Assembly (NCBI RefSeq): GCF_000875975.1
Contig: NZ_BAWW01000025.1
Span: forward strand, 1 to 58,613
Direction of reading: 5' to 3'
DNA: 58,613 nt
DNA from: Parachlamydia acanthamoebae
GTDB lineage: Bacteria; Chlamydiota; Chlamydiia; Chlamydiales; Parachlamydiaceae
Shown here: piece after piece, positions 1-58,613 of the stretch
Position numbering within the stretch: the stretch's first letter is position 1
Layout: each line of letters begins with the position of its first letter
Notes under the pieces: model-generated
Told to the model about the DNA's origin: nothing
Databases searched by the model: none
What the model saw: the letters and a program-made list of their open reading frames with translations, nothing else
Position numbers and translations under genes: made by a program

Positions 1-82
1 GGGAAGAAGTCTTTAACGTGAAATACACAGCTTAATTTTTAAAAAATTGGATGCGCTATTAGATGCTCAAAACACAACATTT

Positions 83-529
83 GACAATATCTCCACCAGT
101 AGATCAATAGAGCCTAAATGTAAATATTAACACCTCCGATTACACATCGGAATCGCTAATCCATTTTCTTAAGCGAAAGAAAAACAAGATAACATTTTTT
201 AAAGGATCCAACCAAGCCCTCCAAGACGTTGAAAAAACGATCGAACACACTAGCGTTTCTGTATTACTGCAACTTTGTATGACAAGATTATATTTAGGAG
301 AAAAATGGACGACTATGTAAAAAAAGTAGAATAGAGAGAAAGAGAAGAACGAGAGCTTGCTATGGCAAAATAAAAAATCAAACTACAGCTTCCCTATTGG
401 TTTCAAACTGGCAAAAATCTATGTATATATGGGCAAAACTCTCAAGGATATGTTGTCGGTGATTCTGAAACAATCTACTTGAGAAGACGATATGCATTTC
501 TAGCTGTTCCTGTAGGGGCTAAAATGTAA
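83..529 (+). pseudogene. decayed reading frame, possible HAF-like repeat remnant
   Basis: No intact gene lies here. A plus-strand frame reads ISPPVDQ, then a stop, then about 75 sense codons to a stop near 316. From the ATG at 305 the next frame continues with two in-frame stops (after MDDYVKKVE and after ELAMAK) and closes at 529. The last part contains NSQGYVVGDSE followed by RYAFLA, which looks like a HAF repeat (IN..GQVVG ... AFLW). The long interrupted frames suggest a once-intact gene with at least one frameshift and three stops. The family is uncertain, and chance similarity is possible because the match is short. Confidence 0.35.
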
Positions 530-609
530 CGAAGATCCAAAATTATTAAAATATACATACCATCAATTACATTCTGGACTGAGCGAGATAAGATGATAAT
601 CGTAATTAA

Positions 610-1103
610 TCATATCTTTGCCAAGCAAATAATTTGATCATGATCATTAATATCAATAGCTTCTAATAGACTGTAATTGAGATTTTTATCGATTAACTCA
701 TTTAAATCTACCATTCCGCTCTGTTTTGTCCAGATAAACGCTCTTCTGGAACCATATCCCAATCGTAAAAATCATTTACATCTCTATTCCCACTGATTCC
801 AACAACATCTCCATTCCTATTAATTGAATAAGCAATGGAATCTTCGTCGTTTTCCAAATTTCCCAGATCAAATAATGAACCATTTTCCCATAAAAAAGCA
901 TGATATGAATATTTATTATTTTCCTTCTTAATATTTAATTCAGATAATCCAACAACTTGCTTTGAGTCATTTATGCTTGTAGCACAACTACAAAATTTAT
1001 CTTCACAACCTAAATTACCGAGAGAAACTATTTTTCTCTGAGAAAACGCATACATACAATTAGGCACAAGACAGCAAAAATCAATGATTGATTTGATAAA
1101 CAA
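610..1103 (-). pseudogene. frameshifted HAF-repeat (exported beta-repeat) protein
   Basis: The N-terminal part (131 codons, 1103 to 708) begins with a hydrophobic signal-like stretch (MFIKSIIDFCCLVPNCMYAF). It then has HAF-type repeats: SLGNLG...SINDSKQVVG and HAFLWENGSLFDLGNL...AYSINRNGDVVG. It stops at 708, but the adjacent frame continues with AFIWTKQSGMVDLNELI ... LLEAIDINDHDQII to a stop at 610. That matches the usual closing part of HAF proteins (AFLW..G.M.DLN.LI ... A..IND.GQI). One frameshift near 745-760 therefore separates the two parts. The family is named for a conserved His-Ala-Phe motif and its function is unknown. The gene is divergent from the dehydrogenase at 1148. Confidence 0.65.
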
Positions 1104-1147
1104 TTTTGGATAATGTCCAAATTATCCAATTTAAAGAGAAAATTGAC

Positions 1148-1894
1148 ATGGGTGAGTTTACAAACAAAGTGGTTGTTATCACGGGTGGCAATAGCGGTAT
1201 CGGAGAAGCCATTGCAAAAAAGTTTGATCAAGAAGGCGCCAAAATTGTGATTTTTGGACGCGATCAAAATCGATTAGAGACTGTTTGCAAAGAACTAAAT
1301 CAAGCTGTTTATGTGCAGGGAGATGTGCGTCTTATTCCTGATTTAGATAAGTTATTTGCCACGGCGATTCAAAACTTTGGGAAAATCGATGTTTTAGTGG
1401 CAAATGCGGGCATTTCGACCAGAAAAAAAATCGAGGAAGTCGATGAAGAACTATTTGATGAAATGGTCTCCATTAACTATAAGGGCGTTTATTTTACCGT
1501 TCAACGCTCCATTCCCCACTTAAATACAAATTCTTCCGTTATTCTCATATCTTCAGCAGCGGCTCATAAAGGTTGGCGCTTTCATAGTGTTTATTCCTCC
1601 ACAAAGGCGGCTGTGAGTATGCTTGCGCGTAATTTCGCAGCAGATCTCATTGACAAAGGGATTCGTGTAAATGCTGTATCACCAGGATTTACCGATACAC
1701 CAATTTTTGATGAAACGAAAGCTGTCAATCCCAAGCAATTGGAAGAATTCACAAAGGGAATTCCTTTAAAAAGATTCGCTAATTCGGAAGAGATAGCTGA
1801 ATCTGTCGCCTTCTTAGCTTCTTCAAAAGCCACTTATATTGTAGGGGTTGACCTAGTTGTTGATGGAGGAGCGAGTTCCATATATCCTCTTTAG
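1148..1894 (+). CDS. short-chain dehydrogenase/reductase (SDR, classical)
   Basis: A 248-aa NAD(P)-dependent oxidoreductase of the classical SDR family. Visible are the cofactor motif TGGNSGIG (residues 12-19), NAGIS in the middle, a catalytic Ser in ILISSAAA and the YSSTKAA catalytic Tyr/Lys pair. The C-terminal VVDGGASS segment is typical of the FabG-like subgroup. The frame is open back to 1106, but MGEFTNKVVVITGG is the usual N-terminus and AAAGAG precedes ATG 1148. Substrate cannot be told from sequence. It is followed after about 90 bp by the ABC-F gene and is probably independent of the decayed gene upstream. Confidence 0.85.
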   Translation: MGEFTNKVVVITGGNSGIGEAIAKKFDQEGAKIVIFGRDQNRLETVCKELNQAVYVQGDVRLIPDLDKLFATAIQNFGKIDVLVANAGISTRKKIEEVDEELFDEMVSINYKGVYFTVQRSIPHLNTNSSVILISSAAAHKGWRFHSVYSSTKAAVSMLARNFAADLIDKGIRVNAVSPGFTDTPIFDETKAVNPKQLEEFTKGIPLKRFANSEEIAESVAFLASSKATYIVGVDLVVDGGASSIYPL

Positions 1895-1982
1895 CTTTCA
1901 AATTTCCCTAACAAAAAGTTAGTTTTTACTTTTTCTATAACTTGTGATATCATGAATACTTTTTTCAATAAAAGTTGTCGTT

Positions 1983-3473
1983 ATGCAAGTAAATGATTTA
2001 TCCCTCGCCTATCATGGTATCAATTTATTCGAAAATGCTTCTTTCAGTATTCAACCTGGAGAGCGATGTGCGTTCGTCGGACGCAATGGAGCGGGTAAGT
2101 CTTCCCTTTTTCGCTTATTAACAGGCAAAGAAGTTCCTGACAAAGGAACGATCTCGAAACCCAAAAACTACATCATTGGAGTTCTCGATCAGCACATTGT
2201 CTTTACTCAACCCACATTAATCGAAGAAGCCGCATTGGGTCTACGTGAAGACGAACGAGACTATATTTATAAAGCTGAGGCCATTCTATTTGGATTGGGC
2301 TTTAAAGAAGAAGATCTCGACCGCTCTCCTAACGAATTTTCCGGAGGATATCAGCTTCGACTTCACCTTGCAAAAGTTCTCGTTGGGGAGCCAGATTGCC
2401 TATTATTGGATGAACCAACTAACTATTTGGATATTGTCTCCATCCGCTGGTTTACGAAATTCTTACAAGAATGGAAAGGCGAATTTATTTTAATTTCCCA
2501 TGACCGAGAATTCTTGGATAGTATCTCCACACACACTATGGGTATCCATCGACAAAAAGTGACGAAAGTCAAAGGAAATACGCTCGATTTCTTCGAACAA
2601 ATTATGCAACGAGAAGAAATCCATGAAAAAACCCGTCAAAACCTCGAAAAAAAACGGGAACATCTTCAAGGGTTTATTGATCGGTTTGGTGCAAAAGCTT
2701 CCAAAGCAACGCAAGCACAATCCAAGCAGAAATTATTAAGCCGTATTCCGGTACTTGACGACTTAAAAAAACTTCTGCAGTTAGATTTTCAATTTAATAT
2801 CGCCAATTTCCCGGGCAAGAAAATGTTAGAAGCTCAATCTCTTTCGTTTTCTTACGACGCAAATGCTCCCCGCCCTTTAATTGAAGATTTTTCCTTAACG
2901 ATCGAAAAAGGAGATCGTATTGCCATTATTGGGAAAAATGGACGGGGGAAATCCACGATTTTAAAACTACTGGCCGATGAACTAAATCCCGCTTCGGGGT
3001 TTACCAAACGTTCAGATAATCTTTCGATCGGCTATTTTGGCCAAACAAATATTGACCGATTACACCCGCGCCATTCGATCGAAGAAGAAATTGCAGCAGC
3101 GAATCCCAAACTTAATCTGACACAAATCAAAGCGATTTGTGGATTGATGATGTTCAGCGGAGATAAATCCCGCAAACTCAATGGCGTGCTATCGGGTGGA
3201 GAAAAAAGCCGGGTATTGATTGGCAAAATCATTGCCTCTCCTTGCAATTTATTGTTGCTTGATGAACCAACACACCACTTAGATATGGAATCCATTGAAG
3301 CTTTGATTGATGCCATTGAAGATTTTGATGGTGCTGTCATCATCGTTACACATAGTGAATTAATCCTAAAGCGCATGCAACTGGATAAAATTGTGGTCTG
3401 TCACCAAGGTAAACAAGAATTACACTTAGGGACTTACGAAGATTTCCTAGATAAGCATGGTTGGCAAGACTAA
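1983..3473 (+). CDS. ABC-F family ATPase (ribosome-associated type)
   Basis: A 496-aa protein of two ABC ATPase domains with no membrane segment, the hallmark of the ABC-F class (Uup/YheS/EttA relatives, translation factors or antibiotic-resistance proteins acting at the ribosomal E site). Domain 1 has GRNGAGKS, FSGGYQLRL and LLLDEPTNYLD. Domain 2 has GKNGRGKS, LSGGEKSRV and LLLDEPTHHLD. The charged linker between them (about residues 205-260, FIDRFGAKASKATQAQSK) corresponds to the P-site tRNA interaction motif and most resembles YheS-like members. The start MQVNDLSLAYHG matches the family. The exact subfamily is not certain. Confidence 0.85.
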   Translation: MQVNDLSLAYHGINLFENASFSIQPGERCAFVGRNGAGKSSLFRLLTGKEVPDKGTISKPKNYIIGVLDQHIVFTQPTLIEEAALGLREDERDYIYKAEAILFGLGFKEEDLDRSPNEFSGGYQLRLHLAKVLVGEPDCLLLDEPTNYLDIVSIRWFTKFLQEWKGEFILISHDREFLDSISTHTMGIHRQKVTKVKGNTLDFFEQIMQREEIHEKTRQNLEKKREHLQGFIDRFGAKASKATQAQSKQKLLSRIPVLDDLKKLLQLDFQFNIANFPGKKMLEAQSLSFSYDANAPRPLIEDFSLTIEKGDRIAIIGKNGRGKSTILKLLADELNPASGFTKRSDNLSIGYFGQTNIDRLHPRHSIEEEIAAANPKLNLTQIKAICGLMMFSGDKSRKLNGVLSGGEKSRVLIGKIIASPCNLLLLDEPTHHLDMESIEALIDAIEDFDGAVIIVTHSELILKRMQLDKIVVCHQGKQELHLGTYEDFLDKHGWQD

Positions 3474-3534
3474 AAGATAGACGTTTTACTTTTTTTTTGT
3501 TAATTCTCCATTAATGTCTTCATGAGGTTAACAA

Positions 3535-4899
3535 ATGAAAATATGGGCCTATTTGTTCTGCATCGCCTGCTTTTTTCTTTTTTTAGAACTAAAGTCCGTC
3601 ATAGAGTTAACCACATCATCAAAAAAGATTATCGTTAACAACAAAGAAGCCGAAATTTTAACCATTTCGCAACCTGACGGAACACTGGGGATTAGAACAA
3701 ACAAAAGCCTCGCTTTCGATGTAATTCTTAAAAATCGTTTACAGGTACCTACATCTATTCATTGGCATGGGTTGATCTTACCCAATAACCAAGATGGCGT
3801 TGCATTTGTCACTCAATTTCCTCTCTATCCAGGACAACTCTACCATTACAAATTTCCTCTTCTGCAGTCCGGCACATTTTGGATGCACTCCCATTTTGGT
3901 TTGCAAGAACAAAAGCTTTTGGGAGCACCCCTCATCATTTATGCACCAGAAGATGAGAAAATTGCGGATCAAGAAGTCATTCTTTTTCTCGGAGATTTCT
4001 CTTTCAAAACACCTTCAGAGATTTACAAAGAACTGCAGTGCAAAACCATATCGGGAGACATGAAAAAAAACACATCAGACATTGTAGAAGTTGAGTATGA
4101 TGCTTTTTTGACCAATTACCATACGCTAGAAAGTCCAGAAGTCATAGATGTGGAAGCAAATAAAAAAATTCGGCTACGCATCATTAATGGGGCGAGCTCC
4201 ACAAATTTCTTCATTTCGTTAGAAAATTTAATCGGTGCAGCCATTGCTGTCGATGGCAATCAAATTCAGCCTTTGCAAAATACACGATTTGAATTAGCTG
4301 TCGCACAACGAATCGATATTTTAGTTACAATCCCCTCACAAGGTGGATTTTTCCCCATTCTTGCCCAAGCAGAAGGGACAGACAGACAAACAGGGCTCGT
4401 TTTAGCGACAAAAAATGCAAATCCCATCAAACTACCCGAAAAAGCTTCTAAGCAAGCTGGGGCCCTGACAAATGTTCAAGAGCTTAACTTACATGCTAAA
4501 TATTCTTTATCAAATCGAAAGGTGGATAATCAAGTTACAGTTGAGCTTGGGGGCAATATGGAGAAGTACATATGGACATTAAATGGTCAAACATGGCCTG
4601 AAGTGACACCCATCATCGTTGAAAAGGGACAACGCGTTGAAATGCTCTTTAAAAATAACACCTCGATGTCACATCCTATGCACTTACATGGACATGTCTT
4701 TCAAGTCACTCAAATCAATGGACAAAGTTTTAGTGGAGCTATGCGTGATACAGTTTTAATTACTCCCTATTCCACTTTGTCCATTCAATTTGATGCAGAT
4801 AACCCAGGCGTATGGCCTTTGCACTGCCACATCCTTTATCATTTAGAGGCCGGTATGTTTACCATCGTCCGCTATAAAGATTTTGAACAACCTCTTTAA
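3535..4899 (+). CDS. exported multicopper oxidase
   Basis: A 454-aa multicopper oxidase with an N-terminal hydrophobic signal/anchor (residues 3-18). All four copper-ligand blocks are visible: HWHG (76-79), HSH (118-120), HPMHLHGH (380-387) and HCHILYHLEAGM (430-441), giving complete T1, T2 and T3 sites with Met as the T1 axial ligand. Such enzymes couple oxidation of a substrate (Cu(I), Fe(II), Mn(II) or phenolics) to four-electron reduction of O2 to water in the periplasm. No Met-rich copper-detoxification insert typical of CueO is seen, so the substrate is open. Its 3' end overlaps the convergent downstream gene by 41 bp. Confidence 0.9.
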   Translation: MKIWAYLFCIACFFLFLELKSVIELTTSSKKIIVNNKEAEILTISQPDGTLGIRTNKSLAFDVILKNRLQVPTSIHWHGLILPNNQDGVAFVTQFPLYPGQLYHYKFPLLQSGTFWMHSHFGLQEQKLLGAPLIIYAPEDEKIADQEVILFLGDFSFKTPSEIYKELQCKTISGDMKKNTSDIVEVEYDAFLTNYHTLESPEVIDVEANKKIRLRIINGASSTNFFISLENLIGAAIAVDGNQIQPLQNTRFELAVAQRIDILVTIPSQGGFFPILAQAEGTDRQTGLVLATKNANPIKLPEKASKQAGALTNVQELNLHAKYSLSNRKVDNQVTVELGGNMEKYIWTLNGQTWPEVTPIIVEKGQRVEMLFKNNTSMSHPMHLHGHVFQVTQINGQSFSGAMRDTVLITPYSTLSIQFDADNPGVWPLHCHILYHLEAGMFTIVRYKDFEQPL

Positions 4900-6520
4900 A
4901 GCTAACTTTAGGCTTATTTTTTAATGTTTCGAAAGAAGCCGCAGAAAAGCTGTATCCTATACCAGATAACCCATGGATAAATGTTGCAGGACGATTAAGA
5001 TCGGAAGACAACTCCACAAATTCAGGTACATTGCTGACATCTGTTTTTCGCGAGCAACTCCCTGCGGAGATCATCGTCCATTTTCCGATACAATAAGCCT
5101 CGATATTTCGACACATATTTTCTAAATCATCTTTATTGGCAACCAAGTCGTTAAAATGGGCTCCCTGGCTAGCTCTAACATAAAATAATACACATGTGTC
5201 GGATATATCCCCTTTCCACATTGTCAAATGCAAATTGCTGAGATTCGCTGCAGGCAAAATACCATTCATAAGTTCAGCAAATTTTTCCTCCGAAATGGTA
5301 TCTTGTCCAAAGCGTTGGGCTAATTCATGCTTATCAATGGAACATTCCCATAAAACGCTGTTGCCTGTTACTGGCACTTCACGCCATAGAGGTGTTGTAC
5401 TGCTATACTTAAAAACTTGGTTATGACCAAGAGAACCGAAAAAACTCTTAATTGCAATTTTACGCATTTTTCTATCGAGTGACTCCTCCAAAACTTTGCA
5501 TGGAGCCCCCGAGCCTTCCAAATAAAGTGCTTTTAGATTCGCCTGATACGTCGAAAAAATATGGGGATAGTTTTCTTCCAGATAACTTGCAATCCTCCGC
5601 GGAGTCTCTGGATAAAACTTTCCATCTTGAGGAATTTTAAGAACTTGTAAGCCACTATTTTGCTTAAGGAATGTCTCTCGCATGACTTCATCGGCGCTCG
5701 CGAACTCACAATCAATTCCCAATTCATTCCATAGTCTTTTTTTATTTTGCATTCCTTCATGATTGGGGGACCAGTAAACGCGGCCCGTTCTAGAAAAGGA
5801 GGGTTGTCCTTGGTGCGCAAGAATCCGTTTGCTCAAGGCTTCGTGATAGTCTAAAGATTCCACGACAGCCGCACAGAGCCATCTATCTTCCGCACTAATA
5901 CCACGGGCATCCGTAAGCTTACGTTTGAGAAATTGCTTAGCAAAATGTCCATATAAACATGCAACTTTGAAAGGTGCATGCTTAGCTTCCTCAAAAGAAA
6001 ATTTTAAATAGGAATATTCCTTCAAATTCGCAGGATTACGTTTGGGAAGCATCTTTGGGCCAAAACCTGCTAATAATTCTGGCAAGTTATAGCAAGGCCA
6101 TTCACTTGGATGAACATGAGCCTGATGTCCAGACTGCAAAGATTTTGGGACAAGACCATCATTAACATAAACGACCTTTTCTTTGACCTCTTCCTCCGCT
6201 ATTTTTTCTGTTTTGCGTGCAGCTTGCATCAGCGCAGGCAGTCCGCCTACAAAATAGTGAGTATCGCCAAAACTAGAATCACTCTTTGAGGCTTGCTTGA
6301 TATAAACTTTAGTGTTTTCTTCCCAATCCCTTTCTAAAGGCACTGCAGGTAAGTTATTGAGTTGTGTTGTCTTCATTAAGCACTCTATTTTTTTTAATCT
6401 CGGATTGTATGGACGCAATAATTCCAAAATCCGGCTTCCTGACACATGTCGAGGAAATACTTGGGGAAGCATAATAGGAAAAAGACGGGATGAATTCTGA
6501 CGTGCAGAAGTAATATTCAT
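4859..6520 (-). CDS. putative FAD-dependent oxidoreductase-like protein (divergent DAO fold)
   Basis: A 553-aa protein of uncertain family. The N-terminal 80 residues look like an extra segment. Then come VGGLPALMQAAR and SGHQAHVHP, which resemble a degenerate FAD-binding beta-alpha-beta plus the following loop of DAO-type oxidoreductases. Later segments (GRVYWSPNHEGMQNKK; IPQDGKFYPETPRRIASYL; FIHGLSGIGYSFS) fit the substrate-binding part of that fold. The canonical GxGxxG is not intact, so activity is doubtful. A TTG codon at 6532 would also be in frame, but ATG 6520 has GAGAG about 5 bases upstream. Overlaps the multicopper oxidase gene tail-to-tail by 41 bp. Function is inferred only from fold-level resemblance. 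Confidence 0.55.
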   Translation of the reverse strand: MNITSARQNSSRLFPIMLPQVFPRHVSGSRILELLRPYNPRLKKIECLMKTTQLNNLPAVPLERDWEENTKVYIKQASKSDSSFGDTHYFVGGLPALMQAARKTEKIAEEEVKEKVVYVNDGLVPKSLQSGHQAHVHPSEWPCYNLPELLAGFGPKMLPKRNPANLKEYSYLKFSFEEAKHAPFKVACLYGHFAKQFLKRKLTDARGISAEDRWLCAAVVESLDYHEALSKRILAHQGQPSFSRTGRVYWSPNHEGMQNKKRLWNELGIDCEFASADEVMRETFLKQNSGLQVLKIPQDGKFYPETPRRIASYLEENYPHIFSTYQANLKALYLEGSGAPCKVLEESLDRKMRKIAIKSFFGSLGHNQVFKYSSTTPLWREVPVTGNSVLWECSIDKHELAQRFGQDTISEEKFAELMNGILPAANLSNLHLTMWKGDISDTCVLFYVRASQGAHFNDLVANKDDLENMCRNIEAYCIGKWTMISAGSCSRKTDVSNVPEFVELSSDLNRPATFIHGLSGIGYSFSAASFETLKNKPKVSFKEVVQNLYSGRW

Positions 6521-6626
6521 AAAAGCTCTCAAAAATAGATAAAATGTGGGATTTTTTTTTAGATCACAAAATACATATCAGTATTGATCATAATGATCAA
6601 ACATTATTACATTTCGTAAGAATTTA

Positions 6627-7553
6627 TTAAGATTGATATGCGGATTCTTGGAACATGAATAAATTTAAAACTATACCTGATAAAATAGTCATTATCCCTA
6701 GAATCTCAATGTTTTCAGGAAATTTCCAATTAGCTAAATGAATAAAACTTAAGCCAAATACTATTTCTAATACACTCAGTTGACCAGCTAAAGACAAAGG
6801 CAAACGCAGAGTTGCTTGATTCCACATGTAATAACCAAGCCAGGAAGAACAGACTCCAAGGAGAGCTGTTGCTAATAAAAATCCATTCGACATAATAAAA
6901 TAATGATTAATCGATGTGTTAACAAAGAAGAGGCTGGATGTACATAAGAGAACGGTCCAAAGAAAAGTGGCAACACCCAATACAGTAATCCAATCGCTTG
7001 CTTTTAACGAAGAAGTGCTTTTAAGAAAATTGGCACTCCCCGCAATAAAACAAATCCATGTTGCTAGAGAGACCAAACTCCAGAAAAATCCCCAAGCATA
7101 ATTTTCGATACTCACGTTCGTATCCCAGGACAATGTAGGGATATTAACAAAGATAAATCCGACTAAAATGAGCGTACATGGCACGAAAAAATCCCTTAAC
7201 TTTTTTGTCTTTGTCTTCCGAATGTCAATTAAAATCATGCATACAGGTGTTAAGCCAAGCAGCAATGTAGGAATAGTAGAATTCACATAACGCATGCTTA
7301 AAACAAGGCTGCAATAATGGATGAGTGATCCAACTAACGCCAGAATTGCCCCAGCAATCCAAATTCTACGATTAAGAGAAAAAATCAGATCTCTTTTTAG
7401 ACTTAACAAGATGCCAATAGAAAGCATACCATAAAAGAAACAGCGCCCTAGCATTATCTCAAAAGGGGAAAAATCTGGAAAAAGATTGGGAATTACAAAT
7501 ACAAGCCCCCAGCATAAACATGCTCCTATCATATAGGCTATTCCTACAATCAT
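6627..7553 (-). CDS. EamA/DMT-family transporter
   Basis: A 308-aa integral membrane protein with about ten hydrophobic helices arranged as two five-helix halves, as in EamA (DUF6) drug/metabolite transporters. It opens with MIVGIAYMIGACLCWGLVFVIPNLF, the usual first helix with a conserved Trp-Gly. The second half contains LGYYMWNQATLRLPLSLAGQLSVLEIVFG, the typical end-of-family pattern where polar and Pro residues sit in helix 9. Chlamydiae use several DMT proteins for amino acids, SAM and other metabolites, but the substrate here cannot be read from sequence. It stands alone, 93 bp from the dehydrogenase gene upstream. Confidence 0.8.
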   Translation of the reverse strand: MIVGIAYMIGACLCWGLVFVIPNLFPDFSPFEIMLGRCFFYGMLSIGILLSLKRDLIFSLNRRIWIAGAILALVGSLIHYCSLVLSMRYVNSTIPTLLLGLTPVCMILIDIRKTKTKKLRDFFVPCTLILVGFIFVNIPTLSWDTNVSIENYAWGFFWSLVSLATWICFIAGSANFLKSTSSLKASDWITVLGVATFLWTVLLCTSSLFFVNTSINHYFIMSNGFLLATALLGVCSSWLGYYMWNQATLRLPLSLAGQLSVLEIVFGLSFIHLANWKFPENIEILGIMTILSGIVLNLFMFQESAYQS

Positions 7554-7645
7554 TTGATGACCTCCAAATAATATTAGAGAAGTGGAAATCCCTACTATAT
7601 ATTTAAAGATAATTTTGATACATCCTTTCGTGACAAAGAGGCGTC

Positions 7646-8467
7646 TTATTCGTGAATGGAAAGGAAAGAACGAGGTGGAAAGCGAGCACTAATTCGTTTT
7701 TTTAAATAGCCTGCTAACCATTTTTGTGGAAAGAAATGACTTAAAAAAATCCCCACACGATAACGCCAATCAAAAATATGAATGATCTTCTCTTTTTCGA
7801 TTTGCTGCCAAATTTGCTCTGCAGCATATGCCGAAGTCATGGATAAACGTTCATCTTCAAGCTGAGAAGAAAGCTCCCCTCCTGAGGCCCGCTGAGCAAA
7901 AGATGTACTGACCATTCCAGGACACGACGCGAATACACGCACCCCATAAGGCTGTGTCTCAAAATCCAAAGATTGGGAGAAGGCATTGATAAAGGTTTTT
8001 GTTGCTGTATAGGTTGTAAAAGTAGGAAAAATTTCAAATGCGGCCGCAGAAGAGACATTTAGAATAACGCCTCTCTGCCGAGACGAAATGAGCGTGCGCG
8101 CAGCTTCTAATGTAAGTTCAAAAGGCGCGAGCAGATTCACATTTACAATTTCCATTTGCTCTGATGTTTCGTATGTTAAAGCCTCTCCATAAAGACCAAA
8201 ACCTGCATTATTAACCACTAAATCAGGTTTTTCTTGATGCATTTTCTTTATTGCTAATTGACGCCCTTCTTGCGTTCCAAGATCGGCAACGAAAAAAGAA
8301 ACCTCCACTTGGTGCTGTAAAGCTTGCTGCAAATGCTGCAATCGTCCCTCATTACGCCCTGTCAGCAACAATGAGATTCCTTTATTAGCCAAAAGATTGC
8401 AAAGAGCCTCTCCAATTCCTGAAGAGGCCCCCGTGATAAAAGCTTTCGTAAATTTTATGCTTGTCAT
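7646..8467 (-). CDS. short-chain dehydrogenase/reductase, SDR (DltE/YqjQ-like)
   Basis: A 273-aa SDR with TGASSGIGEA near the N-terminus, NNAGFGLYG, a catalytic Ser in ILNVSSAAAF and YTATKTF as the Tyr/Lys pair. The basic, hydrophobic C-terminus (FLSHFFPQKWLAGYLKKR) is typical of SDRs acting on lipid-like substrates. The frame is open to 8584, but that extension lies inside the upstream gene; MTSIKFTKAFITGASSG at 8467 is the natural start. It begins 4 bp after the stop of the HD phosphodiesterase gene, so the two are almost certainly co-transcribed and translationally coupled. Substrate unknown. Confidence 0.85.
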   Translation of the reverse strand: MTSIKFTKAFITGASSGIGEALCNLLANKGISLLLTGRNEGRLQHLQQALQHQVEVSFFVADLGTQEGRQLAIKKMHQEKPDLVVNNAGFGLYGEALTYETSEQMEIVNVNLLAPFELTLEAARTLISSRQRGVILNVSSAAAFEIFPTFTTYTATKTFINAFSQSLDFETQPYGVRVFASCPGMVSTSFAQRASGGELSSQLEDERLSMTSAYAAEQIWQQIEKEKIIHIFDWRYRVGIFLSHFFPQKWLAGYLKKRISARFPPRSFLSIHE

Positions 8468-8471
8468 GAGG

Positions 8472-10631
8472 TTAACATAAGTGTTCTTCCTTAGGAGCCT
8501 CTCGTTTAGGATATTTAATGCGAGAATGACTATAGGCAACCAAGGTATGCACGAGAGTTTCTTTGACTTTTGCCAATTCTTCAAACGTTAATAAACATTC
8601 ATCAAATTGTCCATCATCGGCTTTTTCTCGAATAAGTCGATTCGCAAGTTCCATTAAAGACTCTTCATTGATTTGCTCCAATGAACGAGAGGCAGCCTCA
8701 ACTGTATCGGCAATCATAATAATTGCGGATTCCTTGCTGCGTGGTTTTGGCCCAGCGTAACGGAATTCTTTTTCATTTACCAAACTTTTGTCACCACCCA
8801 TTTTTTCAAGCTGTTTACGGTAAAAGTAATAAACTAAGGTTGTTCCATGATGCTCTTTAATCACTTCGATAAATTGCTCTGGAAGGCCCGCTTTTCGGGC
8901 AATCGCCACCCCTTCTGCAACGTGTGCCATGATCACCTGGGCAGATTCTTGTGGGGTTAACAATTGGTGAATATTCATTCCACCTTGTTGATTTTCCGTA
9001 AAATACTGGGGCGTAGCCATCTTTCCAATGTCATGATAGAGAGTGCTGACGCGGCAAAATAACCCATTTGCTCCAATGGCCAGGGCGGCAGCTTCTGCCA
9101 AATTCCCCACCACAATGGAATGTTGATAAGTTCCGGGTGCTTCAATAGTTAAACGGCGCAAGAGGTCATTATTTGGGTCCATATATTCCATTAGCGAAAC
9201 ATCCGTCATAATGCGGAAAGCTGACTCCAGTAATGGCAATAGACCGACCACCAAAATAGCCGTCAATAGCATAAAGATAGCCGTGCTCAATAAATCAGCT
9301 AAAAGGCCTGTACTCCAATGCGTACTTTGGTACAGATGCATCGCCAGTATGGTAATCGCACACCCCAACCAAGCCTTCCCGCACACCACAAAAATTTCTT
9401 TTCGCCGACGAAGAGAATGGGTGCTCAAAACGGCAATAATGGCCGCGATTAAATTAAGCAATAAAAAGCCCTGTCGATCGAACGCCAAAGTCATTCCAAG
9501 CACAACTGCCAAAAAACCGCTCGTAAATGTCGCTACCGCCGGACTCATCAAACTACACAATAAAATGGCCGCAAATGGAACAAACAACGGATAACGCACC
9601 GCTTCCATCAAATGGGTTTTCGTATTTAGCAGGAAGAATTCAGCCAGCTTGGCTAATCCAAACGTTAAAATGATGACTGTTACAAGAAGGAAAAGCTTTC
9701 GATTGGAAGAAAGAATATTGGGATGGTTCGCTCGAAAATAGAGGATAGAAATTCCCGTCAATAAGAGGGTCATCAAAAGGCTTCCCAATAAGGTAAGCGG
9801 GCTCCAAAGGTTACGTTGCTCACGTAAAGCATCTTTCATGGCTTGGAGAACGGCTAAATGCCGTGCATTCACTTTTTCTCCCTGATCAATAATGCGACTT
9901 CCAGCACTAATGTGGGTGTATTTATCTGGTACTTTTGCTTGAATGCGCTTGCGCAGCTCTCGTTCTGCTGCAATATCCTCTTCTAAAATCCAAAATTTTT
10001 CCTGAAAGTATTCGATCAAAAATGTAATTGTTCCATCGTGAAATTCACTTTTAGGCAATGCAATGGTTTGAAGTTTTTTCCAGATTTGAGGAGGAAGGCT
10101 AACGGGCTCTGACAAATCCGCAGGAGTATAGATCTGATAATTTTCTGCGTTGATTTCATTTTCTTTGGTTTTTTGGAGCGTCCTAGGATCCGTCAAGCGA
10201 AGCTTGATTAGAGCTTCAACAAGATTATCACCGCCTTTATAGACATCTTCAAAAGAACTTTCAGGAGCAGATTTGCGCCAGTCTTGATTAAAGATGAGAA
10301 AGTTTTCGAATTCTAAACGTCTTTCATTGATTTCTTTTTCTGAAATGCGATAGATTTTCCCTAAATCTTTAACCATTTCTTGTTTGAGAAGAATGGTCGC
10401 TTCTTCGTTGTAAAAGTCTGTATCAACTTGTGCGACGATGTAGCTAGGGGCATAGTGATTGAGGTCCAATGTTTCGATTCTCACTTCTCGAAAATGAAGA
10501 ATCATAAACAAAGGGATCATAAACACTAAGCCGATCAGGAATCTTATGCCAAGATTTTTGTCAAAAAAGCCCTGCTCGCGAGAAAATTTGAGCTCGTTAT
10601 AGTTCTCAAGCTCACTAGATTGATCATTCAT
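8472..10631 (-). CDS. 7TM-HD phosphodiesterase, PgpH-like (c-di-AMP type)
   Basis: A 719-aa membrane protein with the 7TMR-HD architecture: one N-terminal membrane helix (about 28-46), a large extracytoplasmic domain (to about 275), a block of seven helices (about 280-465), then a cytoplasmic HD domain. HD ligands are visible in YHDIGKM (about residue 530), MAHVAEG and IKEHHGT. In PgpH of Listeria this architecture hydrolyses cyclic di-AMP. Chlamydiae make c-di-AMP, so the same role is likely here, though this is inference by family. Start ATG 10631. It heads a two-gene unit with the SDR at 7646. Confidence 0.85.
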   Translation of the reverse strand: MNDQSSELENYNELKFSREQGFFDKNLGIRFLIGLVFMIPLFMILHFREVRIETLDLNHYAPSYIVAQVDTDFYNEEATILLKQEMVKDLGKIYRISEKEINERRLEFENFLIFNQDWRKSAPESSFEDVYKGGDNLVEALIKLRLTDPRTLQKTKENEINAENYQIYTPADLSEPVSLPPQIWKKLQTIALPKSEFHDGTITFLIEYFQEKFWILEEDIAAERELRKRIQAKVPDKYTHISAGSRIIDQGEKVNARHLAVLQAMKDALREQRNLWSPLTLLGSLLMTLLLTGISILYFRANHPNILSSNRKLFLLVTVIILTFGLAKLAEFFLLNTKTHLMEAVRYPLFVPFAAILLCSLMSPAVATFTSGFLAVVLGMTLAFDRQGFLLLNLIAAIIAVLSTHSLRRRKEIFVVCGKAWLGCAITILAMHLYQSTHWSTGLLADLLSTAIFMLLTAILVVGLLPLLESAFRIMTDVSLMEYMDPNNDLLRRLTIEAPGTYQHSIVVGNLAEAAALAIGANGLFCRVSTLYHDIGKMATPQYFTENQQGGMNIHQLLTPQESAQVIMAHVAEGVAIARKAGLPEQFIEVIKEHHGTTLVYYFYRKQLEKMGGDKSLVNEKEFRYAGPKPRSKESAIIMIADTVEAASRSLEQINEESLMELANRLIREKADDGQFDECLLTFEELAKVKETLVHTLVAYSHSRIKYPKREAPKEEHLC

Positions 10632-10830
10632 TGAAATGTATTTTCCTTAGCCGATGAATTTCGGCTTTATTTCTACTAGACAACATTATTGAAAATAATT
10701 AAACATTTTGCCAAGTAAAATTAATTCTGTATTTATAATAATCTTCGACAACATAATAGCTCAAGTTAAGAGTTGAGTATATGTGGTATAAATCAAAATA
10801 AAGTTATAAATGCGTCAAAGAAGGCTTCAC

Positions 10831-11802
10831 ATGGGACTAAAAACAGTCTTGGTTGTTGGAGGTGCTGGATTTATTGGTTCACACGTCAATAAAATGCTGC
10901 ATCAAGCAGGTTATCACACAATTGTTTTAGATAATTTAAGCACAGGCACACAATTGACCGTTACACGAGGAACCTTTCTTAAAGGCGATCTTGCAGACAG
11001 GGCATGCCTAGACTTCATTTTCTCCAGTTATCCCATCGATGCCGTCATGCATTTTGCAGCCCTTATTGATGTGGGTGAATCGATGCATTCCCCTGCTTTA
11101 TACTATCGTAATAATGTCGCAAATACCCTAAATTTGCTGGAGGCGATGCATAAGCATCAGATCCCTATTTTTATCTTTTCTTCCTCTGCTGCGATATTTG
11201 GCACTCCACAAACAACTTTTATCAATGAAGAACATCCATGCCTCCCCATCAATCCATATGGAGAAACAAAATGGATAGTCGAAAAAATGTTGCGAGATTT
11301 TGAATTGGCATACGGACTTAAATCGACGTGCTTGCGTTACTTCAATGCCGCTGGGGGAGATCCTGATGGGGAAATCAAAAATTTTAAGAAAAAAGAAACA
11401 AACCTCATTCCTCTTGTCCTACGCAGCCTCAAAAAACCGGAAGGCTTTATCTCTATTTTTGGAACAGACTATCCCACACCAGATGGGACATGCATCCGGG
11501 ATTACATTCACGTTTCGGATATTGGAGAAGCCCATATTTTAGCCATGCAGCAATTATTTAATGGAGCACCATCCGATGCTTATAACCTGGGTAATGGACA
11601 AGGTTTTTCAGTTCGACAAGTCATCGAAAAAGCAGAAACTGTAACAGGTTTTAATGTTCGAGTTGTGGAGGCTGATCGTAGGCCAGGAGACCCAGCGATT
11701 CTTGTTGCAAATGCCGATAAAGCTGCACAAAAATTAGGCTGGGTCCCCCGTTATCCAGACTTAGAAATCATGATTGAACATGCCTGGTTAGCTCTTAACT
11801 AG
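10831..11802 (+). CDS. galE: UDP-glucose 4-epimerase
   Basis: A 323-aa extended SDR epimerase interconverting UDP-glucose and UDP-galactose (or the N-acetyl forms) for glycan synthesis. Visible: GGAGFIGSH NAD site at the N-terminus, SSSAAIFG with the catalytic Ser, YGETKWIVEK with the Tyr/Lys pair, RYFNAAGGDPDGEI and DGTCIRDYIHV, which are GalE signatures. A longer start at 10810 exists, but AGAAGG sits 8 bases before ATG 10831 and the Rossmann strand follows at once. The stop codon shares a CTAG with the stop of the convergent ankyrin-type gene. Confidence 0.88.
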   Translation: MGLKTVLVVGGAGFIGSHVNKMLHQAGYHTIVLDNLSTGTQLTVTRGTFLKGDLADRACLDFIFSSYPIDAVMHFAALIDVGESMHSPALYYRNNVANTLNLLEAMHKHQIPIFIFSSSAAIFGTPQTTFINEEHPCLPINPYGETKWIVEKMLRDFELAYGLKSTCLRYFNAAGGDPDGEIKNFKKKETNLIPLVLRSLKKPEGFISIFGTDYPTPDGTCIRDYIHVSDIGEAHILAMQQLFNGAPSDAYNLGNGQGFSVRQVIEKAETVTGFNVRVVEADRRPGDPAILVANADKAAQKLGWVPRYPDLEIMIEHAWLALN

Positions 11803-13619
11803 TCTCGACAAGCTTGTTCAAACTTATCAAGAGCGATGTCAATAGTATCTGTAGCTATGACTCCAGGAATTAAGTTCTTAGCTTCCTCCCAGAGGACTTC
11901 TTTAGAATCGCTTCTAAGAAGTGCTTCCACTATATTCACATTTCTTTCTTGAATGGCAAGACGTAAAGCTCTTTGACCTTGGTTATGGGCCATTAAATCC
12001 ATTCCCTCATATCCGAGAAAGTCCGCAAATAGTTGGAAATTCCCTTTTTGCACAGCATAAGTTAACGCAGTTTGTTCTTCATCATCCACTTTAAAAGGCA
12101 CATTGATCACTTCAAAAGCACCTTTTTTCAGCTTTTCGGCGATGGCAATATTTTTTCCGTCGAACCCAGTAAGATCTGGATCAGATTCCACATAAAGCTC
12201 AAGGACATGACTCTGCTTACCTTCTTTTTGATAGCTTAGTAGCTTTTTCTCCAACAGATAATCGATGCACTTTTCACTACCAACATTAAATAAAGATCGC
12301 CAGAGATTATAAATATTTTTTGCCAAAAAATTTCGTCCTGTAATCTCGTCTAGCTTTCTTAAAAAAAAGACATGATCCCGATTGAGCGCTGCCGATAAAA
12401 CATTTGTAAATATAAATTTTTGTGTTCTTCCTGAAAACAAAGCGGTTTTATGCATAATGGTTAAAAGCAAATCTTCCGAATTTAAAATGATCGAGAGATA
12501 TAATAAATTCTTTAAAGTGATCTTTGATTTTTCTGTTTCATCAAATGGAACAGTTGCTAGATATCGAACAATTAAAGGCTCAATGCGAAGGCTCGATTGA
12601 ATCATCCTATCAGAAGCACAACTCTTAATCCAATTTTCCCATTTGACTGTTTGGTCATAGGCGTCATTTAAAGAATAGCTCTCTGCTTCAATTTTTTTTG
12701 CAAATGCTTCTTTTTCCTGTTGAAGCTTTTGTGCTCTAAGAATTTCAGCTGTTTCTCGGTCGGCTTTTTCTTGCTTTTCATCAATAAAAGTATTGATCAT
12801 TCCCAAAGCTCTCGCCATCGTACCTTCATCAAAATGATCTCCAAAAAAATGCTTTATGGGAGCAGTAAAATGACGTATCGTTGAAACAAAATTTGGATCT
12901 TCTAAAATTTGAACAACTCCAACTTCTCCGGCACGAAGAAGAGCTCCCCAATGTGCGCATCTTTCTCGAATTTCGTCTCCATTAAAAACATACGCATTTC
13001 CGTCTGCTTGTATTTTTTCATCTTCTGAGAGGGCAGCTGCAATGGCGATTTGTTTGCGTTCCTGTAGATTGTGAGAATCATTCTGTGTACCCTGGAAAAC
13101 ATCAAGCGCCTCAGAGTCTTGAGAACTTAGGTGATCTTCAGAATCATCAGACTCTGAGGAACTTTCAAGATCTTCGGTTGTCTGTGACTCCTCAGAATCT
13201 TGTGGCTCTTGAGGTCTTGAAGTAGGAGCTGCTTGCGGAAGTAATCGCAAACAGTCATTTAAAATTTTCTGGTTTCTTGCCGTTTTTTTTTGGCTCAATC
13301 CATCCGTTTTAAATATTTGCTGAAAAATAATTGTCAAATTCGTGATGTTTTGCTGGCGCTCATCCCCTTCAAATAATTCACTCTTTTTCTCTTGCACGAA
13401 TGCTTGGATTTTTTTTGCCACATGTGGGGTATGAGTTCTTTCAAATTTAATGCCGATACATGCAAAGATTTGCTTTATAAAATCGGAAAAGCAGCCATCT
13501 TTCTCTCGGGTCTGCAATTTGGTACTTATGCATATTCCATCTTTTTGAACTGCATCAGCAACCTCTTTAATGTTGGTAGATAGAAATTGATCCTGACGCA
13601 ATAAACTCAACTTAATCAT
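11799..13619 (-). CDS. ankyrin-repeat-containing protein, coiled-coil
   Basis: A 606-aa protein without a signal peptide. A Ser/Glu/Asp-rich acidic stretch (about 135-180) and a Lys/Glu/Gln coiled-coil stretch (about 285-320) precede a helical region. Near the C-terminus are ankyrin-like repeats: QTALTYAVQKGNFQLFADFL and QRALRLAIQERNVNIVEALL. Ankyrin proteins are expanded in amoeba symbionts and often act on host proteins, so an effector role is possible but unproved. An in-frame TTG lies at 13634; ATG 13619 is preceded by GAGG at suitable distance. Ends within a CTAG shared with galE. Confidence 0.75.
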   Translation of the reverse strand: MIKLSLLRQDQFLSTNIKEVADAVQKDGICISTKLQTREKDGCFSDFIKQIFACIGIKFERTHTPHVAKKIQAFVQEKKSELFEGDERQQNITNLTIIFQQIFKTDGLSQKKTARNQKILNDCLRLLPQAAPTSRPQEPQDSEESQTTEDLESSSESDDSEDHLSSQDSEALDVFQGTQNDSHNLQERKQIAIAAALSEDEKIQADGNAYVFNGDEIRERCAHWGALLRAGEVGVVQILEDPNFVSTIRHFTAPIKHFFGDHFDEGTMARALGMINTFIDEKQEKADRETAEILRAQKLQQEKEAFAKKIEAESYSLNDAYDQTVKWENWIKSCASDRMIQSSLRIEPLIVRYLATVPFDETEKSKITLKNLLYLSIILNSEDLLLTIMHKTALFSGRTQKFIFTNVLSAALNRDHVFFLRKLDEITGRNFLAKNIYNLWRSLFNVGSEKCIDYLLEKKLLSYQKEGKQSHVLELYVESDPDLTGFDGKNIAIAEKLKKGAFEVINVPFKVDDEEQTALTYAVQKGNFQLFADFLGYEGMDLMAHNQGQRALRLAIQERNVNIVEALLRSDSKEVLWEEAKNLIPGVIATDTIDIALDKFEQACRD

Positions 13620-13796
13620 AATTAATAACCTCAATATTGATCAACAAACAATAAACTATTTTTTAATACAAAACAAGCATAATAAACTAATTGCTGAGAA
13701 ATCTCTATGCAAAATTAGACATTAAGTTTTGCATAAATTATGCGACATTCGATACACTAGATATTAAATTCGCATTCACTTTTTTATCGGTTTACC

Positions 13797-15335
13797 ATGT
13801 CCCATTATCAAGTTTCGGCAAGAAAGTATCGCCCTCAAAGATTTCAAGAAGTTCTTGGACAAGATCCTATTATTACAACCCTAAAAAATGCCATTCAGAT
13901 GGGACGTCTTGCCAATGCCTATTTATTTTGCGGATCACGCGGAACAGGGAAAACAACTTTAGCTCGTTTATTTGCAAAAGCCCTTAACTGCCTTACCCCT
14001 TCGCCTGAACATGAGCCATGCAATCAGTGCGCTTCCTGTCGAGAAATTTCAACAGGACATTCTTTAGATGTTTTAGAAATTGATGGTGCATCCCACCGTG
14101 GAATCGATGACATTCGGCAAATTAACGAAACAGTGGGATATGCAGCTGCATCGGGAAAATATAAAATTTATATTATTGATGAAGTGCACATGCTAACAAA
14201 AGAAGCTTTCAATGCCTTGCTTAAAACGTTAGAAGAACCTCCTTTAAACGTTAAATTCTTCTTCGCAACAACAGAACCGCATAAAGTTCTTCCCACCATT
14301 TTAAGTCGATGCCAACGTTTTAATTTGAACCGCATTCCTCTTGAAAAAATTGTGGAAAAGTTACGCCACATTACGCAAGATATGGGGATTGAGGCTCAAG
14401 AAGAAGCCCTCCACATTATTGCGAAAAGAGCCGAAGGAGGACTTCGGGATGCAGAATCTCTCTTAGATCAAGTTTTGGTCTTTCACGATGGTGCCATGAG
14501 TACCCAATCTGTGGCTTCTGTTTTAGGCATTATGCCAAAAGAAGTCCTGTTTGACTTTGATAAAGCTGGTAAAGAAGGACACCTTGCTGCGGCATTTGAA
14601 ATTGCCCACCATATTTTTACAGAAGGAAAAGACTGGCAGCAATTCTGTGAAACACTGGTTGAACATTTCCGCACCCTTTTGCTCATTAAACTATCTGGAA
14701 AACAAGCCCCCTTTCTAGCCCTTTCCGATCATGAACGGGACCGTTATGAACTTTCGGCTAAGCTTTACTCGCAAGAGCAGTGTTTAAACTTATTAGATTA
14801 TTTTGTTGAACTGCAAAGTCAAATTCGCTTTGCCCCATCGCCACGCATTGCTCTTGAAGCAGGTCTTTTACACGCCATGCGCAGCCATCAGCGCCTTCCT
14901 ATTGAAGTATTAGTCCATCGTTTAGGAGAACTAGAACAGGCTGTTGCTAAAAATCCAACTGGTCCCGAATCTTTTGCACCTCCACCCACAACGCCTCAAG
15001 CTACAACCAATCAATTTACCGTACCAGTGGCTCCAAAACCAATGCCAGTGGCACAAAAACCGACTCCAGCTGTGTCAATTAGCGAAGACCCTTCTCCTTC
15101 GTTACAAGATTTGGGGATTAAAGCGACTTCAGCTGCTCAAAAACCAAAAGAATTTATACCAAAAACTGAACCCATTCATGAAAAGCTTCCTGCTCCAATT
15201 GAATTGGGCTCTCGCCCAACTCCTGAAGCGCAACTTATTTCCAAGCAAGATCAAAGTGCTTACGATACTCGTTTACAATTTGCTGCTGTTGAGTTGGGGG
15301 GAAAACTCCAAAAAAAACCTTTTACTAAATTCTAA
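13797..15335 (+). CDS. dnaX: DNA polymerase III subunit gamma/tau
   Basis: A 512-aa clamp-loader ATPase. The AAA+ domain has GSRGTGKTT (Walker A, about residue 47), a Cys cluster (C...CNQCASC) that binds zinc, IIDEVHML (Walker B) and the sensor segments TTEPHKVLPTILSRCQRF and GLRDAESLLDQ. After residue 360 comes a Pro/Thr/Lys-rich low-complexity tail. Drives loading of the beta sliding clamp in replication. It is followed 14 bp later by ybaB, a gene pair widely conserved in bacteria. Confidence 0.95.
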   Translation: MSHYQVSARKYRPQRFQEVLGQDPIITTLKNAIQMGRLANAYLFCGSRGTGKTTLARLFAKALNCLTPSPEHEPCNQCASCREISTGHSLDVLEIDGASHRGIDDIRQINETVGYAAASGKYKIYIIDEVHMLTKEAFNALLKTLEEPPLNVKFFFATTEPHKVLPTILSRCQRFNLNRIPLEKIVEKLRHITQDMGIEAQEEALHIIAKRAEGGLRDAESLLDQVLVFHDGAMSTQSVASVLGIMPKEVLFDFDKAGKEGHLAAAFEIAHHIFTEGKDWQQFCETLVEHFRTLLLIKLSGKQAPFLALSDHERDRYELSAKLYSQEQCLNLLDYFVELQSQIRFAPSPRIALEAGLLHAMRSHQRLPIEVLVHRLGELEQAVAKNPTGPESFAPPPTTPQATTNQFTVPVAPKPMPVAQKPTPAVSISEDPSPSLQDLGIKATSAAQKPKEFIPKTEPIHEKLPAPIELGSRPTPEAQLISKQDQSAYDTRLQFAAVELGGKLQKKPFTKF

Positions 15336-15349
15336 ATCTAGGAGAAAAC

Positions 15350-15664
15350 ATGGGAACAGGCTTTTCGAAAAGAAAAAAACAGGCAAAATTACTTCAACAG
15401 CAACTTTCTCAAATGCAAAACCAGATGAAAGAAACGGAAGTAACTGGAACAGCAGGAAATGGCCTGGTAACTATCACATTATCTGGCGATAACTCCATGA
15501 AAGACATCAAAATTAAGCCTGAATGTGTCGATCCTGAAGATGTAGAAGGACTACAAGACCTTATTAAAGCAGCTTATGAAGATGCCTTAAGCAAAATGCA
15601 ACAAGACACCCCTTCCTTACCACCAGGATTTCCTGATCTGAAAAGCTTCGGATTGAATTTCTAA
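15350..15664 (+). CDS. ybaB: YbaB/EbfC family nucleoid-associated protein
   Basis: A 104-aa small basic/acidic protein with the family pattern: an N-terminal coiled helix (KRKKQAKLLQQQLSQMQNQM), the beta core VTGTAGNGLVTITLSGD and the closing helix with Met/Pro-rich tail (MQQDTPSLPPGFPDL). EbfC proteins form dimers that bind DNA and help organise the nucleoid. Start ATG 15350 is preceded by AGGAG (15341-15345). Directly downstream of dnaX and clearly in the same transcript, which ends at the hairpin just after it. Confidence 0.9.
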   Translation: MGTGFSKRKKQAKLLQQQLSQMQNQMKETEVTGTAGNGLVTITLSGDNSMKDIKIKPECVDPEDVEGLQDLIKAAYEDALSKMQQDTPSLPPGFPDLKSFGLNF

Positions 15665-15674
15665 TTTATCAATT

Positions 15675-15704
15675 AGGCTTATCTTGGCAAGACGGGATAA
15701 GCCT
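15675..15704 (+). terminator. hairpin terminator after dnaX-ybaB
   Basis: A 9-bp perfect inverted repeat, AGGCTTATC at 15675-15683 and GATAAGCCT at 15696-15704, lies 11 bp after the ybaB stop. The run of A residues shortly after it would give T-rich 3' ends only for minus-strand transcripts, so it may serve both directions or rely on the stem alone. Confidence 0.6.
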
Positions 15705-16108
15705 ATACTTATTAAAAAAAACACCTGTGTTTCATATGATCATTGGCAGCTGGCACAAAAGCCTTCTTCTATTTGTAGATATTCCCTACAAAGCTATCCT
15801 GAAATAATTTTATGCACTCTTCAAGCGTAAAAAAGCTAAATTTGGATTTTCTGATCATTCATCCCGCTCACCAAAAATTTTGCCCACAGAAATGCCCTTC
15901 AACAATCAAGTTATCGATTTCCCCAGCACGCGGCAAAGTCTAAGATTTGCAAAAATAAAAGCTATAACGAGTATTAATTAAATCTAGAGAATAAGATCAG
16001 CCGAAGTTGTTCATCCAACATCAATCGTTACAAAAGACAGAAAGTTTTTAATCATTTTACCTTCGAGTAAGTAAATAATCCGCAAACTACATACTTATTT
16101 TTGGAAGC
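15705..16108. other. intergenic stretch, no gene recognised
   Basis: About 400 bp between the terminator after ybaB and the end of ptsI. Only short frames exist on both strands. The longest minus-strand pieces (such as MIRKSKFSFFTLEECIKLF) carry no start signal or recognised family. It could be decayed coding sequence, but nothing supports a call. Confidence 0.5.
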
Positions 16109-17878
16109 CTAATAATTGTAAAAACAATCCTCTGGGACATTTTTTTGGTATTCGCTGACAAGCAATTCCATAATCTCTTGAGCTGTTGAAAGGGAAAGAA
16201 TGGTTTCTGCGAGTAAACTTGCAGCCACGATACTTGTACTGCGAATCGCATGCTTAATCACAGGAATGTGACGAGGAGAAACTGATAATTCATGAATTCC
16301 CAATCCTAGTAATAAAGGCGTAAAACGGGGATCAGCTGCAACTTCCCCACAAACTGTCACAGGAATTCCATAATGATTCGCCTCTGTCGCAATCAATTTG
16401 ATTAAACGGATTACGCTAGGATCGGTTTGGGCATAGATACTATTGACATGCTGATTTCCTCTGTCCACAGCCATGGAATATTGCACGAGATCATTCGTTC
16501 CGATCGATAAAAAGTCACATTGTTGCGCGAGTAAGTCTGCAATAATTGCCGCTGAAGGCACTTCAATCATACACCCTAAAGGAACTGTATGAGGAATTTG
16601 ATATCCTTCTTGGTGGAGCTCTTCGGTTACTTCGCGTAGAATTTGCTTAGCTTCTTCTAATTCAGAAAGAGCCGAAATCATCGGAAGCAAAATCTTAACC
16701 CTCCCATAAGCACTTGTTCGCAAAATTGCCCTCAGTTGGGTCTTAAATATGTCTCTTTCTTTCAAAAGAAAACGAATCGCTCGGCAACCTAAAAAAGTTT
16801 GGGCTTCATTGTCCTGCGGGAAATTAATCAACATTTTATCGCCACCGACATCAAATGTTCGAATAACAACCGCTTTATTTGGCATGTTATCAACAACTTG
16901 TCGGTATAGAGCAAACTGTGAATCTTCATCCGGCAAGCCGTCGCGAGTCAGAAGAGCATACTCAGTTCGCAAAAGGCCAACGCCACTGGTGCCATATTTT
17001 TTCGCTGTATCCACTTCTTCAGGCGTATCAATGTTGGCTGACAAAATAACCTGATACCCGTCGATAGTCTCAGGAGCATAACTTGCGGCTCGCTGTAGGA
17101 CTCTAAAATGGGTCGAAAGTTGTGTCGATAAATTTTGATAATATTCTTGAGATTCTAAACTTGGATTTAAAATAATACCACCTGTGCGACCATCCACAAT
17201 CACACGTTCGATGACTCGAGGATCCAAGGTATCGATTTTAATGTTTGAAACAAAAGGAATCCCTTTAGCTTTTGCAACAATCGCGGCATGAGACGTTTCT
17301 CCACCCGCTTCGGTTATAAAAGCCACAATATTTTCAGGCCTCGCTTCTGCGACATCTGAAGTGGTCAATTCATGTGCAAAAACAACAGATCCTGGAGGAA
17401 CTTCTGTTAAAATGATCCGTACTGAATTCCGTAAATACCCTAAAATTCTTCGAGAAAGGTCCTGAATATCTTTAAATCTTTCACGAAAAATGGGATCGCG
17501 AATGGAATTAAATTTTTGCTCATATTTTTTTATAGCGGTTTGGAAAACATGCTCAGAATTTTTCTGTGTCTTCCGAATTTCTTTTTCAATTTCTGTCGTA
17601 ATCAAAGGGTCTTGAATAATCTGCAAATGAGCTTCAAGAATTGAAGCTCCTTCTACAATCCCTTCTTTTTCCAGCTTGGACTGCAACTTTTCAATATCTT
17701 TTCTGCAGAGATTCACCGCACAAGTATAGCGGAGAACTTCTTGCTCAATTTCGTGTTTAGAAAGCGTAAATTCCGGAAGGACGTCTTCTATTACCGTAAA
17801 GAAGAAAGGTGTTCCAATAGCGATTCCTCGACATAGAGCAGCTCCTCTTAGATGAACTTCTTTCGCATTTAGCTTCAT
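16109..17878 (-). CDS. ptsI: phosphotransferase system enzyme I
   Basis: A 589-aa EI that takes phosphate from phosphoenolpyruvate and passes it to HPr. The phospho-His is in GGETSHAAIVA (about residue 197). The PEP-binding TIM barrel shows GLLRTEYALL, GGDKMLINF, MIEVPSAA and FLSIGTNDLVQYSMAVDR. Length is normal for the family. It starts immediately after the ptsH stop, within an hprK-ptsH-ptsI operon. No EII permease is in the window, so a regulatory rather than sugar-uptake PTS is likely. Confidence 0.95.
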   Translation of the reverse strand: MKLNAKEVHLRGAALCRGIAIGTPFFFTVIEDVLPEFTLSKHEIEQEVLRYTCAVNLCRKDIEKLQSKLEKEGIVEGASILEAHLQIIQDPLITTEIEKEIRKTQKNSEHVFQTAIKKYEQKFNSIRDPIFRERFKDIQDLSRRILGYLRNSVRIILTEVPPGSVVFAHELTTSDVAEARPENIVAFITEAGGETSHAAIVAKAKGIPFVSNIKIDTLDPRVIERVIVDGRTGGIILNPSLESQEYYQNLSTQLSTHFRVLQRAASYAPETIDGYQVILSANIDTPEEVDTAKKYGTSGVGLLRTEYALLTRDGLPDEDSQFALYRQVVDNMPNKAVVIRTFDVGGDKMLINFPQDNEAQTFLGCRAIRFLLKERDIFKTQLRAILRTSAYGRVKILLPMISALSELEEAKQILREVTEELHQEGYQIPHTVPLGCMIEVPSAAIIADLLAQQCDFLSIGTNDLVQYSMAVDRGNQHVNSIYAQTDPSVIRLIKLIATEANHYGIPVTVCGEVAADPRFTPLLLGLGIHELSVSPRHIPVIKHAIRSTSIVAASLLAETILSLSTAQEIMELLVSEYQKNVPEDCFYNY

Positions 17879-18148
17879 TCACGCTTCCCAAAATTTGTTT
17901 TCAAAAGCCTCGATTAACTTGAATTTCGTTTGTTCCGCATCCCCGCCATCAACGGTCACGATAATTTTCGAATTCTTCGGAGCTGCTAACATTAAAATAC
18001 CTAAAACACTTTTTGCATTCACGGTTTCTTTTCTACAGGTAAAATGCACACTACTTTTACAATTTTGTAATAATTTCACAATGACAGTTGCAGGACGCGT
18101 ATGTAAACCCATAGAATTTTTCACATGAACTTGAAAGACTTCTTTCAC
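17879..18148 (-). CDS. ptsH: phosphocarrier protein HPr
   Basis: An 89-aa HPr. GLHTRPA contains the phospho-His (residue 16), accepting phosphate from PtsI. NAKSVLGILMLA contains Ser47, equivalent to the regulatory Ser46 that HPr kinase modifies. The start is GTG (18148) in the overlap GTGA with the hprK stop, so translation is coupled. The presence of both phosphorylation sites fits the neighbouring hprK gene. Confidence 0.95.
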   Translation of the reverse strand: MKEVFQVHVKNSMGLHTRPATVIVKLLQNCKSSVHFTCRKETVNAKSVLGILMLAAPKNSKIIVTVDGGDAEQTKFKLIEAFENKFWEA

Positions 18149-19095
18149 TGGTCTCTACTCCTTTTTCCTGATTTTTCAGAAATCACATCATACAATTTTG
18201 TACTAAACTCTTGGGCCGAATTATATCCCATCCGCTTTAATCGATGATTTAGTGCGATCGTTTCTAGCAGCAAAACCACATCTCGTCCGGGTTTGACCGG
18301 GAGGATATGAAAAGGAAGCTTTACATCGAGAATATCACAATATTTTTCGTCTAATCCCACTCTATCGTAAAAATTTTGTTCATCCCAGGCCTCCAATTTC
18401 ACAACGATATCAATACTTTTTTGATATCTGACACAAACAGCTCCGTATAACTTAGCGACATTGATAATTCCGATTCCTCGGATTTCCATGTGGTGCCGCG
18501 TTAATTCAGCACCTGAACCTTCCAAGTAACTTCCCTCTCGTTTTTTCACTTTAACGATGTCGTCAGAAATTAAACGGTGGCCCCTTTCAATTAAACCTAA
18601 CGCAGCTTCACTTTTACCCACGGAGGAATCGCCTTGAATAAGAACTCCTACGCCAAAAACTTCAACCAATGTCCCATGACAACTCATGCTAGAAGCAAAC
18701 TCTTCCATCAAGAGAAGTGTTAATTTACTTAACAAATTCATCGTTGTCATATTAGCACGAAAAAGTGGAACTTGATATTTTTCGCAAACAACCGACAATT
18801 CCTTTGGTGGACGATAGCGTCTTGCGACAATAACCGCAGGAGTAGATTTTGTCAAAATAGATTCTAGGCGAGCAATTCTTAATTCGGAATCGAGATCTAA
18901 TAAATACTCAATTTCGACTTTGCCAAAGATTAAAATGCGTTTATGGGCATGACTTTTAAGATATCCAGAAAGGGCTAATCCTGGACGATGTGCTTCTGGC
19001 ACTCGTATGCATCTTTTCATTCCAGTTTTTCCGGCAATAAGCTCAAGGCCAAGCTTGTCCGCATGCCTTTTATAAAGGTCTTCAACCAAATACAT
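18145..19095 (-). CDS. hprK: HPr kinase/phosphorylase
   Basis: A 316-aa bifunctional enzyme that phosphorylates and dephosphorylates the regulatory Ser of HPr in response to metabolites. Visible: N-terminal HPrK_N domain (VSxxHRPGLALSG-like segment EAHRPGLALSGYL), the P-loop GDSSVGKS (about residue 155) and the HPrK signature EIRGIGIINVAKLYG. The downstream ptsH gene overlaps by 4 bp. It is first in the operon; about 250 bp of non-coding sequence lies upstream and should hold the promoter. Confidence 0.95.
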   Translation of the reverse strand: MYLVEDLYKRHADKLGLELIAGKTGMKRCIRVPEAHRPGLALSGYLKSHAHKRILIFGKVEIEYLLDLDSELRIARLESILTKSTPAVIVARRYRPPKELSVVCEKYQVPLFRANMTTMNLLSKLTLLLMEEFASSMSCHGTLVEVFGVGVLIQGDSSVGKSEAALGLIERGHRLISDDIVKVKKREGSYLEGSGAELTRHHMEIRGIGIINVAKLYGAVCVRYQKSIDIVVKLEAWDEQNFYDRVGLDEKYCDILDVKLPFHILPVKPGRDVVLLLETIALNHRLKRMGYNSAQEFSTKLYDVISEKSGKRSRDQ

Positions 19096-19348
19096 AAAAC
19101 TTGAAAAATTTATATTCTTAGACAGATGAGGTTCAAGTAGAATTTTCTACCGTTTGAAAAAACCGATTTACATTGCATACAGAGCCTATCATCATGTAAA
19201 GCTAGCATTAAGTTACATAACACTATACCAGTTGCATGAGATTATAAAGTAGAAAATTATACAGATGAGAAAGAGAAAATGCAAAAACAGTTATTTTTGT
19301 TCGAAAAAAGAGAGCGTATTTTTAAACGTACAAAATGAGAAGAAAAAT

Positions 19349-20203
19349 TCAGGCTTTCGAAGACCCTTTGCCTTCATCTGCAACCGGCTCTTCTACTTGT
19401 TCAAGATAAAACATTAACCAATCTAAAAATGTGGAGAAAGCCATATTGTCCATGCTTGATAAAGGACCTGTTATATCGGAGATCGAATTGGTCATTCCAG
19501 AATAATACACATTGCCCATTTCATTTTCCGGATACCATTCCGTCCAAAAACATTGATAAAAAGGCATTCCAAAAGATTCATAAAAAGGAATTAAAGATTT
19601 GGGATCGACATAAGTATCCTTACCACTCACGAGCGTTTCTTCATGCTGAGAAAGCATATTTTGAAAGTCTTCATAGAGACTGGATAACTTTTGTGAATGC
19701 GCAATCCCCGTACAATCACTGGATTTATTAAATCCATCATGAATGCGCAAAAAAGCTAAATAGTCAGCTGGTAATGCTTGGTTGGGGAAAATTTTTTGAA
19801 GCTCAGCCAAATTAGCTTCAGAAATACCACTTCGCCCCCGATAAAAACCACTATTTCCACGCAAACTATACACCAGATGAGCCTCATAGGGGTCATCGTA
19901 TTTTTTTTGCACAATGAAAACACCTATATCATCCAACATTCCAAAAAACTTCATCAAGAATTTGTCTAGACCTGGATGATAAGGGAGCATGGATAGCCAG
20001 TAATCTCGGATAAATTCAATTCGATCAGCAGGCTTTAAACGAGACAGCTCAAACCAACCTTTGCAAAGTTCCGAGCATTGTTCAGAAATAACTTCCCAAG
20101 TCGCATTCGGATTATCATGCAATGCAACAACAGAATGAAAGCACCCCTTTGGTGATTCATCGTCAGACGTCGTCGAATAAAATTCTCGAATGTGATGATC
20201 CAT
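19349..20203 (-). CDS. SMI1/KNR4 family protein
   Basis: A 284-aa soluble protein. The central part (ISEANLAELQKIF...LPADYLAFLRIHDGFNKSS) matches the SMI1/KNR4 core, where LP..Y..FL...DG is conserved. The rest is not recognised. In bacteria this superfamily includes immunity proteins against contact-dependent toxins and other protein-interaction modules, and similar genes are common in Legionella and chlamydial symbionts. No toxin gene adjoins it. It lies 107 bp after the PAS-protein gene on the same strand. Confidence 0.6.
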   Translation of the reverse strand: MDHHIREFYSTTSDDESPKGCFHSVVALHDNPNATWEVISEQCSELCKGWFELSRLKPADRIEFIRDYWLSMLPYHPGLDKFLMKFFGMLDDIGVFIVQKKYDDPYEAHLVYSLRGNSGFYRGRSGISEANLAELQKIFPNQALPADYLAFLRIHDGFNKSSDCTGIAHSQKLSSLYEDFQNMLSQHEETLVSGKDTYVDPKSLIPFYESFGMPFYQCFWTEWYPENEMGNVYYSGMTNSISDITGPLSSMDNMAFSTFLDWLMFYLEQVEEPVADEGKGSSKA

Positions 20204-20310
20204 ATTTTATCCCTGTGAGCGCAACTTGGCATTGTCGGTCTTTGTCTAAATATCCTATAGCAAATCAATGGATTTTTTCTAAAAACAAAATGCAGAATTC
20301 TATTTTTTGA

Positions 20311-21516
20311 CTAGGGATAGAAGACGGCAATCACGTGATTGCAAAAAATCCCGGAAGGAATTAAACCCAAGTGACAATTCAATAAAAGATTTTCACCAAA
20401 CTTAGTCTTCATAACCAAACGAATTTTGGCTTCATGAGAAGAGGATAATCCTTGAATCTGAGTTTTCCATTCCGCCAATCCATCCTGAACAATTTCAGGA
20501 AAATCCTGCAGGAATTTATCTGAACTCCAGCCTAATAAATGTCGGATTTGATGATTTGCATACAATAGCTTATGCTCTTTTTTGGAATAGACTGCCAACG
20601 CTGCCATATTTTCACTTCCTAGGCTATCTCCTAAACGACGCAAATCTAAAGCATTACTATTCACGGGGAGATCACGAAATAAAGAGGACTGAGAAGAAAA
20701 ATGATTCACACCAGTAATATTTTGAACGATTTCAATACATTGCTTTAATTGATGAGAAGCGCCCTCTGCATGGCTAATTTTTGTATCATCATGAAAAGCA
20801 AGTGCACCTCTTTCCAATTCTTCTTGAATCGAATAAATCGCCGGTGAATTTTTAACAGGCTCAATAGATTTAAAATCTTTGGGTGAAAACACTTCCGACT
20901 TGAATTGGGGATGTTCTGAAAATTTTAAAAGCGTTTGCAATTCATAGTTGCGATCATTCACTTGGCTCTCTAAATCTTCAATGCGATCGTCTTTACTTTG
21001 AAGAACAATTTTTTGCTCATGTGTTTCTTGGCGTAATGTATGAATGAGCTGTTCACGTTCTTCGATTTGCTGCTCCATTTCCAGTCGAAATTCAGCAAAA
21101 TCTTCTGAAATTTGAACCAATCTCTTAATCTCTTCTTCCCTATTTTGATACTCAGCTAGCTCTGTATCTTTTTGAGAAAGTTCTCTAGCAAGAAGCTCTT
21201 CTTGCTCAGTTAGCTCCTCTACTTTCTGCTTGAGAATCGCAAAATCTTCTGCCGGAGTTTCGGGAATGAGAGCCTTCTGGCTTTCGATATAGATATTTTC
21301 AAAATAGAGCTTTAAAGCGTCTTCCCACCCTTTCAAAACAAACAAAAGGAATAAAGATCCAGCAAGGCTTAAAAAAAGGCCAACAGATAAAAAAGTCCAA
21401 CTTTTTGAAAGAGGAAGATGTTGCAAACTCATAAAAGTCAAAACAAACAAGGGGATCAGATATAGTGCAACCGCGAGGCCAATGAGTTGGTGACGATGTT
21501 TTAGCAAATCTTTCAT
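20311..21516 (-). CDS. membrane-anchored coiled-coil PAS-domain protein
   Basis: A 401-aa protein: two hydrophobic helices at about 10-30 and 38-62, a long Glu/Gln/Lys coiled coil (about 90-205), a linker, and a C-terminal PAS-like domain (about 300-401; MAALAVYSKKEHKLLYANHQIRHLLGWS...). It has no kinase, cyclase or methyl-accepting domain, so it may signal by contact. It follows the partner-switching phosphatase gene by 80 bp on the same strand and is a plausible sensor or regulator for it. The ligand is unknown. Confidence 0.65.
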   Translation of the reverse strand: MKDLLKHRHQLIGLAVALYLIPLFVLTFMSLQHLPLSKSWTFLSVGLFLSLAGSLFLLFVLKGWEDALKLYFENIYIESQKALIPETPAEDFAILKQKVEELTEQEELLARELSQKDTELAEYQNREEEIKRLVQISEDFAEFRLEMEQQIEEREQLIHTLRQETHEQKIVLQSKDDRIEDLESQVNDRNYELQTLLKFSEHPQFKSEVFSPKDFKSIEPVKNSPAIYSIQEELERGALAFHDDTKISHAEGASHQLKQCIEIVQNITGVNHFSSQSSLFRDLPVNSNALDLRRLGDSLGSENMAALAVYSKKEHKLLYANHQIRHLLGWSSDKFLQDFPEIVQDGLAEWKTQIQGLSSSHEAKIRLVMKTKFGENLLLNCHLGLIPSGIFCNHVIAVFYP

Positions 21517-21596
21517 GTTTTTAGAATTTTTTTATCGATTAGTCTATCACATTGGTTAATATGGAGAAAAAAGCCAATAAAAGAAAGATCCAATTT

Positions 21597-23630
21597 CTAT
21601 TTAAAAGACTTTATAGCTTCTTCATTTTTATTAAAAATTTCAAAAATCTTGTGCAAAGAAACAACTTCCAGTGTAGCCCGTGTTGACCGATTCAAGCAAG
21701 AAAGTTTGAGATCCCCCCCCTGCTTATTCAATGCTTTCAATATCGAAAGAAAACTTCCAAGCCCTGAGCTATCCACAAATTGTAATCGGTGTAAATCAAA
21801 CACCACTTTGGGATTTTCATAGGTTGAAATGAGCTCAATCACTTGCTGTTTAAAATCTGCTGCATTTTTAGTATCTAAGTTTTCAATTTCAGGAGTAATG
21901 ATTAAAACATTATCTTGTAGCGTATGTGAAAGGTTCATTTGCCCCTCTGTTGTTAAATAACGTTTAAAAATGTGGAGGTGATTCCAGCCCTGTTCCGTTT
22001 GCTTTGGAATATAGGTTAACTGATCAGTGAGAACACGAATCATATACCATCCAAATCCAGATTCCTTATCTCCTGAAAGAGAAGGCTCACTGATTTGAGA
22101 AGGATCAATGGCAGTTCCACGATCAGAAACCTCAAATCTCACTCCATCAGATTCTAAAAAGCCTTCAATCACAATCGATTCCTTTCCTTTTTGCAAAGAA
22201 TCTTGAAAAGCGTGCTGTATTAAATTACTAAACACTTCGTTCATAACAAGCTGCAATTGGCTAGATAATCTTTCATGATCTCCTGGTGCCCGCTTGCAAA
22301 TCCGCCCCACAAAATCCCTTACAGCCTGTAATTGGGAAAGATCACATGAAAATTTTGCTGACCCAACATTTTTGAGGCTTTGTGGAATTAATTCTTTGAT
22401 TTTGACAATAACCCATGTCAAATCATCAGCAAAGCTCTTTTTTTGTGTAAAATCGAGAAGCGCATGGATAATTTGATTCAGAATCTGCTCTGATGGTAAT
22501 TCCAAGGCATTTTGGATAATTTGCTTTAATCGTGAAATTCCGAAAAATTCACCGGTTGGAGAACGCGCTTCGATTACCCCGTCCGAATAGAACAGAAAAA
22601 CATCTCCCACGCTCAAATCAATTTTTTCCACGTCATCTTGATCAAATTCAATCACTCCGATAGGTGGGCCTCGCTGATCAAATTCTTTAATTTGTTTAGT
22701 CATGGATCGGCAATAAAGAAATGGAGGAAAGCCCGTATTTACGAAATTAAACGTTTGCGCATTCAAATCAAACCGCCCATAAAACAAGCTAACAAAATAT
22801 TCTAAACCATTTAGCTGCCGACCAATTGTCTTATCGACCTGCTCAAGAATTTCATGCGGGGAAAAAAGATCTTCTTTCCAGATAGCTGTTTTTTTATAGA
22901 TTTGCACATGGCTTAAGGGCATCGCAAAACGGGTGATTAAAGTTTTGACTGTCAATCCCAATAAGGCTGCGGGAACACCTTTTCCCATGGTATCTCCCAA
23001 AGCAAAATCAAAAATTTTTTCGGCTGGGAGGTAAAATTCCAAAAAATCTCCATCAATTTCTGAAGAAGGCAAAGCTAAGGCGGCAATTTCTACACCAGGA
23101 ATGTTATTGGGGATAGGGCTTGTTAACATTTCTTGATGAATAGCAGCACTCAACAATAGCTCATTCTTAAATGTCGTATAATTTCTTTTGAGTTCCTCCC
23201 GTTGCTCGAAAACAAGTCGACCTAATCGGATATTTTCGCTTTGAGTTTTGTATTGTTTCAACAAAACCTGAAGGGCTGTCAGTAAAGTCTCTTCGCTCCA
23301 AGGGCGAGACATCCACAAAATAGCATGCTGCTCATCTTGTATTTGCTCACAAACACACGTGTCCTGCTGTTCATGCAATAGCAAATAGGCCGTTGTTGAA
23401 GAATGCTGGGATGTTTGTTGATAAATGGTAACGGCATTGACATCTGGCAAAGAATGTTCGCAAATTAATACTGCCACTGGATGCTGTTGAAAAAGTTTAA
23501 TCCCTTCAAGTTCACTTTCTGCTACTAAGACGGCATATCCATATTTAGCCAAAATTTTCATTAAACCTTTAAAAATTAAAGGTTCTTTGGTAATTAAAAG
23601 AACATGTTCGGCTTCTAATTTTTTTTCCAT
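21597..23630 (-). CDS. fused receiver, RsbU-type PP2C phosphatase, RsbW-type kinase and STAS protein
   Basis: A 677-aa four-domain partner-switching protein. Residues 5-125 are a receiver-like domain. About 165-395 is a SpoIIE/PP2C phosphatase with metal Asp residues in DGDFLEFY, GDTMGKG, YSDGVIEARS and ADDLTW. About 430-555 is a GHKL ATPase of the RsbW type with MNEVFSNLIQHAF (N box), SDRGTAIDP and GFGWYMIRVL. Residues 565-677 are a STAS domain with the acceptor Ser region VDSSGLG (S621/S622). The receiver lacks normal residues: Glu58 replaces the phospho-acceptor Asp, Thr14/Lys15 replace the acidic pair, and Arg109 replaces the conserved Lys. Divergent from rpoN; probably in one unit with the PAS protein. 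Confidence 0.85.
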   Translation of the reverse strand: MEKKLEAEHVLLITKEPLIFKGLMKILAKYGYAVLVAESELEGIKLFQQHPVAVLICEHSLPDVNAVTIYQQTSQHSSTTAYLLLHEQQDTCVCEQIQDEQHAILWMSRPWSEETLLTALQVLLKQYKTQSENIRLGRLVFEQREELKRNYTTFKNELLLSAAIHQEMLTSPIPNNIPGVEIAALALPSSEIDGDFLEFYLPAEKIFDFALGDTMGKGVPAALLGLTVKTLITRFAMPLSHVQIYKKTAIWKEDLFSPHEILEQVDKTIGRQLNGLEYFVSLFYGRFDLNAQTFNFVNTGFPPFLYCRSMTKQIKEFDQRGPPIGVIEFDQDDVEKIDLSVGDVFLFYSDGVIEARSPTGEFFGISRLKQIIQNALELPSEQILNQIIHALLDFTQKKSFADDLTWVIVKIKELIPQSLKNVGSAKFSCDLSQLQAVRDFVGRICKRAPGDHERLSSQLQLVMNEVFSNLIQHAFQDSLQKGKESIVIEGFLESDGVRFEVSDRGTAIDPSQISEPSLSGDKESGFGWYMIRVLTDQLTYIPKQTEQGWNHLHIFKRYLTTEGQMNLSHTLQDNVLIITPEIENLDTKNAADFKQQVIELISTYENPKVVFDLHRLQFVDSSGLGSFLSILKALNKQGGDLKLSCLNRSTRATLEVVSLHKIFEIFNKNEEAIKSFK

Positions 23631-23775
23631 GAAAATCTTAGTTCAATGAATTTCGCAGGAATTTTTAAATTTTTTTCAATATCTTCTAGATTGGTAAATT
23701 TTTTTTTCTTGTCAAGACTCCTTAGATATGAAATAGAAATAATTTGTAGCTTATTTTTAAAGGAGCCTTTTTTCC

Positions 23776-25278
23776 ATGGTTTATCCTCTATCGCTCCAAC
23801 AACAAGCGAAAATGCAGCAATCTCTCAAGCAAACCCAGCGCATGATCATGTCTCCGCAAATGCAGCAGGCTATTCATTTGCTGCAAATGCCTCTCATGGA
23901 GTTAGTTGATCGTATTGAAACAGAACTCGAACAAAATCCGATTTTGGAATCTATCCAAGATTACCCCGAGGAAGATCAAGATCTGACCCGCTTGGAAGAG
24001 GACAATTCTGAAGCTGATCTTGACGAAGAACAAACCCCTGAGAAAGAATTACTTTTTGATGAACAAGATTTTGAAATTCTGAAGCAAATCGATGAAGATT
24101 TTCGGGATCATTTTGCGGAAAGCGGAAATTATTACACAAAACGCACAGAAGAAGAAGAAAAGCAAAAAAACTTCCAATTAAATTCCATCCAAGCACATGT
24201 TTCATTATTTGAACATTTGATGACTATCGCTCAAGAAACCTTTGCCAATCCTAAAGACATTCAAATAGCAGAATCGATCATTGGGAATTTTGATGAACGA
24301 GGATTTCTTCAAACATCTTTAACTGAAATTGCTGTGTTAAATGATTTTTCAGTGAAAGAACTTCAACGCGTTTTAAAAACCATCCAAACATTCGATCCTT
24401 TTGGTGTCGGAGCAAGCGACTTACAAGAATCTTTTCTCATTCAGCTTCGCTGTCAAAAAAAAGAACATAGCCTAGCGTATAAAATCATTGAAGATTGCTA
24501 TGAAGATCTCCTCCATAATCGACTACCCATCATAAAAAAACATTTAAATTGTTCAATCGAAGATATTCAGAAGGCTATCGATAAAGATATTTCTAAATTG
24601 GATTTACACCCCGGTGCGTCTTTTTCAGGTGAGATCGCTCAAACGATTGTTCCTGATGCGATGATTAAAGAAGAAGATGGCAAGCTGGATATCGTGGTCA
24701 CCTCAGATTTTCTGCCACCCATTCGCCTCAATAAGCGCTACATGAAAATGCTTGAGGACGAAAGCCTATCTGATGCTACAAGAGATTTTATTCGACAGCG
24801 CGTGATTTCTGCGAAGTGGCTGCTACGAAATATTCATCATAGAAATACAACCATCGATCGGATCGCCCAATTCTTGGCCCAGCAACAACATGCCTTTTTC
24901 CAAAATCCGGATGGGCAACTGGTCCCTCTCACCATGAAAACGGTGGCAGATAATTTAGGCTTGCATGAATCAACAGTGGCACGTGCTGTAGCGGGGAAAT
25001 ATGTGGAAACCCCACGCGGACTCCTCCCCTTTCGATTCTTTTTTACTAATGCTTACATGACCGATGAAGGTTCCGATATTTCGGCAGAAACAGTCCGAGA
25101 GGCAATAAAAGATATCATTGACAAGGAGGACAAATCTAAACCTTTGTCAGATCATAAAATCTCTGATCTCCTAGAGATTAAAGGCATTCATTGCGCACGA
25201 CGCACAGTTTCTAAATATCGCGCAGAGCTAAACCTCGGAAATACCCAGCAAAGACGCTTATTTCGAAAATCGTGTTAA
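23776..25278 (+). CDS. rpoN: RNA polymerase sigma-54 factor
   Basis: A 500-aa sigma-54. Region I is Gln/Leu-rich and opens with LSLQQQAKMQQSLKQTQRM, where activator contact occurs. Region II is acidic (about 60-95). Region III has the core-binding part and the HTH. The C-terminus has the RpoN box ARRTVSKYRAELNL for -24 recognition. Start ATG 23776 lies behind AAAGGAG. The 3' end overlaps the convergent membrane-protein gene by 21 bp. Chlamydiae encode one sigma-54 that acts with the CtcB/CtcC pair. Confidence 0.95.
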   Translation: MVYPLSLQQQAKMQQSLKQTQRMIMSPQMQQAIHLLQMPLMELVDRIETELEQNPILESIQDYPEEDQDLTRLEEDNSEADLDEEQTPEKELLFDEQDFEILKQIDEDFRDHFAESGNYYTKRTEEEEKQKNFQLNSIQAHVSLFEHLMTIAQETFANPKDIQIAESIIGNFDERGFLQTSLTEIAVLNDFSVKELQRVLKTIQTFDPFGVGASDLQESFLIQLRCQKKEHSLAYKIIEDCYEDLLHNRLPIIKKHLNCSIEDIQKAIDKDISKLDLHPGASFSGEIAQTIVPDAMIKEEDGKLDIVVTSDFLPPIRLNKRYMKMLEDESLSDATRDFIRQRVISAKWLLRNIHHRNTTIDRIAQFLAQQQHAFFQNPDGQLVPLTMKTVADNLGLHESTVARAVAGKYVETPRGLLPFRFFFTNAYMTDEGSDISAETVREAIKDIIDKEDKSKPLSDHKISDLLEIKGIHCARRTVSKYRAELNLGNTQQRRLFRKSC

Positions 25279-26130
25279 CCAAAGCACTTTTAACCGGAAA
25301 GAATCTTCTTGGTGTTCTTCAAAATAGGCAAGGATTTTCTCTGGCGACAACTTCCCAACGGTTTTGATTTCGCGATCAGTCAAACGATACAAGACATGCC
25401 AGGCTTTTTCCTTATTTTGAAAAAGTTGAAAAAGTTTTTGCTTGGCTTGATTAAATTGCACCCACCGGAAAGCAAGCCTTCCCAAAGCATAAGCCATTAA
25501 TAATATGGGCAGAAACATCGCGATTTGCGCAAAAGGTTCCTGCGGAATCCAAAGCTGAAGGATTAGCACAAAAAAAAGAGAAAAAACGAACAATAAACTT
25601 TCATAAGAAGATTGAATGAGAGGACCAAATAGGCGTCGAAACCAGGAATCGGATGTTTGATATGCGAAAAACTCTTCAAACTGGGGTTCTTGATAAGCCA
25701 TTCTTCCTACATGCACAAGTTCATGTGCAATGAGCTCATTGCGATCATACAAGCCTAAGTATTTCTGTTGGTAAGCAAAATTTTTGCGCAATTGCAAAAG
25801 GGCGGATAAAGGTTCTGTCTCACTGAGCTGAAAAATCCACGCACAGCCTCCATGCCAAGGAGCGAGTTTGACATTGCTAAAAAAAAGAGGAACCCAACTA
25901 GGCTTCATCCCATATAGCGCATCTGTCTTCTCCCAAATGGGTTGAAAAAAAGATTGATTGGCAAGGTCCTCTTCCTGGAATGGGATGGCTGACCCTAAAG
26001 CTTGCGCAATCTGTTGTTTTAGATTGAGGCAGTAATGAGCTCTTTCTAAAAAAGATTGTTCCGTTTCATCTGGACCTGGAAGCAAACCCTCTTCATTCCA
26101 ATTTATCCATTTTTCTTTCGTACTTAGCAT
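25258..26130 (-). CDS. membrane protein with HExxH motif, putative zinc metallopeptidase
   Basis: A 290-aa protein of no recognised family. HELVH (residues 136-140) with Glu152/Glu153 in PQFEEFFAYQ twelve to sixteen residues further looks like a gluzincin-type metal site. Two hydrophobic helices follow (about 172-193 and 198-220), then a cytoplasmic-looking Lys/Gln-rich tail. The N-terminal half is not hydrophobic. Start chosen at ATG 26130 (MLSTKEKWINW) with AAAGGA upstream; the longer reading to 26217 has no such signal. Peptidase activity is inferred from the motif only. Confidence 0.65.
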   Translation of the reverse strand: MLSTKEKWINWNEEGLLPGPDETEQSFLERAHYCLNLKQQIAQALGSAIPFQEEDLANQSFFQPIWEKTDALYGMKPSWVPLFFSNVKLAPWHGGCAWIFQLSETEPLSALLQLRKNFAYQQKYLGLYDRNELIAHELVHVGRMAYQEPQFEEFFAYQTSDSWFRRLFGPLIQSSYESLLFVFSLFFVLILQLWIPQEPFAQIAMFLPILLMAYALGRLAFRWVQFNQAKQKLFQLFQNKEKAWHVLYRLTDREIKTVGKLSPEKILAYFEEHQEDSFRLKVLWLTRFSK

Positions 26131-26488
26131 GATCGATTTCCTTTTCAATGCATCCCTTTTAATGCATCTTCTTATAAACAGAAAGGAAAAAGTCATTGTA
26201 AAGCTTGCGTCTCCCACTTTTGATCGGATCTTGGCTTACCATACTGAAATACATTGGTCACAGCGATTAAATGAGGATCAGAAAAGGAAAATTTTATCAA
26301 AAAAAGAGATTGTTGAAAAGATCAGCTAAAATTGTAAACGAAAATCATCATTACAATTATGAGTTCGCTGGCATTCCTTTTATCCTGAAGAAGGATACAA
26401 ATTATAGATTAATGTCGGGTATCCATACATAAAGATCAGGGCATTCTAATAAGAAAGATCTGCTAGACATGAGACGTTTGCGATTCGT

Positions 26489-26533
26489 AGAGTAAGAAAA
26501 AAATCTAAAAGCGTTGATTATTTTTCTTACTCT
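26489..26533. terminator. 17-bp AT-rich hairpin, terminator-like
   Basis: AGAGTAAGAAAAA at 26489-26501 is the inverse of 26521-26533, and the stem extends inward by four further pairs across one bulge to a loop near 26506-26515. The position 66 bp before the gene at 26599 and the T-rich right arm fit an intrinsic terminator or attenuator for plus-strand transcripts. No expressed gene ends close by on that strand. Confidence 0.45.
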
Positions 26534-26556
26534 ATTTAAAATTAAAAATTTTAAAT
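26534..26556. repeat. 10-bp perfect palindrome
   Basis: ATTTAAAATT, AAA, AATTTTAAAT: a perfect 10-bp inverted repeat directly abutting the larger hairpin and 43 bp before the 26599 gene. It is pure AT and could be an operator or part of a promoter. Confidence 0.4.
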
Positions 26557-26598
26557 ACTACTTGTTTTTTTTTTGAATTTATACAAAAAGGAAACATT

Positions 26599-26925
26599 AT
26601 GACTAAGATTTATCGACCAATTATTTTTTTTATTCTAATGATTTTTATTTCAATCTCCGCATTTTCTTATGCATCAAATGACAACTGCTCGATTGCTAAA
26701 ATTGATGGCAATAAAATTTATTTAAAACCAGGGTTGGTACAAATTGCTAAAAATGGAATTTTCATCAATTTTGAAGAGCAGTTAATTCCTACTAACCATT
26801 TAGAAATGGATGAAGAAGGGGTCTATTTTGACACAGTTAAAATGTCTTCTGAAAATTGCTGGAGATGCGGATTTCCGCTAATTTGTGGATTTTGTTTTAA
26901 TCTTCTTTGCCCAGGCAAACAATAA
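26599..26925 (+). CDS. small secreted cysteine-rich protein
   Basis: A 108-aa protein with a clear signal peptide (MTKIYRPIIFFILMIFISISAFSYAS). The mature part is short, with a Cys-rich C-terminus CWRCGFPLICGFCFNLLC (five Cys in 18 residues) and one Cys near the N-terminus. Cys spacing C-x2-C-x6-C-x2-C-x4-C could form a zinc knuckle or disulfides. Start ATG follows AAAGGAAAC. No family recognised. Upstream hairpins suggest tight control. Chlamydiae rely on Cys cross-linked envelope proteins, so an envelope role is possible but unproved. Confidence 0.7.
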   Translation: MTKIYRPIIFFILMIFISISAFSYASNDNCSIAKIDGNKIYLKPGLVQIAKNGIFINFEEQLIPTNHLEMDEEGVYFDTVKMSSENCWRCGFPLICGFCFNLLCPGKQ

Positions 26926-27057
26926 CTAAAGCTTTTAGCAATCTTATCTCATTTGAAAAGCCCTCTTTCTTTCTGAAGACAAGAGGGCAAGTATTTAACA
27001 CTGATTGTGCGTTCTCATGTTCTGTAATTAAGTTAAATCCTGCAGGCACTTTCTTAA

Positions 27058-27828
27058 ATGAAAAATTTTTTATTTTATTCCAGTATTTTACAAATTGTTT
27101 TTTTACAAGCATATACTTCGGAAGTCTCTCAAAAAGATTTTCAACAACTTGAAAGATTTTTTGATTATTTAATCCATCATTCTACGATTGGATACACCTT
27201 ATGTGGAGAAAAACCTGTTTCTATTGAACAGTTTTATGACCTTTCGAAAATTCCGTTACCATTTATACTCCCTGCTTTTTTTAAACGATATACCTACTCG
27301 ATTGAAAGGAATGGGTGGAATACCTGGAAACAATACGCACACCTTTTTTCTTCTAAGCACTTTGCATTTAGATTTATAGCCGAATATAACATCCTCGTGA
27401 TCATAAACAAAAAAGCAGCAAAAAAAGTGATCGAGAAAAATCTAGATTTATTTCAGAAAGATTCAAATTCAAACCTAACTGCTAATAATTTTTTAGAAGA
27501 TCTCTGCCATCCAAAAAGAATAGAGTATATCAGCGCCCGTAATCCAATTTTGCTGGGAATCTTGCTAGGATTCGGAAGAAATAATGCGATAGCCTTTACA
27601 AACAGAAGTCCTATTCAAAAGTTAGTTCCTTTACACTTCTCAGAATGGAATCGATATTTGAGTACTTATTTAATTCCCGGTTGCATGGTCATTGATCACA
27701 AATCGAATGAAAAAGAAAATAAGAAGATTGTGCAATGCTTTAGAAACGCCCAATCTAATCTTCAAAAAGCTTTTAAAGAAAAACATTACTTTGAAACTTT
27801 TGTGAAGCTATTCACCGACGGTGCATAG
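27058..27828 (+). CDS. hypothetical exported protein
   Basis: A 256-aa protein with a short hydrophobic N-terminus (MKNFLFYSSILQIVFLQAYT) that looks like a signal peptide. The segment LIHHSTIGYTLCGEKPVSIEQFY and the stretch NPILLGILLGFGRNNAIAF stand out as probable conserved blocks, but I recognise no family. There is only a weak ribosome binding site. It begins 132 bp after the small Cys-rich protein and may share its promoter. Function unknown. Confidence 0.6.
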   Translation: MKNFLFYSSILQIVFLQAYTSEVSQKDFQQLERFFDYLIHHSTIGYTLCGEKPVSIEQFYDLSKIPLPFILPAFFKRYTYSIERNGWNTWKQYAHLFSSKHFAFRFIAEYNILVIINKKAAKKVIEKNLDLFQKDSNSNLTANNFLEDLCHPKRIEYISARNPILLGILLGFGRNNAIAFTNRSPIQKLVPLHFSEWNRYLSTYLIPGCMVIDHKSNEKENKKIVQCFRNAQSNLQKAFKEKHYFETFVKLFTDGA

Positions 27829-27946
27829 ACTGCTCGCAGCTACTAGAGCAGCCCTGATGACATAAAAATATTTATAGTGCTGTTAACTAGAATTTTTGAA
27901 AGCACAGGAAAAGTTTCGAAACAGGCTTTTCTCAGCAATGAGAGAA

Positions 27947-27972
27947 TCAAAAAAACTTTCAAGTTTTTTTGA
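27947..27972. terminator. 12-bp hairpin at the end of the small secreted peptide gene
   Basis: TCAAAAAAACTT (27947-27958) and AAGTTTTTTTGA (27961-27972) are perfect inverses with a 2-base gap. In minus-strand transcripts it ends the 35-codon frame at 27959, whose stop codon lies inside it. In plus-strand transcripts it could end the gene at 27058, 119 bp away. Confidence 0.5.
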
Positions 27973-28066
27973 AATCCTCTTGTGAAATAGACTCCGTTTT
28001 TTGGACGTCTGCTTTTAAGAGACTAATTGAAAGCATAAATAAAATAAAAAAACGTTTGATCATCAT
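27959..28066 (-). CDS. short signal-peptide-bearing ORF (35 aa)
   Basis: A 35-codon frame: MMIKRFFILFMLSISLLKA followed by DVQKTESISQEDFKKT. It has a basic start, a hydrophobic core and an Ala cleavage site, a complete Sec signal peptide leaving about 16 residues. AAGAG lies about 9 bases upstream of the ATG, and the frame stops inside a strong hairpin. This could be a true small secreted peptide or the surviving front of a deleted exported gene. Confidence 0.4.
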   Translation of the reverse strand: MMIKRFFILFMLSISLLKADVQKTESISQEDFKKT

Positions 28067-28318
28067 TTGGGTAGCTCTTCTTTAGCTTTCATACATGCAA
28101 AAGATTTTAGAAATATTCCCTATTTTAACACTACCTCTTTCCCTCGATAAAGATTTTGTATTTGAGAGGCGATATGCGGAAAAATAGCCCTTTACTTTTT
28201 ATTATTGTTTGAAATACCATACGTGGGGTGAATTCAACACAAATGCTTTACTTTGCTTCATTTGCGCAAGCACAGCATTTCTGTGATTTATTTTAATCGT
28301 GATCTAACTGGAGACAAT
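28067..28318. other. non-coding stretch before the AURKAIP1/COX24-type gene
   Basis: About 250 bp of AT-rich sequence without a frame of note. It should contain the promoter of the 29-aa gene and probably of mnmG, but no convincing -35/-10 pair could be fixed by eye. Confidence 0.4.
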
Positions 28319-28408
28319 ATGTCGTCTGTAAAAAAGAAGAGAAAGGCGAAAATATCCAAGCATAAGCGTAAAAAACGCAGCCGCCGCGATCGTCATAAAA
28401 CCAAATAG
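28319..28408 (+). CDS. AURKAIP1/COX24-domain small basic protein
   Basis: A 29-aa, extremely basic peptide: MSSVKKKRKAKISKHKRKK followed by RSRRDRHKTK. It fits the AURKAIP1/COX24 domain (MSSV..RRKKM.KHK.KK...RHK), known as mitochondrial ribosomal protein mS38 and as tiny bacterial proteins presumed to sit on the ribosome. GGAG at about 28310 gives a good ribosome binding site. It lies 75 bp before mnmG, separated by a strong hairpin. It is too short for ordinary gene callers. Ribosomal association is inferred from the family. Confidence 0.75.
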   Translation: MSSVKKKRKAKISKHKRKKRSRRDRHKTK

Positions 28409-28414
28409 GTAGTC

Positions 28415-28455
28415 TTTCCTTCCCGCAAACGACTTAATGCTGCGCGGGAAGGAAA
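28415..28455. terminator. 12-bp hairpin between the small basic protein gene and mnmG
   Basis: TTTCCTTCCCGC (28415-28426) and GCGGGAAGGAAA (28444-28455) form a perfect 12-bp stem with a 17-base loop. No T run follows on the plus strand, so it may be an mRNA processing or attenuation hairpin as much as a terminator. It ends 28 bp before the mnmG start. Confidence 0.5.
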
Positions 28456-28483
28456 AACGTTCCTTTGCATCAAGTAACTGAAT

Positions 28484-30322
28484 ATGTGGAAATTTCCAAA
28501 AAAATACGATGTCATAGTCATGGGCGGAGGCCACGCAGGTTGCGAAGCCGCTTTTGCTGCATCCGGCATGGGTGCTCAAACACTCCTACTCACCATGAAT
28601 CTCGATACAATCGGGAAAATGAGTTGCAATCCTGCCATTGGCGGAATTGCGAAAGGACACATCGTTCGTGAAATTGATGCCTTAGGTGGCATCATGGGGA
28701 AAGTGACGGATGTCACTGGCATCCAATACCGCATGCTCAATTCTACTCGAGGACCTTCTGTATGGGCCCCCCGCGCACAAGCGGACAAAAATGCCTACCA
28801 AATGGAAGTGAAATACCGCCTCGAGAAACAACCTAATTTAGAGATCAAACAAGGCACTATTGAGGATCTGATCGTTGAAAATGATCGCATCCAAGGCGTG
28901 ATCACTAAAGAAGGTATCATCTATTACACCTCGACATTGATCATCTCTTCAGGAACTTTCTTACGCGGTCTTCTCCATATTGGAGAGACAAACTATTCGG
29001 GTGGCCGCGCGGGAGATCAACCTTCAGTCGGACTTTCGGCTAGTCTTGAAAAATTCGGGTTTAAACTTGGTCGCTTAAAAACGGGCACTCCACCAAGAGT
29101 CAATCGCCGTTCGATCGATTTCAGCTTAACTGAAGAACAACCTGGTGATCCAAACGTTAAATTTTCGTTTGATGAGGTGGAGCGTCCTCGCCTTCCGCAA
29201 GTATCTTGCCATATTACTTATACAACGGAAGAAACCAAGCAAATTATCTTAGCGAATATTCATCGCTCACCCATGTATTCGGGCCAAATCAAAGGGATCG
29301 GCACGCGTTACTGCCCTTCGATTGAAGATAAAGTTGTCCGCTTTTCTGACAAAGAGCGTCACCAAATCTTTTTAGAACCGGAAGGCTTGCAAACAGAAGA
29401 GATCTATGTCAATGGTGTCTCATCCTCGCTTCCTTTTGATGTTCAGCTTGCTTTTATTCAGAGTATTCCTGCGCTTAGAAACGCAGAAATCATGCGCCCC
29501 GCCTATGCGATTGAATATGATTATGTGACTAGTGGGCAGATGACTGCTTCTCTAGAAACAACACACCTAGAAGGGTTATTCTTAGCGGGACAAATCAACG
29601 GAACTTCAGGCTATGAAGAAGCTGCGGGCCAGGGGTTAATTGCTGGGATTAATGCCGCGAGCAAAGCTCTAAGTCAACCACCTTTAATTCTAAGCAGAAG
29701 CGAAGCTTACATTGGTGTCATGATTGACGACCTGATCACAAAAAAACTTGATGAACCGTATCGGATGTTTACCAGCCGTGCAGAGCATCGCCTTTTACTT
29801 CGTCAAGATAATGCAGACCTCCGTCTCCGCCATTATGGCTACGAAAAAGGGATTATCAATACTGAACAATATGCGCGCCTGCAACATAAAAAAAAAATGA
29901 TGCAGGAAGAAACAGCACGTCTTGGAAAAGTCTTTAAACAGTTAAATGGTAAGGGTTATTCTTTAGCACAGCTTCTCTGTAGACCTGAGATCACCTATCA
30001 ATCCTTATTGAATGACTATCCCGATGATGTGATTGATCATGGTGAAGATATCAACATGCAAATCGAATTGGATCTTTCTTATGCCGGCTATATCGAAAGG
30101 CAAAAAGGAGAAGTCGCCAAATTTGAGCATCTTGAGAATATCCGCATTCCTGAAAAATTCGACTTCTCATCTGTTTCAGGTTTGCGCAATGAGGCAAAAG
30201 AAAAGCTGAAAAAGCACTTTCCTTTTACTCTTGGACAAGCTTCCCGCATTTCAGGAGTATCCCCTGCTGACATTTCCATCTTGATGATTGCCCTCGCTAA
30301 ACCTCGCACAATAGAAACTTAA
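28484..30322 (+). CDS. mnmG: tRNA uridine-5-carboxymethylaminomethyl modification enzyme
   Basis: A 612-aa FAD-dependent MnmG/GidA, which with MnmE modifies U34 of several tRNAs. Visible: the FAD site MGGGHAGCEAA at the N-terminus, MSCNPAIGGIAKG, GRLKTGTPPRV, the NAD-type segment and the C-terminal MnmG helical domain (LSYAGYIERQ, ASRISGVSPADI). Normal length. The lplA start lies 7 bp after its stop. The mnmG-lplA pair is, as far as I recall, also adjacent in Chlamydia trachomatis. Confidence 0.96.
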   Translation: MWKFPKKYDVIVMGGGHAGCEAAFAASGMGAQTLLLTMNLDTIGKMSCNPAIGGIAKGHIVREIDALGGIMGKVTDVTGIQYRMLNSTRGPSVWAPRAQADKNAYQMEVKYRLEKQPNLEIKQGTIEDLIVENDRIQGVITKEGIIYYTSTLIISSGTFLRGLLHIGETNYSGGRAGDQPSVGLSASLEKFGFKLGRLKTGTPPRVNRRSIDFSLTEEQPGDPNVKFSFDEVERPRLPQVSCHITYTTEETKQIILANIHRSPMYSGQIKGIGTRYCPSIEDKVVRFSDKERHQIFLEPEGLQTEEIYVNGVSSSLPFDVQLAFIQSIPALRNAEIMRPAYAIEYDYVTSGQMTASLETTHLEGLFLAGQINGTSGYEEAAGQGLIAGINAASKALSQPPLILSRSEAYIGVMIDDLITKKLDEPYRMFTSRAEHRLLLRQDNADLRLRHYGYEKGIINTEQYARLQHKKKMMQEETARLGKVFKQLNGKGYSLAQLLCRPEITYQSLLNDYPDDVIDHGEDINMQIELDLSYAGYIERQKGEVAKFEHLENIRIPEKFDFSSVSGLRNEAKEKLKKHFPFTLGQASRISGVSPADISILMIALAKPRTIET

Positions 30323-30329
30323 GGCATCC

Positions 30330-31091
30330 ATGCAAGGATTAAGTGCATTCGAAAAACCACTCATGCACATCGCTTTTTTAGAAGGCTGCTCAATCTTTCA
30401 ACAATTGCAAATTGAAGAAGCATTGTTAAGAACAGATTCGCGCAATTGGTGCTTGCTTAATGCGTCTGTTGAACCGGCCATTGTGATGGGCATTTCAGGA
30501 CAAGTTGAGCATCTTCTCAATCTTTCTAAACTCGAAGAAACACCCATTCCAGTCATTCGTCGCTATAGTGGAGGAGGGACTGTTTATGTGGATGCAAATA
30601 CCTATTTTGTTTCTTTTATTGTACAAAACAATCTTTTACAAGCACCCGCCTATCCTGAGCATATCCACCAGTGGGCTAAGCGTTTTTATACAAATGTTTT
30701 TTGTGGGGAAGAGTTTCAACTACTCGAAAATGATTACGTATTTGGAACTCGCAAGTTTGGAGGCAACGCACAGTACATTCGACGTGACCGCATCTCGCAT
30801 CACACATCTTTTTTATGGGACTTCGATCCGCTTGCAATGGACTATTTACTTCTACCCAAAAAGACCCCTAATTATCGTAACGCGCGCGCGCATACCGATT
30901 TTCTCTGCACCCTAAAAGAGCAATTTTCCACAAAAGAACAGATGGAAGCACAAATGCTATCAACATTGCATCAGCGCTATGAAGTAACTGAAATTCCCCT
31001 TGAAGATTTGTTGGAAATCCAAAAAAAACCTCATCGACAGGCCACAAATTATGTGGATTTGTCCTCTTTCATCCAATCTGCTATTAGTTGA
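30330..31091 (+). CDS. lplA: lipoate-protein ligase A
   Basis: A 253-aa ligase that attaches scavenged lipoate to E2 and GcvH subunits. The lipoate/biotin-transferase fold shows EEALLRTDSRNWCLLN, VEPAIVMG, the RRYSGGGTVYVD block that binds lipoyl-AMP and the FGGNAQYIRRDRISHHTSFLWD block with the conserved Lys in RKFGGNA. It is co-transcribed with mnmG. Its 3' end overlaps the convergent nucleotidyltransferase gene by 43 bp, unusually deep. Confidence 0.9.
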   Translation: MQGLSAFEKPLMHIAFLEGCSIFQQLQIEEALLRTDSRNWCLLNASVEPAIVMGISGQVEHLLNLSKLEETPIPVIRRYSGGGTVYVDANTYFVSFIVQNNLLQAPAYPEHIHQWAKRFYTNVFCGEEFQLLENDYVFGTRKFGGNAQYIRRDRISHHTSFLWDFDPLAMDYLLLPKKTPNYRNARAHTDFLCTLKEQFSTKEQMEAQMLSTLHQRYEVTEIPLEDLLEIQKKPHRQATNYVDLSSFIQSAIS

Positions 31092-31750
31092 TTAGCCTTT
31101 TGCAAATCACGTGGAAAATCAACCTCTATACAACGATTGGCTGCAATTTCTATAGGTGCCACTCGCATCCCAGAATCTATGCTCCATTGAATGGCCTTTT
31201 CAAAATACTCTTTATCTGGACACTTTTTAAGATTTTCACGGAGCAAAGGCAAATCCTGCTTAGAGACAAAATTAATCCCTACCGCTTCTCCTTCGGGATA
31301 CTCCACTTCTTTTGAAATTTCGATAATCAAACGACCTTCTTTGGTACGATATTTAACTTCTTCTTTCCCCACAATTTCGATATTGACCGCCATGCAAGTC
31401 GCACGATAGGCTAGAACCTTTTCAAGCACAGAAGGATGGAAGACCACATCGCCATTCATCCAAAGAACATCATCATCAATTTTTTGAAATGCGCGCCATA
31501 GACTTTTTGCCGTATTTTCCTCGGCAAAATGGGCATTATAGACAAATAGGGCATCTGGAAAGGCATCTAACACCTTTTCTTTCTGATATCCCACCACGAT
31601 TAATGTATCGTGGATGGAAAGATAGGGAGCTAAGCGCTCTAGTTGTAGCTCCAGAATCGATTGCCCATTTAACAACTTAGTCAAAGGCTTGGGACCCTGT
31701 TCGCTTCCCAGCCTTTTCCCTGCTCCAGCAGCCAAAATAACCGCTTTCAT
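31049..31750 (-). CDS. NTP-transferase (sugar-1-phosphate / choline-phosphate type nucleotidyltransferase)
   Basis: A 233-aa single-domain nucleotidyltransferase. The opening VILAAGAGKRLGSEQGPKPL is the nucleotide-binding signature of this fold, and WMNGDVVFHP carries the metal Asp. Domain size and pattern resemble LicC-type CTP:phosphocholine cytidylyltransferases and sugar-phosphate transferases, and the sequence alone does not decide between them. Start ATG 31750 sits 15 bp after the CocE gene stop, so the two may be co-transcribed. Confidence 0.75.
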   Translation of the reverse strand: MKAVILAAGAGKRLGSEQGPKPLTKLLNGQSILELQLERLAPYLSIHDTLIVVGYQKEKVLDAFPDALFVYNAHFAEENTAKSLWRAFQKIDDDVLWMNGDVVFHPSVLEKVLAYRATCMAVNIEIVGKEEVKYRTKEGRLIIEISKEVEYPEGEAVGINFVSKQDLPLLRENLKKCPDKEYFEKAIQWSIDSGMRVAPIEIAANRCIEVDFPRDLQKANQLIADWMKEDKST

Positions 31751-31765
31751 GCGCTCGCCTTTTGT

Positions 31766-33412
31766 TTATTTATCCACAACTGGCAAAATGATGCATGAAG
31801 GACACTCATTTCCCACATGGATCGCATTGCGCGCGATTGTCGATTTGCCTGAATATTCTCCTAATAACCCAATATTAGGATTTTTTTCAAAGCGTGGATA
31901 ATTTGAGCTCGTAATGACAACACGTACCGAGTGGCCTTTCGCAAAAACCTGGCTAGTAGACCACAGATCTACTTCAACCTTTAAAGGTTTAGAAGGATCC
32001 AAAACTTCATCTTTTGAATGAATCCCTGGGCGATATTGACCATCAGCAATCAGAATGCTTTTTCCATCTGGGTAAACGTCACTTAAACGCACGGAGACAT
32101 CCGTATTAGAAACAGAAGAAGTTAGATACACCTTTGCCGTTAATCGACCCGTAATTTCCAAATCTTCTTCAAGAGGGGCGGAAGTAAAAACCACAACGTC
32201 GTCTCTTTTTTCAATTTCACGTTGATCTTTAGGTCCCGATTCCAAAAACAAATTCCTTCCACCAATAGTCGGAACAGGATGATTGGGATCGTAAAAATAA
32301 GTCAGACTTCCCTGATTTGTCGATAGTGTACTTTTAAGCGCTTTATCTTGCGTGAAGTAAAAAGGCGTTTCTTTTGCAGCAGGCGGCCATTGATCGGCTG
32401 ATTTCCATGTATTCCCTTTTGAAGGCGTTCCATCAAACGGCCCCATCACATAATAAAGCACAGTTGGCCAGTCATTGGCATTGTTCTCATCTTTTAAGTA
32501 AAAATCCAGCCAACGTTCTGGCGAGACGTCAACAGGAGGAGCAATGCCTGCAACAGGAACTTGAAAGTCCCCCAAAGCCATAGTCAATGGCCAAAAATGA
32601 TGCCAAGGACCAATCACAAGCTTTTGCTTACCTTTGGCCCCCACATTTCCTTGCTCTTGCCGAGAAACAAAGGCATCAATCGTTCCTTGAATAAATGTAT
32701 CAAACCACCCGCCATACAATACCCCTGGGACGTTGACTTGATGAGCCACGTCCATGGTATTCAGTTGCTTCCAAAAATCGTCATAGTGAGGATGAGTGCA
32801 AACATAACTGTGTACACCTGGATCACGAGCACAGTAGCCAAGCCAACGTTCTGCCTGGTTTTTTAAGAGTTGCCCATTGGGATAAGTGGCATGGTGATAC
32901 ATACTCGCAAGCCCAAAACGCACATACTGGCATTTTAAAGAGGGAGGCGCAGAAGGTGCCATAAGTAATTGGGTGATCCCCATCGCTGATGTTCCGATTG
33001 TGCCCACTTTCCCGTTTGCCCAGGGACATTTTGCTAGCCCTTCAACCGTGTCATAGCCGTCTTGCAATTCACCCCACCCGTCTGTTAGAAAAGGAAAAGA
33101 TTTGCCTTCAGGATCTAATCCACTGCGCGTCGTTTGAATGGCGACTACGTAGCCACGCTCTTTTAATGGCACATGTGCCAATGCAAAAGGCGTTGTCGGT
33201 CCTGCTGGATTGCGCAAGAGAACGCAAGGAAGTTTTTCAGATTCATAGTTGGACGGGAAATAAATCGCAGTAGGAAGCTCTCTTCCATCCCGCATTCTAA
33301 TCATGATCACTTGATCGGGCTCAGGAAAATTGAAGCCTTCTCCACATAGAAAAGCTCCAGATAAACAAAAAAATAAAATAAAACAAACGTGAATCAAACG
33401 CTTTTTATCCAC
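31766..33412 (-). CDS. CocE/NonD family alpha/beta hydrolase, exported
   Basis: A 548-aa secreted hydrolase of the X-Pro dipeptidyl-peptidase S15 / cocaine esterase family. Signal peptide at residues 1-23. The catalytic Ser is residue 142 in GTSAMG. The likely Asp lies in YGGWFDTFIQG and the His in IGPWHHFW. The C-terminal part (about 390-548) is the jelly-roll X-Pro domain with TGRLTAKVYLTSS and VDLWSTSQVFAKGHSVRV. The start is GTG at 33412 with GAGG upstream. Actual substrate (ester, amide, beta-lactam acyl) unknown. Confidence 0.85.
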   Translation of the reverse strand: MDKKRLIHVCFILFFCLSGAFLCGEGFNFPEPDQVIMIRMRDGRELPTAIYFPSNYESEKLPCVLLRNPAGPTTPFALAHVPLKERGYVVAIQTTRSGLDPEGKSFPFLTDGWGELQDGYDTVEGLAKCPWANGKVGTIGTSAMGITQLLMAPSAPPSLKCQYVRFGLASMYHHATYPNGQLLKNQAERWLGYCARDPGVHSYVCTHPHYDDFWKQLNTMDVAHQVNVPGVLYGGWFDTFIQGTIDAFVSRQEQGNVGAKGKQKLVIGPWHHFWPLTMALGDFQVPVAGIAPPVDVSPERWLDFYLKDENNANDWPTVLYYVMGPFDGTPSKGNTWKSADQWPPAAKETPFYFTQDKALKSTLSTNQGSLTYFYDPNHPVPTIGGRNLFLESGPKDQREIEKRDDVVVFTSAPLEEDLEITGRLTAKVYLTSSVSNTDVSVRLSDVYPDGKSILIADGQYRPGIHSKDEVLDPSKPLKVEVDLWSTSQVFAKGHSVRVVITSSNYPRFEKNPNIGLLGEYSGKSTIARNAIHVGNECPSCIILPVVDK

Positions 33413-33500
33413 AATAACCTCAAAATGCTAAAAGAAAACAACTTCTTATACCATCTTTAAGCCCAAAAGAGCACGTAAAAAAGTGGAATTTTGTCAATTT

Positions 33501-34176
33501 TTATGACGAGAGAAAATGTTTTTTTATCCATTCAAGCAATTCATTTTGATGATAAACCATGGGAATGTCATATGGTATGACTTTTTGTTGATACCAATCA
33601 TAGCCTGCATGACTACCGCCCATAAAACCCACTACATCCATTCCGGCAGTTAAAGCCGCCTGAATGCCGGCTGAGCTATCTTCTATCACAAGGCATTCTG
33701 CGGGAGCACATCCCATTTGATTTGCTGCCAATAAAAATAGATCGGGAGCCGGTTTTCCCCGACTCACTTGCTGAGAAGAAAAAATCGCTTTGGTTTCAAA
33801 AAATCGGATTTGATCGGTGATTTCTAAGCTGCGAAAAATGCGCTCTTTGGAACTACTAGAGGCGACACAACGCATGATTGACTGCGCTGTCAAAAATTCG
33901 AGAACAGGCTCAATAAGCGAGCACAATTCGATTTTAAACGCTTCTAAAACAGCCGTTTGTTGTTCTGAGAAAAAATGAGGGGAAATCTGGCATCCGGACT
34001 CATTCAAAATTTTTTTCACACACACTTTTTGTGCTCATCCCCACAAATTGCTTAATACTTTCTTCTGCCGTAATGGGATAACCAATTGCTGTGAAAGCCT
34101 CTGCATCAATACGATTCGCAATCATCTCGCTATCCACTAAAACACCATCGCAATCAAAAATAACCAATTTATACAT
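33501..34176 (-). pseudogene. HAD-family hydrolase, broken by a frameshift at an A7 tract
   Basis: The first 51 codons begin at ATG 34176: MYKLVIFDCDGVLVDSE (motif I with both Asp) up to VGMSTKSVCEK. Then the frame stops at a TGA a few codons on. The remaining 174 codons (34025 to 33501) carry the cap helix and motifs III/IV (RGKPAPD, LVIEDSSAG). The break falls in a coding-strand A7 run at 34010-34016; dropping one A rejoins the frame as SVCEKILNESGCQ. All catalytic motifs of a beta-phosphoglucomutase-like HAD are kept, so decay is recent, or slippage on A7 could still give some protein. Confidence 0.75.
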
Positions 34177-34186
34177 CGCAATGTCC

Positions 34187-34345
34187 CTATTTTTGTTTTT
34201 GTGGAATACCCCCCGCGCACTCCGCCCCGTGGATCATCCATATCTTCCTTATAGCAAGGAATTAAACGCAGATCCAAGTGCATAATAGACTGACCAGCAA
34301 CCCCTCACCCATGTTGCATTCACCTGGATTATCGTGCACATCTAA
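34187..34345 (-). pseudogene. decayed C-terminus of a HIT-family protein
   Basis: Across three frames, minus-strand sequence reads NPGECNMGEG, then GVAGQSIMHLDLRLIPCYKE then DMDDPRGGVRGG, then GGIPQKQK and a stop at 34187. This is the end of a HIT hydrolase (N.G..AGQS..H.H.HLIPRY.GD...PRGGVRG.IP). The shifts sit at G-runs: G6 in GCGGGGGG near 34210-34220 and G4 near 34305. The histidine triad H-x-H-x-H reads HLDLRL, so two catalytic His are gone. No N-terminal half is visible upstream. The broken HAD gene begins 11 bp away. Confidence 0.65.
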
Positions 34346-34391
34346 ACTTCATGGCATTGAGCCCTTATTAAATCAATTTACACGCCTCTCC

Positions 34392-35750
34392 TTAAGCAGT
34401 TTCTGCCGCTGAATCATCCGTTGCAACAACTTTTCCTCGCTCAGTCACCGACCAAGACGGTAAAAGCAGTAAGATGGAAAGAATACCACAAGCAGCTAAC
34501 GAGATAAAAAAGCCTGACCAGCCAATATCTTGAGAAATTTTTCCTAAAGGATATCCAGAAGCTGCAGCCCCCATATAAGCAAACCACCCAGCAAAGCCCG
34601 TCGCTGTAGCTGCCGCTTTTCTATGAGATAGTTCCGCACATGCCACGCCAATTAATAATTGTGGTCCAAATATCGCAAATCCCAGAGCTAACATCGAAAT
34701 GGAATCTAACCACGGATATCCTGCAGGGACTAGCCAAAAAGCTAAAATTGCCAAGAGCATTAGAGCGGAAAATAGAACGTTAACAGGCCCTCTTCTTGCT
34801 GAAAAGAAATAATCAGAGGCCCAACCCGCCACCAAATTCCCAAAAAAGCCACCGACTTCAAATAGCGAGACACATCCGTTCGCTTTCAATTGTGTATACC
34901 CCTTAACTTCAATGAGATAAAGTGCGGTCCAATCGTTAACCCCCGTTCTCACAAAATACACAAAAAAATAAGCAAAGGATAAAAGCCAAATCATGGGATT
35001 TTTTAGAATGTATTCAACGAGAATTTCTTTTGTCGAGATTTTTTTCTCATCTTTTTCATCAACCTGCCCTTCATTGCGAAACTTTTCAACGGGAGGTAAA
35101 CCGATAGATTGAGGTGTATCTCTAAGTCGATTAATGAGAAAAAAGCCAGATAAGATACAAATTATCCCCGGTACGTACATCCCCGCACGCCAGCCACCAA
35201 AATAATAAATGCAAAAACCGACAATCCATGGAATCAAAAAAGCCCCGACATTATGAGAAACATTCCAAGTCGACCACCAAGAACCTCTTTCGGAATGGGA
35301 ATACCAATGCGTTAAAAGACGCGCACAAGGAGGCCACCCACAACCTTGGAACCATCCATTCAATCCCCAAAATAAGACAAACAAGAAAAGCGACGATGAC
35401 ATTCCAAACAAAATGTTAATCACACCTGTAATCATTAACCCAATTGCCATAAAGTAGCGTGCATTCGATTGGTCAGATATAATTCCGCTAGCAAATTTAC
35501 TTGTTCCATAAGCAATGGAAAAAACACTCGCTAAAATCCCTAGCTGACTTTTGTCATAGCCCAACTCAGCAATCATACCCGGCATAGCGAAAGTAAAGCT
35601 TTTTCGAGTGAAATAAAACAATGCATATCCAATAAACATCGAATACAAAATGCGGATGCGCCAATATCTATATTGCTTATTAATTTCTTCAGGATCTTGA
35701 ATTTCTGGAAGAATCGGGGCGGGTTCCAAAAATTTGGGCAGAAACCTCAT
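34392..35750 (-). CDS. uhpC: hexose-phosphate/organophosphate antiporter, UhpC type
   Basis: A 452-aa major facilitator of the OPA family with twelve membrane helices. ALFYFTRKSFTFAMPGM and GLNGWFQGCGWPPCARLLTHW are OPA signatures that hold the phosphate-binding Arg/Lys and the family motif. Chlamydial UhpC imports glucose-6-phosphate in exchange for phosphate from the host cell. A TTG at 35762 is in frame, but GGAG lies 7 bases before ATG 35750. Isolated gene, reading toward the HIT and HAD remnants. Confidence 0.88.
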   Translation of the reverse strand: MRFLPKFLEPAPILPEIQDPEEINKQYRYWRIRILYSMFIGYALFYFTRKSFTFAMPGMIAELGYDKSQLGILASVFSIAYGTSKFASGIISDQSNARYFMAIGLMITGVINILFGMSSSLFLFVLFWGLNGWFQGCGWPPCARLLTHWYSHSERGSWWSTWNVSHNVGAFLIPWIVGFCIYYFGGWRAGMYVPGIICILSGFFLINRLRDTPQSIGLPPVEKFRNEGQVDEKDEKKISTKEILVEYILKNPMIWLLSFAYFFVYFVRTGVNDWTALYLIEVKGYTQLKANGCVSLFEVGGFFGNLVAGWASDYFFSARRGPVNVLFSALMLLAILAFWLVPAGYPWLDSISMLALGFAIFGPQLLIGVACAELSHRKAAATATGFAGWFAYMGAAASGYPLGKISQDIGWSGFFISLAACGILSILLLLPSWSVTERGKVVATDDSAAETA

Positions 35751-35905
35751 GCACAACTCCAAAAAGTTAAAGGTAAATGATCGTACTCTTTTTTAGCCCC
35801 TATACTTAATAATGTTCAAGCACTTTGGTCTTTCATGTCGAATAACTGAAGGAAATAAACGTCAAAGAATAAGAAATTTAAGAAGGGGGAAGACATACAA
35901 AAATA

Positions 35906-35933
35906 AAGCCCGCATGTAGAAACATGCAGGCTT
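35906..35933 (-). terminator. rho-independent terminator of rpsT
   Basis: On the minus strand AAGCCTGCATGT, a 4-base loop and ACATGCGGGCTT form a 12-bp stem with one mismatch, followed by TATTTTTG. It lies 9 bp after the rpsT stop. Confidence 0.85.
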
Positions 35934-35942
35934 AAAATTGAA

Positions 35943-53761: not shown

Positions 53762-56218
53762 ATGGCTAAAAAAAAACAAATAAAAATGACATCGGCATCT
53801 ACGAAAGATGTCACTCCCTATAATACCGAAATGCGAGGCATCTTCTTTTTTAGTGTATCCATCATATTAGCTTTGAGCCTTTTAAGCTTCGCGTATGGAC
53901 AAGAGTCTAAAAACTGGCTAGGCCTGATCGGACATACCATTGGATGGATTTTCCATGCTTTATTTGGATTAAGCAGCTATTTAATCCTCATTTTTCTTGG
54001 ATGGATCAGCTGGCGCCTTCTCTTTAATCATCCCATTAATCGCCTTGCGAAAAAAGCCTTAGCTGTTGCCATTGTGGTTGGCTCTTTATCCATTCTCCTT
54101 TCTCTCATTGAAGAGCAATTTCCTACGATCCGCACATTTTTGGGCCACTCTTTTTACACGTATTCCTGGTTCAAAAAACAACGCTACCACTTGGGGGGAG
54201 CCCCTTTCTATTACCTCTATCGCGACATGCCCTCCTTTAATCTTGTCCGCATGCTCAATACAACAGGAGTCGGCTTAGTCTTTTTTAGCACCCTTGTTGC
54301 CTCGTTGCTTTCTTTGGCAAAAATCACTCCAGACCAAATCTTGCAAGCGCTGACTAACTTTTTTACTCTTATAAAAGAAATCTCAAGAGAGAAGTGGGAT
54401 GCCCTATTTGCCCCTCGAGAATATGCGGAAGAACCCGTTTCTAAATCTTCAAAATCATCTTTTTTACAAGCTGAAGAGGAAGAAACCGTTCCTTTTCAGG
54501 AAAATGATTTAAAAAATCGGCCCTCCTTTGCACGGAAATACGCCTTCGATCCCATCTTAAAAAACACCTTTGGAGAAGCCCCCCGCATGGCTCTTCCCAT
54601 GCCTGATGCCCCCATAGAAAATGATGATGATCTGATGCCCCCCTCCTCTATGCAAAATGTGGATTTTGAAACATCTGAGCTCAACAAGAAAGACGCGGCA
54701 ATAGCCGCTCAGAAAGTTTACAACGGGGATTTCACCAATTACGAAGTCCCAGAAGACACGCTTTTAACAAATCCCAAAAATATTGACCAAACCCTGCTGA
54801 AGAAAGATTTACAACGCCAAGCCGAAATTCTTGAAGAAACCCTCAATAGTTTTGGCATTGAAGCAAAAGTTGGACAGATTCACTGTGGCCCAACCATTAC
54901 ATTGTTCGAGGTACATCCTGCCATCGGCGTCAAAGTGCAAAAAATTCGCACGCTTGAAAATGACATAGCCCTCAATATGCAAGCCAAGTCTATCCGCATT
55001 ATTGCACCTATTCCAGGCAAAGCCGCCGTGGGAATTGAAGTACCAAATCAAAATCCTCAAGAAGTTGCGTTTAAAGATATTTTGCATGCTTACCAGCAAG
55101 GTGGCAGAAAATTTCACATACCCGTACTCCTGGGAAAAACGGTTCTCGGAGAGTATGTAATGAGCGACTTAGCAAAAATGCCCCACTGCATTATTGCAGG
55201 TGCCACAGGATCCGGAAAATCTGTTTGCATTAACACCATTGTGATGTCGATTTTGCTCAACGCAAAGCCAGATGAAATCAAATTGCTTATGGTAGATCCG
55301 AAGAAAGTCGAATTGACTCCTTATACCCGCTTACCACACATGCTAGCCCCTGTCATTACAGAACCGCACGGAGCTTGTGCCGCATTGAATTGGCTTGTAA
55401 AAGAAATGGAAAATCGATACGAGCTCTTAAAAATTTTATCCGTTCGAAATATTGAATCTTTTAATCAACGCAAACGTGACATTGCTTTTGAAGAAAGCTT
55501 AGAAAAAGAAATCCCCGAAAAACTGCCTTATATCGTGGGGATTATTGACGAGCTTGCCGATCTGATGATGGTGTCTAGCAGTGACATTGAAACTCCAATT
55601 GCCAGAATTGCACAAATGGCTCGCGCTGTAGGCATTCACTTAATTCTTGCGACCCAACGCCCCTCTCGCGAAGTAATCACAGGGATTATCAAAGCAAACT
55701 TTCCGACGCGGATTTCATTTAAAGTGGCTAGCCGAGTGAACAGTCAGATTGTGTTGGACGAAACAGGTGCAGAATCTCTGCTTGGAAATGGAGACATGCT
55801 CTTTCTTCCCCCAGGAAGCTCCCACCTCATTCGCGCTCAAGGCGCTTATATTCGAGATGAAGACATTATGGGTGTGGTGAAGAAAATTTGTGATCAAGCC
55901 CCACCAAATTACGTCATTAACTCTTTTGATCAAGGATCTTTTGAAGATTTTCAAGCAAGTCAAGCAGAATCCCCCGCTGATCAACTCTATGATAATGCCC
56001 TTGAAATTGTGCTAAGCACAGGCAATGCATCCACAACATTTTTACAACGTAAATTGAAAATAGGATACGCCAGGGCAGCTAGTTTGATTGATCTTTTAGA
56101 AAGTCAAGGTGTGATAGGACCAAATGAAGGCAGCAAGCCAAGAAAAGTTCTCCTCTCTAGAAAAAATGGGGGGGAAGAAATTTCTCACAAAAATGCAATC
56201 GCTATCGATGATGAGTAA
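53762..56218 (+). CDS. ftsK: DNA translocase FtsK/SpoIIIE
   Basis: An 818-aa chromosome-segregation ATPase. N-terminal membrane domain with about four or five helices (to about 195), an acidic linker (about 215-330), and the RecA-like motor with GATGSGKSVCINTIV (Walker A, about residue 479), IVGIIDELADLMM (Walker B) and AQMARAVGIHLILATQRPS. The C-terminal winged-helix gamma domain (ASTTFLQRKLKIGYARAASLIDLLE) reads KOPS-type sites. Stop lies 1 bp from the stop of the convergent gene. Confidence 0.95.
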   Translation: MAKKKQIKMTSASTKDVTPYNTEMRGIFFFSVSIILALSLLSFAYGQESKNWLGLIGHTIGWIFHALFGLSSYLILIFLGWISWRLLFNHPINRLAKKALAVAIVVGSLSILLSLIEEQFPTIRTFLGHSFYTYSWFKKQRYHLGGAPFYYLYRDMPSFNLVRMLNTTGVGLVFFSTLVASLLSLAKITPDQILQALTNFFTLIKEISREKWDALFAPREYAEEPVSKSSKSSFLQAEEEETVPFQENDLKNRPSFARKYAFDPILKNTFGEAPRMALPMPDAPIENDDDLMPPSSMQNVDFETSELNKKDAAIAAQKVYNGDFTNYEVPEDTLLTNPKNIDQTLLKKDLQRQAEILEETLNSFGIEAKVGQIHCGPTITLFEVHPAIGVKVQKIRTLENDIALNMQAKSIRIIAPIPGKAAVGIEVPNQNPQEVAFKDILHAYQQGGRKFHIPVLLGKTVLGEYVMSDLAKMPHCIIAGATGSGKSVCINTIVMSILLNAKPDEIKLLMVDPKKVELTPYTRLPHMLAPVITEPHGACAALNWLVKEMENRYELLKILSVRNIESFNQRKRDIAFEESLEKEIPEKLPYIVGIIDELADLMMVSSSDIETPIARIAQMARAVGIHLILATQRPSREVITGIIKANFPTRISFKVASRVNSQIVLDETGAESLLGNGDMLFLPPGSSHLIRAQGAYIRDEDIMGVVKKICDQAPPNYVINSFDQGSFEDFQASQAESPADQLYDNALEIVLSTGNASTTFLQRKLKIGYARAASLIDLLESQGVIGPNEGSKPRKVLLSRKNGGEEISHKNAIAIDDE

Positions 56219-56219
56219 G

Positions 56220-56564
56220 TTATTTTTTATCAGCGGGTAATTTTTTCTTCTCAAACTTGAGTAATCCCCCCCGCGAGTCTAAATTATCAATGAAATGCTG
56301 GTTAAGTTTTTCAAAACGTTCCAGCATTGCCTTGATGTGTGCTTGTGTCTCAGCATCAAAGCTATGTGATAGATGGCTACGCGCTAATTCTTGATCCAAC
56401 TCCTGTAATTTACTAAGCAAATCGAATTCCAATAACTGTAATCGATTGATTTCTTCTTCCAGGGGAGCTTGTGTGGATAAAACATTGAGTTTTTCGGCCA
56501 CCTCAACTAACTCCCTTAGAATAAGTTCGATGTGATTAATGAGAGTGATATTTTCACTTTTCAT
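56220..56564 (-). CDS. small helical coiled-coil protein
   Basis: A 114-aa acidic/basic helical protein without a signal peptide: INHIELILRELVEVAEKLN, then LLSKLQELDQELARSHL, then IKAMLERFEKLNQHF, ending in a Lys-rich tail. The heptad pattern gives a coiled coil. The size and pattern recall small secretion chaperones or FlgN-like proteins, but no family match can be made by eye. It follows the 437-aa gene on the same strand across a terminator-like hairpin. Confidence 0.6.
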   Translation of the reverse strand: MKSENITLINHIELILRELVEVAEKLNVLSTQAPLEEEINRLQLLEFDLLSKLQELDQELARSHLSHSFDAETQAHIKAMLERFEKLNQHFIDNLDSRGGLLKFEKKKLPADKK

Positions 56565-56628
56565 AATAAAGACCTCGGGTTTTTAATTAAGAATTATGAA
56601 AATTGCATGCCACTTTATAAAAAAACAA

Positions 56629-56654
56629 GCATGACGGCCTAATTACCGCCATGC
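56629..56654 (-). terminator. terminator after the 437-aa protein gene
   Basis: On the minus strand GCATGGCGG, TAATTAGG, CCGTCATGC, then TTGTTTTTTT. Stem GCATG/CATGC plus CGG/CCG with one-base bulges and a strong T run. Confidence 0.75.
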
Positions 56655-56664
56655 TCAAAAAATT

Positions 56665-57978
56665 TTAAATCCTAGAAAGATATGCCTTTACTGAATCCAT
56701 TTTCATTACTATACCAATAATCTCAAGCTCCCCTCGCTTTAGTGCAATATCGTAAGGGCGTTCGCCTTGCGTCTTCTTAAAAAATAGTTCCGGATCTTTT
56801 TCAATCATAAGAATGACTAATTCAAGCCAATCCTTATCGTTAAGAAATTTTTCGTAGAGAGGTAAAAAATACCTTTTTGATTCGTCGCCATAATTTTTCA
56901 ATAAATAAGAACCAATATCAATAGATTTACCACTAAGAACGGCATCCCATATTTTTGCTAAAAGGGGATCATCTATAGTCACTTCCTGGAGAAGTTTTTC
57001 AAAGAAGGGCGAATAGCAACTTTTTACTGAACTAATTAACGCTTCACGATAGGCCTTTAGACGAACCCCTTCCGCCAGTTGAGCCACTACTTGCATAGCC
57101 TCAACAAATACGACATGATCTTTCGTATAAACAGCCAATTTTAAGACGGCATTTGGATCTTTGGCCGCTTTCTTAGTCTTCAAAAACGAACTAAAATAGC
57201 CCGCCCCCCTTCTCACATCTTTTTCAGAAGGGACACCCGAACTTTTGCAAAGAAACAGGAGTCTTTCCACATCTTTGTAGGCTGCATTCATTCCCTCGCT
57301 TAATTGCTGAGCTTGGATAACGATATCTTCAACTAAAGCATTTTCATCTTCCTCTAGCATAACGCCAGGATACGTTTGGCTTGTACTTTGAGATTGGGCA
57401 CGGATGATTTGATTGAGCTCCGCTTTAATTCTGTCTTCTTCAGATTTTGTCGGCTGGCCATTTGTTTTTTTAAGAATCGCTAACTGTGCTAATAGCGCAT
57501 TGACTTGTTCTGTTCCCTTATCATTTTCTCGCTGTGCTAACAGAGCTAGATTTATAAAATCATCAATATTTTTTTCGTGATGTTGCTGAATTGACTCTTC
57601 AAAGAAAGGTGTTTTTTCGGAAACTGGGGCTGAGGACAGTAATTTAAGCTCCTCCTCTAATAATTTTTTTTGATGCTTTTCTACCTGTTTGGCTTCATCA
57701 AATTTTCCCTGAGCTGTCAAAGATTGAATTATTTGCTCATCGTGAACTAACTCCTCATTCAACTTTTGCGCGAGAGGAGAAACATTTGATTGAGCCTCTC
57801 CATCTTCCACATAGTTTTCCAATTCAGATTGGAATTTTTTAATCTTTTCCTGGATATCTTCTATACGTTTTTGTTCTCTTTCGTAACTATCTTGTTCTTC
57901 TTTTAATTTTTTAAGCTCTTCTTCAGCCTTTACGATCTGCTTTAAAGGATCCATACTTCGATATGGATCCTCAGCCAT
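56665..57978 (-). CDS. coiled-coil protein with helical C-terminal domain (ankyrin-like end)
   Basis: A 437-aa protein without a signal peptide. Residues 10-60 (QIVKAEEELKKLKEEQDSYE and on) and 80-130 form charged coiled coils. The C-terminal third is helical, with GERPYDIALKRGELEIIGIVMKM resembling one ankyrin repeat. Its ATG shares one base with the stop of the upstream repeat gene (TAATG), so the two are translationally coupled and probably work together. No known family recognised. Confidence 0.65.
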   Translation of the reverse strand: MAEDPYRSMDPLKQIVKAEEELKKLKEEQDSYEREQKRIEDIQEKIKKFQSELENYVEDGEAQSNVSPLAQKLNEELVHDEQIIQSLTAQGKFDEAKQVEKHQKKLLEEELKLLSSAPVSEKTPFFEESIQQHHEKNIDDFINLALLAQRENDKGTEQVNALLAQLAILKKTNGQPTKSEEDRIKAELNQIIRAQSQSTSQTYPGVMLEEDENALVEDIVIQAQQLSEGMNAAYKDVERLLFLCKSSGVPSEKDVRRGAGYFSSFLKTKKAAKDPNAVLKLAVYTKDHVVFVEAMQVVAQLAEGVRLKAYREALISSVKSCYSPFFEKLLQEVTIDDPLLAKIWDAVLSGKSIDIGSYLLKNYGDESKRYFLPLYEKFLNDKDWLELVILMIEKDPELFFKKTQGERPYDIALKRGELEIIGIVMKMDSVKAYLSRI

Positions 57979-58613
57979 TAAGCAGGAATTTTTTTTTTAG
58001 CGTTTTCTAATTCCTCTGAAAACTCACGCGCTGATCCAATGACGCTTTCCAGCTGTTGAACGGGATCTTTTCCCCTTTTCTCACTGGCCTCTGAAACTGA
58101 CAAAGTCGAACCTGAGGATTCAATCACAACAGCTGCACCATTTGAAACATCCTGGTTAACTTGCTGCGCCACTTCACTCTTGTTACCTGCAGGAATTGGT
58201 TCATCTTGCGAAACCCCTGATTTTCTAGTTATACGTACTTCCGCATTGATTTCCTCTTCTTCTTGCTTTGTGAGTTGTTCATCGGCAAGTCTTTCTTCTT
58301 CTTCAGCTTTTGCTGCTTCCCCAGCTTTTTGTTGGGCATCTAAAGCTGCTACACGCTCTTCTTCTTGCTTTGCAAGTTGCTCATCGGCAAGTCTTTTTTC
58401 TTCTTCAGCTTTTGCTGCTTCCCCAGCTTTTTGTTGAGCTTCTAAAGCTGCTACACGCTCTTCTTCTTGCTTTGCAAGTTGCTCATCGGCAAGTCTTTTT
58501 TCTTCTTCAGCTTTTGCTGCTTCCTCAGCTTTTGCTGCTTCTTCAGCTTTTTGTTGAGCTTCTAAAGCTGCTACACGCTCTTCTTCTTGCTTTGCAAGTT
58601 GCTCATCGGCAAG
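57978..58613 (-). CDS. coiled-coil protein with tandem 34-aa repeats (N-terminus beyond the window)
   Basis: The frame stays open from the window edge to the stop at 57978, giving at least 211 residues; the start is off the edge. From 58613 to about 58250 are four copies of a charged Ala/Glu/Gln/Lys repeat, core LADEQLAKQEEERVAALEAQ followed by QKA and EAAKAEEE-type runs. The period is 102, 102 and 120 bp: the long unit has an extra six residues (EEAAKA). It resembles TolA or IncA-type coiled coils. The C-terminal 100 residues are Ser/Val/Glu-rich with no repeats. Co-transcribed with the 437-aa gene. Confidence 0.75.
   Translation of the reverse strand, partial: LADEQLAKQEEERVAALEAQQKAEEAAKAEEAAKAEEEKRLADEQLAKQEEERVAALEAQQKAGEAAKAEEEKRLADEQLAKQEEERVAALDAQQKAGEAAKAEEEERLADEQLTKQEEEEINAEVRITRKSGVSQDEPIPAGNKSEVAQQVNQDVSNGAAVVIESSGSTLSVSEASEKRGKDPVQQLESVIGSAREFSEELENAKKKIPA
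58257..58613. repeat. tandem repeat, period 102 bp (one unit 120 bp)
   Basis: The DNA marker CTCATCGGCAAG recurs at 58380, 58482 and 58602, with a variant TTCATCGGCAAG at 58278. Copies differ by few bases, so the array is recent. It continues past the right edge. Confidence 0.9.

Follow-up and report, generated by a model that had tools for sequence, protein, structure and literature searches.

One gene of Parachlamydia acanthamoebae carries a receiver, a PP2C phosphatase, an RsbW-type kinase and a STAS substrate in a single minus-strand frame of 677 aa, with a conserved start codon at the STAS boundary. Judged from comparative sequence data, it is probably a fused HsbR/HsbA-like operon in which internal initiation was retained, so that both the full chain and a free STAS protein would be made. 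The gene lies in a stretch of 58,613 nucleotides (contig NZ_BAWW01000025.1, positions 1 to 58,613), here called the window. Its features are collected in Table 1.

Table 1. Positions of the fused gene, its modules and its neighbors in the window.
Feature	Position	Strand	Evidence
Fused partner-switching gene, 677 aa	21597..23630	-	open frame, Pfam profiles, AlphaFold model
Degenerate receiver, residues 8-125; Glu58 codon 23457-23459	23256..23609	-	Pfam, alignment, AlphaFold model
Phosphatase domain of the PP2C/SpoIIE type with intact metal Asp, residues 176-415	22386..23105	-	Pfam, residue check
HATPase_c_2 kinase domain of the RsbW type with intact N-box, residues 424-555	21966..22361	-	Pfam, residue check
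STAS module, 113 aa from Met565 and stop codon; Ser622 codon 21765-21767; also predicted separate small protein	21597..21938	-	
Internal ATG (Met565), predicted free-STAS start; ATG in 18/18 fused orthologues	21936..21938	-	
AGAGGGG, Shine-Dalgarno-like stretch in frame, before the internal ATG	21942..21948	-	
Divergent intergenic region common to the fused gene and rpoN; no sigma-54-type motif found	23631..23775	.	
rpoN (sigma-54), conserved neighbor	23776..25278	+	
UPF0242 and PAS_12 membrane protein, downstream neighbor	20311..21516	-	Pfam

Four modules in one frame and a decayed receiver

The frame is uninterrupted, with no internal stop codon. In the Pfam search the SpoIIE/PP2C profile matched residues 209-411 (E 2.9e-37, 128.9 bits against a cut-off of 25), HATPase_c_2 residues 428-542 (E 9e-15, 55.2 bits against 27.4) and STAS residues 572-672 (E 1.5e-17, 63.7 bits against 22.6), while Response_reg at residues 10-120 reached 29.3 bits, just under its cut-off of 30.2. 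All four folds, and a long helix at residues 113-169, appeared in the AlphaFold model of the fused protein (mean pLDDT 84), for which Foldseek gave Pseudomonas aeruginosa RssB and Mycobacterium tuberculosis Rv1364c (3ke6) as the best structural matches. The fusion of the four modules in one chain, as stated in the original prediction, was therefore borne out by the frame, the profile search and the model. An assembly artefact was ruled out, since the fusion is present in 18 genomes.

The same prediction held that the PP2C domain, the kinase N box and the STAS serine are intact, and a check by position agreed with it. The PP2C metal ligands (Asp195, Asp213, Asp350, Asp402/403), the kinase motifs (N-box E465 and N469, G1 D503/G505, G2 G525/G527) and the STAS DSSG motif with Ser621/Ser622 were all in place, and no loss of catalytic residues was seen in the phosphatase or the ATPase.

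The receiver was different. In the alignment, residue 58 at the position of the phospho-Asp is Glu, the acidic pair DD is KE, the Thr/Ser is His and the conserved Lys is Arg109. The predicted Glu58 and the loss of the other key residues were thus confirmed, and a normal phospho-switch is not possible. A pseudo-receiver as a feature of the system, on the other hand, was not upheld, because ten orthologues (nine fused and one split) hold a canonical receiver with all key residues. The receiver of the window gene is 19% identical to these canonical copies, which are 42% identical among themselves. The other domains have changed at near-normal rates: the corresponding values are 41 vs 47% for PP2C and 44 vs 42% for the HATPase, and STAS is also near normal. 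Since most full-length orthologues are canonical and the identity of the receiver alone collapses, the alignments indicate that the pseudo-receiver is a secondary decay and not a design; a receiver replaced by design was rejected on the same two grounds. With the receiver dead, the enzyme of this species would be constitutive or otherwise controlled. The kinase/phosphatase balance would then be fixed, or set by something besides receiver phosphorylation, for example by binding to the receiver fold or to the helix.

A conserved putative internal start at the STAS boundary

Among 649 columns, only the one of Met565, at the STAS boundary, holds ATG in every one of the 18 fused genes; the next-best column reaches 0.89 and lies within STAS. 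Most fused copies are just 31-53% identical to that of the window. A strong Shine-Dalgarno (SD) stretch (E <= -5.5 kcal/mol) precedes Met565 in 16 of the 18 genes, with weaker ones in G104 and G033, compared with 4.3 expected from the residue composition and with 5% of other internal ATGs reaching this energy. By mean SD energy the Met565 column ranks 6th of 649; those ranked higher are STAS columns without Met or the column next to Met565. These energies assume the standard anti-SD; the 16S 3' end was not found in the draft assembly. In the window gene the internal SD has -6.0 kcal/mol, compared with -0.4 at the gene's own start, and it beats about 90% of the gene starts in the window, in a genome where SD use looks modest (median -1.9). 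A conserved internal start codon with an SD, by which a two-product in-frame gene is recognized, was thus found here.

The residues that encode the SD vary between copies (LTTEGQ, IKEKTS, KMEGES, CLGDEI), while the nucleotide feature is kept. Against a shuffle of synonymous codons, the SD was not significant (Fisher p 0.32), and p values from these related fused sequences are too small. The SD is partly explained by acidic and Gly residues, and therefore the case rests on the invariant ATG, its position and the natural splits. Residues 561-564 form a low-confidence linker in the AlphaFold model and are probably disordered, so that a structural reason for Met565 is not evident.

The natural splits occur at the same point. 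In the sister species (G001, L042:8562-9358), a 5' remnant of the receiver and the final ~24 nt of the kinase are followed by STAS, forming a deletion scar, and the sole start of this STAS gene is the same SD/ATG as the internal one of the fused genes. Its product is 91% identical to the window STAS with dN 0.046 and dS 1.80, i.e., under strong purifying selection, and is probably annotated as a second RsbV. In another genome (G076) the frame is broken exactly at the internal-start point, where AGGAGGA and the TAA stop of the kinase occur and STAS starts with TTG. The original prediction noted a Met-led STAS segment, as if a separate gene had been joined; the segment is real and conserved, and the outgroup holds two genes. 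It also named a separate start and stop inside the frame as the sign of distinct proteins: a conserved start is there, and an internal stop is absent from the window gene.

It is unlikely that the fusion makes a single product which acts in cis like Rv1364c, Met565 being a leftover of the former STAS start that plays a minor structural part. The frame is open across the junction, the kinase-STAS fusion persists in 18 genomes of several families, the SD failed the synonymous-codon test and Rv1364c auto-phosphorylates and auto-dephosphorylates its own STAS domain (PMC7693655); however, a leftover Met within a disordered linker would not be expected to stay ATG in 18/18 copies, most of them 31-53% identical and with variable neighboring residues, and the STAS-only and split descendants start exactly at its site.

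Under the two-product reading, the kinase of the full chain would phosphorylate Ser622 of STAS and the PP2C domain would dephosphorylate it, both in cis. The free STAS protein from Met565 would be a diffusible substrate and the output, acted on in trans. Action of the kinase or PP2C domain on STAS was previously reported for Rv1364c (PMC7693655), HsbR (PMC6482189) and SypE (PMC4517449). If true, one gene sets the enzyme:substrate ratio by internal initiation, which is a testable design.

Origin of the fusion and loss of its modules

The locus was found in 24 of the 234 Chlamydiota genomes searched, and in 18 of these, from several families, kinase and STAS share one frame. The locus and rpoN are divergent in 22/22 contigs containing both and directly adjacent in 20; in the window they are 145 bp apart. 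The predicted adjacency to rpoN is thus a conserved trait. The proposed link to the downstream membrane PAS protein (UPF0242) was rejected, because among the loci examined this gene adjoins only those of the window's genus. Farther downstream on the same strand, an SMI1/KNR4 (SUKH-1) family protein is encoded at 19349-20203.

Relatives outside the phylum were found with an alignment query, whereas a single-protein query of named genomes gave none. The closest belong to Desulfobacterales and Bryobacterales and hold two adjacent genes, PP2C-kinase and then STAS. The first gene of the Desulfobacterales type is REC-PP2C-kinase; one of its four copies (L086) is without a downstream STAS. In L089 the ribosome-binding site of STAS lies within the final codons of the kinase gene. 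The first gene of Bryobacterales has a longer N-terminal region that was not identified as a receiver. By eye, the N-terminus of one such gene (L090:3221-5777) is GAF-like, followed by PP2C and kinase with a separate STAS gene next, so that this operon is related but has a different sensor.

With these two-gene relatives as the root of a tree, the chlamydial copies formed one clade (100/100). STAS-only copies were nested three times in genera that hold fused copies (g1, g2, g29). The deeper forks of this locus tree are open (15 of 26), which leaves the count of losses approximate; the three within-genus losses are secure. We infer that the ancestor was a two-gene HsbR/HsbA-like operon, REC-PP2C-kinase and then STAS, in which loss of the kinase stop codon would have given one fusion. 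The old ribosome-binding site and ATG of the STAS gene would have stayed within the fused frame, and the upstream modules would later have been lost repeatedly. G025, G107 and G108 have neither the receiver nor the metal residues of PP2C, the locus of G006 is kinase and STAS only, and G001, G011, G021, G034 and G106 hold STAS only. This series at one locus, from intact through receiver-decayed, phosphatase-decayed and kinase-only to STAS-only, is a rare record of the dismantling of a circuit and suggests that STAS is its most important part. Annotating the STAS-only copies as ordinary second RsbV genes would hide their origin.

The window copy itself may be heading for loss, with the receiver gone, the rest a decaying regulator and STAS the sole needed product. 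We consider this rather doubtful. The collapse of receiver identity to 19% agrees with it, as do the sister species that deleted all except STAS and the relatives with REC loss, PP2C decay or STAS only. However, the near-normal rates of the window PP2C and HATPase domains and their intact catalytic residues argue against it.

Known systems and the candidate output

To call the gene an undescribed regulatory system, as the original prediction did, is too strong, because Rv1364c is already a known PP2C-kinase-STAS chain and HsbR/HsbA and CrsR/CrsA are known REC-PP2C-kinase proteins with a STAS partner. Rv1364c is likewise a single sensor-PP2C-kinase-STAS chain. There, however, a PAS domain serves as the sensor, whereas the N-terminal module of the window protein has a receiver fold. 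We know of no internal STAS start in Rv1364c. HsbR-HsbA of P. aeruginosa and CrsR-CrsA of Shewanella oneidensis share with the window gene the REC-PP2C-kinase order, the STAS substrate and the opposing activities (PMC6482189), and their layout is that of the two-gene operons of the nearest outside relatives. In both, however, STAS is a separate gene, as in the outgroup and G076, while in the window it is in the same frame; moreover, the window receiver is without the phospho-Asp, whereas in those systems phosphorylation of the receiver selects the kinase or the phosphatase mode. SypE-SypA of Vibrio fischeri also couples a receiver-controlled kinase/phosphatase to a STAS protein and is linked to a polysaccharide locus (PMC4517449), but SypE has a central receiver and a separate STAS, and the window locus itself has no adjoining glycan genes.

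The chlamydial RsbU/RsbW/RsbV switch also consists of PP2C, RsbW-type kinase and STAS, but the window locus is separate from it and fused. A 2024 pan-phylum survey lists RsbU/W/V and records that Parachlamydia sp. C2 has a second RsbV; a word search of its text did not find the fusion. Phage endolysins include in-frame genes with two products, the full-length protein and its C-terminal domain, the latter made from an internal start (PMC9430671, PMC12203907); these contain no signalling circuit, and their short product was shown by experiment, while that of the window is predicted from sequence. In the open-access literature searched, we found no chlamydial REC-PP2C-kinase-STAS fusion, no internal STAS start in such a fusion and no WecG-STAS protein. 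With this locus the amoeba-associated Chlamydiota gain a second partner switch that had been overlooked, with a possible tie to surface glycan synthesis.

Because the locus adjoins glycan genes in relatives, including WecG-STAS, its output may be a surface glycan and not a sigma factor. A glycan output, which would resemble SypE/SypA, thus competes seriously with a sigma-factor output. The target would be a WecG/TagA glycosyltransferase with two STAS domains lacking the phosphorylatable Ser, which the kinase/STAS pair would control by STAS-kinase partner exchange. Such proteins are encoded in the window genome (C66:190033-191571, L081) and at L169-L174 and L176; the WecG copy of G101 is short and without the STAS part. 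This output is tentative, though the best placed of those considered. Sugar-phosphate transferase, nucleotidyltransferase and WecG-STAS genes lie downstream of the fusion in several families, and WecG-STAS occurs in 10 of the 234 genomes, nine of which have the locus (Fisher p 2.5e-9, without correction for phylogeny). The tenth (G008) kept the gene at the rpoN locus and lost the fusion. SypE/SypA, moreover, controls a polysaccharide phenotype (PMC4517449). On the other hand, WecG-STAS was undetected in over half of the genomes that have the locus, and in the window genome the glycan genes are elsewhere, WecG-STAS at C66 and the sugar-phosphate transferase at C8. The combined proposal is speculative and as a whole improbable: one gene would give a complete kinase/phosphatase/substrate chain that acts in cis and also, through initiation at the conserved internal site, a free STAS messenger aimed at this glycosyltransferase and not at a sigma factor.

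Somewhat less probable than the glycan output is a sigma-factor output, in which free STAS would titrate the separate RsbW (C28) and free sigma-66, or would act on the neighboring sigma-54. RsbW and RsbV also exist as stand-alone proteins in the genome, so that crosstalk with the classical switch is possible, and RsbW of Chlamydia trachomatis binds sigma-66 (PMC11619594); in 22/22 contigs rpoN adjoins the locus or lies near it. However, the region between rpoN and the fusion showed no sigma-54 -24/-12-like motif in 21 loci, the locus is absent from many rpoN-bearing relatives, and the remaining neighborhood consists of glycan genes in several families.

Two further proteins of the window genome were noted by eye: a second receiver-PP2C protein of 401 aa beside a CheB-like gene (C8, L002:1483-2688), and a protein Ser/Thr kinase-like domain fused to a PP2C-like domain (C66, L003:1432-3036).
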